Made by a program: the position numbers and the translations under genes | Notes under the pieces: generated by a model | Seen by the model: the letters and a program-made list of their open reading frames with translations, nothing else | Databases searched by the model: none | What the model was told of the DNA's origin: nothing | Shown here: positions 1 through 42,832 of the stretch, in pieces | How positions within the stretch are numbered: position 1 is the first letter of the stretch | How the letters are laid out: every line of letters begins with the position of its first letter | Source: a virus | Reading direction: 5' to 3' (one strand) | DNA length: 42,832 nucleotides | IMG/VR virus record: IMGVR_UViG_3300027917_000076 | Location: 1-42,832 of that record

Positions 1-15
1 GTTTTGTTTCGCGCC
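1..15. repeat. 15-bp terminal direct repeat, left copy
   Basis: The first 15 bases (GTTTTGTTTCGCGCC) are identical to 42817-42831 near the right end. After the repeat the left copy continues with C, whereas the right copy is followed by a single A and the window ends. This fits a circular genome opened at this point with a short assembly overlap, or a genuine short direct repeat flanking the element. The identity is seen directly; the interpretation is inference. Confidence 0.75.
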
Positions 16-168
16 CTCGCGCTTCTCGCTGTCACACTGTAATTTTACAGTGGTACTGTATTCGACGACTGACAATTTTTGTCACCCCTTACGCTCGAAA
101 CATTTTTTATCAATGTCACAGTATTTATTTATGTTGGCGGCCGCGCCAATACGTGGTATTTGCCGAAA
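16..168. promoter_or_regulatory. Non-coding palindromic region upstream of the terminase genes
   Basis: No convincing gene is present. The stretch holds two clean inverted repeats. At 35-52, CACTGTAA and TTACAGTG are separated by TT. At 70-84, TGACAA and TTGTCA are separated by TTT. Together with the inverted repeats at 42686-42788 (adjacent if the genome is circular) they form a cluster just ahead of the terminase genes. This is a plausible place for a packaging (cos/pac) site bound by the small terminase, or for control of the late operon. I see no good sigma70 promoter here. Confidence 0.5.
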
Positions 169-840
169 ATGTCGAAATTCGTCTCGGTCCGTGAATTTGC
201 CAAGATCTGCGGTTTTGCTCACCCGTCGTATGCGAGCCGCGCCAAATCTAACTTCCCAAACGCCGTCGACGAGCACGGCAAAATCGACATCGAGCACCCC
301 GAGGCGATAGCGTTTGTCGAGCAACGGATTTTAGAGGGCGGATATGCCGACTATTTGCCCGGCGAAAAATTGACGGCGGGCAAAGCCGCCCAAACGCGGG
401 CCATCAAATTGCGAGCCGCGCCGCCCGTGCAGCAAGATCCGATGTCGCTTATCCCGTCGGATATTCGGGACCATGCCGACAAAACGCTCCGTGAGCTCGC
501 GGCGATGTTTGGCTCCGATGTCCGTTTTGTCGATTGGTTAAAGGCGCTCCGTGAGATCGAAATCGTCCACGAAAAGCGGCTCAAAAACGCACGACTCGAA
601 AGTCAACTTGTATCCCGTGACCTTGTGAAACGAGGGGTTGTCGACGCTCTTGACGCGGCGTTTCGCCAAATGTTGACCGACGGCCCGCCGACTATTACGC
701 GGCGCCTGTACGCCAAAGCAAAAGCAGGGCGGCCCGCAACCGATGGCGAAGAATTTGTCCGGGAACAAATCGGGACGTATCTCGAGGGCGTCAAAGACGC
801 TTTAAAGCGGGGTTTGCGAGCCGCCGCCCGTGCGAAATGA
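169..840 (+). CDS. terS: Terminase small subunit (Nu1-like)
   Basis: This 223-residue protein lies directly upstream of the large terminase, where phages encode the DNA-recognition subunit. The N-terminal 60 residues (starting MSKFVSVREFAKICGF) look like a Nu1-type winged helix: a short helix-turn-helix followed by a segment matching 'HGKIDIEHPEAIAFV', typical of phage DNA-packaging Nu1 homologues. The C-terminal half is charged and helical, as expected for oligomerisation and contact with the large subunit. An in-frame TTG at 79 would give a longer form, but I chose ATG 169 because the protein after it starts like the family. There is no obvious Shine-Dalgarno for either start. The role is inferred from position and N-terminal likeness, so the subfamily is less certain than the role. 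Confidence 0.72.
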   Translation: MSKFVSVREFAKICGFAHPSYASRAKSNFPNAVDEHGKIDIEHPEAIAFVEQRILEGGYADYLPGEKLTAGKAAQTRAIKLRAAPPVQQDPMSLIPSDIRDHADKTLRELAAMFGSDVRFVDWLKALREIEIVHEKRLKNARLESQLVSRDLVKRGVVDALDAAFRQMLTDGPPTITRRLYAKAKAGRPATDGEEFVREQIGTYLEGVKDALKRGLRAAARAK

Positions 841-841
841 T

Positions 842-2839
842 ATGATAAAGACTTCGGGCACAAACGTCGAGCTCGACCCGGCGCTCATCGGCGTCGAGTG
901 GCTCGCCGGGTGCGTCGAAAAGTTGTGTGACCATATTGTTTACGAGTCGCCCTCGACGTTTTCGGAAAAATATCGGTATTTGGGCGCGAGCGTCTCGCCA
1001 TTGCCCGGGCCGATGTCGTTTCGTATCAATCCTTATATGCGCGAGATCGTCGATTGTTTCGATATGCGGTCGCCGTTTCGCGAGGTCAATCTTAAAAAAG
1101 GCGTTCAAGTCACTTACACGACCGCCCTCGAGACCGTTTTATTTTACGTCGCGTTTTTCCGAAAAATCGTTTCGGCGATGTACGTCACGGCCGATAATGA
1201 ACTGGCCGCGACTCGTATCGAAAACAATTTTATCCCCATGATTCAGGATTCGATTTTTCGATATAAAATCATGAGTCGCGACTTGTCGAGCACCCGGAAA
1301 ACCGGGCAAACCAAAAAGCAGATACAATGGGAGGGCGGCGGATATTTGATTCCGGCCGGTGCGAAAAACCCCGCCAAAGCCCGTCAAATTGCTATTCTAG
1401 CGATGCTCATGGACGAGATCGACGGGTGGCCCGATACCATCGGCAAGGATGGCGACCCGGTCCAATTGTTTACCGACCGCGTTTCGTCGTTTTGGTCGTC
1501 GGGCGGTAAGATTTTGAGGGGGTCGACCCCGTTGATAAAGGGCTCGAGCAAAATCGAAAAGGAGTATTTGCGAGGCGACCAAAGGAAATACCTTGTTTGT
1601 TGTCGGCATTGCAACGCCTCACAGGAACTTAGATGGGATGGCCGCAACAAAGAGACCGAGCAAAAATACGGGTTCAATTGGGATCTCGACGACGGTCAAT
1701 TGGTGCTCGACTCTGTCCGATATGAATGCCGCGAGTGCGGTCACGCCCATTACGAGCACGACAAAGAGGTTCTACTTGACCCCGACGAGGGCGCTCGATG
1801 GGAACCGACGGCGCGCCCTGTCGACCCGCTTGTACGCTCATACCATTTGCCCGCGTTTTATTCGCCCGTCGGGTTGCAACCGTGGTCGAAAAACGTTTCG
1901 CTTTATCTCGAGGCGTTTGACCCGGTCGAGCGGCGGGTCAAAGACGCAAACAAAATGCAAATTTTTTATAACAATGTTCTCGCCGAGCCGTGGGAAATAC
2001 TCGGGGACAAAATCCGGTTCCGTTTCGTGTCGGGTCACAGGCGGGCCGTGTATCGCCTCGGCGAGATCCCTAATAAATGGGCGGTCGAGTACGCCGGGGG
2101 CCCCGTGCTTTTGCTCACGTGTACCGTCGACGTCCACAAAGAGTTCTTAGCCGTTGCGGTCTGGGGTTGGGCTCGCGACATGCGGTCGTTTTTGGTCGAA
2201 TATCGCCACCTCGAGGCGGACAATTGCGAGGACGAGAGCTCGCCGGTATGGGAACAACTGCGCGAGATAATCGAAGAATACGAAATCACGGCCGACGACG
2301 GCAAGACGTATAGCGTGGCTTTGACGCTCATCGACGCCGGTTTCGCAAACGCGACGGTCACCTCGTTTGCGGCGCAATGGGCGAGCGGGGTTTTTCCGAT
2401 TTTAGGGCGAGACCGTACCGCCCGGATGCAAAAAATACAGGAATTTCGGGAATTCAAAACACAAGCGGGATACACGGGTTTTAAAATTTTGGTCGACCAT
2501 TACAAAGACCGAATGGCGCCGGTTTTGCGGCGTGATTGGAGTGAGGAAAGGGGCGAGCAAAAACCCTACCATTTCAACGCACCCATTGACATATCTGATA
2601 AGGCGTTAAAGGAGCTCACCAAAGAGGCGAAGCGCGAAAAAATTGACGAGCGAGGAAATCGGATTATGTATTGGTATCGCCCCGGAAACGCCCGAAACGA
2701 ATTATGGGATCTGCTCGTTTATGGGCAGGCGTCCGTCGAAATTATCGCGTGGTCGATTTGCACCCAACAATTCGGGCTTGAAACGATTGATTGGTCGGAT
2801 TTTTGGAATTATTTGGAACAAGGTCAATTTTTTTCTTGA
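842..2839 (+). CDS. terL: Terminase large subunit, GpA family
   Basis: The 665-residue packaging motor pumps DNA into the procapsid and cuts the concatemer. It has the features of the lambda GpA family (Terminase_GpA). The N-terminal ATPase region has a degenerate Walker A zone (KKGVQVTYTT), a Walker B 'LMDEIDGW' with Asp191-Glu192, and the family signature 'STPL..GSSKIEKEYLRGDQRKY' followed by a CxxC/HC metal-like pair. The C-terminal nuclease half carries acidic clusters ('TVDVHKE' and 'LIDAGFAN'). Start ATG 842 lies one base beyond the terS stop; GTG 830 in frame is less likely because it would overlap. Length is close to lambda gpA (641). GpA-type motors usually go with cos packaging, so a cos-like site near the ends is expected. 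Confidence 0.93.
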   Translation: MIKTSGTNVELDPALIGVEWLAGCVEKLCDHIVYESPSTFSEKYRYLGASVSPLPGPMSFRINPYMREIVDCFDMRSPFREVNLKKGVQVTYTTALETVLFYVAFFRKIVSAMYVTADNELAATRIENNFIPMIQDSIFRYKIMSRDLSSTRKTGQTKKQIQWEGGGYLIPAGAKNPAKARQIAILAMLMDEIDGWPDTIGKDGDPVQLFTDRVSSFWSSGGKILRGSTPLIKGSSKIEKEYLRGDQRKYLVCCRHCNASQELRWDGRNKETEQKYGFNWDLDDGQLVLDSVRYECRECGHAHYEHDKEVLLDPDEGARWEPTARPVDPLVRSYHLPAFYSPVGLQPWSKNVSLYLEAFDPVERRVKDANKMQIFYNNVLAEPWEILGDKIRFRFVSGHRRAVYRLGEIPNKWAVEYAGGPVLLLTCTVDVHKEFLAVAVWGWARDMRSFLVEYRHLEADNCEDESSPVWEQLREIIEEYEITADDGKTYSVALTLIDAGFANATVTSFAAQWASGVFPILGRDRTARMQKIQEFREFKTQAGYTGFKILVDHYKDRMAPVLRRDWSEERGEQKPYHFNAPIDISDKALKELTKEAKREKIDERGNRIMYWYRPGNARNELWDLLVYGQASVEIIAWSICTQQFGLETIDWSDFWNYLEQGQFFS

Positions 2840-2898
2840 ATGTAATACCTTTTTCGCGATAGGACGGGAACAAGTGGAAAATTTTTGCAGGGTTGTAA

Positions 2899-3159
2899 AT
2901 GGACGATACCTTTTTACAGGCTCGGATCGACAAATGCAAGGAGCTCATCGTTGCGATTGAGACGCTCATCGAGACACTTCTAACCGCCGACGACGGCGAC
3001 CAAAAATCCTACACGTTGAATACCGGTCAATCCGTTTTGACCGTCACAAAACAGTCGATCCCCATGCTCGAGGATATGTTGACCAAAATGGAAAACCGTT
3101 GCGCGACGCTTTGCGCAAGGCGCAACGGCGCGACGACGAGGGTGACGCCCGGATGGTAG
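2899..3159 (+). CDS. gpW-like small head-tail connector protein
   Basis: This 86-residue protein sits between terminase and portal, the place of lambda gpW. It begins with a helix (DDTFLQARIDKCKELIVAIETLIETLL), followed by a short beta hairpin (YTLNTGQSVLTVTKQS) and another helix (IPMLEDMLTKMENRCATL). This helix-hairpin-helix order resembles gpW and the small proteins encoded before GpB portals. A short AGGG lies upstream of ATG 2899. The stop overlaps the portal start (ATGGTAG), implying coupled translation. The intergenic stretch 2840-2898 holds only the ribosome-binding region. The assignment rests on size, order and predicted secondary structure. Confidence 0.55.
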   Translation: MDDTFLQARIDKCKELIVAIETLIETLLTADDGDQKSYTLNTGQSVLTVTKQSIPMLEDMLTKMENRCATLCARRNGATTRVTPGW

Positions 3160-4721
3160 ATTTTAACGCAATAGAGCCCCACCCCGTCGACCTCGATTTC
3201 GAGCCCGACACGCCCGCCGCCTCGACTGGTTACGTGCAACCCTATACAAACTATCGTGCTTGGGATGGCGAGAAATTCCCGACCGGTTTCGGGGCGACAA
3301 ACGTTTTCCAAACGGACTACTGGCAATTACGCGAACGGTCGGCGCAACTATTCACCGAGAATTTATACGCTCGAGGTTTGATTCGGCGACTCGTGACCAA
3401 CATTATTACGACCGGTTTGTCGCTCGAGGCGATGCCCGACGAGCGTATTTTGGGGATCCCGGCTGATTCGCTTAATGACTGGCAAGATCTTGTCGAGTCG
3501 AGGCACAATATCTGGTCGATAAATCCGCAAGCTTGTGATTTTTATGGTCGGTCGACGTATGCCGAGATCCAAAAAGAAATTTATCGCGAGGCGTTAATCG
3601 AGGGCGACGTTTTAATTGTCCTGCATATCGACCCCGTGACGGGGTACCCAAAAATACAGGTAATTAAGGGCTCACACGTCGCGACGCCCGTGGGCAATAC
3701 GAACGAAAACGTCGAGTATGGCGTTGAAATTGACGAGAGCGGCCGTCACGTGGCTTTTCACGTCACGCAGGACGACGGGTCAAGTGTACGCGTGCCCGCC
3801 TTTGGGGCGCTATCAGGGCGCCGTGTAGCGTGGCTTTTTTACGGTACGGACCGACGGATCGGCGATGTCCGTGGTCAACCTGCCCTTTCGCTTTTGTTGC
3901 AATCCCTAAAAGAGCTCGACCGGTATCGAGACGCGGCGATCCGAAAAGCCGTGGTAAACAGCGTTATCGCGATGTTTATCAAAAAAGACGAGGAAAAAAT
4001 GGGTACTTTGCCCGTCACGGGCGGCGCCGTCCGGCGTGGCGTGGCGGTCGACTCGAGCACCCAAGCGAGCTCACCGCGTCGATTTCGCATCGAGGAATAC
4101 GTCCCTGGCGCCGTAATGGAGGAATTGCAAGTAGGCGAGACGCCCGTGCCGCATTCGACGGCAGGGACCGACGTCAATTTCGCGGCGTTCGAGTCGGCCA
4201 TGCTCGCCGCGTTCGCTTGGGCAAATGAGATCCCGCCTGAAATATTGATTCTCGCTTTTACAAACAATTACAGCGCGAGCCAGGCGGCAATAAACGAGTT
4301 TAAAATTTATCAAAATACCGAGCGGGGCAGGGTCGGCGATGGCGTTTGCCAGCCGATACACGTCGAGCACTTTACCAGCGAAGTAATGCAAGGCAAAATT
4401 TCGGCCCCGGGCTTTTTGGAGTCGCGGACCGACCCGCGCAAATTCGACATTTTTGGCGCTTGGGTCGCGGGCGACTGGAGCGGGGCGATCAAACCGGCGA
4501 CGGATACACTCAAACAAGCAAACGGATATTCGAAAATGGTGCGCGAGGCGTGGACGACAAACGAGCGCACGTCGCGTGAGATTACCGGTACGAAATTTCG
4601 CCGAAACGTCCAAAAACTAAAACGCGAAAACGAGCTTAAGGCCGAGGCGTTTAAACCGCTCGTCGACCTGCAAAGTCAATTGTCGGGGCTCGAGCAAACG
4701 ATACAAGGGGCGACGGAATGA
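3153..4721 (+). CDS. Portal protein, lambda GpB family
   Basis: The 522-residue portal forms the dodecameric DNA channel at the capsid vertex. The sequence shows the family pattern: an N-terminal region around 'LYARGLIRRLVTNIITTGLSLEA', a central 'REALIEGDVLIVLHIDP' strand pair, and the C-terminal signature 'DTDVNFAAFESAMLAAFAWANEIPPEILILAFTNN' (cited in parts), equivalent to 'NFAAFV...LGVPYE.L..D.S..NYSSARA' in GpB portals. A charged helical tail (residues about 480-522) follows. I chose ATG 3153, which overlaps the upstream stop. An in-frame TTG at 3099 would add 18 residues but overlap far more. The downstream gene overlaps by ATGA. Confidence 0.9.
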   Translation: MVDFNAIEPHPVDLDFEPDTPAASTGYVQPYTNYRAWDGEKFPTGFGATNVFQTDYWQLRERSAQLFTENLYARGLIRRLVTNIITTGLSLEAMPDERILGIPADSLNDWQDLVESRHNIWSINPQACDFYGRSTYAEIQKEIYREALIEGDVLIVLHIDPVTGYPKIQVIKGSHVATPVGNTNENVEYGVEIDESGRHVAFHVTQDDGSSVRVPAFGALSGRRVAWLFYGTDRRIGDVRGQPALSLLLQSLKELDRYRDAAIRKAVVNSVIAMFIKKDEEKMGTLPVTGGAVRRGVAVDSSTQASSPRRFRIEEYVPGAVMEELQVGETPVPHSTAGTDVNFAAFESAMLAAFAWANEIPPEILILAFTNNYSASQAAINEFKIYQNTERGRVGDGVCQPIHVEHFTSEVMQGKISAPGFLESRTDPRKFDIFGAWVAGDWSGAIKPATDTLKQANGYSKMVREAWTTNERTSREITGTKFRRNVQKLKRENELKAEAFKPLVDLQSQLSGLEQTIQGATE

Positions 4722-4984
4722 CTACAACGCCGACGGCCGTACCGATACCGGCCGATACGTGGACAAAGGTTTTAACGGCCGTTCAGGACGGCATGGTGTG
4801 GGTTGGCGATACCGACCCCGTATATTTTCACCAAACGGTCGCCACGGGCGGCGCGGCTCCCTCGGGGCTCGACACGGCGGCGGTTTTACCGTTGCCCGGT
4901 TTGCCCGTTTCGTCGTCGTTTGTGTGTGACGTTTACGTTTATGCCGTGGGGCAGGCGGGAAAGGTTACGGTGTCCGCGCCATGA
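4718..4984 (+). CDS. Small beta-rich virion-type protein
   Basis: The protein has 88 residues and starts at ATGA overlapping the portal stop. The composition is rich in Thr, Val, Ala and Pro, with no charged helices. The C-terminal part alternates hydrophobic residues (VCDVYVYAVGQAGKVTVS), as in small jelly-roll or immunoglobulin-like virion proteins. It overlaps the next gene by ATGA, so it is translationally coupled in the head operon. The sequence gives no specific family. A capsid-surface or fibre-base role is an inference from position. Confidence 0.6.
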   Translation: MTTTPTAVPIPADTWTKVLTAVQDGMVWVGDTDPVYFHQTVATGGAAPSGLDTAAVLPLPGLPVSSSFVCDVYVYAVGQAGKVTVSAP

Positions 4985-5469
4985 GCGCCGAATTTCAAAG
5001 TAACTATGGCATGGTAATCGGCGATCAATTGCCCGGGTCGCGCAATTCGGCGGCGTATTCGCCGAGCTCGAGCGCCGAGCGGACCGAGCGAACAAACCCC
5101 GATTTCGGTCACTGGCAACCCGATATCGTGTTCGATGAAACAAATATGACCGACGGCGTTTATGACATTTATGTTTCGATGGACACTTTCCGAAAGTTGT
5201 ACTTACAGCTTGTTTTGGATGGCGGTTCGGGGACGGTCACGGTCGTTTTGGAGGCGACGGCGCAATTCACCGACGGCGACCCGAGCGCCCTTGATTATGA
5301 TGACGTCGGGCTCGAGGTTTTCGGCTCGGCGACGTTTACCGCGTCGGATTTTTTGGGCGACAATTTGGAAAAATTGGCGGGCGCGACTTGGGTGCATATC
5401 GAAATAACCGCGTCGACGGGTGGGGCAAATGACGCTGACGCCCGAGTCGATACATATAGGCTTTACTAG
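4981..5469 (+). CDS. Beta-rich virion-type protein of the head operon
   Basis: The protein has 162 residues. After a polar N-terminus there is a beta-sandwich-like pattern with aspartate-rich turns: 'GVYDIYVSMDTFRKLYLQLV', then 'GSGTVTVVLEAT', then 'TWVHIEITASTGG', ending 'DARVDTYRLY'. Similar folds occur in carbohydrate-binding or decoration modules of virions. It is coupled on both sides: ATGA overlap upstream, and its TAG stop shares one base with the GTG start downstream. I do not recognise a named family. A structural role is inferred from the operon. Confidence 0.6.
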   Translation: MSAEFQSNYGMVIGDQLPGSRNSAAYSPSSSAERTERTNPDFGHWQPDIVFDETNMTDGVYDIYVSMDTFRKLYLQLVLDGGSGTVTVVLEATAQFTDGDPSALDYDDVGLEVFGSATFTASDFLGDNLEKLAGATWVHIEITASTGGANDADARVDTYRLY

Positions 5470-6254
5470 TGGCCCGGTTTTCGGTCATATCGCCGGTCGA
5501 GTCAAACGGCGGGGTGCCTGTCAACGTACAAGATCAAACAACCCGTATTTTGGATCTCTATTTTCTCAAAGTCGACCCGGCGTCTTTTACGACACTATCG
5601 GCCGACGCGGCACCGAATGACCGAACCGTGACATTGACCTCGACGACCGGATTTGTGGACGGGTCTATGATAGGTTTATCGACGGCCACGGAACCGAAAT
5701 TTTATTTCGGGATCCAATTGGGTGCCCCGGTCGGGAACGTAATCACACTTGATACGCCGCTCGACGACTATTATTTTACGGGAACAAACGCCTTTTCGAC
5801 GTCATTTGGTCTCAATGTAAACGGCGACGTCACGCCCCAAATATTTCAGATCGGGCCGGTAGGGGCGAAGACGGGTTTGGAGGTCGATCTGACCCGTGTT
5901 ATGGGATACATGGAGCACGCGTCGGCCATGGATGACAGCAAATTCGGGGGGCGTGCCGCGTTGACAAAAGGGATCGTTTTACGTCGAAAGTATAACGGCA
6001 CCTATCAAAGTATATGGAACGCCAAAACGAACGGCGAAATGTCTTTGATTTGCGCGAGCGATTTTTTCTACACGTCAAAGGCCCCGGCCGGTTTCAACGG
6101 CGCCCGGTTTCGGAATACTTTCGGCGGTCAAGAGAAACATGGGGTTGTCGTCCGTTTGGCACCTACCGAAACACTAGAACTAGTTATTCAGGACGATCTA
6201 ACGTCGTTTAACCGTTTTAATATGATGGCTCAAGGCCATTTTACACAGAATTAA
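5469..6254 (+). CDS. Conserved-looking phage structural protein
   Basis: The protein has 261 residues and starts at GTG 5469, overlapping the upstream TAG by one base. The N-terminus describes a beta domain ('ARFSVISPVESNGGVPVNVQ'). In the centre lies a 'TTGFVDGSMIGL' turn typical of coat or fibre-like virion proteins. The C-terminal third ends in 'LELVIQDDLTSFNRF' followed by 'NMMAQGHF'. There is no signal peptide or transmembrane segment. The 'IQDDLT..(F/T)xFxMMAQGH' ending recalls proteins found near adhesion modules in other phages, but I cannot name the family. With its two small upstream partners it probably belongs to one assembly. Confidence 0.6.
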   Translation: MARFSVISPVESNGGVPVNVQDQTTRILDLYFLKVDPASFTTLSADAAPNDRTVTLTSTTGFVDGSMIGLSTATEPKFYFGIQLGAPVGNVITLDTPLDDYYFTGTNAFSTSFGLNVNGDVTPQIFQIGPVGAKTGLEVDLTRVMGYMEHASAMDDSKFGGRAALTKGIVLRRKYNGTYQSIWNAKTNGEMSLICASDFFYTSKAPAGFNGARFRNTFGGQEKHGVVVRLAPTETLELVIQDDLTSFNRFNMMAQGHFTQN

Positions 6255-6264
6255 AGGTGTGACC

Positions 6265-6564
6265 ATGGCGGACAGGGAAATAATTGACGCGGCGTTCGAG
6301 GCGTTGACCGAGACCGAGCTCGAGACGGCCCGCGAGGCGTCCGAGGGCGCCTCGATCTCGAATCCGATACCGTTGACGCCCGAGCTCGTTCTCGCCGTTT
6401 TGGCGGCGTTGCGGGCCGGTCAAAAGGTGCCCGAAATCAAACGCTCGGTTTATGTCGAGGGTAGAAGGGGCGAAAAGTTAAAAATGACCCGCGCGCAAGT
6501 GCAAGAAATCGCCGACCGGCGAAGATATTACTATTTGCGCGCGAAAGGGGCCCTAGTCGAGTAA
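6265..6564 (+). CDS. Small helical protein of unknown function
   Basis: The protein has 99 residues, starting at ATG 6265 with AAAGGTG as ribosome-binding site just upstream; an in-frame GTG at 6259 lies inside that site. It is predicted mostly helical, with an acidic N-terminal half (ADREIIDAAFEALTETELETAREAS) and a basic C-terminal half (KLKMTRAQVQEIADRRRYYYLRAKG). Placed between a structural protein and the large beta-helix protein, it could be a small chaperone or adaptor for the following proteins. That is inference; no family is recognised. Confidence 0.6.
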   Translation: MADREIIDAAFEALTETELETAREASEGASISNPIPLTPELVLAVLAALRAGQKVPEIKRSVYVEGRRGEKLKMTRAQVQEIADRRRYYYLRAKGALVE

Positions 6565-9177
6565 ATGACGATTTATTGCGCCACAACGTCGAGCGGATTA
6601 GGTGACGGGTCGTCGTGGGATAACGCGATCGGCGGTATTGCGGCGGCGATTGCAGCGGCCACGACCGAAGAAATTTGGTGTAAAGAGGGCACCTATACCC
6701 TTTCGGCCGCTATAACTGCAAAAGACGGTTGCGATATGTTCGGCTCGTTTTCGGGCGCCCTTACCGGGACGGATGGCACCAAAGCGGGGCGTGATTTTGT
6801 AAACGATGTATCTGTGATCGACGGGGTCGCGACCTATCAACTCGTCGAGCTCGCGGATTCCGATTGGAGCGGATTTCGATTTTACAATGGTAATACGGCG
6901 GTTTCGTCGGTCCGAGGGTCCGGCGTCACGTGCGAGATCTCGGATTGCACTTTTGATAGTTGTGCAAACGCTAGTAATTACGGCGGCGCGTCAATGATAC
7001 GCGATACGTCGACGGTCGCGTTTACTCGGTGTGTTTTTACGAATTGCTCGGCGGCTCGAGGCGGGGCCGTGGCGGTTCGCTATACGTCGCCGGTCACTTT
7101 TACGGATTGTATATTCGGAACCAGCGGAAACGGTAATAGCTCGACTATCGAGGCGGGCGCCGTGTACGTGAGCGACGCGGGCGAGGCGAATTTTGTCGAT
7201 TGCGAGATCGCCTATAACTCGTCTCCGAGTGGCGGGGCCGTCAAGGTCGTCGAGACCGGGTCGACGGCCGAGCTCACGAGATGTAAATTGCATGATAATG
7301 AGGCCACGGTCGCCGACGGCGGCGCTATTGAGGCAAATGTCGGCGGCGTGACGGCGACGAATTGTCTTTTTTACGATAATGAGTCGGTTGACGAGGGCGG
7401 GGCCGTCAAAATCGGCGGCACGGGCGGCACGGGCGAGTTTTACAATTGTATTTTCGAGGGTAATACCGCCGCAAATTATGCGGTTCGGCAGGTTGCGGGC
7501 ACCCTCACGCTCGTCAATTGTATTGTGTACGGCAATACCGGGGGCTCGGTTAGTAGTACGGGCGGCACGGTGTCGGTCACGTATTCCGACGTCGAGGGCG
7601 GTTTTACCGGCACGGGCAATATTAACAGCGACCCCCTTTTCGTCGGTACCGGCGACGACCCTTACGCTTTGCAGGCGACGAGCCCGTGCATTGACGCGGG
7701 CGACGGCGACGCGGCGCCGTCGACCGACTACCTCGGAGCGGCTCGTGTGGACGTCCCGACGGTCACAAATACCGGGACGGGGACGCCCGCCTATACCGAT
7801 ATCGGGGCGTACGAGTACACACCGGCGGCTCCGCCCTTGGACGTGGTATTGGTGCAAAATATGGGACGTACAGTCGACGCGCCCCCGGCGGAAGTCGCCC
7901 GGGGATGTAAATTCGCGGAAAATTTTCGGACCGCCGGTCAAGTTGTCCGGAATGGCGGGCAAGTATATGGGTCGGTACCGATAAAAGACGGCGCCGATTT
8001 CGACGGGGTCGCCGGTAGAGCAATATTATTCGACTCATATCAGGCATTCGACAAGTCGGCGACCTCGGTTTTTGCGGAGTTCACGCCGACTTTTTCGCCC
8101 GAGGATAATCTCACCTGTTATATGCTCGATTCGGAGTTTGCCGATCGGTCGATTTGGATTCTCGCGCTACACACGGGGCCGGATAATCTTCTCCAAATCG
8201 GAATCGGCGGATCTGGCGTTTTTTCGGTCTCGGCGAGCGTTTTTAGTCAATATTGGCGCAAGAACCAAAAAAACACTCTCGCTTTTTCGGGCGTCCCCGG
8301 CGCGAATAGGTGTTTCTTGAACGGCGTTTTGATTGCGACGGCATCGACCGCTTGGACCCAAAACACGTCAGATTATATCGTTGTCGGGGCGAGATATGAC
8401 CGGACGTTTCAATTTCGGGGCGCCGTTCATAAGGTCAAGATTTTCGATGTCGCGTTGACCGACCAAGAACTCGTCGATATGCACAACGACACCACGTACA
8501 ACTATCCCAACGAATGCAGCCTACACCTACCGATGGGTATGAGTGAGCACGACCCCGACAATCTCCGAACGCTCGACATTTCGGGCAACGACCGGCACGC
8601 CCAGTTCGGCGACGGCGTGACGAGCTCGACGTTTCCGACGAAAACGCGGCGGGTCGGGTATGATTACGACGGGGATGATTTTTTAAGATTTTTTGAGGGC
8701 GGGGCGGATCTTATCACGGGTGACGCTTATACGGTGTCTATTCAAGCTGTACCCGAATACGATCTCGGAACGGGAGGTCAGTATTATCTTTACGATTCTA
8801 CGCCAAACAGATTCTTGGTTACTATACAAACAACCGGTGCGCTCTCGGTATATGCCGGAGGAACGTCGGTTTTAGGGGCGTCTCTTTCGGCAATGGCGGC
8901 ATTTTGGAAAAAGGGGTCGGTATTAAATTTCGTCGTAGTTGGGCGCGCGTCGACGCCGTATCATGCCCTATACATGGACGGGCAGCTTATAGCCGAAAGT
9001 GCCACCGTGTGGACGATGGGGAGTTCTACTTGGTGGAATATAGGATCTAGATATTCGTCGCCGTATGCCGCGTGGCCCGGTCAAGTGAAATCTTTTCAAG
9101 TTTGGCCCAAAGCACTCACGCCGATCCAGATCCACGACCTACACCTCAAAACCCTCGGTACTGGAGGCCAAGTATGA
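6565..9177 (+). CDS. Large beta-helix plus LamG-like protein, probable virion adhesin
   Basis: The protein has 870 residues. Residues about 1-110 form an N-terminal domain. Residues about 110-370 form a right-handed beta-helix with recurring 'FTxCxFxxN' and 'GGAV' repeats (examples: 'FTRCVFTNCSAARGGAV', 'FYNCIFEGNTAANYAV'), as in polymorphic outer-membrane-type repeats. This ends in 'TDIGAYEY' near residue 412, typical of bacterial surface beta-helix proteins. Two concanavalin A/LamG-like sandwiches follow, about 480-645 ('GAVHKVKIFDVALTDQELVDMH') and 650-865 ('VKSFQVWPKALTPIQIHDLH'), each ending in the family's 'K.F..ALT..E(I/L)' strand. No signal peptide is present, as expected for a virion protein. 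It starts one base after the upstream stop and overlaps the next gene by ATGA. It resembles a tail spike or capsid fibre, and its place inside the head operon is unusual. Confidence 0.78.
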   Translation: MTIYCATTSSGLGDGSSWDNAIGGIAAAIAAATTEEIWCKEGTYTLSAAITAKDGCDMFGSFSGALTGTDGTKAGRDFVNDVSVIDGVATYQLVELADSDWSGFRFYNGNTAVSSVRGSGVTCEISDCTFDSCANASNYGGASMIRDTSTVAFTRCVFTNCSAARGGAVAVRYTSPVTFTDCIFGTSGNGNSSTIEAGAVYVSDAGEANFVDCEIAYNSSPSGGAVKVVETGSTAELTRCKLHDNEATVADGGAIEANVGGVTATNCLFYDNESVDEGGAVKIGGTGGTGEFYNCIFEGNTAANYAVRQVAGTLTLVNCIVYGNTGGSVSSTGGTVSVTYSDVEGGFTGTGNINSDPLFVGTGDDPYALQATSPCIDAGDGDAAPSTDYLGAARVDVPTVTNTGTGTPAYTDIGAYEYTPAAPPLDVVLVQNMGRTVDAPPAEVARGCKFAENFRTAGQVVRNGGQVYGSVPIKDGADFDGVAGRAILFDSYQAFDKSATSVFAEFTPTFSPEDNLTCYMLDSEFADRSIWILALHTGPDNLLQIGIGGSGVFSVSASVFSQYWRKNQKNTLAFSGVPGANRCFLNGVLIATASTAWTQNTSDYIVVGARYDRTFQFRGAVHKVKIFDVALTDQELVDMHNDTTYNYPNECSLHLPMGMSEHDPDNLRTLDISGNDRHAQFGDGVTSSTFPTKTRRVGYDYDGDDFLRFFEGGADLITGDAYTVSIQAVPEYDLGTGGQYYLYDSTPNRFLVTIQTTGALSVYAGGTSVLGASLSAMAAFWKKGSVLNFVVVGRASTPYHALYMDGQLIAESATVWTMGSSTWWNIGSRYSSPYAAWPGQVKSFQVWPKALTPIQIHDLHLKTLGTGGQV

Positions 9178-11171
9178 GCGGAGTACATCCATACATTCAG
9201 GCACTCATCGATGCCGGCGATGTTGTCGTTTATTTCGACCCTCGCTCGGGCTCGTATCGGGATTGGTCTGGCAACGGAAACGACGTCATACCCACGGCCC
9301 CGACAAGGCTGGGACTGTTCGGGGCGAATTTGAATAATACGGGGCGCATGGGCATTGCGGGGGATGCTAGTTTGGATATTGGATCGGGCGCGTATTCGCT
9401 CGTTTACTATTTCCCAGACGGTTATGCATACAATACGAGTGGAACCAATTACGCTTGGGGCCAAGCAGTAGGCAATGGCGGAATTCACTTCTTACTTGGG
9501 AGTGTCAGTGCTGTTTTACAACAGCGGGGGGTTAATAGTGGGATAAATATCACGCCTATAGGGCGGCGGGCCGTGGCGTGCTCGTTGGAGCCTGGTCAAT
9601 TACCATCTTTTTTTTACGACGGTGTTTTCGAAGGGCTCGGTGCTTCTATATTGACGGCTACTGATCCCGCGATTTTAAGTGTAACTATAGGAACACCTAG
9701 TTCTTACATCCGCCAAATCCCCACCCCGTTCGGCGCCGTGCTGGCAACATCCCGAGCCCTCACGGCTACCGAGCACGCCCTGGTCTATGACGCCCTCGAG
9801 CATACCACCTGGCCGCGTCTCACGTATTCCCACGCCCCGCCCAAGGGTTTAGATGTATGCGACGATCCGGGCATTATAGCGGCGTATAACATGCGGCCCG
9901 TGGGTGGCAAGGTATACGACCTGAGCGGCAACGGGAACGACGGGACTGTCAGACGGGCGGTGTACGAAAAGACACCTTTGGGTGACGCGTTGCGGTTTGA
10001 CGGCACGAATGATGTTTCTCAAGTCTCGATTCCATACGATCCCTCGATGAATGTTACCGCTGGGTTGAGTGCGTCTTGTTGGGTTCGTACCACTGGACTA
10101 TCTGGAACTTTGATCACTCGATGGCACACCACAGGGGACAACCTTTGTTGGGGCATGTATATCGCCGGAGGTGTTCTCCGTTTTGCGGCGAGCGGCGACG
10201 GGACCGTTAGCGATTTGGATACCGCAAATGATGGTACGTTGATCAATGACGGGCTTTTAAGGCATTTAGCAATTACGTATGATGTTCCCACAAAAACCGT
10301 TAGTTTCTTTATTGACGGCGAGTTCAGTTCGAGCGCAGCTCTTACACATTCGGGGCCGCTTTACCCTTCTAGCCAGGCTGAACTGTGGCTTGCCGATGAG
10401 CAAACCGGAAACCTCGGTGATAATTATGATGGGCCGATGACCGCCCCAATAATCCGCAATTACGCAATGACACCCGACGAAATCAAAGCAGAATACAACC
10501 GAGGCGCCGAGGCGCTTTTGTTCAAGACGGACTGGGGCGCTCGTGAGACCGCCGCCCCCGTGACGGCGGGGCTCGTCGGCGGGTCGCCCTGGGAAGCCAT
10601 CAGCGGCTCGTTTGACGTGGTTACGGTCGATTACAAGGGCGAACCGCATAAGGCGCTGAAATGCATCTCGGCGGGCGTTTGCGCGATACCGACGAGCGCG
10701 TTTCGGGTCGGGCCGACCCAAGCGGCGCGGGGCGGTTTCAAGTGGATTATGTCAAAGGCCGCCCTAGGCAATACCGCCCCAAATATCGCGTTTATAGGTA
10801 ATCAAAAATCGGCCTTTACTGATTCGACGTTTAACGGTTACAGCTATCAATTCGCCCCAAATGAGAGTGTAAGAGTCGGTCTTTATACGAACGGCGTTAT
10901 CTCTTACGCCGGTATCACTGTAGCGGATGCAGTATTGGTCGACACGTTTTATGAGTGCGCCGTTGATGTCACGGCGGGTGGGGATTTTTACTCATATCTA
11001 AACGGGGAGCTGGTCGATTTAACGGGTGGTTCGGGAACGAATCCTTTCAATAATACCGCGGTTACGGAGTCCAAATTTGCCTTAGCCTCATTTGGCGCGG
11101 GCGATATGATTCTACTTGGCAACCGAAACGGCGAAAACGGATTTCAAAAACTGTTAGGGGTTCCAAAATGA
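9174..11171 (+). CDS. LamG-domain fibre-like protein
   Basis: The protein has 665 residues, with ATG 9174 overlapping the upstream stop. It contains at least two concanavalin A/LamG-like sandwiches. The first spans about residues 1-205 ('YRDWSGNGNDV', then 'GAVLATSRALTATEHALVYDAL'). The second spans about 225-440 ('VYDLSGNGNDGTV', 'ALRFDGTND', 'LRHLAITYD', 'SFFIDGE', then 'RNYAMTPDEIKAEYN'). A further beta-rich region runs from about 445 to 665 ('FYSYLNGELVDLTGG'). The 'SGNGND' turn is shared with the preceding protein ('ISGNDRHA'), so the two probably arose from related modules and act together. A carbohydrate-binding adhesin role is inferred from the LamG fold. It overlaps the protease gene by ATGA. 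Confidence 0.75.
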   Translation: MSGVHPYIQALIDAGDVVVYFDPRSGSYRDWSGNGNDVIPTAPTRLGLFGANLNNTGRMGIAGDASLDIGSGAYSLVYYFPDGYAYNTSGTNYAWGQAVGNGGIHFLLGSVSAVLQQRGVNSGINITPIGRRAVACSLEPGQLPSFFYDGVFEGLGASILTATDPAILSVTIGTPSSYIRQIPTPFGAVLATSRALTATEHALVYDALEHTTWPRLTYSHAPPKGLDVCDDPGIIAAYNMRPVGGKVYDLSGNGNDGTVRRAVYEKTPLGDALRFDGTNDVSQVSIPYDPSMNVTAGLSASCWVRTTGLSGTLITRWHTTGDNLCWGMYIAGGVLRFAASGDGTVSDLDTANDGTLINDGLLRHLAITYDVPTKTVSFFIDGEFSSSAALTHSGPLYPSSQAELWLADEQTGNLGDNYDGPMTAPIIRNYAMTPDEIKAEYNRGAEALLFKTDWGARETAAPVTAGLVGGSPWEAISGSFDVVTVDYKGEPHKALKCISAGVCAIPTSAFRVGPTQAARGGFKWIMSKAALGNTAPNIAFIGNQKSAFTDSTFNGYSYQFAPNESVRVGLYTNGVISYAGITVADAVLVDTFYECAVDVTAGGDFYSYLNGELVDLTGGSGTNPFNNTAVTESKFALASFGAGDMILLGNRNGENGFQKLLGVPK

Positions 11172-12361
11172 CCGATCTGTTTGAATATCAATGGGCGATG
11201 ACCGAAACCGCCCTGCAAAGCCTATTTGACGCGGCCGTGATGCCCCGGCAGGCCGACCGGATGCCGGACGCCTTAAAGGCGTACGTGACCGACGGCGTCG
11301 GTATTCTGCGCATACAAGGCCCGATCGTGCCAAATAAAACATATGGCGAGTTTTACGGGCTCACGAGCGTCGAGCGACTTTCAGAAGAGCTCGAGGCGTT
11401 GCAGGCGAGCGACGAGGTCGGCCGAATTTTGCTTTTCGTCGACTCGCCCGGGGGCGCCGTGCCGGGCGTTTCCGAATTTGCGGATCAAGTCAAACGCTCT
11501 AAAAAGCCCGTTGACGCCTTTGTATTCGGCTCGGCGACGAGCGCGGCGTATTGGGCGATTAGTGGCGCTAAACGGGTATACGCGGCGGACACGGCAGTGC
11601 TCGGCGGTCTCGGCGTGATATGGGCGGCTCGCAAACCGGCCGACGATAGTCGCGAGGCGATTTTCGTGTCGAGCCAAACGCCTCAAAAAACCGACCTCGT
11701 CTCGGATAGTGGCCGAGCGTCAATGCAAAAGGCGGTCGACTCGGTCGCTCAAGTATTCCTCGAGGCAGTGGCAAGGAATCGAGGTGTGACTTTAGAACAG
11801 GTCAACGCCGATTTTGGGCAGGGCGGTATTTTAGCGGCGGCCGACGCCGTTTCGGCAGGGATGGCCGACGAGATCATAACTTTCGAGGCTTTGTGTGGGA
11901 AGCTTCGCAAAAAAGCGGCACGCCCGACCTCGGGCGGGTCATATTTCGGCGCGGCGGATACCGCGTCAAAGGAGCGCAACACAATGGATATTAAACTTTT
12001 GCAGGCCGAGCACCCCGAGGTGTTTGAGGCGGCGGTTTCCATCGGTGTCAAGCGCGAGCGTGAGCGCGTGGACGCTCATTTGACGCTCGCCGATGCATCG
12101 GGCGACATGGAAAGCGCCATCAGGGCAATCAAAGAGGGCGGCGAGATGAACGCCTCGGTTATGGCACATCATCAAGCCGTGGCCATTAAAGCGGCGCAAC
12201 AAAACGCCCGCGTCGCGGACAATCCCCAAACCGGCGACGTACCGACGGGCGGTCAATCGACCGATCAAGGCGACCCGATGGCCGACCGCGTGGCCGACTA
12301 TCTGGCGGCTCGTTTTGGCGCTGAAATGGACGACGAAAGTGAGGTTGTTTTTCATGACTAA
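11168..12361 (+). CDS. Head maturation protease (S49/GpC type) with C-terminal scaffold domain
   Basis: The protein has 397 residues. Residues about 40-250 form an S49 (SppA/GpC) serine peptidase: 'LLFVDSPGGAVPG', then 'GSATSAAYWA' with Ser125 as nucleophile, then 'TAVLGGLGVI', and Lys174 in 'TPQKTDL'. The 49-residue Ser-Lys spacing matches the Ser-Lys dyad of S49 enzymes. Residues 273-397 form a charged helical region (MDIKLLQAEHPEVFEAAV onward) that corresponds to the scaffold, as in lambda C/Nu3. An internal start with a strong ribosome-binding site lies at 11984 (separate entry). The gene overlaps its upstream neighbour by ATGA and the decoration gene by 8 bases. The protease would cleave scaffold and portal-associated proteins during prohead maturation. 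Confidence 0.9.
   Translation: MTDLFEYQWAMTETALQSLFDAAVMPRQADRMPDALKAYVTDGVGILRIQGPIVPNKTYGEFYGLTSVERLSEELEALQASDEVGRILLFVDSPGGAVPGVSEFADQVKRSKKPVDAFVFGSATSAAYWAISGAKRVYAADTAVLGGLGVIWAARKPADDSREAIFVSSQTPQKTDLVSDSGRASMQKAVDSVAQVFLEAVARNRGVTLEQVNADFGQGGILAAADAVSAGMADEIITFEALCGKLRKKAARPTSGGSYFGAADTASKERNTMDIKLLQAEHPEVFEAAVSIGVKRERERVDAHLTLADASGDMESAIRAIKEGGEMNASVMAHHQAVAIKAAQQNARVADNPQTGDVPTGGQSTDQGDPMADRVADYLAARFGAEMDDESEVVFHD
11984..12361 (+). CDS. Nested in-frame capsid scaffold (Nu3-like), internal start
   Basis: This is an internal in-frame product of 125 residues, sharing the stop of the protease gene. ATG 11984 (codon 273) is preceded by AAAGGAGCG (about 11968-11976). That is the same ribosome-binding string used before the capsid gene (12768) and the tail fibre (25270). 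A strong site inside a coding region is not expected by chance. Lambda makes its Nu3 scaffold from a nested start in gene C in just this way. The product is charged and helical ('SIGVKRERERVDAHLTL', 'DMESAIRAIKEGGEM') and ends 'FGAEMDDESEVVFHD', as expected for a scaffold that nucleates capsid assembly and is then degraded by the co-encoded protease. Confidence 0.75.
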   Translation: MDIKLLQAEHPEVFEAAVSIGVKRERERVDAHLTLADASGDMESAIRAIKEGGEMNASVMAHHQAVAIKAAQQNARVADNPQTGDVPTGGQSTDQGDPMADRVADYLAARFGAEMDDESEVVFHD

Positions 12362-12755
12362 CCTAGTAATCACAAACAACGACCTCGGAAGCGTCGTGCT
12401 TAAGCAGGGCGAGTTCAAAGACGAGCTATTGACTTTTGCAGGCGCGGCGACCGTCGTCGAGGGCACCATTTTGGCGCGTGACTCCGTTTCGCTCAAACTT
12501 GTCCCGTTTGTCAAAGGCGGGTCGACAAACGAAAATGGGATCCCCAAATGCATTATTACGTATGACGTGACCGCGACAGGCGCGGGCGACGAGCCCGTGC
12601 GGATCATGAATGGCGGGGTTGTACGTTTCGAGCGTTTGGTTATCGACGCCGATGGCGACAATTCGAACGTTGACGCGGCAGTAATGGACCAAATGCGAGA
12701 TTATGCGCAAATCACCGTCGACGTGCGACAAGTGTCTTATCAGGACAATCAGTAA
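12354..12755 (+). CDS. Capsid decoration protein (lambda gpD/HDPD type)
   Basis: The protein has 133 residues, immediately upstream of the capsid gene. The sequence 'LVITNNDLGSVVLKQGEFKDELLTFAG' (cited in part), then 'GTILARDS' and 'SLKLVPF', followed by the strand run 'AIITYD'-like 'KCIITYDVTATGAGDEPVRI', matches the head-decoration family (Pfam HDPD) of lambda gpD. These proteins sit as trimers on the mature capsid and stabilise it against internal DNA pressure. I chose ATG 12354, with GAGG upstream, overlapping the protease stop by 8 bases. An in-frame upstream start at 12315 would overlap far more. The gene order protease, decoration, capsid is the lambda C-D-E order. Confidence 0.85.
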   Translation: MTNLVITNNDLGSVVLKQGEFKDELLTFAGAATVVEGTILARDSVSLKLVPFVKGGSTNENGIPKCIITYDVTATGAGDEPVRIMNGGVVRFERLVIDADGDNSNVDAAVMDQMRDYAQITVDVRQVSYQDNQ

Positions 12756-12767
12756 AGGAGCGACAAC

Positions 12768-13853
12768 ATGAGTACTGAAAAAACTAAAAAGATGCTCAAG
12801 GCGTACGCTCAAAGCGCGCCGCCTTCTCTTTTCCTGTCTGGCATGTTCCAAAGCCCGCCGGAAAATTTCCACAATTCCGAATCGGTCGAGATCGACATTA
12901 TGCGAGACGACGAGGATGTCGCGATCGCGATTGACGATCTTTCGACCGGTTATCGGTATAGCGCCGACGAGGTGTTTACCAATAAAGAGTTTACGCCCCC
13001 CATTTTTAAAGAGGCGTTTGCGATCAACGCATACGACCTTTTAAAACGGTCCGTCGGGCGCGACCCGTTCGCCGACGAAGAATTTCAGACCAAAGCATCT
13101 TTTCGCGCAATGCGCGGATTTCGCAAACGTCAGTCGATGATTTTGCGGTCGATGGAGTGGCAAGCTTCACAGGTATTGACAGCGGGTACATGTACTCTCG
13201 TCGATTCGGACGGAAACGCCAAATTTGCCATTGACTACAAACCTAAAGCGACTCATTTCCCGACCGCAACGGTCGGCTGGGATGGCGTGAGCCCGACAAT
13301 CATCGAGGATTTGCGATCGCTTTGCGAGGTGGTTCGAAACGACGGTCTCGGCGACCCTCGTCGGTCCATTTGGAACGATCAAGCGTTCGAGGCGGCGATG
13401 AACGATTCGGATTTTCGCGAGCGGCTCAATACTCGGTACGTCCAATTGGGCGACATCGGATCTTTCCGAGATATGGGCGCGGGCGGTATTTTCCGGGGCG
13501 TTTTGCAAGTCGGGTCGTATGAGCTCGAGATATGGACCTACAAAGGGCGCTTTAAGCACCCGCAAACCGGGACCAAAACGCTGTTTGTTCCAAAGGGCAA
13601 GGTTATCATAATGACCCCGGGCGCACGCCTCGACGCCACTTTCGGCGCCGTGCCGCGTTTCGTGCCCCCGGATGCTCGAGTGCTTCGGTATCTGCCGAGT
13701 CGTATCTCGAACCGTCGCAACCGAACCGACATGTTTGTCAACGCCTGGCTCACGCCGGACGGCGAAACGCTCATGGGCGGGGTCGGTTCACGGCCGCTCA
13801 TGATTCCGACGGCGATCGACACTTTTGGGTGCCTTGACGCAAACTTGAGCTAA
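12768..13853 (+). CDS. Major capsid protein, lambda GpE family
   Basis: The protein has 361 residues, close to lambda gpE (341). Evidence is the position after the decoration gene and the family-type sequence: 'PPENFHNSESVEIDIMRDDEDVA' (cited in part) early on, 'FRAMRGFRKRQSMILRSMEWQAS' in the centre, 'LCEVVRNDGLGDPRRSIWNDQAFEAAM', and the C-terminal 'VPPDARVLRYLPSRISNRRNRTD'. The fold would be HK97-like. Translation starts at ATG 12768 behind a strong AAAGGAGCG site. A rho-independent terminator follows at 13865-13911. Confidence 0.92.
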   Translation: MSTEKTKKMLKAYAQSAPPSLFLSGMFQSPPENFHNSESVEIDIMRDDEDVAIAIDDLSTGYRYSADEVFTNKEFTPPIFKEAFAINAYDLLKRSVGRDPFADEEFQTKASFRAMRGFRKRQSMILRSMEWQASQVLTAGTCTLVDSDGNAKFAIDYKPKATHFPTATVGWDGVSPTIIEDLRSLCEVVRNDGLGDPRRSIWNDQAFEAAMNDSDFRERLNTRYVQLGDIGSFRDMGAGGIFRGVLQVGSYELEIWTYKGRFKHPQTGTKTLFVPKGKVIIMTPGARLDATFGAVPRFVPPDARVLRYLPSRISNRRNRTDMFVNAWLTPDGETLMGGVGSRPLMIPTAIDTFGCLDANLS

Positions 13854-13864
13854 TTTTTGAGATA

Positions 13865-13911
13865 CTCGGCGGGGTGGCCCCCGCAGACCGCCCCGCCGAG
13901 TTCTCTTTTTT
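13865..13911 (+). terminator. Rho-independent terminator after the capsid gene
   Basis: CTCGGCGGGG (13865-13874) pairs perfectly with CCCCGCCGAG (13891-13900), a 10-bp GC-rich stem. A run TTCTCTTTTTT follows at once. It lies 11 bases beyond the capsid stop and just before the ribosome-binding site of the next gene. It probably works as a partial terminator that raises capsid mRNA relative to the tail genes. The structure is seen in the sequence; the strength is not known. Confidence 0.85.
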
Positions 13912-13923
13912 GGAGTGTAAAAA

Positions 13924-14199
13924 ATGTCAAAAAAGTACGTGGTAGCACCGAAAAAAGCGATCACCTCGAAACGTGGTATTTTGGGCGAGGGCGAGGTCGT
14001 ATCCGAGAAAGATTTCGGATGCCCGATTAAAGACCTTGTCGAAAATGGCTTTGTTGTCGAAAAGGGTACTTATGAAACCGTACGCGAGACGCTCAAAGAC
14101 GACTCCCTGCCCGCCGTGTCCGAGGTCGTAAAAGACGACAAAAAAGACGACAAAAAAGACGACAAGTCGCCCGTGGTCGTCAAGGTAAAGAAAAAATAA
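13924..14199 (+). CDS. FI-like head protein with KDDKKDDK tail
   Basis: The protein has 91 residues, directly after the capsid gene, the position of lambda FI. Residues 1-60 look folded ('KYVVAPKKAITSKRGILGEGEVVSEKDF'-type start, cited in part). The C-terminus is a low-complexity acidic/basic tail with a repeated KDDK unit (KDDKKDDKKDDK) followed by 'VVVKVKKK'. The start is ATG 13924 behind TTTGGAGTGTAAAAA, the same 18-base leader that precedes the gene starting at 31626. The role is inferred from order only. It could help recruit the terminase-DNA complex or join head to tail. Confidence 0.6.
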   Translation: MSKKYVVAPKKAITSKRGILGEGEVVSEKDFGCPIKDLVENGFVVEKGTYETVRETLKDDSLPAVSEVVKDDKKDDKKDDKSPVVVKVKKK

Positions 14200-14580
14200 A
14201 TGGGTATCCGGGAACGAGCCGAGGCCGATGCACGGCGGATATTGAACAACAAAACCTCGGGTAAGGGTCTCGACATAACCGTCACGGACCCTACCGGGGC
14301 GAGTCATTCGTTTGTCGGATGGCAAAACGATATCGCCGAGCTCATCGACCCCGATACACAAGATTATGTGTCGGGTCGTCTCGTGAACGTTTCCTTGGCC
14401 ATAACCGATTTAGTTACGGCCGGTTTAGAGATACCCGAGGGCGAGCCCGACCCGAATAAACGCCCGTGGGTCGTCGAGTATACCGACCTTTGGGGCACGC
14501 CTTTAAAGTATGCGGTCGCTCGGTCCGTGCCCGACCGTGGGCTCGGCATTGTGGTTTTGTATTTGGAGGTGTACGCGTGA
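14200..14580 (+). CDS. Head-tail connector protein (FII-like position)
   Basis: The protein has 126 residues, starting at ATG 14200 directly after the upstream TAA. A short N-terminal helix (GIRERAEADARRIL) is followed by beta-rich sequence ('GLDITVTDPTGASHSFVGWQNDIAELIDPDTQ', cited in part; 'GRLVNVSLAITDLVTAGLEIPEG'; 'LGIVVLYLEVYA'). Such small beta-barrel proteins between capsid and tail-terminator genes usually close the head. The order capsid, FI-like, this gene, tail terminator supports a head-completion role. The gene ends overlapping the next start (GTGA). Confidence 0.6.
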   Translation: MGIRERAEADARRILNNKTSGKGLDITVTDPTGASHSFVGWQNDIAELIDPDTQDYVSGRLVNVSLAITDLVTAGLEIPEGEPDPNKRPWVVEYTDLWGTPLKYAVARSVPDRGLGIVVLYLEVYA

Positions 14581-15242
14581 CCATTGCGGCGCTCATCGAC
14601 AAATATGATAATTACGAGCTCGTGAGAAACGAAATCGCCGCCATTTTGCTCGCCGAGACCTCGAGTCAACAAGCCCTCGCAACGGCAGAAGGTAAAGATC
14701 CGACTCTTTGGGCGTTTGACGTATATCTTGAGCGGTTCAACCCGTGGGAAAGATACATAAATGACCGCACCGAAAAAACGCCGATCGTAAACGTTTGGTA
14801 TGACTCCGACACGACCGACCTCGGCGCGTCCGAGCTCATCTCACGGCAAAAGCACGACGGTATTTTCCATATTGACTGTTATGGGCGAGGGATTTCGCGG
14901 AGTGACGGCGGGGCGGGGCACGTCCCCGGCGACCGTGACGCCGTGCTCGAGGCGCAACGGGTGACGCGGCTCGTCCGGAATATCATTATGTCGTCGACCT
15001 ACACATATTTAAATATGCAGGGGGTCGTTTGGCGTCGGTACGTGCAAAACCGAATGATATTTCAACCGAGCGATAACCAAAGACCGGTTCAACAAGTTAT
15101 GGCGGGGCGTTTGACGCTTGCCGTCGAATATAATGAAACATCGCCGCAATACGAGGGCGATACCCTCGAATTGATTTCGGCCGAGGTATCACGCGCCGAC
15201 GACGGAAAAGTTTATTTCACAGCTGAGTACGACGTCACGTAA
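14577..15242 (+). CDS. Probable tail terminator/neck protein
   Basis: The protein has 221 residues. GTG 14577 is preceded by TTGGAGGTG, a good ribosome-binding site, and overlaps the upstream TGA; an in-frame upstream TTG lacks such a site. The middle contains 'NVWYDSDTTDLGASELIS' and 'FHIDCYGRG', and the end 'LTLAVEYNETSPQYEGDTLELIS'. A mixed alpha/beta protein lying just before a tail sheath gene fits the tail-terminator or neck slot of contractile tails, where a ring protein caps the tail tube for joining to the head. The family is not certain. Confidence 0.55.
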   Translation: MTIAALIDKYDNYELVRNEIAAILLAETSSQQALATAEGKDPTLWAFDVYLERFNPWERYINDRTEKTPIVNVWYDSDTTDLGASELISRQKHDGIFHIDCYGRGISRSDGGAGHVPGDRDAVLEAQRVTRLVRNIIMSSTYTYLNMQGVVWRRYVQNRMIFQPSDNQRPVQQVMAGRLTLAVEYNETSPQYEGDTLELISAEVSRADDGKVYFTAEYDVT

Positions 15243-15258
15243 AGGAAAGGTTTTTAAA

Positions 15259-16740
15259 ATGGCACTATCAACCGCCGTTGACCCGAGCGTAGTCGCGCGG
15301 GTGCTCGGCATTGAAACAAAATATGAGCAATTTGGCCCGGCCGGTACGGCGTTTTTACCGCAACGCGTCGCGGTTATTGCTCAAGGCAACGACGCCGAGA
15401 CCTATTCGACGACCAAACGAACCGTTTTTTCGTCCAAAGAGGTCGGCGACGTCGAAGGATATGGCTCGCCCGCTCATTTGATTGTCGATCAATTGCTACC
15501 CGTCAACGGCGACGGCGTGGCTCCGATACCGATCGACCTTTACCCGTTGCCAAACGAGGCGGGCGGGGCGGCGGCAGCGGGCGACATTACGCCCGTTTTG
15601 GGTACCGTCGTCGACGCCGAGTATCAGGTCAAAATTGGTGAAATCGCCTCGGCCGCGTTTACCGTGACAACGACCGACACGGTCGCGACAATTGTCACAA
15701 AAATGACCGCCGCCGTTAACGGCGTTTTAAAAATGCCGATGGTCGCGACGGACAGCACGACCGTGCTCGATTTGGATTGCAAATGGAAGGGCGTCACGGG
15801 CAACGATTTGGTTATCGAGGTCGACGGGCCGACTACCTCGGGCGTAACGTGGACAATTACGCAGCCCACGGGTGGGCTCGTAAACCCGACCGTCGACGCG
15901 GCGCTTGCCCAAATCGGCAATATTTGGGAAACGATTATCGTGAACGGTCTCGACATCGCCGACAGTACGGCCCTGAACACGTATCAGGCGACCGGTGCGG
16001 CTCGATGGGGCGCCCTAGTGCGTAAACCGTTTGTCGTGTTCACGGGCACGACCGAGGCCACGGCGGCCACGGCGTACGCCATTTCGGACGCACGGTCGAC
16101 CGACCTCGTCAATGTTTTTTGTCCCGAGCCCGGGTCGAATGACATCCCGTTTCTCGTCGCCGCTCGAACGGCCGCGCGTGCCGCGAAGCAGGCGAACGTC
16201 AACCCACCGGTCGATTACGGCGGGCTCAAATTAACCGGGCTTACGCCCGGCGCCGACGGCGATCAATGGAATTTCTCGGCGCGTGACGCCGCCGTCAAGG
16301 CGGGGCATTCGACCGTCGAGGTTATCGACGGCGTGACCGAAATCGCCGACCTCGTCACGTGTTACCATCCGAGCGGCGAAGAGCCCCCGGCGTATCGGTA
16401 TGTTGTCGACATCCAAAAATTGATGACGACGATTTACAATTTCGATAATACGTTCGGAGCCGCCGAGTGGAAATCGGCTCCGCTCGTCCCGGACGCCGAG
16501 CCCACCCGCAATCCCGCCGCGCGAAAACCTAAAGACGCGGTCACGGCGGCGGCGAATATCGTGACAAATTTGGCGCTCGACGCCGTGCTCGTGAGGGCGG
16601 CGGATACGATCCCGCTCATACGGGCCGAGATCGACCCATCAAACCCAAAACGGTTAAATTTGTATGTCCCGGTTTATCTATCGGGCAACACGAACGTAAA
16701 GAGCGTCACGATTGCTTTTGCGTTCAATTTTGGAGGTTAA
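15259..16740 (+). CDS. Tail sheath protein (Mu gpL-like)
   Basis: The protein has 493 residues, preceded by AAAGGAAAGG. It starts with a short N-terminal arm followed by 'FLPQRVAVIAQGNDAETYSTTKR' (cited in part), the phage sheath N-terminal pattern. The C-terminal part 'RADTIPLIRAEIDPSNPKRLNLYVPVYLSGNTNVKSVTIAFAFNFGG' (cited by its ends) is the Mu-type ending. Length equals Mu gpL (495). With the tube gene directly downstream, this identifies a contractile tail. The sheath polymer surrounds the tube and shortens to drive the tube through the host envelope. Confidence 0.9.
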   Translation: MALSTAVDPSVVARVLGIETKYEQFGPAGTAFLPQRVAVIAQGNDAETYSTTKRTVFSSKEVGDVEGYGSPAHLIVDQLLPVNGDGVAPIPIDLYPLPNEAGGAAAAGDITPVLGTVVDAEYQVKIGEIASAAFTVTTTDTVATIVTKMTAAVNGVLKMPMVATDSTTVLDLDCKWKGVTGNDLVIEVDGPTTSGVTWTITQPTGGLVNPTVDAALAQIGNIWETIIVNGLDIADSTALNTYQATGAARWGALVRKPFVVFTGTTEATAATAYAISDARSTDLVNVFCPEPGSNDIPFLVAARTAARAAKQANVNPPVDYGGLKLTGLTPGADGDQWNFSARDAAVKAGHSTVEVIDGVTEIADLVTCYHPSGEEPPAYRYVVDIQKLMTTIYNFDNTFGAAEWKSAPLVPDAEPTRNPAARKPKDAVTAAANIVTNLALDAVLVRAADTIPLIRAEIDPSNPKRLNLYVPVYLSGNTNVKSVTIAFAFNFGG

Positions 16741-16743
16741 GCG

Positions 16744-17127
16744 ATGTCAACCGGTGGACCAATTGAATCAATAAGCTACGCCGGGCGGACGTTTGCCGTC
16801 GCGGCCGACGCCGATGTGAACATGAAAATCGGCGGTTTACAGGGCGACACGGAAATGAATGGCGACCAAACCGGCCGAAAGTTGATAAGTGTCGTAAAGT
16901 GGGAAGTCACAAACGTCGCCCTCGACATCGACATTGACAATGGCGACCTCGAGTTTTTGTCCGAGCGCGCGAAACAAAAAACGTTTGACGATTTTTCGAT
17001 CACGTTTGCGAGCGGCACGGTATTCTCGGGTCAAGGGTCGGTCGCGGGCGAATTGCCGTACGCGTCGGCGAATACGACCGCGAGCGTGTCGTTTAGCGGC
17101 CCGGGTCAACTCAAAAAACAAGGGTAA
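16744..17127 (+). CDS. Tail tube protein (Mu gpM-like)
   Basis: The protein has 127 residues, starting three bases after the sheath stop. The pattern 'GGPIESISYAGRTFAVAADADVNMKIGG' (cited in part), then 'EMNGDQTG' and 'FSITFASGTVFSGQGSV', with 'PYASANTTASVSFSGPGQL' at the end, is that of the Mu-type tail tube family (Tail_tube). Size is right: Mu gpM has 118 residues. Hexameric rings of this protein stack to form the inner tube. Confidence 0.9.
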   Translation: MSTGGPIESISYAGRTFAVAADADVNMKIGGLQGDTEMNGDQTGRKLISVVKWEVTNVALDIDIDNGDLEFLSERAKQKTFDDFSITFASGTVFSGQGSVAGELPYASANTTASVSFSGPGQLKKQG

Positions 17128-17148
17128 AACCTCGGGGGTTGTGACTTT

Positions 17149-17202
17149 TGCGCCGCGCGGGAAACCCCCGCCCCTTGCCCCACGCCGAGGGGGCGCGGCG
17201 CA
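17149..17202 (+). terminator. Long GC hairpin between tube and chaperone genes
   Basis: TGCGCCGCGC (17149-17158) pairs with GCGCGGCGCA (17193-17202), a perfect 10-bp stem, and CCTTTTC follows. The loop is 34 bases and itself C- and G-rich (CCCC/GGGG pairing possible). The T-run is short, so it is a weak terminator or a processing/stability hairpin that keeps tube mRNA high relative to chaperone and tape measure. Confidence 0.6.
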
Positions 17203-17226
17203 CCTTTTCAAAAGGAGCGTGGGATT

Positions 17227-17622
17227 ATGGAATATAAAATCGACAGGGAAACGGCCGAGCGTGACTTTGACCGCATGGTCGCCGCAATGCGGATTATGAT
17301 GAAAGCATACGGCGACGAAAACGAGCAACGGGATAAAGCGGCCGATCGCGAGCTCTTAATCGACCAAATCATGCTCGGAAATGCGACCGTCGACGACGAC
17401 GGGTTTTTGACGTATTTGACCGGCGACGGCGAGCAAATCAAGTTTAAAAAGCCCAAAGGCGACGCGACGCTCGCGATTGACCGGGTAAAGGAAACCAAAA
17501 AAGTCGCTCAAGGGTACGCCATTTTGGGCGAGTTGACCGGTCGGGCGCCCGTGACGTTTGCGAAAATGGACCAATACGACGTCAAAGTTTGCGCGGCGGT
17601 TATGACCCTTTTTTTAGTGTAG
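17227..17622 (+). CDS. Tail assembly chaperone, short form (Mu gp41-like)
   Basis: The protein has 131 residues, between the tube and tape measure genes, the invariable place of the tail assembly chaperones that hold the tape measure protein during tube growth. Translation starts at ATG 17227 after AAAAGGAGCG. The N-terminus is helical and charged ('DRETAERDFDRMVAAMRIM'), and the C-terminus reads 'TFAKMDQYDVKVCAAVMTLFLV'. Its last codons contain the slippery heptamer T TTT TTA (17610-17616), and the stop TAG (17620-17622) is read through by -1 frameshift into the longer form. The function follows from position plus the frameshift. Confidence 0.85.
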   Translation: MEYKIDRETAERDFDRMVAAMRIMMKAYGDENEQRDKAADRELLIDQIMLGNATVDDDGFLTYLTGDGEQIKFKKPKGDATLAIDRVKETKKVAQGYAILGELTGRAPVTFAKMDQYDVKVCAAVMTLFLV

Positions 17623-17840
17623 CGAGCGGCCCGACGCTCGTTAGGAACGGAAATGACGTGGTACCATGGGGATACAATGGGTATCAGATACACGCCGAAA
17701 TGATATTTCAGATCCTAACCGATTTTCATTTGGGCGAGTCGTGGCGGGATATGACTTGGGATGAAATAGAACAATTTTATGACGCCTTGCGGCCCGGGCT
17801 CCGCAAGGCGACGTCGAAAGGCGGCATAAATGGCGCGTAA
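17227..17840 (+). CDS. Tail assembly chaperone, -1 frameshift fusion
   Basis: This is the long form made by slipping one base back at 17610-17616. Reading in the zero frame continues to codon TTA (17614-17616), then in the -1 frame through AGT GTA GCG to TAA 17838-17840. The extension contributes about 75 residues (begins 'SVASGPTLVRNG', ends 'TSKGGINGA') and is helical and acidic in its C-terminal half ('WDEIEQFYDALRPG'). Such G/GT or Mu gp41/gp42 pairs are near-universal in long-tailed phages. The extended part binds the tape measure and the common part the tube. The open reading frame for the extension has no start of its own that would make a sensible protein. Confidence 0.82.
17610..17643 (+). 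promoter_or_regulatory. Programmed -1 ribosomal frameshift signal
   Basis: The slippery heptamer T TTT TTA (17610-17616) is of the X XXY YYZ form, in the zero frame of the chaperone. Six bases later a hairpin begins: CGAGCG (17623-17628), loop GCCCGA, CGCTCG (17635-17640). Extra pairs TAG/TTA extend the stem to 17620/17643, including one G-T. Spacing and stem are of the usual kind, so both elements of a -1 frameshift site are present. Confidence 0.88.
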
Positions 17841-19548
17841 ATTGGCTATATCCGCGATAATAAAGGCGGTCGACCGAGTATCGAAGCCCATGCGCAAGGC
17901 GCAAAAAGCCGTCAGCCGCGCCACAAAACGTATGAGGCGCGCATTTTCGACCCTTAACCGGGTGACAAACAAAGTCGTTGGCGGGCTTTGGGGGATCGGC
18001 AAGGCGGCGCTAAAGGTAGCGGCGGTAGGGTTTGGAGCCCTCGCCGCAGGGGTCGCCCTCGTCGTCAAGGAATACTCAAAAGTCGAGAATGCCGAGGCGG
18101 CGTTTACGCCACTTATGGGCGGCGCCGAAAATGCGAAAAAAATGGTTGACGAGTTGAACAAAACCGCCGCGTCGACGCCGTTTCAATTCGATACCCTTCA
18201 AAAAAGCGCGCAACAATTGGCGCCAGTAATGGACAAGGACATCGGGCGAACCATTAAAACCATGCGAATGCTCGGCGACACGGCGGGAGGAAACGCCCAA
18301 AAACTCGACTCGATTACAAGGGGTTTTACAAAGGCGTCGCTCAAGGGCAAAGTCGACCTCGAGTCGCTTAATATGATTGCCGAGGCGGGCGTACCCATTT
18401 TCCAAGAGCTCGCCTCGACTCTCGGGACGACGGTCGGCCCGAAATTTTTCAAAAACATATCGGCCGGGAAAGTCAAGGTCGCCGACCTCGAAAAAACGTT
18501 CGAGAATATGACATCCGAGGGCGGTGTGTTTTTTAAGGGTATGGAAATCGCCTCGAAAACGACGAGCGGAATTTTTTCGACGTTGAAAGACAACGTAGCC
18601 CTCACGGCTGCGTCGCTCGGCGAGACGCTCGCCCCGACCATCAAAGAGATAATGACCTCGCTTATCGGAGTCGCCGCAAAAGCCCGGGCATGGATGGACG
18701 CAAACAAAGAGCTCATAAAAGAGCGCGTCGCGGCGTTTGTGGATAAAATGCGAAAAGCGATCGCCGGACTCGTAAAGACCGTTAAAGATTTTATTATCAA
18801 AAAAGACGGGATAAACAAGGTTATTGACGCTTTTAAGGCGGTCGGCTCGGCAATCGCGTTTTTAGTCGAGCATGGCAAAACAATCGGGATTATTATCGGG
18901 ATTATCGTCGGTTTCGTAGCCGTTGCGAAAATCCTAATCGGCGTTTTAACGCTTGTCAACCTCGTAATGGCGGCGAATCCGGTCGTTTTGATTGTCGTCG
19001 CGGTTATCGCTTTAATCGCGCTTATTGTGGCTTTGGTCGTCAAATTCAAACTTGTGCAAAAAGCGATCAAAGCGTTCGGGGTCGCCGCTGATTGGGTCAA
19101 AGAGAAATGGGCGGCTTTTAAGGAGTGGATCGGCGAGGTCGTCGACGGAGCAAAAGAAAAATGGGAAACGTTCGCGACGACGGTCCGCGAAATATTCTCG
19201 GGTATTTGGGAAACGGTCAAGGAATACGTCGGCAAGATAAAGGGTTTTGTCGGCGGCATATTTGACGGATTAAAGGCGCTCATCGGGGCAGGCGACGACG
19301 TCAAGGCAAAGGTCGAGGTCGACAAGCGCCTCGAGCTCGTCTCGGGCGGGGCTCAAGGCGACGGTCGCCCTCGCGGTGAGGTGGCGCTTGTGACGCCGTC
19401 CGAGCGCGTTTCACGTGAGTTTAGCGAGTCGCAACAAACGACGACAAACCAAACGGAAATCACGATCCGAGACGAAACAAACCGGACCGAGGTCACGAAA
19501 GGCAAGCTCGGCGGCGGAATATCGCTCGAGCGAACGGGGTCGTTTTAA
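17830..19548 (+). CDS. Tail tape measure protein
   Basis: The protein has 572 residues and sets tail length. The N-terminal third is basic and helical, with a hydrophobic stretch near residues 55-78 (VAAVGFGALAAGVALVV). The central section carries the tape measure signature around residues 80-270: 'ENAEAAFTPLMGG', 'FDTLQKSAQQL', 'TRGFTKASLKGKVDLESLNMI', 'TTSGIFSTLKDNV'. A long hydrophobic region spans about residues 350-405 (GIIIGIIVGFVAV and AVIALIALIVALVV), the part that may insert in the host membrane. The tail is short by length rule: about 1.5 angstrom per residue gives roughly 85 nm. It starts at ATG 17830, inside the last codons of the chaperone fusion. Confidence 0.88.
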   Translation: MARKLAISAIIKAVDRVSKPMRKAQKAVSRATKRMRRAFSTLNRVTNKVVGGLWGIGKAALKVAAVGFGALAAGVALVVKEYSKVENAEAAFTPLMGGAENAKKMVDELNKTAASTPFQFDTLQKSAQQLAPVMDKDIGRTIKTMRMLGDTAGGNAQKLDSITRGFTKASLKGKVDLESLNMIAEAGVPIFQELASTLGTTVGPKFFKNISAGKVKVADLEKTFENMTSEGGVFFKGMEIASKTTSGIFSTLKDNVALTAASLGETLAPTIKEIMTSLIGVAAKARAWMDANKELIKERVAAFVDKMRKAIAGLVKTVKDFIIKKDGINKVIDAFKAVGSAIAFLVEHGKTIGIIIGIIVGFVAVAKILIGVLTLVNLVMAANPVVLIVVAVIALIALIVALVVKFKLVQKAIKAFGVAADWVKEKWAAFKEWIGEVVDGAKEKWETFATTVREIFSGIWETVKEYVGKIKGFVGGIFDGLKALIGAGDDVKAKVEVDKRLELVSGGAQGDGRPRGEVALVTPSERVSREFSESQQTTTNQTEITIRDETNRTEVTKGKLGGGISLERTGSF

Positions 19549-20789
19549 TGGCGGACTGGACCGACAGGATTAGAGAGGCGGCATACACGTCGCCATCGGG
19601 GCGGCGGCTCACGTTCAAGTATGAGGATGTTTCATACCGTCGCGCGATCAAAGCCACGGCGTACGATTTCACCGATGTCGACGGGGCATACATTCAAACG
19701 CGGGGTTTTTCGGGTCGTCAATTCCCGTTGCGGTGCTTTTTTTCAGGCCCGAATTATGACAAAGAGGCGGCAGGATTCGAAGCAATCGTTTTCGAGCGTG
19801 GTTTCGGTACCCTCGAGCACCCCATTTACGGCGTCCACAATGTCGCCCCCTTTGGCGAGGTGGCCCGCCGCGACGACCTGAAAACGGCCGCAAACCAAAC
19901 CGTGTTAGAAATAACTTTTTTCGAGTCGATAAAGAGTCTTTATCCGTCGACCGATCTCGATTATGGCGATAGCGTGCTCGGCGCCGTTGACGCCTTTAAT
20001 GAGGCGAACGCGATACAGTTAGAGCGTAACGCCGACTTGGGCACGTTTACAAAGCGCGCCACGTTCAAGGATTCCATCTTGCGCGGCGTCGGAAACGTTG
20101 AAAAAGGGCTCAAGGCGATCGCCGACGTCACGGCCGACACCCAAGCCCAATTTGATTCCGTCAACGACTCGATAAACCGTGGAATCGACGTACTATTGCG
20201 CGACCCTTTGATACTAGCCAGGCAAGTGCAAACGCTCATCCAAACGCCTGCCCGGTCGCTCGCCTCGATTCGGTCCCGTTTGAGCGGGTACGCGGACCTA
20301 TTGAGCGATATTTTCGGTCGAGCCGATTCGATTTCGTCCGGCCCCGAAGACAATAACCGATTTTTCGGGCGTGACCTTTTCGCCTCGACGCTCGTGACGG
20401 GCCAAGTATTGTCGGCGGTAAACAATCAATTCGAGACGCGCCTCGGCGCCATCGGAGCGGCGGCCGAGGTCAATGCGCAACTTGACGCGCTTGTCGCGTG
20501 GCGAGATGAAAATTTCGATTATATCGGGGCCGTCGACGAGGGCGAGTCGATACAAGCCCTTACCGAATCCGTTTCGCTCGTGACTGGATATTTAATCGAG
20601 ATAAGCTTTACGCTCAAGGTCGAGCGGTCCATTACACTCGACCGCCCTCGAACGCTCGTCGATTTACTCGCCGAGCTATTTGGTGCCGACTACGAAACGC
20701 AAATCGACCCATTTATCAAAGCGAACGAATTGACAAACATGGAAATTTTGGAATTGCCGAGGGGGCGGCGCCTTGCGTACTATTTATAA
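19548..20789 (+). CDS. Mu gp43-like protein (DNA circularisation N-domain family), baseplate/tail
   Basis: The protein has 413 residues; start ATG 19548 shares one base with the tape measure stop. The N-terminal 100 residues carry the DNA_circ_N family pattern: 'WTDRIREAAYTSPSGRRLTF', then 'DGAYIQTRGFSGRQFPLRCFF', then 'GTLEHPIYG'. The remainder is helical with an aspartate- and arginine-rich middle. In Mu the equivalent lies between tape measure and baseplate hub and is part of the tail tip. The family name 'DNA circularisation' stems from a P22-type report and probably does not describe its job here. I favour a tail-tip/baseplate component. Confidence 0.82.
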   Translation: MADWTDRIREAAYTSPSGRRLTFKYEDVSYRRAIKATAYDFTDVDGAYIQTRGFSGRQFPLRCFFSGPNYDKEAAGFEAIVFERGFGTLEHPIYGVHNVAPFGEVARRDDLKTAANQTVLEITFFESIKSLYPSTDLDYGDSVLGAVDAFNEANAIQLERNADLGTFTKRATFKDSILRGVGNVEKGLKAIADVTADTQAQFDSVNDSINRGIDVLLRDPLILARQVQTLIQTPARSLASIRSRLSGYADLLSDIFGRADSISSGPEDNNRFFGRDLFASTLVTGQVLSAVNNQFETRLGAIGAAAEVNAQLDALVAWRDENFDYIGAVDEGESIQALTESVSLVTGYLIEISFTLKVERSITLDRPRTLVDLLAELFGADYETQIDPFIKANELTNMEILELPRGRRLAYYL

Positions 20790-22008
20790 AACGGTCCCGG
20801 GCGACACTTTCGACCGTATCGCTCGCAAGGTTTACGGCGACGATACTCGAGCGGCCGAATTGCGTCGGGCAAATCCGGGTATCACGGAACCGATACAGGT
20901 CGGGATCTCGCTCAATACGCCCGCCGCCAAAGGTGCCCCAAAAGACCGTACCAGTACAGGCGCGGCAAACGACCCCGACGAGCTCGCCCTGGCCATTGAC
21001 GGGCAACGGTTCCGGTTTTGGTCGTCGATTCAAATTCAAAAGTCAATCGACAAAATATCGACCATTTCGTTTTCGGCCCCGTTCGAGCCCGAAAACAAGG
21101 ATTTACGAAACACGTTTCGCCCTATGACTTTCAAGCCGTTACTAGTGACCGTGGGCGGTGAGCCCTTTTTTCGCGGCACACAAGTAAACGTTCAAACGCA
21201 AGGGGGCGCGAGCGCCGTGGCGGTCGAGGTATCAGGCTACGGGGTGCCCGGGGTGCTCAATGATTGCACGGCGCCTCAAAACGCGTTTCCGGTCGAGTTA
21301 AAAGACCTCGACTTGCGGCAAATCGCCGACCGCGTCGCGGGCATGTACGGGGTAATTGTGACTTTTGAGGGCGACCCCGGGGCGAAATTCAAAAAAACCA
21401 AAATCAAGCCCGATCAAAAGCTTTTACCTTTTCTTGTCCCGCTCGCGCAACAAAGGGGTTTTGTCGTCGCGGACAATACCGAGGGCGAGCTCGTATTTTG
21501 GAAATCGACCAAAACGGGTCGACCCGTTGCGAATTTGAGGCAGGGCGAGCCGCCCCATATCGTTGTCACGCCGCAATATGCGCCGCAAAGCTTTTACAGT
21601 GATATTACGGCGATTAAAAACCCTAAAATCGGTTTTCGGGGTCAATGGTACACCGATAAAAATCCAAAGCTCCGAAACGTTTTAAGGGCGCTTAATTTCG
21701 TCGCCGAAAACGCCGGGAAAGTCGACCCATTAACGGCCGCTAAATCGAAAACGGGCCGTATGTTCGGGGCGGTCGCGAGCTATACATTAACGGTTGCTAC
21801 GTGGCGAGATCCAAAGGGTAACCTTTGGGCGCCGAATACGACGATTAGGGTCCGCTACCCTGACAAAATGATTTACACAGATTACGAATTTTTGATCCGC
21901 GACGTAACTTTCAACGCCACGCCCGCCGCTTTGAGCGCCGAGCTCGCCCTGGTTATGCCCGGGGCGTTTAGTGGCGAGGTTCCGGGGGCGCTACCATGGG
22001 ACGATTAG
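20773..22008 (+). CDS. Baseplate hub protein with N-terminal LysM (Mu gpP/gp44-like)
   Basis: The protein has 411 residues and starts at the rare codon TTG 20773, with GAGGGGG about 8 bases upstream. No later ATG or GTG would keep the N-terminal LysM-like domain (residues about 1-45, 'TVPGDTFDRIARKVYGDD'), so TTG is required. The rest has the gp27/gp44 hub pattern ('FFRGTQVNVQTQG', 'AFPVELKDLDLRQIADRVAG', 'DQKLLPFLVPLAQQRGFVV', 'YTDYEFLIRDVTF'). It forms the trimeric hub carrying the spike. It overlaps the preceding gene by 17 bases and the spike gene by 13. Confidence 0.87.
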   Translation: MRTIYKTVPGDTFDRIARKVYGDDTRAAELRRANPGITEPIQVGISLNTPAAKGAPKDRTSTGAANDPDELALAIDGQRFRFWSSIQIQKSIDKISTISFSAPFEPENKDLRNTFRPMTFKPLLVTVGGEPFFRGTQVNVQTQGGASAVAVEVSGYGVPGVLNDCTAPQNAFPVELKDLDLRQIADRVAGMYGVIVTFEGDPGAKFKKTKIKPDQKLLPFLVPLAQQRGFVVADNTEGELVFWKSTKTGRPVANLRQGEPPHIVVTPQYAPQSFYSDITAIKNPKIGFRGQWYTDKNPKLRNVLRALNFVAENAGKVDPLTAAKSKTGRMFGAVASYTLTVATWRDPKGNLWAPNTTIRVRYPDKMIYTDYEFLIRDVTFNATPAALSAELALVMPGAFSGEVPGALPWDD

Positions 22009-22400
22009 GCGAAATCACTCGGATCGAACGAACCGACATCGACGGTGACAAAATCGCCCTTTTGACGGTCGATTTCGGCGGCGGCGATGTCATAACCGCC
22101 CCTTATATCCCGCAACCTCAAGACGACGGTTTACCTATAGAGGGTGACACGGCGCTCGTCGTCGAGCTCGAGGGCGACCCGGGCGAGTATATGGCGCTCG
22201 CCGTGCTCGACGTTACGTTCGATGGCGTTGCGGGTAAAGGCGAGCGGGTCATTCGGTCTCGCGACGGCGATGGCGCGACAATCGCGACCGTTTGGCTCAA
22301 AGCCGACGGGACGGTCAAAATCGACAACGACTCGGGATATATCGAGCTCAAAGCCGACGGTCAAGCCAACATAAACGGCCGTTTCACGGTAGATCCGTAA
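21996..22400 (+). CDS. Baseplate spike protein (Mu gp45-like)
   Basis: The protein has 134 residues. The N-terminal half is an OB-like beta-barrel ('GRLGEITRIERTD...KIALLTVDF', 'DGLPIEGDTALVVELEGDPGEY'), and the second half is beta-rich repeats ('SRDGDGATIATVWLKADGTVKI', 'YIELKADGQANINGRFTV', cited in parts), the classical gp45/puncturing spike of contractile tails. The start ATG overlaps the hub gene by 13 bases. The spike sits under the hub and pierces the outer membrane. Confidence 0.88.
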   Translation: MGRLGEITRIERTDIDGDKIALLTVDFGGGDVITAPYIPQPQDDGLPIEGDTALVVELEGDPGEYMALAVLDVTFDGVAGKGERVIRSRDGDGATIATVWLKADGTVKIDNDSGYIELKADGQANINGRFTVDP

Positions 22401-22786
22401 TGGTCAAACCGATTGCAAACGCAAATTTGACGCTCGCCCACGGGTCGACGTCGCCTATATCGGGCGGGGCGTTTGTGATTTTGCCGGTACCGGCCCCAAG
22501 CGCGTTTGTTAAAGCCGACGGGGTCGGGATCTACTCAAAGGAAATCAAATATACGTTTTCAGGCGGGTCCGCCTCGGGCTTTGCCTCGGGGTCGGTCGCA
22601 ACGACCACACCACAAACGATTACCGCCACGGCGGTCAAGTGTAAAGAATCGGGCGACCCGGTCATGCGGCTTGACGATTACAATACTATGACCGCTCAAG
22701 GCACCCTCACGGGGGGCGGCACGGGCTCGGTATTGGGTAAAGTTGAAATTTCCGACGCCGGGCAGGACTACGCGAAAGGCGATTAA
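22400..22786 (+). CDS. Small baseplate protein, possibly spike tip
   Basis: The protein has 128 residues, with ATG 22400 sharing one base with the spike stop. It is a glycine/serine/threonine-rich beta protein ('ANLTLAHGSTSPISGGAFVI', then 'SGGSASGFASGSV', 'GTLTGGGTGSVLGKV', 'ISDAGQDYAKGD'). Located directly after the spike gene, with 'VKCKESGDPVMR' near the middle, it resembles PAAR-type tip proteins in composition and place. The PAAR residues that bind iron are not clearly visible. Call it a likely baseplate/spike-associated protein; the tip role is a guess. Confidence 0.5.
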   Translation: MVKPIANANLTLAHGSTSPISGGAFVILPVPAPSAFVKADGVGIYSKEIKYTFSGGSASGFASGSVATTTPQTITATAVKCKESGDPVMRLDDYNTMTAQGTLTGGGTGSVLGKVEISDAGQDYAKGD

Positions 22787-23254
22787 ATGGCGGATTATGG
22801 CGATAATAAACGACAAGAAGGCGACGTGTTTTTGTATCAAACCGTCGACGGCGGTGACATTAACGTCACAAGCGGGATCGCCCAAATGACCGTCGGTTTT
22901 GAGACAATGGCATATTTGTCGCTTTTTGGCGGCAATGCCGACGACCCCGGGCTTGACGATACCCGCCTGCAATGGTGGGGCAATTTCGACGAAACCGACG
23001 CGGCGTTTCAATACCGAAGCCAAACGCAATATTTATTGAGGTCAATCCCGGCGACGTCGGCCAATTTAATACGCGTACAGGACGCCGTAACGGCCGACCT
23101 GTCGCGTGATTTTATCGCCACGGGTATCGCCGGGGCCGTAAACGTCGAGGTGTCTATCCCGCGACTGAACGCCGTACAAATTGACATCCGAATCGAGGCC
23201 GATGGCGAAATTTCAGAATTTACATTTTTCGAAAATTGGAGGGCGGCGATATGA
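22787..23254 (+). CDS. Baseplate wedge protein (Mu gp46-like)
   Basis: The protein has 155 residues. The pattern 'VNVTSGIAQMTVGFETMAYLSLFGGNADDPG' (cited in parts: 'MTVGFETMAYLSLFGG'), 'LQWWGNFDE', 'YRSQTQYLLRSIP' and the end 'GEISEFTFFENWRA' is that of the Gp46 family, the counterpart of T4 gp25 in Mu-type baseplates. The order spike, small protein, gp46, gp47, gp48 is the Mu order. It ends overlapping the gp47 gene by four bases (ATGA). Confidence 0.85.
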   Translation: MADYGDNKRQEGDVFLYQTVDGGDINVTSGIAQMTVGFETMAYLSLFGGNADDPGLDDTRLQWWGNFDETDAAFQYRSQTQYLLRSIPATSANLIRVQDAVTADLSRDFIATGIAGAVNVEVSIPRLNAVQIDIRIEADGEISEFTFFENWRAAI

Positions 23255-24441
23255 CGGTCGACCTAAAAACTCAACAAGAGCTCTATGACCAAATAATCGG
23301 CAATTTTCAAACGTCGCTTGGGCAATCAATCCCGCTTTTACCAAAGGCGTTTATCCGGGTGCTCGCCAAAGCCCTCGCCGCCCTTTTCGTTTTGCTTTAT
23401 AAATACGGCGGGTCTATGTGGCTTCAAATATGGCCCGGTACCGCCGCGAATCAATACTTTGAAATTTTCGGCGACGAATACAACCCCCTCGTACGATGGG
23501 GTGAGACTACAAAGGCAGGCACGCCGACAGCGGCCGTCGCGGCCGAGTATACGGGTACCGTGGTCGTCAATACCATCGACGCCCTCGAGACGATACCGAG
23601 CGGAACGGCGCTTTTAAGCACGTCAAACGGCGTGACTTACACAAGCGTCGGCGACATCGCCCTCGACGCAAACCCGAAAACGATCGCGTTTAGGGCGAGC
23701 GGCGACGAACAGGGCGGCAATGGGTCGGGCATTATAGGCAACCTTGATGTAAGTGAGACCGTAACCTTTGTCTCGCCCCACCCAAACGTTGACGCCGACG
23801 TCACTATAACCGCCCGGACCGTCGACGGGGCCGACGCCGAAACGACCGAAGAGTACCGTCAACGGGTGCTCGACGGATTTCAAAAGCGTGTACAGGGCGG
23901 CGCGTACGCCGATTATGAGGTGTGGGCCGAGGCGTCGGCGAACGTAATAAACGCGTATCCTTACACGGGCGACCCCGGCCAGGTCGATGTTTATTGCGAG
24001 GTTGACAATCAAACGGACGGGATACCGTCGGCGGCGCAATTGATACAAATCAAAGCCGACATCGAGGTCGACGTTTCCGGGCTCGCAACGCAACGCAACG
24101 CGAACGCATACGTCAACGCCCTGCCCATCACACGAACGGCGTACACGGTCGAGGTAAACGGTTTGAGCGCCGATCTTGGCATCATTGACGACCTAAAAGA
24201 CGACGTCGACGAAACCGTCGAAAACCATTTTTTATCACTCGAACCGTACATACCCGGGATTTCGGTCGGTACCCGCAACGATATTGTTGCAAATACCACG
24301 GTCGCGGGGCTCGTTTCAGATGTCGTCCGGTCATATGGGGCGGTTTTCTCGAGCGTGACTATCAAAAAGGGCGGCGATGTCGTCGACGTCGAAAACCTCG
24401 GGATCGGTGAAAAAGCAAAAACGACTGTGAGCTACCCATGA
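23251..24441 (+). CDS. Baseplate J/gp47 family protein
   Basis: The protein has 396 residues. The start is ATG 23251 behind TTGGAGGG; the in-frame TTG 23236 is part of that site. The Baseplate_J pattern is present: 'LAALFVLLYKYGGSMWLQIWPGTA' (cited in part), 'GTALLSTSNGVTYTSVG', 'TARTVDGADAETTEEYRQRVLDGF', 'YEVWAEASANVINAYPY', 'PGQVDVYCEV'. It forms the wedge ring linking hub and tail fibres. It overlaps the next gene by ATGA. Confidence 0.92.
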   Translation: MTVDLKTQQELYDQIIGNFQTSLGQSIPLLPKAFIRVLAKALAALFVLLYKYGGSMWLQIWPGTAANQYFEIFGDEYNPLVRWGETTKAGTPTAAVAAEYTGTVVVNTIDALETIPSGTALLSTSNGVTYTSVGDIALDANPKTIAFRASGDEQGGNGSGIIGNLDVSETVTFVSPHPNVDADVTITARTVDGADAETTEEYRQRVLDGFQKRVQGGAYADYEVWAEASANVINAYPYTGDPGQVDVYCEVDNQTDGIPSAAQLIQIKADIEVDVSGLATQRNANAYVNALPITRTAYTVEVNGLSADLGIIDDLKDDVDETVENHFLSLEPYIPGISVGTRNDIVANTTVAGLVSDVVRSYGAVFSSVTIKKGGDVVDVENLGIGEKAKTTVSYP

Positions 24442-25253
24442 GCGCAAATTTTTTAAGGATTTTTCAGCATTTACTGCCACGGTCCGAGGCGTGGAAAATC
24501 ACAATTGAGAAAACGCTGCGAGACTTTTTCGAGGGGTTGACCGTTTTCCCTGGGAGTATCAAGGCGTTTTTCGATGAAAATTGGCTCGAGTTGTGGACCG
24601 ATACTATGTCGAGCCAGGCTTTGACTCTTTGGGAACAAACGCATGGGCTTTATCCGCCGTGGGCGGGTATCGGCACGGCGGGGCGTAAATTGCGAGTTGA
24701 CGCCGCTTGGGGCGCCCTCGGCGGTCAAGATCCTACATATCTCCAAACGGTTATACAAGAGCACGGTTTCAACGACATTTATATTCATCAATGGTGGGAG
24801 CCGGGTAGCGACCCCCCGGTCGCTCGCAACCCAACTGCCGTCCTAATCGGGACCGGCGTCGAGTGCGGCGAACCGGGCGTCGAGTGCGGTGAGGGGTACG
24901 AATGCGGTGACTTTTTGACGGTCGCGTCGAATACCGGGTGGCTTGTTAATAAATTGACCCGAATCGGTCGCGACTATGAGTATCTATGCGGCGAGGCGGG
25001 TGTCGAGTGCGGTGAGCCGGGCGTCGAGTGCGGCGAATTTGACGGGTATGAAAATGTCGCATACGAGTGGCCGATACCGGACGACCCCGACGTTTGGCCG
25101 TATTTTCTTTATTTTGGCGACTCTACGTTCGGCGACTCGGTCCAAATACGCGAAGAGCGCCGGGACGAGTTTGAAACGCTGTTATTAAAATACTGCCCGA
25201 CGGAACAATGGATCGGGTATTTTGTAGAATGGACCGGCGAGCCGCCGAGCTAA
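24438..25253 (+). CDS. gp48-like baseplate protein (DUF2313 type) with cysteine repeats
   Basis: The protein has 271 residues. The N-terminal 100 residues follow the gp48/DUF2313 pattern: 'LLPRSEAWKITIEKTLRDFFEG', 'LTLWEQTHGLYPPWA', 'RVDAAWGALGGQDPTYLQ' (cited in parts). It then carries a family-atypical cysteine stretch with repeated (G)VECGE units: about residues 140-160 ('GVECGEPGVECGEGYECGD') and about 183-200 ('LCGEAGVECGEPGVECGEF'), six cysteines in all. The two copies are near-identical at DNA level (24854-24892 and 25000-25038). Its usual place is between gp47 and the fibre, so it links the baseplate to the fibre. The repeats may bind metal or form disulfides. Confidence 0.8.
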   Translation: MSANFLRIFQHLLPRSEAWKITIEKTLRDFFEGLTVFPGSIKAFFDENWLELWTDTMSSQALTLWEQTHGLYPPWAGIGTAGRKLRVDAAWGALGGQDPTYLQTVIQEHGFNDIYIHQWWEPGSDPPVARNPTAVLIGTGVECGEPGVECGEGYECGDFLTVASNTGWLVNKLTRIGRDYEYLCGEAGVECGEPGVECGEFDGYENVAYEWPIPDDPDVWPYFLYFGDSTFGDSVQIREERRDEFETLLLKYCPTEQWIGYFVEWTGEPPS

Positions 25254-25269
25254 TAAAGGAGCGACAAAA

Positions 25270-26076
25270 ATGGCACGTCAATTAGCGGTTGATTTTCCGA
25301 CAAAAACGAACGGACCGAGCGCCGATTATCCGGCAGGGTCATTCCGAAACGTCACGGCCCCGAGTGACGGCACGGGTACGCCGTGGGACGCGTTGATTAT
25401 GAATGATCTCGCGGGATGGCAACAAGAGCTATTGAGTAAAGCCCAAATCACAGAATCGGGCGTAAATGAGAAAGTTGGGGCGTCTCAATATTTCGAGGCA
25501 ATGCGTAAAACGAGCGGATACCCCGGATTGATTCAAATCGCCGCTTTGTTCAACACGACCCCGTCGTCGGTCGGGCTCCGTTTGCTGAAATTGGATGGCG
25601 CGGGCGTGCTCGTCGCAAACTATAGCGAGCTCACAAACGCCTCATGGGTCGGCGTAATAGATAACGCAACCGCCGACGGATTCTATCGGGCCGATGACGC
25701 GGCGGGGACGTCGCGTAATACCTCGGGCGCGTATCTCATTTTGCCCGATATGGCGGGGCAATTTGTTCGAGGGCGTGACACGACGGGGGCCGTCGACCCC
25801 GATGGCGCCACCCGGGCTGCTTGTGAGGTTCAAAATTGGGCGCTATATCGACACGCTCATTCGCTCTCGTCGGGTGGTAACGCCGTCGAGATCGGGCAGT
25901 ATACCGTTACCTCGACGGGTACCGACTCGCTCGCCCAAAACGACGCGAGTGGAACCGACATATTTGCGCAAGCCCTTTACGAATACGACATGTTGTCGGG
26001 CCTACCGGCAACAAAATACAGTGACGACGAGACGCGACCGACAAACGTCAATTTCGATTTTTACGTATGGTACTAA
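25270..26076 (+). CDS. Tail fibre protein
   Basis: The protein has 268 residues, downstream of a strong TAAAGGAGCG site. Residues about 1-95 form a helical attachment domain ('WDALIMNDLAGWQQELLSK'). A short 'DGFYRADDAAG' and collar-like 'AYLILPDMAGQFVRGRDTTG' are followed by the C-terminal signature 'DDETRPTNVNFDFYVWY', the conserved end of many tail-fibre/collar proteins ('ETRPKNIAFNY'). It would bind the host surface. Its last bases overlap the start of the next gene, the usual place for a fibre-assembly chaperone. Confidence 0.85.
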   Translation: MARQLAVDFPTKTNGPSADYPAGSFRNVTAPSDGTGTPWDALIMNDLAGWQQELLSKAQITESGVNEKVGASQYFEAMRKTSGYPGLIQIAALFNTTPSSVGLRLLKLDGAGVLVANYSELTNASWVGVIDNATADGFYRADDAAGTSRNTSGAYLILPDMAGQFVRGRDTTGAVDPDGATRAACEVQNWALYRHAHSLSSGGNAVEIGQYTVTSTGTDSLAQNDASGTDIFAQALYEYDMLSGLPATKYSDDETRPTNVNFDFYVWY

Positions 26077-26417
26077 ACGCGCCAAAAACAAAACGGTATC
26101 GGCTCGTTGACGGCGGGCTCATATTTTGGAAGCACGACCGTTTACAGTACGACCCCGAGGGCACCCGTGCCGCCGCCGAGGCAGCCGTCGACCGTTCGGG
26201 GGTGCAAGGGGCCGTCGTCGAGCTCGAGCGGCTCACTTTGCCGCTCGAGGGCTCCGACGAACGATACCTCGCCCCCGGCGTGACCATGAGCGAATATCAT
26301 AAGGCGCTTGTGACGTACCGAGACGCCCGAAACCGATTCGACCGAGCCGTCGCCGAGTACGGCGCCGAGCACCCCGTATTTTTCGAACCGAGATATTTGG
26401 AGGAAATTGTCAAATAA
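26067..26417 (+). CDS. Probable tail fibre assembly/associated protein
   Basis: The protein has 116 residues; ATG 26067 overlaps the fibre stop by ten bases. The N-terminus is basic ('VLNAPKTKRYRLVDGG'). Residues about 30-70 form helices, and the C-terminal half is amphipathic and charged ('MSEYHKALVTYRDARNRFDRAVAEY'). No family is recognised with certainty. A coupled gene after a fibre gene is very often its chaperone, which is the basis for the call. Confidence 0.5.
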   Translation: MVLNAPKTKRYRLVDGGLIFWKHDRLQYDPEGTRAAAEAAVDRSGVQGAVVELERLTLPLEGSDERYLAPGVTMSEYHKALVTYRDARNRFDRAVAEYGAEHPVFFEPRYLEEIVK

Positions 26418-26797
26418 TGGACGACTTGCGTGATACGACTCAAATTCGAATTATTCGGAGCGAGGCGCGACACGCGATACTGGGGGAAAAACGGGATATT
26501 CTCGACGCCGTCGACCGTTTAGGGGTTCGCTTAACCGCCGAAATCCGTGAACATTTCGCAACCAAAACCGACCTAACAAACTGGAAATTGGAAATGCATG
26601 ATCATATTGAAAAACGGACCCAAAAGATCATTGACGAGCACGTGCGACGAGATCATCGCCCTTCGCTCGTACCGGGCGGCCCGTACGAGCCCCGGCCACG
26701 AATGACACGGGGGCAAAAAGCGGGCGTTTGGGGTGGCGCGGGTGGCGCCATTTTGGCCATCGTTTACGCCATTGTTGAGTTTTTGGCTAAAAGGTAA
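26417..26797 (+). CDS. Small membrane protein, holin-like (XhlA-type layout)
   Basis: The protein has 126 residues. Residues about 1-85 are charged and helical ('AILGEKRDILDAVDRLGVRLTAEIRE' and 'EKRTQKIIDEHVRRDH'). Then comes a proline-rich turn ('GGPYEPRPRM'), and a single membrane segment at about residues 103-123 (GVWGGAGGAILAIVYAIVEFLA) ends in Lys-Arg. This layout of cytoplasmic coil plus C-terminal membrane helix matches XhlA/holin-associated proteins. The start shares one base with the upstream stop (TAATG). The endolysin is far away (37529), so the lysis genes are split. Confidence 0.55.
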   Translation: MDDLRDTTQIRIIRSEARHAILGEKRDILDAVDRLGVRLTAEIREHFATKTDLTNWKLEMHDHIEKRTQKIIDEHVRRDHRPSLVPGGPYEPRPRMTRGQKAGVWGGAGGAILAIVYAIVEFLAKR

Positions 26798-27050
26798 CCG
26801 AATCATAAAGCCCGGCCGAAATCCAAACCGGCGTTTCGTCGTCAAAAGGGTAGTGTACGGGCAGGGTATATTTGCATTTCCGTAACTCGCCTTTGACCCG
26901 CGCCTCAAAAGTCACAACAATTTGGATCATCCCGCTCATTGACATCGGCCCGAGCGACATTACGAGCTGGACGACCTCGAGTCGCTTTTTTAACCGTGCC
27001 TCGACCTCGCGCCTCAACATTTTGATTTGTTTCGTTTTGTCTTTTTTCAT
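26797..27050 (-). CDS. Small protein of the leftward control pair
   Basis: The protein has about 84-87 residues, depending on the exact stop, and reads leftward; its 3' end meets the rightward holin-like gene. It begins at ATG (27050-27048) overlapping the upstream gene's stop (ATGA). The first 25 residues are strongly basic ('KKDKTKQIKMLRREVEARLKKR'); the rest is amphipathic beta ('MIQIVVTFEARVKGELRKCKYTLPVHYPF', cited in part). It could be a partner of the upstream DNA-binding protein or an anti-repressor. No family is recognised. Confidence 0.6.
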
Positions 27051-27391
27051 TTGCTTGACTCCAATCTTTCGATGAGGGCCAGGCGCCCGCCCGGCCCCAA
27101 TAGTCGCAACCGCTCCGAAAGGTCAAACACGTCGACGCCCTCGGTCGAGGGGTGCCCGCCGATGTCGGTCGACATAAAAGCGACCAACATTTGCGACACC
27201 GGTTTGCCTCGCAGATACCGCCGCAAATATTCCTGTTCGGCCGGTGTGAATTTTTGCTCGACGCTCAAATGCGACCGCAACAAAATTTTGTACCGCTCAA
27301 ATACGTCGTTTATTCGGCCCGACTTACTCGGCCAATTTTGGAGATCAAGCAAAACCTCGTCTTTTAGGTAAAATGTCGCCCGTTTCGGCAT
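27047..27391 (-). CDS. Ribbon-helix-helix-like regulator
   Basis: The protein has 114 residues, reading leftward from ATG (27391-27389), behind a strong AAGGAGGGCGAACT site. Residues 1-42 have the ribbon-helix-helix layout: a short basic beta strand ('PKRATFYLKDEV'), a helix ('LLDLQNWPSKSG') and a second helix ('RINDVFERYKILLRSH'). The remainder is 'KFTPAEQEYLRRYLRGKPVSQ' and an acidic helix near the end ('DVFDLSERLRLL'). I did not use the longer in-frame ORF (to 27709) because it would run over the divergent promoter region and lacks this site. The repeated GTAATAC motifs in front (27427-27492) are its likely operators. Repressor or activator role is inferred. Confidence 0.65.
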   Translation of the reverse strand: MPKRATFYLKDEVLLDLQNWPSKSGRINDVFERYKILLRSHLSVEQKFTPAEQEYLRRYLRGKPVSQMLVAFMSTDIGGHPSTEGVDVFDLSERLRLLGPGGRLALIERLESSK

Positions 27392-27538
27392 AGTTCGCCC
27401 TCCTTTTCGCCAATTATTACGCGACTGTATTACCCGAGTCAATACGCGGGTACGTAATACGTTATTGACAAAGGTAATACAAAATGTAATACTAATCGTT
27501 AATATTGCCCAAATGGGCGTAAACAAAGGGGAAAAACG
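27392..27538. promoter_or_regulatory. Divergent promoter/operator region with GTAATAC repeats
   Basis: This is the 147-bp non-coding interval between the leftward regulator and the rightward lipoprotein operon. The rightward promoter has TTGACA 27465-27470 and, 16 bases on, TAATAC 27487-27492. The leftward promoter has TTGACT (complement of 27437-27442) with the AT-rich AATAAT/TAATAA (about 27413-27419) 17-18 bases further on. GTAATAC occurs three times rightward (27454-27460, 27474-27480, 27486-27492) and once leftward (27427-27433). In both promoters the spacer after the -35 box reads GGTAATACA, so the motif lies where a regulator would block RNA polymerase. A small GCCC-AAAT-GGGC inverted repeat is at 27507-27518 in the rightward leader. 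Confidence 0.75.
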
Positions 27539-27778
27539 ATGAAAATTGCGATTTTGGTACTTTTGGCGGCGTTTTTGACGGGTTGTGACGAATACCGGGA
27601 CGACCTCGGCGACACGGACGCGGGGGCGCAACCCGATCCCGACAACTATTACAACCCGTGCGCACGAACGTGTCGGAGTCTCGACCCGCTCGTTTGTTTC
27701 TACCCGCAAGGCAACGAGTGCGGGTATTACGGCCGGTGCGACGGGGCGGGCGGGTGCCGCGAAAGTGAGGGCAAATGA
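27539..27778 (+). CDS. Small cysteine-rich lipoprotein
   Basis: The protein has 79 residues. A signal peptide (MKIAILVLLAAFLTG) ends in a perfect lipobox, Leu-Thr-Gly-Cys16, so the mature protein is a lipoprotein. Asp17 and Glu18 follow the lipid-bearing cysteine; Asp at +2 in enterobacteria keeps a lipoprotein in the inner membrane. The mature part has six further cysteines with spacing C-x3-C-x7-C-x7-C-x5-C-x5-C, a likely three-disulfide knot. It is first in a rightward operon, directly under the GTAATAC-controlled promoter. Superinfection-exclusion lipoproteins of other phages look similar in size and place, so exclusion of competing phages is my favoured guess. An Rz1-type spanin is less likely because it lacks proline repeats and an overlapping Rz gene. 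Confidence 0.8.
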   Translation: MKIAILVLLAAFLTGCDEYRDDLGDTDAGAQPDPDNYYNPCARTCRSLDPLVCFYPQGNECGYYGRCDGAGGCRESEGK

Positions 27779-28011
27779 AAATCACACTACAAAGCAAATT
27801 TCACGGCACCGAAACGTTTGTTCGAGCTCGGCGAGACTCAAATTGTGACGCCGAATTTCAAATTTCGGATCGGCAATGGGTCGACGCGTGGCGGCGATTA
27901 TGCGGCATGAAAGATTGTTGTTGTCCGATTAAGGCGCCCGGGTACGTCGTCGATTTTGAGACCGGCGGGGTCCGGTTCATAGAGGAAGAATATTTTTGGA
28001 GCGCGTATTAA
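27775..28011 (+). CDS. Small hypothetical protein with CxxxxCCC motif
   Basis: The protein has 78 residues, with an ATGA overlap to the lipoprotein and a TAATG overlap with the next gene, so it belongs to the same operon. The sequence 'CGMKDCCCPIKAPGY' in the middle has a cluster of four cysteines, possibly a metal site. The C-terminal part ('VVDFETGGVRFIEEEYFW') is acidic and aromatic. No family is recognised. Confidence 0.55.
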   Translation: MKITLQSKFHGTETFVRARRDSNCDAEFQISDRQWVDAWRRLCGMKDCCCPIKAPGYVVDFETGGVRFIEEEYFWSAY

Positions 28012-28511
28012 TGCGCGGGATACTCAAACGCCGCCGCGTGGTCGTCAAAAGCGCGAACCACCCGGCGCAAATGACACTTTCGGCCGAGCGTATCGGTGAG
28101 GCGCGCTACCTCGTCACGTGGGGGCAATTGTCACGCTCTAAACTAAAGCTTTGCGGCTCGTACGCCTGCCCATGCGACGGGGCGCTTATATGGCCGTCCG
28201 GGTGGCGTATCGTCGACCGGCCGACGCCCCGAGAGCTCGTCTTTGAGGTCGACGAATTTAAGCTTGTGAACCACCTCGACGAGTATCAAGGCGTCAAACG
28301 GTTTGCCACGTTCGCCCATGCCGTGAGCGACCTCGAGGTCGCACGGCGCGAGCTCCGCATATATGACATGCATCATATCGTCGATTTACGAATTGTCCAC
28401 GCCCGGGCCGTTTGGGATGGCTCGAAATGGACCGACACGCCCGGCCCGGGCGCCGACTTGACCGTAAAGCAAACCGAATCCGAGGGAACCGTATACGGTC
28501 GGGACGATTGA
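28011..28511 (+). CDS. Hypothetical protein of the lipoprotein operon
   Basis: The protein has 166 residues, with ATG 28011 in a TAATG overlap; the in-frame TTG 27996 is less likely. The N-terminus is basic ('RGILKRRRVVVKSANHPA'). The central part is beta-rich with 'LKLCGSYACPCDGALIWPSG' (CxxxxCxC) and 'VDEFKLVNHLDEYQGVKRF'. The C-terminus is polar. No family is recognised. It is the last gene of the three-gene rightward operon that converges on the polymerase operon. Confidence 0.6.
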   Translation: MRGILKRRRVVVKSANHPAQMTLSAERIGEARYLVTWGQLSRSKLKLCGSYACPCDGALIWPSGWRIVDRPTPRELVFEVDEFKLVNHLDEYQGVKRFATFAHAVSDLEVARRELRIYDMHHIVDLRIVHARAVWDGSKWTDTPGPGADLTVKQTESEGTVYGRDD

Positions 28512-28516
28512 CACCA

Positions 28517-28545
28517 TTGACACCCGCCCCCCTATTTGGTAGCAT
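28517..28545 (+). promoter_or_regulatory. Strong sigma70-type promoter between convergent operons
   Basis: TTGACA (28517-28522), 17-base spacer, then TAGCAT (28540-28545), preceded directly by TGG, an extended -10. A second TTGACA stands at 28508-28513. It points rightward where no rightward gene follows; the next gene is the leftward DNA polymerase, whose stop is at 28614. It may give a short RNA that is antisense to the end of the polymerase mRNA. The match to consensus is seen directly; use is untested. Confidence 0.55.
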
Positions 28546-28583
28546 GTTTCGTCTTTCACGATCCATCATAATTATGTTTCGGG

Positions 28584-28605
28584 CGCCGTCATTCAGCCGA
28601 CGGCG
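28584..28605. terminator. Hairpin between convergent operons
   Basis: CGCCGTC (28584-28590) pairs with GACGGCG (28599-28605) around an 8-base loop, in the gap between a rightward and a leftward gene. Only weak T-rich sequence follows on either strand (TTCGCCATTTAATCTTTC rightward). It is a plausible bidirectional terminator or the end of the candidate small RNA starting near 28552. Confidence 0.5.
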
Positions 28606-28613
28606 TTCGCCAT

Positions 28614-30758
28614 TTAATCTTTCCTAAATCGGTGCCCTCGCCACCCGCCCGAGGCCACGATCGGCCATTCGGACGCCCACGGCGGCGCCTGCCCCATGAT
28701 ACCCTCAAGCTCGTCGACGCCGAACGTCCCGACCTCGGTCTCACAAACGATTTCGTCGTGTACGTGCAACACGACCGGGACACCCGCCGCGTCGAGCAAA
28801 TAAAGGGCGTACGCGAGGCGGTCACGACATGCCGCCTGGACGATATTTTCGACCAATTTACCGCCCCACGTTTCGAGCCGGACCCAACCGATCGCGCCCT
28901 TTGTCGAGTCGGTATTATGCCCCATATATGTGATTTTATAGGCGGGTAAACGCGCCAATTTATGTTCACAGGGGTCAAGGCGGGGCTCATGGTACGCCAA
29001 ACGTCGGCCCGATGGCAGTCTACAGTAAAGCACGTCGTCGAAAACGCCGTATTGTATACCTCGGTACCCGTAAACCTTTCCGGGGCTTAAAATGGCCATT
29101 ATGGCCGCGCCCTCGATACCGTATAGCTCGGCGTCGAATTGCCACGAGTCGCCCCGTTGACGGTATTGACCGCCCCAAAATTCGACAATAGCGGGCGACT
29201 CGGCGCGCCATTTTAGGATCGCCTCTTTAATATCTTTTTCGTCGTCGAAATACTCGTCGGCCCCGAAATGTTGCCACGCGCCCACCCACCCTTGATAACC
29301 GCTCGCGAGCTCGGCGACCTTCCCGATCCGTTTTCGTAATGGATGATGGTCACCGGTTCGCGCCTTATGCTCGATAAATTCCTCAAACGGCACGCCTGAT
29401 ATTTTGGCGGCGCTCATTTCGTAAATTTTACGATGTGTCCGGAATACCTCGAGCCGCCATTGCTCGCCCGCCAATTGCGCGAGCCCGACCGCCTCAATTG
29501 CACTATAATCCGAGCAAACAAGCTCACGCCCCGGGCCCGCAACGAATAAACCGCGAAGGCACCCGCCGACGACATCCAAAGCCGACCCATAAACCGCCTC
29601 GACGGTATCGAGGTCGCGGGTGCCGATTACCGCGAGCGCCGACTCGACCGCGTCGCTATCCCATTTTGCGACCGTCGCCGGGCCACGACTCCGCATATTT
29701 TGTAATTGGGCGATTTGCGACGTCCACCTTTGCGTGCGCGTCGCGCCTGCAAAAACAAACATGCCCCGCAAACGCCCGTCACTCGACACGGCCCGCTCGA
29801 TGGCGCCCAATTTTTTGACCGCCGCGCTATTCAAGGCGACACGGATCTCGAGCACGCGACGGCAAAGAGGTGGCAAATTTGGATTCTCGAGCATATCGAC
29901 GATCGTGTCTTTTTGCATGTTCGGCATGGTAAAACCGTGCCCGGCGAGCCAATTTCCGATTTTTTGTAGCTCATTATGACTCTGTACGGCGCCGTTTGTG
30001 ATCCCCTGCAATTCGGCCGTATATCTAAACTCGACTTGTTTTAAAATTTCGGAGCAATTGCGGACCCCCTCGAGGTCAATCGCAACGCCCCGATTGTTTA
30101 TTTTTTGGTCGACCAAAAATAGCTTTTCTTCAAACGGCGACAAATCCGGTATTTGTCGGCTATCCGCCATTTCAGACGTCACGTCGGTCAAACAATAGGC
30201 GTACATTAACGGGCCGTCGTCGACGTCGGTCGCGGGCTCAATGCGCAAACGAGGGTCGTTTTTGGTCGGTTTGCGCGGGATCGAAAATTTATTAATAAGT
30301 CGTGTACCGTCTTTGTCTTTTTGTATCGCCGAGCCGATGGCTTTACCCATGAGCGCCCTCGACCCGGGCAGACCCCATGAACGGGCTTTGGCGGCGACGT
30401 CGCGCAATTGCTCAAGGGGCAACGGTGGCCACCCCAATTTTTTTACGCCCGGGCCATTCCAGATAACAAATTCGAATTGTGAATTTGTCGCCTCGAGTAA
30501 ACCGCCCCCGGCGACATAATCGAAAAGGTCACGCGGGGGCGGGCCCGAGGGCGTCCACAATTGCGGACCCCGGCCGTCGAGCAAATCGTATGCGAGGCAC
30601 AATATTTCAGTCGACGGGTGCTCGGCGTACGCGTGAGCCCCGACGAGCCCGATGGCCGGTTTTTGCCCTTTGACGACTTTTTCCCATTTCGCGCCGGTCC
30701 ATTTATATCCGGCTTCGGAATAGGTCTCAAAGTCGATTGTCGCGAGGTTATCAGGCAC
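28614..30758 (-). CDS. Family A DNA polymerase with 3'-5' exonuclease
   Basis: The protein has about 714 residues, reading leftward. The N-terminus carries the DEDD exonuclease motif 'IDFETYSEAG'. The polymerase part has family A motifs: 'TRTQRWTSQIAQLQNM' upstream, motif A 'CSDYSAIEAVGLAQLAGE' near residue 415, motif B-like 'RKRIGKVAELASGYQG' near 475, and motif C 'VLHVHDEIVCE' near 667, with the catalytic Asp. I chose GTG 30758, overlapping the upstream gene by 8 bases as the pair 32750/32757 does; TTG 30773 is the alternative. It copies the phage genome with the PrimPol-helicase (38625) and the helper proteins encoded upstream. Confidence 0.92.
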   Translation of the reverse strand: MPDNLATIDFETYSEAGYKWTGAKWEKVVKGQKPAIGLVGAHAYAEHPSTEILCLAYDLLDGRGPQLWTPSGPPPRDLFDYVAGGGLLEATNSQFEFVIWNGPGVKKLGWPPLPLEQLRDVAAKARSWGLPGSRALMGKAIGSAIQKDKDGTRLINKFSIPRKPTKNDPRLRIEPATDVDDGPLMYAYCLTDVTSEMADSRQIPDLSPFEEKLFLVDQKINNRGVAIDLEGVRNCSEILKQVEFRYTAELQGITNGAVQSHNELQKIGNWLAGHGFTMPNMQKDTIVDMLENPNLPPLCRRVLEIRVALNSAAVKKLGAIERAVSSDGRLRGMFVFAGATRTQRWTSQIAQLQNMRSRGPATVAKWDSDAVESALAVIGTRDLDTVEAVYGSALDVVGGCLRGLFVAGPGRELVCSDYSAIEAVGLAQLAGEQWRLEVFRTHRKIYEMSAAKISGVPFEEFIEHKARTGDHHPLRKRIGKVAELASGYQGWVGAWQHFGADEYFDDEKDIKEAILKWRAESPAIVEFWGGQYRQRGDSWQFDAELYGIEGAAIMAILSPGKVYGYRGIQYGVFDDVLYCRLPSGRRLAYHEPRLDPCEHKLARLPAYKITYMGHNTDSTKGAIGWVRLETWGGKLVENIVQAACRDRLAYALYLLDAAGVPVVLHVHDEIVCETEVGTFGVDELEGIMGQAPPWASEWPIVASGGWRGHRFRKD

Positions 30759-31626
30759 GGGGCAAGGTATCAATGGCGGCGTCCGACCATCCGGCCCGCT
30801 GCAATTGCTCGCGCGTGTAGTCTTTGCCTTGGTAGGTCAAGAGCTCGGGTTTGTCGGGGGGCGGCGCGGGCACGTCCATAAACCCCGTGCTTTGCTCTAT
30901 CCCGCCTTGTGCCTCGGGCAATGGGAAGCCGCCTGCCGCCTGTACGCCCCCGGGCGGCTTTGGCGTGTCGCCGAGCGGGGCGCTATTAGCGACCGGGGCG
31001 CTCGTGAGCCCGTTCGGCAAAACAGCGGGCGCCGAGCCAAACGCCGCCCGGGCGTCCGGGCCGGTGTGAATTTCCTCGCCGTAACCAAAAAACTCGACGA
31101 GATTATAATTGATATACACGCCGGGGTTTGCCGTCGAATCGTTCGGTTTTACGTTTCCGAGCACCCGGACGAAATACCCGCGTTTTACGGCCGACGGGTC
31201 GACAATTTTCGACTCGCCGCCTTTACTGTAAACGCGGGGCGCGTTTTGCCCCGTGAAATAAAACACGTAATTTCCAGGGTATCCCGGACGCTCGCAAGGT
31301 TTTATTCCGTTTTGATTCGGGCGAGTCGAGTCGCCGTCGGTAAATTTCCAGGAAAATTGGTGCTCGTCGGGCGTGCCGTTCGCAAAAAGTCGAGGGTGCC
31401 CCTTTTGAGCCGCTTGTGTGATTTTTGCGATGAGCTCGCCGAGCCCGGGGTCGGTTTTCGATATGGCCACACCAAACGAAAACTGTTGTGTCGGTTGACC
31501 TGCGTTCGGGCCGGATTTTACTACTAGGGGGTTGCCCTGAAAATCCGTTTTCCGTGCCTCGAATAGAGATCCCGCCACTAAACGGCCGACCGGGGTCAAA
31601 ATTTCAAAAAAATCATCATTTATCAT
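30751..31626 (-). CDS. DUF2815-type ssDNA-binding-like protein
   Basis: The protein has 291 residues. Residues about 1-180 follow the DUF2815 pattern, an OB-fold protein found next to DUF2800 and polymerase genes in many phages: 'TPVGRLVAGSLFEARKTDF', 'PTQQFSFGVAISK', 'GYFVRVLGNVKPND', 'GVYINYNLVEFFGYG'. Then comes a proline/glycine/alanine-rich linker (about 190-260) and a C-terminal 'LTYQGKDYTREQLQRAGWSDAAI', a short helical end typical of phage SSBs. It begins behind TTTGGAGTGTAAAAAATG. It should coat single-stranded DNA at the replication fork. Function is by family context. Confidence 0.8.
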   Translation of the reverse strand: MINDDFFEILTPVGRLVAGSLFEARKTDFQGNPLVVKSGPNAGQPTQQFSFGVAISKTDPGLGELIAKITQAAQKGHPRLFANGTPDEHQFSWKFTDGDSTRPNQNGIKPCERPGYPGNYVFYFTGQNAPRVYSKGGESKIVDPSAVKRGYFVRVLGNVKPNDSTANPGVYINYNLVEFFGYGEEIHTGPDARAAFGSAPAVLPNGLTSAPVANSAPLGDTPKPPGGVQAAGGFPLPEAQGGIEQSTGFMDVPAPPPDKPELLTYQGKDYTREQLQRAGWSDAAIDTLPRA

Positions 31627-31629
31627 TTT

Positions 31630-32757
31630 TTACACTCCAAACGCTTTGCGCGCCTCTGTTAGATTGTCGTGTTTCAATTTTTTACGGCCCGGTTTTCGCT
31701 CCGCAAGTGTCTCGACGACCTCGGCAGGGATACCCGCCTCGATTGCCTGCAATGGCGTTATTGGGGTCGTTTTTGTTACTCGAGTGTCGTACGCCTCGCC
31801 GATGGCGACGAGCTCGTCGAGCCCGACTAACCAAGAAAGGTTACCTCGAGACCGCTCGACCGTCCATTGCGCGACATCGGCGTGCCCGGCATTAATGAGC
31901 GACTCAACCTCGGTTTGTAAAGCCGTGAGGCGGTACGTGAATTGATCTTTCGCCGCCTCAAATAATTCGAGCTCGCGGCCCGCTTGGGCGGGCGTCAAGT
32001 CGCGCGGCATTATGGTGCCGATATACTCGAGCGCGCCGTATGCTGCCCGCGCTTGTGCCTCGCAATACAGCCGAGCCGAACAGTATCGGCAATGGGCGCC
32101 GGTTCGGGCGGTCGGGCTCGGCCCGAATGCATTTTCGGCAGCGCCACGCATTTCGACGGCCATTTGCTCGATTCTGGCGGGGTCCGTGTACCAAACTTTT
32201 TCGGGCTCATGGTCAAATGATAGGGGTTGCATAATAACTAAAATCACACGATCTATGGGGTCGGCGGTTGTGCTCAAAATGGCGCTCGCGTATGCCGCCA
32301 ATTGCCTATTCTCGAACGCCTCGACCGGACGACGGCCCGTTTTAAAATCCCAAACCCAAAGATCGCGCCCGCCCCGTATTGTCCAAAAATCGACAAACCC
32401 AAAACAATCGGGATGTATTTCGACGCATTTTACGAGATCTTCTATATTTTTCTCGCCACCGGTCGCGTTTACGATCCGCAAAACGCTTTTGACGTATGGC
32501 ACGCAAAGGTCAAAAATTTCGTCCGTGACTTTTACGCCCTCGAGCGTATACCGGTCGACATATTTGGCCCGCATACCGTCGTCGCATTTCCCGTGATAAA
32601 TGAGGTCGGCGGCGAGTTTATGAGCGCAAAGCCCGACACGTGCCGATTCATGCGGCGTGCCCGGATATAGGTGACGCATGATAATCGAGGCGGGGCACCC
32701 GTACGGGGCCCCCCACGTACCCGCGTCGCTCGGTTTTGGGCGTGCCGATTTAGGCAT
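31630..32757 (-). CDS. DUF2800 nuclease, Cas4/AddB-like with Fe-S cysteines
   Basis: The protein has 375 residues. A PD-(D/E)XK core is visible: 'GFVDFW' with Asp123, 'VWDFKTG' with Asp137-x-Lys139, then 'NRQLAAYA' with Gln152. Four cysteines stand where Cas4/AddB nucleases bind a 4Fe-4S cluster: Cys21 ('YGCPASIIM') and Cys223-x2-Cys226-x5-Cys232. The C-terminal third is helical. It is co-transcribed with the ssDNA-binding-like protein and polymerase, so a role in DNA end processing or recombination-dependent replication is likely. The stop is followed by the DUF2815 start, and its own start overlaps the upstream stop by 8 bases. Confidence 0.83.
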   Translation of the reverse strand: MPKSARPKPSDAGTWGAPYGCPASIIMRHLYPGTPHESARVGLCAHKLAADLIYHGKCDDGMRAKYVDRYTLEGVKVTDEIFDLCVPYVKSVLRIVNATGGEKNIEDLVKCVEIHPDCFGFVDFWTIRGGRDLWVWDFKTGRRPVEAFENRQLAAYASAILSTTADPIDRVILVIMQPLSFDHEPEKVWYTDPARIEQMAVEMRGAAENAFGPSPTARTGAHCRYCSARLYCEAQARAAYGALEYIGTIMPRDLTPAQAGRELELFEAAKDQFTYRLTALQTEVESLINAGHADVAQWTVERSRGNLSWLVGLDELVAIGEAYDTRVTKTTPITPLQAIEAGIPAEVVETLAERKPGRKKLKHDNLTEARKAFGV

Positions 32758-33328
32758 TTTCAGTCACGTATTTGACGGCGTCGGGTATCAATTCCGGTTT
32801 TGTTGCCAGTATTGCGATCGACGTCAAACCGAGCCCCCGCGCGAGGTCATTCATTTTTTCGATCGTGTCGTACCCGGCGCCTTTGACGAGCGTCATAAAA
32901 TCTTTAAATGTCATCAGCTCGACGGGTTTGTCCGGCGCGGGCGGCGGGGGCGGCGCAAGATCGGCCCCTTTCAACTCCGCTTCGACTTGACCGACGAGGG
33001 CTTTATCGACATTTCGTTTCATTCGCCATTCGCCGTTCGCCTTTTTAACTTTTGTTCGGGCGTGTATCCGGGGGTCAAATGGTATCCCACGAGCGTCGAC
33101 CTCGGCACCGGCGTCGGGCTCTACCGGGGGCGCCGGGACGACCTCGGCGTCGGCGTCGGGCTCTACTGGGGGCGCCGGGACGACCTCGGCGGTGGGCTCG
33201 ACCGGGGGCGCCGGGACGACCTCGGCGGCGGCTTTGCGTGTAATTGTTAAATGTTTGCCCTGCAATTTTTGGGCGATTTCCGTCAATTCGTCGAGCGTCT
33301 CGACGCGAAAAGCGAGGGTAATTTCCAT
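32750..33328 (-). CDS. Proline-rich conserved replication-module protein
   Basis: The protein has 192 residues, starting at ATG (33328-33326) behind GGAG. The N-terminal 40 residues ('EITLAFRVETLDELTEIAQKL') are a small alpha/beta domain. Then comes a repeated linker 'AEVVPAPPVEP' three times, then the conserved block 'GIPFDPRIHARTKVKKANGEW' and 'MKRNVDKALVGQVEAEL', found in unnamed phage proteins near replication genes. The C-terminus ('TFKDFMTLVKGAGYDTI') is helical. The linker repeats correspond to 34-bp DNA repeats (33116-33227). It may be an ssDNA or polymerase accessory factor. The longer in-frame ORF to 33415 would overlap the divergent promoter and was not used. Confidence 0.7.
   Translation of the reverse strand: MEITLAFRVETLDELTEIAQKLQGKHLTITRKAAAEVVPAPPVEPTAEVVPAPPVEPDADAEVVPAPPVEPDAGAEVDARGIPFDPRIHARTKVKKANGEWRMKRNVDKALVGQVEAELKGADLAPPPPPAPDKPVELMTFKDFMTLVKGAGYDTIEKMNDLARGLGLTSIAILATKPELIPDAVKYVTENA
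33116..33227. repeat. Three near-identical 34-bp repeats in the linker-coding region
   Basis: Copies at 33116-33149, 33158-33191 and 33194-33227 differ by one or two bases. They encode the repeated AEVVPAPPVEP linker of the leftward gene, separated by 8 and 2 bases. Such units grow or shrink by slippage, so copy number should vary between relatives. Confidence 0.85.
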
Positions 33329-33414
33329 GTTTGTTACTCCGTGAAAAATTGTGTTGACGAGGTAATCATTAGGCGCTATTGGGTGGGGTGTCAACAAAAA
33401 AATAATGCAATGCA
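33329..33414. promoter_or_regulatory. Divergent control region between replication operons
   Basis: An 86-bp gap lies between leftward and rightward replication genes. The leftward candidate promoter has TTGACA (complement of 33389-33394), 17 bases, then TAATGA, or AATGAT with 18 (33365-33371). The rightward candidate has TTGACG (33354-33359) with only a weak -10 (TATTGG 33377-33382). GGTAAT at 33361-33366 resembles the GGTAATACA element of the other divergent region and lies two bases after this TTGACG. A tandem AATGCAATGCAATGG at about 33404-33418 precedes and includes the helicase start. Confidence 0.5.
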
Positions 33415-35097
33415 ATGGAATTAAGAGAGTATCAAAAAGGGGTCGAAAAACGTATTAGGGCGGCGTGGTCGCAAGGGGCAAGGAACGTGCTCGCGGTTAT
33501 GCCGACCGGGGCGGGAAAAACCGTCCTATTCGCGAAAATCGCCGCCGAACAGACCGGCCCCGTTTGTTGCATTGCCCACCGTCAAGAGCTCGTCGGGCAA
33601 ATGTCACTCGCCCTCGGCCGGTTCGGCGTGCCCCATCGGGTGATCGGCCCAGTCAATGTCGTAAAATTCGTCGTACGCCTCCATATGGCCGAGCTCGGTC
33701 GGTCCTATTACGACCCCGGGGCGCCCGTGGCCGTGGCGGGCGTCGACACAATACGAGCCCGCCGAGACGCCCTCGGCAGGTGGCTCGCGGGCGTCCGTCT
33801 TTGGATTATGGACGAGTCGCACCATATCCTTTTAAAAAACAAATGGGGCGCCGCCGTGGCACTTATGCCGAACGCTCGCGGGCTCGGCGTGACCGCGACC
33901 CCGGTTCGAGCCGACGGTCACGGGTTGGGCGGTCACGCCGACGGAGTATTCGACACGCTCGTAAACGGCCCCGAGCTCGGTGAATTGATTCTCGAGGGGT
34001 GGCTCACGCCCTATAAAGTGATTTGCCCCGGCCCGGGGGTCGACGTTAAGGGCGTCGAGCTCGGCGCGACGGGCGATTTTAAAAAGCCACAATTAAAAGC
34101 GGCGCTCGAGCGTCAACCTATCGTTGGAAGTATCGTCGACGAGTACCTAAAACACGCCCGGGGCCGGTTAGGTGTGACTTTCTGCGTCGACGTCGACGAG
34201 GCGTCAAAAGTGGCCCGAGAATTTTGCGCGCGCGGCGTGCCCGCCGAGGTCGTGAGCCACAAAACGCCCGATGCAATACGGTTCGAGACGATCCAACGAT
34301 TTCGACGCCGCGAAATATTACAATTGGTCAACGTCGACCTTTTCGGCGAGGGGTTTGATCTGCCCGCCCTCGAGGTCGTTTCGTTTGCCCGGCCGACCGA
34401 ATCGTTCGCCCTTTACATGCAACAATTCGGGCGGGCGTTGCGCACCATGCTCGACCCCGTCGCCCCCCAAAGCACCCGCGCCGAGCGGCTCGACAGTATC
34501 TCGCGGAGCCGTAAACCGATGGCACTAATCATTGACCATGTACACAATGTCGTGCGCCATTTGCCGCCCGATAAGGTGCATGTTTGGTCGCTCGACCGTC
34601 GAGACCGTCGGGGGCGGTTAACGGCAAAGGATGACATCCCCTTGCGGATCTGTTTAGAATGTACCCAACCCTATGAACGGATTTTTACAGTCTGCCCCTA
34701 TTGCGGGGCGGTGCCCGTCCCGGCCGAACGGACGGCGCCCGAATACGTCGACGGCGACCTCGTCGAGCTCGACCCGGCCACGCTCGCGCAATTGCGGGGC
34801 GAGGCGTCCGAGGTATGGAAAGACAAAGAGACCGTTCGGGACGAGCTCACGCGGCGATACGTGCCTCACGTGGGCGTTTTGGCGGGGGTTAAGCGGCACG
34901 TTAAGCGACAAGCCGCCCATGACGCTTTGCGCCGCTGTATGGCGTATTGGGGTGGCTCCGTGTCGGGGCGAGGATATAGCGACCGCGAGGCGCAACGCCT
35001 TTTTTATTTCCGATTCGGGGTTGATGTTCTCACCGCTCAAACACTCAAAACCCGTGACGCGTACGAGCTCGCCGAGCGCGTCGCTTTGGAGTTGTGA
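33415..35097 (+). CDS. SF2 DEAD/DEAH-type helicase with zinc ribbon
   Basis: The protein has 560 residues. Helicase motifs: 'REYQKGV' (Q-like) at the N-terminus, Walker A 'PTGAGKT' (Lys35), DEAH-box variant 'MDESHH' (Asp133-Glu134), 'GVTATP', then in domain 2 'NVDLFGEGFD' and motif VI 'QQFGRALR'. A C-terminal zinc ribbon ('CLECTQPYERIFTVCPYCGA') follows. The rest is helical. It begins the rightward early/replication operon, so it may unwind DNA at the fork or in recombination. No strong ribosome-binding site is visible before ATG 33415. It overlaps the next gene region by a few bases. Confidence 0.9.
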   Translation: MELREYQKGVEKRIRAAWSQGARNVLAVMPTGAGKTVLFAKIAAEQTGPVCCIAHRQELVGQMSLALGRFGVPHRVIGPVNVVKFVVRLHMAELGRSYYDPGAPVAVAGVDTIRARRDALGRWLAGVRLWIMDESHHILLKNKWGAAVALMPNARGLGVTATPVRADGHGLGGHADGVFDTLVNGPELGELILEGWLTPYKVICPGPGVDVKGVELGATGDFKKPQLKAALERQPIVGSIVDEYLKHARGRLGVTFCVDVDEASKVAREFCARGVPAEVVSHKTPDAIRFETIQRFRRREILQLVNVDLFGEGFDLPALEVVSFARPTESFALYMQQFGRALRTMLDPVAPQSTRAERLDSISRSRKPMALIIDHVHNVVRHLPPDKVHVWSLDRRDRRGRLTAKDDIPLRICLECTQPYERIFTVCPYCGAVPVPAERTAPEYVDGDLVELDPATLAQLRGEASEVWKDKETVRDELTRRYVPHVGVLAGVKRHVKRQAAHDALRRCMAYWGGSVSGRGYSDREAQRLFYFRFGVDVLTAQTLKTRDAYELAERVALEL

Positions 35098-35099
35098 CC

Positions 35100-35573
35100 A
35101 TGGATTTGTATAAATGGGCGACAAAATGGGGGGTTCGAATCGAGGCGGTTCACGACCTAATGAGAATTTTCGGGGCGAGCTATACCGAACCGACGAGCCA
35201 CGGGCACCGCCCCGAATCCATCGTACAAAAGGCGGTCCGCCTCGAAATGGCCCGGTCGGGTGGCGTGTTTTGGCGAAACAATAGCGGCGGGGCGTTTGAC
35301 GAGCACGGAAATTTTTTCAGATATGGGCTTTGCAACGATACAGCTGAGCTAAACAAAATCTATAAAAGCGCCGACCTCGTCGGGTTGCGACCCATCAAAA
35401 TCACAGCTGAACACGTCGGGCAAATTATAGGGCGTTTCGTCGCTCGTGAATGCAAGCCCGAGGGGTGGCGCTATACGGGCACGCCACGCGAGCGGGCCCA
35501 GCTCAATTGGCTCCGTTTGGTCGCCGCAAAAGGCGGCGACGCGGCGTTTGCCGATAGTGAGGGATCGCTATGA
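35100..35573 (+). CDS. VRR-NUC domain nuclease
   Basis: The protein has 157 residues from ATG 35100 (GTG 35094 in frame, within the upstream stop); TTGGAG precedes. The VRR-NUC pattern is visible: 'ESIVQKAVRLEMARSGGVFWRNNSG', 'KSADLVGLRPIKI', 'GRFVARECKPEGWRYTG' with the E-x-K, and the 'QLNWLRLVAAKGGDAAFAD' end. Small stand-alone VRR-NUC enzymes of phages resolve branched DNA, and this gene follows a helicase, a usual pair. It overlaps the next gene (ATGA). Confidence 0.88.
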   Translation: MDLYKWATKWGVRIEAVHDLMRIFGASYTEPTSHGHRPESIVQKAVRLEMARSGGVFWRNNSGGAFDEHGNFFRYGLCNDTAELNKIYKSADLVGLRPIKITAEHVGQIIGRFVARECKPEGWRYTGTPRERAQLNWLRLVAAKGGDAAFADSEGSL

Positions 35574-35818
35574 AATTAATCGACGACGAGTTTATCAAGG
35601 CGATGGCCGACGTAATGCGCGAAGGCGCGGACCGGCCCGGGCGGGTGCTCAATGGGTGGCGAGATCTCGAATGGACGGTCGAAACGGAAAAACTGTATTA
35701 CGCGAAATTAATCGGACACGCCGCCCAAGCCATGCGACCCTGTGACCTTAACCACCTCGCGGCGGCGGCGTGCAACGCATTGATCATTTGGTACCATCGA
35801 CGAATCAAAGAAGGGTAA
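35570..35818 (+). CDS. Small dATP/dGTP diphosphohydrolase-N-like protein
   Basis: The protein has 82 residues. It looks like the short helical domain annotated as dATP/dGTP diphosphohydrolase N-terminal: 'IKAMADVMREGADRPGRVLNGWRDLEWT' (cited in part), then 'LYYAKLIGHAAQAM' and 'DLNHLAAAACNALIIWYH'. In the full family the helix with the 'HLxHAxCNALFLLW' pattern carries metal-binding residues, and here 'NHLAAAACNALIIW' matches. The protein is shorter than the usual enzyme. It may be an accessory nucleotide hydrolase or a fragment. Confidence 0.6.
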   Translation: MKLIDDEFIKAMADVMREGADRPGRVLNGWRDLEWTVETEKLYYAKLIGHAAQAMRPCDLNHLAAAACNALIIWYHRRIKEG

Positions 35819-35821
35819 AAT

Positions 35822-36130
35822 ATGTTGAGACTCCCCCCGGATATTAGAGCGGCGCAATTGGCGACCATCGCCGTTGAAATCGCCGCCCAAAAGGATTACA
35901 GGCTCGTACGCTTTGGCGACATCGCCCGCCTCGCGGGTTGCGGGCGTTCGCTCGTACAACACTATTTCGTCAATCAAGAAACACTAAGGGCGGCGATTAT
36001 GGCCAAAGCCGTCGAGGATAAAAAATGGAGAGTTATCGCGCAAGGTATCGTCGCGGGCGATAGTATCGCCCTTTCGGCGCCCGAGTATATCCGCAAACGA
36101 GCTCTAAAAGAGGCGGGTCGTGGAAATTAA
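35822..36130 (+). CDS. TetR-like helix-turn-helix protein
   Basis: The protein has 102 residues. The TetR N-terminal domain is clear: 'QKDYRLVRFGDIARLAGCGRSLVQHYFVNQETLRAAIM' (cited in part), the helix-turn-helix with the 'HYF.NQE.L..A' signature. The rest is too short to hold the ligand domain of TetR repressors, so this is essentially a bare DNA-binding domain. AAGAAGGG precedes ATG 35822. It could regulate early/late switching or bind host promoters. Its operator is unknown. Confidence 0.7.
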   Translation: MLRLPPDIRAAQLATIAVEIAAQKDYRLVRFGDIARLAGCGRSLVQHYFVNQETLRAAIMAKAVEDKKWRVIAQGIVAGDSIALSAPEYIRKRALKEAGRGN

Positions 36131-36698
36131 ATTTCTTGAGACCGACGGCCCGAAACGGTTCGAATGGATCGAGCCCGTCGCGGGGGCGTACGCTCGCCAA
36201 AGGGCTCGACTCAACGCCGAATTTAATTTCCTATTACCGCCCTATAAAGTGATCCGGGGGTTCGGGCCGATCGACGACCTTCGGGTTTTGTTGCGGACCG
36301 TGGGCGTATTTATCAAATTTCGAGATAGCTCATGGTTTAGTTTTACCTTCTGGCCCGGATTCGTGACGGATTTGGCGAGCGTGCCTCGAGGTTTTCGGGG
36401 GGTCGTTGATAATGACGAATTTCGGCTTTTGTCGGCCGTACTTTGCCATGATTTTTTATTTTCGACCCACGCTCTACCGTTCGGATACACAAACGACCTA
36501 TTCCATCAAATGGCGCTCGATGCCGGGTATAACCGGTTTCGGGCATGGGTCGCGAAAACCGCCGTGTCGTCGTATTGGGGGCGCAAGGCATGGCGGGCAA
36601 ACAAAATCAAACGGCAGCAATGGACGCTAAAAACGGCAATGCTGCAATTGCCCCGGCCGATACATATCGACGGTCGGGTTTATTCATCGACGGAGTGA
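36120..36698 (+). CDS. DUF1353 family protein
   Basis: The protein has 192 residues, starting at GTG 36120 with AGAGGCGG upstream, overlapping the preceding stop by 11 bases. The DUF1353 signature is visible: 'FWPGFVTDLASVPRGF', then 'LLSAVLCHDFLFSTH' and 'DLFHQMALDAGYNRFRAWV'. The family is common in phage genomes, often near lysis genes, and of unknown function. A conserved 'H-D' pair in 'CHDFLF' may be part of an active site. Confidence 0.8.
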   Translation: MEIKFLETDGPKRFEWIEPVAGAYARQRARLNAEFNFLLPPYKVIRGFGPIDDLRVLLRTVGVFIKFRDSSWFSFTFWPGFVTDLASVPRGFRGVVDNDEFRLLSAVLCHDFLFSTHALPFGYTNDLFHQMALDAGYNRFRAWVAKTAVSSYWGRKAWRANKIKRQQWTLKTAMLQLPRPIHIDGRVYSSTE

Positions 36699-36705
36699 AA
36701 GACAA

Positions 36706-36921
36706 ATGAAACGGACAACAGAAACATGTGAAAACTGCGACTTTCTACAAAAGAGCGCCGAGCAAATCACGCGAACGCTCGAAAACGAGGAAACAACCTA
36801 TCGCGTCGACGTTTGTCGACTTATGCCGTCGTCAAAGCCTATTGATTATCCCGAAAGTCATTGGTGCGGGTATCATAGCCAATTAAACAAAGCGACCCCC
36901 GTAAAAATCGTAGAAGGATGA
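36706..36921 (+). CDS. Small zinc-binding-like protein
   Basis: The protein has 71 residues. A CxxC near the start ('CENCDF'), then 'DVCRLMPSS' and 'HWCGYH' give four cysteines and two histidines, a likely small zinc finger. GAAAG precedes ATG 36706. It is in the rightward operon. No family is recognised. Confidence 0.6.
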   Translation: MKRTTETCENCDFLQKSAEQITRTLENEETTYRVDVCRLMPSSKPIDYPESHWCGYHSQLNKATPVKIVEG

Positions 36922-36927
36922 AAGACA

Positions 36928-37230
36928 ATGTCATTGCAGTTAATCGAAAACGAAATCACAAAATTGCTTGTTAAACAACAAAAGATCAATGAAGACCTCG
37001 AGGAATTAAGCGATATAAAAGGGTATTACGACTTGATTACTTGGATCGACGAGTCGACCCAAGCTATGAGCGGCGAATCGTGGTCGGTACGGATCAAAAT
37101 ACAGGATACTGGGTCAAATGACGCCTATTACATTGACCTTTCGTACCTTGACGCCGCCGAAATAGTCAAAGCCCTTTCATCAAAAGCGATAGAAGTGGCG
37201 GAGCGCCGACGAAACGGGGGCGACGTATGA
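36928..37230 (+). CDS. Small hypothetical protein
   Basis: The protein has 100 residues. It has an N-terminal coil ('LIENEITKLLVKQQKINEDLEELSD') and a C-terminal beta-alpha part ('NDAYYIDLSYLDAAEIVKALS'). AAGGATG precedes ATG 36928. The gene overlaps the next by ATGA. No family is recognised. Confidence 0.6.
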   Translation: MSLQLIENEITKLLVKQQKINEDLEELSDIKGYYDLITWIDESTQAMSGESWSVRIKIQDTGSNDAYYIDLSYLDAAEIVKALSSKAIEVAERRRNGGDV

Positions 37231-37532
37231 GCAATTTCATAAAAAAGTACCACGATCTTTTACAAGACGCCGACCGAAACCGGGCGGTTTTGGGCGACCT
37301 TATGACGGTCGAGAAATGGGTTAAAACAAAGTCACGCGGGCGGTTTCGCGTGACGCTCGAGGGCGCCGAGCGCGATATGTGGGCGCGCCTCGGTACGTTT
37401 GAGGTCGATTCCGAAAAAGCGGGCGCCGAATTGCGCCACCTCGTCGAAAAATTGTTAATGCTTGCCCGTGCGGATTTTTATAAAATATCCGAATTTTTCG
37501 ACGCCTTAGATCCCGACGGGGGCGAGGCATGA
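37227..37532 (+). CDS. Small hypothetical protein, likely sister of its neighbour
   Basis: The protein has 101 residues. Its layout copies that of the preceding protein: N-terminal helix ('IKKYHDLLQDADRNRAVLGDLM'), strand region ('GRFRVTLEGAERDMWARLG') and C-terminal helix ('ELRHLVEKLLMLARADF'). The two could be diverged duplicates. It overlaps on both sides by ATGA. No family is recognised. Confidence 0.6.
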   Translation: MSNFIKKYHDLLQDADRNRAVLGDLMTVEKWVKTKSRGRFRVTLEGAERDMWARLGTFEVDSEKAGAELRHLVEKLLMLARADFYKISEFFDALDPDGGEA

Positions 37533-38377
37533 TCACACTTAAGCTAGAATACCCAAACGTAAAAGGCCCGGCGGTGCGACGATTACAAGAAATTGGTGAT
37601 TTTCTTGGATTCGATACCGGGCCAAATGATGGAATATACGGGTCACAAACAGACCGTATGGTGCGACGTTTACAGCAGTATCTTGGTATTAGTCAAGACG
37701 GAATTGTCGGCCCCGAAACGTGGGGCGCCATCGACATTTGTATAGGTGAGCTCGCCGACAAGTGGATTCCGATGCATACCCGGGGCGGTCTTATCGACAC
37801 AAGCGGCACGCATGATTTACCAAAAAACTACGCATACGATCGCAAATGGTCACAGATTAAGGGCGTAACCTTGCATCAAACGGGCTGTATTATGCCGTAT
37901 AGCGCGAGGGGTTGGGATCGGGTAAACGCCCATTACGGCGTCACGCAAAGCGGCAAGGCGATACTAATAAACGAGCCCGAGCGCATGATATGGCACGCCC
38001 AAGGGTTGAGCCGCACGACTATCGGTATCGAATTTGAGGGTAATTTTTGCGGCGTCGAGGGCGACCTCGGCACGCTATGGGCTCGAGGCGGCGGTCCGCA
38101 CCATTTGAGCGACCGGATGCTCGAGGCGTCCGACCTCGTATTTACCGATATTATGACCCGTTTTAAAGAGGCAAAAACCCGATGGGATGTCGTCCACGCC
38201 CATCGCCAAAGCAGCCGCAACCGTCGAGGCGACCCCGGTTCGGAAATATGGCGTCGCGTCGCGGTACCATGGATGAAACGCCTTGACGCGACGAGCGGGC
38301 GCCCTCGTTTCTCGGTGGGCACGGGGCGAGGTATCCCGAGCTCATGGTGTGAATTTCAAGGCAAGGGCGCCTATTAA
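37529..38377 (+). CDS. Endolysin: N-acetylmuramoyl-L-alanine amidase with N-terminal PG-binding domain
   Basis: The protein has 282 residues. Residues about 10-75 form a peptidoglycan-binding helical domain ('VRRLQEIGDFLGFDTGPNDGIYG', 'QYLGISQDGIVGPETW'). Residues about 105-260 form an amidase_2-type enzyme with zinc ligands: His116 ('TLHQTGC'), His225 (second His of 'VHAHRQSS') and Asp235 ('DPG'), and 'TTIGIEFEGN' in the core. It cuts the amide between N-acetylmuramic acid and L-alanine. There is no signal peptide, so a holin is needed (26417 is a candidate). An ATGA overlap with the upstream gene ties it to this operon. Confidence 0.92.
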   Translation: MITLKLEYPNVKGPAVRRLQEIGDFLGFDTGPNDGIYGSQTDRMVRRLQQYLGISQDGIVGPETWGAIDICIGELADKWIPMHTRGGLIDTSGTHDLPKNYAYDRKWSQIKGVTLHQTGCIMPYSARGWDRVNAHYGVTQSGKAILINEPERMIWHAQGLSRTTIGIEFEGNFCGVEGDLGTLWARGGGPHHLSDRMLEASDLVFTDIMTRFKEAKTRWDVVHAHRQSSRNRRGDPGSEIWRRVAVPWMKRLDATSGRPRFSVGTGRGIPSSWCEFQGKGAY

Positions 38378-38622
38378 TGCCCGCCGTGACAATTTCGTGC
38401 CTCGCCCGGGGCGTGCTCACGTCGAGCACGGTCGCGGCCGAAACATTTGCGGATCTATCCGAGGTGATTATTTTTGAAATGGACGCCCTCGGCGACATCC
38501 CGCCCGGCACACTGATAACAATTCACGCGTTGACGCCATACGTGCCCGCAATTATCGGCACCCGTCAACGCCTTTCCCGAGCTCTCAAAACCCAAACGAT
38601 CGACCAACTATTCGAGGCGTAA
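38377..38622 (+). CDS. Small hypothetical protein after the endolysin
   Basis: The protein has 81 residues; ATG 38377 lies in a TAATG overlap with the amidase stop. Alternating hydrophobic sequence ('AVTISCLARGVLTSSTVAAETFADLSEVIIFEMD', cited in part) and 'GTLITIHALTPYVPAIIGTRQ' suggest a soluble alpha/beta protein without a membrane segment. No family is recognised. Confidence 0.5.
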   Translation: MPAVTISCLARGVLTSSTVAAETFADLSEVIIFEMDALGDIPPGTLITIHALTPYVPAIIGTRQRLSRALKTQTIDQLFEA

Positions 38623-38624
38623 AA

Positions 38625-40943
38625 ATGGAGTCAATCCCAAAAGCGTTTAATGCTCTATTGGATTATCCGCAGTTTTTGATCTATAAAATTGCACCCCGTA
38701 AAAACGGAAAAATCGACAAAATTCCGTTCAATTGGCAAACCATGCGCGCGGCAAGCGCCCACGACCCCGCCATTTGGCTCGATGGCGCGACGGCGTGTCA
38801 GGTTGCAACCGGATTCGGTGAGGGGTGGGGCGTCGGTTTCACTTTTACCGAGCGCGACCCGTTTTTCTTTGTCGACATTGATAATTGCGCCCATGCAGGC
38901 GATTGGAGCCCGATCGCAAAGGAGCTCATGAGCACGTTTGCAGGCGCCGCCCTCGAGGTAAGTGTGTCGGGGCGGGGGTTGCATATCATAGCGCGCGGCG
39001 AGGCGCCACCCGGGCACCCATGCAAGGCAAAAGCGGGCTTTGACATATACAGCCAAGGGCGTTTTGTGGCGTTGACCGGCGCGCAAGCGATGGGCGACGC
39101 GGGGGCCGAACATACCGGCGCCCTTTGCAGGGTACTCGGCGAGTATATGGCCGAGGGCGTCAAAGTGTCGCGCAACGAATGGACCGACGCGCCCGTCGAG
39201 ACCTATACAGGCCCGAGCGACGACGGCGCCCTCGTACGCCTGGCCATGAGTAAGGGCGGCGGGGCGGCGGCGGCGTTTGGCGGCAAGGCGACTTTCGCCG
39301 ACCTTTGGAGCGGCACGCCCGAGCCGCTCGGTCGGTCATACCCGGACGACCACGGTCGGCCATGGGATGAAAGTCGGGCCGACGCGGCGCTCGCGTCACA
39401 TTTAGCGTTTTGGACGGGTAAAAATTGTGAGCGAATTGAGCGATTAATGAGAGAATCGGCGCTTGCCCGCGACAAATGGGATACCCGCCCCGACTATCTA
39501 CAGGACACCATCTTAAAAGCCGTGAAATTACAGTCTAAAGTATTTGACGTAAAGCCGACGGTAAAAATGAGCGAACGCGGTGAAACGTTTCGGATCGCCG
39601 CCGAACGCGTTGACGGGTTACAATTTATGGCGCTCGACCAACAAATCGAACATTTCGCCGGGTGCTATTATCTGAGCAATTGCCATCGAGTATTGATCCC
39701 AAATGGGGCAATGCTCAAACCCGAGCAATTTAAGGCCCTTTACGGCGGGTATCTGTTCGCCATGGATACCATCGCCGACAAAACGACAAAAAACGCGTTC
39801 GAAGCGTTTACCGAGTCGAGGGCGATCCGATTCCCAAAAGTCACGGGGGTCAAATTCCGACCCCTCGAGACGCCCGGGGCGGCGTTTGTGGACGGGTCTG
39901 AAATTTACATCAATAACTATTACCCGGCGCCGGGCAAGCGCGTGTCGGGCGACGTGGGGCCGTTTCTCGAGCACGTCGCGAAATTGTTACCGGACGAACG
40001 CGACCGGGAAATACTGTTGTCGTATTTGGCCGCGTGTGTGCAAAAGGCAGGGGAAAAATTCCAGTGGTGCCCCGTCGTACAGGGCGTCGACGGCAACGGT
40101 AAAACCGTCCTATATCAAATACTCGAGTACGCACTAAACGAAAAGTATTGTTTTCAACTCAACGCGACCGACGTCGCGAATAAATTCAATTCATGGATTG
40201 AAGGTAAATTGTTGATTTGCGTCGAAGAGATACGCGTTAAAGGGCGATCCGAGCTCGCCGACGCCCTTAAACCGCTCATCACAAACCGACGGGTCGCCAT
40301 TCAGGCGAAAGGCGTCGACCAAGAGACCGGGGACAATTGCGCAAATTTTTTAATGTTTAGCAATTACAAAGACGCCGTGGTCAAGGCCCGCAACGACCGG
40401 CGCTATTGTTGTTTGTTCACAGCACAACAAGAAGTCGACGACCTCGCCCGCGACGGCATGGGGGGCCGGTATTTCGCAAAACTGTATAAATGGCTAAACG
40501 GGGGCGGATATGCCGCCGTTTGTGACTATTTAGCGACCCGGTCCATCGACGTCGACGTGCGCGGGCGGGCACCCCGGACGACCTCGACGAGCGAGGCCGA
40601 ACGTGTTTCGCTCGGGATGGCGGAACAAATTATTCTCGACCTAATCGACCTCGGCGAGCCCGAGTTCACGGGTGATCTATTAGATTACCAAACGTGCGCC
40701 CGGTATCTCGACCAAAGAGGAAAACGCCTGTCGCCGTTCGGATTATCACAACTATTAAACCGCCTCGGGTACGCCCCACACCCCGTTTTGGAGGCGAGCG
40801 AGGGTCGTGTCCGGATTGCAGGGCAACGGCGGCGAATTTACTCGAAACGGGGGAGCCTAATAAACACAAACATCGAGACCGTCGAGGATTTGCGACGGTA
40901 TTGGGCGACCTGCAAAAACGCCGCCCTATCATGCGAGGATTAA
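38625..40943 (+). CDS. PrimPol primase-polymerase fused to D5-type helicase
   Basis: The protein has 772 residues. The N-terminal primase-polymerase half has the PrimPol motifs: 'FFFVDIDNC' (Asp84, Asp86), 'SGRGLHI' (residues 115-121) and 'FDIYSQGRFVALTG' (about 139-152). A linker follows to about 460. The C-terminal superfamily 3-type ATPase has Walker A 'GVDGNGKT' (Lys493), then 'GKLLICVEEIRVKGRSELADALKPLIT' (cited in part) and 'ANFLMFSNYKDAVV'. It resembles phage NrS-1-type replicative proteins that prime, extend and unwind DNA in one chain. It very likely starts replication at the iteron region 0.5 kb downstream. AGGCGT precedes ATG 38625. Confidence 0.9.
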   Translation: MESIPKAFNALLDYPQFLIYKIAPRKNGKIDKIPFNWQTMRAASAHDPAIWLDGATACQVATGFGEGWGVGFTFTERDPFFFVDIDNCAHAGDWSPIAKELMSTFAGAALEVSVSGRGLHIIARGEAPPGHPCKAKAGFDIYSQGRFVALTGAQAMGDAGAEHTGALCRVLGEYMAEGVKVSRNEWTDAPVETYTGPSDDGALVRLAMSKGGGAAAAFGGKATFADLWSGTPEPLGRSYPDDHGRPWDESRADAALASHLAFWTGKNCERIERLMRESALARDKWDTRPDYLQDTILKAVKLQSKVFDVKPTVKMSERGETFRIAAERVDGLQFMALDQQIEHFAGCYYLSNCHRVLIPNGAMLKPEQFKALYGGYLFAMDTIADKTTKNAFEAFTESRAIRFPKVTGVKFRPLETPGAAFVDGSEIYINNYYPAPGKRVSGDVGPFLEHVAKLLPDERDREILLSYLAACVQKAGEKFQWCPVVQGVDGNGKTVLYQILEYALNEKYCFQLNATDVANKFNSWIEGKLLICVEEIRVKGRSELADALKPLITNRRVAIQAKGVDQETGDNCANFLMFSNYKDAVVKARNDRRYCCLFTAQQEVDDLARDGMGGRYFAKLYKWLNGGGYAAVCDYLATRSIDVDVRGRAPRTTSTSEAERVSLGMAEQIILDLIDLGEPEFTGDLLDYQTCARYLDQRGKRLSPFGLSQLLNRLGYAPHPVLEASEGRVRIAGQRRRIYSKRGSLINTNIETVEDLRRYWATCKNAALSCED

Positions 40944-41498
40944 ATGACGACAACGACAAAAGACAAATTGATAATTATGGCATGTATTTGGGTGCTACTG
41001 TTTTTAATCATTGCCAAACTATGCGAGGCGTCCGAGCCGCCCGGGCCGCGTGACCGCGTCGATTTGGCCCTATGGCTCGCGAGGGCGTGTATTGGTGAGG
41101 CGGGATGGCGCTCGGCTGAAACCGGGGAATGCGCCGCCATCGCCCACGTTTTCCACAAACGATCCTATATGGCGCCCGGGCGTGACTATTTTACGGCCAT
41201 GCGAGACTATAGCGCGGCGCTCCGTGTCGGTCTCAAAACGCGGCCGTGGCTCCGCAATTTACGACGCGACGGGCGGCGGCCGAGGTTACTCGAGGGTCAA
41301 ATATATTGGGGCAAACATCGCGCCCTTTGGCTCAAAACGCTCGAGCTCGCCGACCGGTTTTTTAGGGGCAGGATACCCGACCCCACGCCCGAGGCGCTAC
41401 ATTTCGGCGGATTAATGGACGTTAAAAACATGGATCCCGATCAATGGGCGATAATTAACGTTAATTTTAAAAATAAATTTTGGCGTAAAAAAATATAA
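40944..41498 (+). CDS. Membrane-anchored cell-wall hydrolase-like protein
   Basis: The protein has 184 residues. A signal/anchor helix spans residues about 9-27 (IIMACIWVLLFLIIAKLC). The remainder has a transglycosylase/SleB-like pattern: 'LARACIGEAGW' with Glu as possible catalyst, and 'ECAAIAHVFHKRS'. The anchor lacks clear cleavage, so it may be a signal-anchor-release (SAR) type lysin, held in the membrane until triggered. A second cell-wall enzyme beside the amidase is unusual and may help in DNA entry. Its coding end contains the palindrome AATTAACGTTAATT (41453-41466). The start follows the upstream TAA directly. Confidence 0.65.
   Translation: MTTTTKDKLIIMACIWVLLFLIIAKLCEASEPPGPRDRVDLALWLARACIGEAGWRSAETGECAAIAHVFHKRSYMAPGRDYFTAMRDYSAALRVGLKTRPWLRNLRRDGRRPRLLEGQIYWGKHRALWLKTLELADRFFRGRIPDPTPEALHFGGLMDVKNMDPDQWAIINVNFKNKFWRKKI
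41453..41466. repeat. AATTAACGTTAATT palindrome
   Basis: A perfect 14-base palindrome lies inside the coding end of the hydrolase gene. The half-site AATTAACG recurs at 41663-41670, and CGTTAATT at 41684-41691 and near 42670. It could belong to the origin region. Confidence 0.6.
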
Positions 41499-41532
41499 AA
41501 TTCACATTATTGTTATTTGTGGCGCCCTGCCC

Positions 41533-41827
41533 GTCCCGAACTAGTCCGGGACACCTATCCGGGACACGGTCCGGGACACACCTAAATATACAGAATTGTT
41601 ACATTTTTAGCGTTTTGTCCCGGTGTCCCGGACTCGTTTCACTCCCCCGCTATATATTCGCTAATTAACGATCTATAATTTACCGTTAATTATTTACCGT
41701 TTTTTACCTTCTACTTACTTCTTCTTCGGGACTTCGGGACAAAGGAGGAGAAGTAGTAGTAATAAGGGACACTTAGGGGTGTCCCGAACTTTGTCCCGAA
41801 CCGTGCCGTGTCCCGGACCTTCGGGAC
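41533..41827. repeat. Twelve CGGGAC/GTCCCG iterons
   Basis: Exact hexamers occur six times on each strand in 295 bases; chance would give far fewer than one per strand. Several extend to TGTCCCGG/CCGGGACA. Many are paired 8 to 13 bases apart, such as 41547/41560/41572 and 41727/41735 rightward, and 41781/41793 leftward, so a protein could bind cooperatively on one face of the helix. Confidence 0.85.
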
Positions 41828-41850
41828 ACTAGGCAGCCGCGTGACTTTAG

Positions 41851-41859
41851 TGATACAAT
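41851..41859 (+). promoter_or_regulatory. Extended -10 promoter next to the GpZ-like gene
   Basis: TGA-TACAAT: the hexamer TACAAT (41854-41859) matches TATAAT at five of six bases and carries the TGN extension (41851-41853). No -35 is visible. Transcription would start at about 41866, at the ATG itself. Confidence 0.55.
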
Positions 41860-41866
41860 CGGGGGC

Positions 41867-42643
41867 ATGGATTTTGATTTTGACACGGACAGCGTTGAAA
41901 ACCTCGAGCGTGACTTGCGGTACGTCGCCGAACAAACGTTTCCCAGGGTCGTACAATACACGCTCAATCGGGCGGCGTTCGGTGCGCGTAAACGGATTCA
42001 GGCCGAGCTCAAAAACAAAATGGAGCTCCGCAACAAATGGACGGCGGGGTCAATACAGTACAGGCAGGCGCAAAGGGGCCGTATTGACGGCATGGCGTCC
42101 GAGGTCGGCAGCGCGGCCGAGTATATGCGTCGACAAGAGTCGGGCTTTACCGAGCGCGCGGGGGGCCGCTGGGGTGTGCCTATACCGACGTCGTACGCGG
42201 CGGGTCAAGAGGGGGCGCAACCTCGAACCAAATTGGTTCGCAAGGCAAACCGATTGCAACGCATTAAATTAAAAACCAAATGGCGAGGTGTGACCATAGG
42301 GGCAGGGTATGGCGCCAAGGGCGGCACACGAAAGGCCCGGACCGATAAACAAAGAAATGTTCGCTCGGTTCAAATTGCGGTAACTAGTGGGGCTCGATTC
42401 ATTTTCCTGAAATTCCCACGTCGTCGAGGTATTTTCCGAGTCGTCGGAGGGCGTAAGAAATTTAAAAAGGGGTGGCCCGATGGCGCAAAGTTGAAAATGG
42501 TTTACGACTTGACCTCGAGGTCGGTCACAGTACGGCCCCACCCGTGGCTCGAGCCCGAGGTCGAAAAGACTATCGGCGACCTGCCCAAAATTTACCGCCG
42601 CGTGTTGCTCCGTGAGTTAAAGCGCCTCGGAGTAGGTCTGTAA
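41867..42643 (+). CDS. GpZ-like tail completion protein
   Basis: The protein has 258 residues. The start resembles lambda gpZ-type tail proteins: 'VQYTLNRAAFGARKRIQAEL' then 'KNKMELRNKWTAGSIQY', where a basic helix is followed by a recognition stretch. The later part is rich in Arg, Lys and Gly ('GRRKKFKKGW'-like 'FRVVGGRKKFKKGW') and ends in 'RPHPWLEPEVEKTIGDL'. Such proteins complete the tail or neck so that the head can be joined. It lies upstream of terS across the junction, with the late genes. The ribosome-binding site is absent: the ATG sits 7 bases after a -10 box, so it may be leaderless. Confidence 0.65.
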   Translation: MDFDFDTDSVENLERDLRYVAEQTFPRVVQYTLNRAAFGARKRIQAELKNKMELRNKWTAGSIQYRQAQRGRIDGMASEVGSAAEYMRRQESGFTERAGGRWGVPIPTSYAAGQEGAQPRTKLVRKANRLQRIKLKTKWRGVTIGAGYGAKGGTRKARTDKQRNVRSVQIAVTSGARFIFLKFPRRRGIFRVVGGRKKFKKGWPDGAKLKMVYDLTSRSVTVRPHPWLEPEVEKTIGDLPKIYRRVLLRELKRLGVGL

Positions 42644-42832
42644 TAAATCGTAAATTATCGAAACCGTTGCGTTAATTAAAAACTGTACCATTTTGGTATA
42701 GCTTGGCGCATCGAAACATAAAATCATATTCTGTAACAATTTCAACCAGTTACAGCGCACTATACCAAAATGGTATACCAAAAAGGTACTGTGCAGTGGG
42801 GGTGTAATCGGGTGCCGTTTTGTTTCGCGCCA
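42644..42832. promoter_or_regulatory. Non-coding right end with clustered palindromes
   Basis: No gene. TACCATTTTGGTA (42686-42698), its complement inside TATACCA-AAA-TGGTATA (42761-42777), and a third copy TACCAAAAAGGTA (42776-42788) form a set of 13-base palindromic sites. CTGTAAC (42731-42737) and GTTACAG (42749-42755) form a 7-bp inverted repeat with an 11-base loop. The same CTGTAA half-site occurs in the 35-52 palindrome on the other side of the junction. This is a likely binding region for the small terminase and/or the late regulator. CGTTAATT near 42670 matches the origin repeat. Confidence 0.6.
42817..42831. repeat. 15-bp terminal direct repeat, right copy
   Basis: Identical to bases 1-15 and one base from the end of the window. 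See the left copy for the meaning. Confidence 0.75.

Follow-up and report, generated by a model that had tools for sequence, protein, structure and literature searches.

The DNA analysed here, referred to as the window, is the whole of a 42.8 kb virus record (IMGVR_UViG_3300027917_000076; 42,832 nt). It encodes a terminase (PF05876/PF20454), a lambda-type portal, an S49 protease, a decoration protein and a major capsid protein E, together with tail genes (contractile-tail sheath, tube, tape measure, hub, wedge, and a 268-aa tail fibre) and replication genes. The assignment to the myoviruses was based on the tail sheath (phrog_165, 9e-83). By portal identity, its nearest cultured relatives are Shewanella phage SppYZU01 (58%), Oceanospirillum phage vB_OsaM_PD0307 (54%), and Acinetobacter phage Scuro (52%). 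The window shares with phages of the VP16/SppYZU01 type the portal family, S49 protease, decoration protein, major capsid protein E, and contractile tail, all in the same order, and its tail sheath and baseplate genes match their counterparts. The window belongs to an uncultured phage akin to VP16C/SppYZU01 that combines a contractile tail with a head of the lambda type. At the far end of the record, distant from the tail genes, positions 41867-42643 match a minor tail protein family (phrog_4688, 6e-43); the product would lie near the terminase if the genome were circularly permuted.

The region of interest is the junction between two head genes on the plus strand. Its left border is the lambda-family portal gene (3099-4721; PF05136 1.3e-53, phrog_21 1.1e-68), whose true start possibly lies downstream of the first part of this ORF, and its right border is the gene for the S49 head-maturation protease (11168-12361; PF01343 6e-16, phrog_53 3.8e-60). 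Between them we found the six ORFs that an initial annotation of the sequence had described (4718-11171), with products of 88, 162, 261, 101, 870, and 665 aa. That annotation had called the genes all overlapping, which applies to most of the borders: there are 4-base ATGA overlaps at 4718, 4981, 9174, and 11168 and a 1-base overlap at 5469, but the borders at 6254/6259 and 6564/6565 do not overlap. The description of the block as beta-rich does not suit the 101-aa protein, which by eye appeared charged and helical. The base composition of the block (55% G+C) equals that of the genome and carries no mark of foreign origin.

The 870-aa protein (6565-9177, plus strand) contains a right-handed beta-helix at about residues 1-366 (PF13229, 1.1e-12, above cut-off). 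The helix is followed by a choice-of-anchor Q segment at residues 367-418 (NF041518, 1.6e-9, above cut-off), which bears out the bacterial surface-protein type of ending that had been ascribed to it, and by LamG domains at about residues 475-650 and 716-856. The beta-helix half (6565-7842; Pfam Beta_helix) is 34% identical to a 460-aa protein from the related locus L066, and the second LamG domain (8710-9132) is the best PF13385 stretch, at residues 716-856. In the 665-aa protein (9174-11171, plus strand), LamG/ConA-like domains were placed at about residues 15-210, 282-438, and 468-660, using PF13385, an AlphaFold2 model, and Foldseek. With two Laminin_G_3 stretches in the 870-aa protein (6e-15) and two in the 665-aa protein (4e-18), PF13385 scoring above its gathering threshold in both, the predicted minimum of four LamG/ConA-like domains was reached; the model, of moderate confidence, suggests a third, jelly-roll-like domain at the C-terminal end of the 665-aa protein. 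Foldseek paired this model, at low TM-scores, with the LG tandems of laminin and neurexin. Its resemblance to clostridial toxin binding domains (∼10% identity, low TM-score) was set aside as a generic ConA-like fold without kinship. No match to the 870-aa protein was found by tblastn against the named phages or by a profile search of its family against the PDB, and its only match to tail-fibre families was weak (phrog_8147, 0.03). Searches for close relatives of the 870- and 162-aa proteins were unsuccessful, and profile searches did better.

The four small products precede the large ones. The first gene of the block (4718-4984, plus strand) encodes the 88-aa protein, which gave no match in Pfam, PHROG, and PDB searches and belongs to a family found at the junctions of L011, L012, L017, L027, L066, L068, L018, and L143. 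The 162-aa protein (4981-5469, plus strand) consists of an N-terminal MVIGDQLPGS motif and a C-terminal domain, and aligns with 47% identity to the C-terminal 138 aa of a 329-aa protein in L012. It is a fibre shortened relative to the L012 and L017 copies, in which the motif and the C-terminal domain are separated by a middle domain and a stalk of coiled-coil-like type. The 261-aa protein (5469-6254, plus strand) has family members at the L018 and L069 junctions. Elsewhere among the structural genes, members precede the portal in Vibrio podophages and L003, neighbour tail genes in L002, and follow the capsid gene in L004. Its AlphaFold2 model had a pLDDT of 40 and no usable fold, and a comparison with its L012 replacement by hhalign gave no common fold (probability below 1). 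A short, weak PDB profile match of this family to a tail tube (E 0.007) was given no weight. The charged, probably helical 101-aa protein (6259-6564, plus strand), a possible assembly helper, has counterparts at the same position in L012 (42% identity) and L017 (37%).

To place the block among its relatives, we assembled a set of related portal loci, 80 of them taken from IMG/VR and 11 from genomes, and added named phages. Junction counts refer to the 78 loci that were left after dropping one duplicate and the Treponema-type prophages (L099-L106), which were excluded for their weak protease match and the other genes in their gap. Measured from the stop codon of the portal to the start of the protease, the junction spanned -17 to 7070 bp across loci. 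The initial annotation took portal and protease to be normally adjacent; this was true of 31 of the 78 loci, i.e. under half, and the other 47 carried one to seven inserted genes, in a sample made up of the best matches to one portal, some of them near copies, rather than drawn at random. Most inserted genes encoded proteins of fibre-like type, with collagen stems, beta-helices, or LamG domains. A collagen-stem fibre with a conserved tip was the commonest single insert, and 22 loci had such a fibre or a related one, sharing a common C-terminal tip family or the stem. Two other single-gene families occurred in 10 and 5 loci, the large block in 3 (the window, L012, and L017), and other inserts in 7, including L094 and L066 (92, 165, 1312, and 460 aa). 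On a quick portal tree, on which the three large-block loci formed one clade (support 98), we counted at least 25 changes in junction content and 16 changes between insert and no insert, at least 12 of which were forced by well-supported branches. Because junction states differ among the 78 loci and change repeatedly on the portal tree, the cassettes at the portal-protease junction are hypervariable, and the site can also be empty. The insertion in the head operon is real; its layout, one that the initial annotation did not know from other phages, belongs to a variable site common among relatives, at the upper end in size.

The same insertion point is used in other phages of the same family (SppYZU01, PD0307, SFCi1, PY6, AeroV_348, and Vibrio 367.14), with inserts of one or two small genes (0.8-1.2 kb) compared with the six genes and 6.4 kb of the window. 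None of the records consulted describes the insert as an adhesin locus, and no account of the portal-protease junction as a variable adhesin locus was found in the literature searched, mainly open-access papers. In the PD0307 record the collagen-stem fibre gene (OL658619.1, 5378-6508) is labelled portal protein and the true portal putative capsid protein; mislabels of this type may have entered family libraries, as the phrog_1289 and phrog_2271 'portal protein' families match the collagen part. Two further arrangements were seen. In L049 (5015-8991), the portal is followed by two collagen-stem fibre genes in tandem (713 and 621 aa), which looks like a duplication of the cassette. In the Treponema-type prophages L102, L104, and L105 (∼11600-14400), the gap from the portal to the weakly matched protease contains small membrane proteins along with a lipoprotein-like gene, and these may serve lysis.

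Within the large-block clade, the 88-aa, 162/329/354-aa, 101-aa, and LamG genes kept a conserved order, and the slot of the 261-aa protein was exchanged (261 aa in the window, 169+169 aa in L012, and 178 aa in L017). The L012 homologues, in the same order as in the window, were 50-52% (870-aa), 33% (665-aa), 47% (162-aa), 42% (101-aa), and 48% (88-aa) identical, and since this order is kept, the block is more than a chance assembly. The 870-aa gene is itself modular: L017 has the LamG half only, and L066 the helix half only. L018 combines at its junction a 262-aa homologue of the 261-aa protein and an 88-aa homologue with beta-helix-like fibres, an assignment made by visual inspection together with a match to a tail protein. 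L143, a myovirus far more distant from the window (portal 25%, major capsid protein 22%, and sheath 23% identity), has at its junction homologues of the 88-aa protein (37%) and of the LamG 665-aa protein (44% and 32%), the latter as two genes split at residue 210/211, a domain border. As these homologues are better conserved than the core head genes, the comparison points to phage-to-phage transfer into this one site or to strong selection at it.

A short motif recurs at the start of proteins of the second-gene type: MVIGDQ in the window, LTIGNV in L012, LVIGNR in L017, LTIGNG and SIIGNG in L068, and QIIGNG in both L143 and L018. The pattern [VIT]IG[ND][GRQV] occurred within the first 28 residues of 6 of the 121 junction ORFs listed and of 1 of 1951 other ORFs, the latter being the L018 junction protein; the pattern was drawn from the data scanned, and three of the seven cases are mutually homologous. 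We regard the motif as a lead to a possible docking peptide.

We considered whether the block is a relocated tail-fibre cassette, with products attached to the baseplate or tail as the main receptor-binding proteins and genes whose place beside the portal is a mere accident of arrangement. In 32 genomes we compared the tail-fibre locus that follows the baseplate genes. At this position the window encodes its 268-aa fibre (25270-26076, plus strand; phrog_26525 and phrog_1858 tail fibre), and the fibres of the window, L012, and L017 measure only 190-268 aa, compared with a median of ∼600 aa in genomes without the large block. Tail fibres this short suggest that recognition is in part the task of the block. 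Tail fibres were also shorter in genomes with the five junctions above 5 kb than in the rest (one-sided Mann-Whitney p = 0.02, unadjusted and with relatedness uncontrolled). Acinetobacter phage Scuro (L009), which has a short fibre after the baseplate and lacks a junction insert, carries an annotated tail fibre and a neighbouring gene between primase and terminase, far from the baseplate (OR348818.1, 16116-18238). Moreover, PHROG tail-fibre or tail-protein families matched junction proteins of L066 (1312 aa, tail fibre phrog_5668, 2e-35), L018, and L017. Against relocation, a trade-off between junction size and tail-fibre size is at best weak across the 32 genomes, with a Spearman coefficient of -0.23 (p = 0.20). 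A large junction insert goes together with a large tail fibre in L066 and L094, and most relatives with a single insert also have a full-size tail fibre or spike. The junction and tail-side proteins have one tip domain only in common, as seen in a 190-aa protein of Vibrio phage 1.009.O (at 22.2 kb) that is 73% identical to the SFCi1 junction protein, and such distinct repertoires argue for two separate structures. We therefore consider relocation doubtful, though it is the alternative to be taken most seriously. In the tail-fibre position after the baseplate genes, genome G002 (L017) and L115 encode three tandem, mutually similar proteins of 191-207 aa.

The products might instead leave the infected cell without joining the virion, for example as a cell-surface coat or a block to superinfection. 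Matches to choice-of-anchor Q and Chlam_PMP are typical of bacterial surface proteins, and signal-peptide-like starts, unusual for virion proteins, were seen in junction proteins of L066 (7326-11264 and 11274-12656), L069 (4946-5824), L094 (5153-8026), and L029 (5774-6829), for which export is possible. One of these is the 460-aa beta-helix protein of L066, and since the window protein aligns to it directly after the added signal peptide, a secreted protein of bacterial type may have been co-opted, whichever way the change ran. However, a hydropathy scan found no signal-like N terminus in any of the six window proteins, the window beta-helix begins where the mature L066 protein would, and the block genes are tightly coupled to portal and protease; export of the window products is thus improbable in our estimation. 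Their place within the head operon, between portal and protease, would also suit internal or structural head proteins such as assembly or ejection factors. However, the insert is missing from close relatives whose head genes are the same, and in known proteins LamG, collagen-stem, and beta-helix domains face outward as binding modules, which leaves an internal role very unlikely.

We favour, as on balance probable, the view that the block encodes an apparently dispensable, swappable set of virion adhesins, most likely glycan-binding fibres or decorations on the head or neck. Genes that serve the virion would be expected to lack signal peptides and to stay at the junction even in the divergent L143, as was found. 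The capsid-bound adhesive fibres proposed by the initial annotation are in line with these observations, with the adhesin-like content, insertion in the head operon, and a repertoire unlike that of the tail-fibre locus. Gene position alone is no proof of virion position, and we grade the parts separately: the products are likely to be virion adhesins, and a head location is plausible. Virion incorporation, a head or neck position, and a glycan ligand are what we infer from gene content and comparison.

Accessory appendages of this kind have precedents. SPP1 gp12 is a collagen-like, trimeric capsid spike that adds little to capsid integrity and has been proposed to bind the cell surface (PMC7602432). 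It resembles the collagen stem of the commonest single junction insert in the relatives of the window; the window block itself, whose products are only putatively bound to the capsid, has no collagen gene and comprises six genes with LamG and beta-helix domains. In phage 7-7-1, vertex fibres on the head contact the flagellum and the fibre gene is unknown (PMC12796354), and phi29 gp8.5 is an accessory head appendage (PMC7602432). By analogy, the fibres proposed for the window may likewise be accessory head appendages that aid attachment; unlike in the window, the portal and protease genes of 7-7-1 (gp113 and gp114) are consecutive, with no block between them (PMC3517404). T4 Hoc and T5 pb10 are surface decorations with Ig-like domains (PMC7602432), comparable, as accessory and surface-binding decorations apart from tail fibres, to what the window block may encode; they differ in being Ig-like and encoded by a single gene, as opposed to LamG and beta-helix products of six genes.

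Under the adhesin reading, the 6.4 kb block would be the hypervariable accessory cassette of VP16/SppYZU01-type myoviruses in an exceptionally large form. Its products would be made in the cytoplasm alongside the head proteins and built into the virion as adhesive appendages, with the LamG and beta-helix domains as their outward, presumably glycan-binding parts. The small N-terminal motif of the 162-aa protein may serve for docking, and the 261-aa slot would be an exchangeable tip. With such appendages the particle could cling more easily to glycans of the host surface or outside the cell, either ahead of the short tail fibre or together with it. Since close relatives do without them, they would not be needed for building the head, as far as comparison tells.

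More broadly, and tentatively, these phages may constitute an environmental myovirus family whose head operon holds a second locus for recognising hosts or surfaces, apart from the tail-fibre locus: modular head or neck fibres with a common short N-terminal docking motif, whose lectin, beta-helix, and collagen modules are swapped at one fixed site. Fast-evolving adhesion loci of phages are usually sought beside the baseplate genes; the adhesin-like site described here, which changes fast, is enclosed by two core head genes. As the junction cassette recurs in cultured SppYZU01, PD0307, SFCi1, PY6, and 367.14, the idea of swappable head or neck fibres is testable on existing isolates. If true, it would give a genetic address for capsid fibres, the genes for which are unknown even in 7-7-1, and a handle to predict attachment in uncultured phages.
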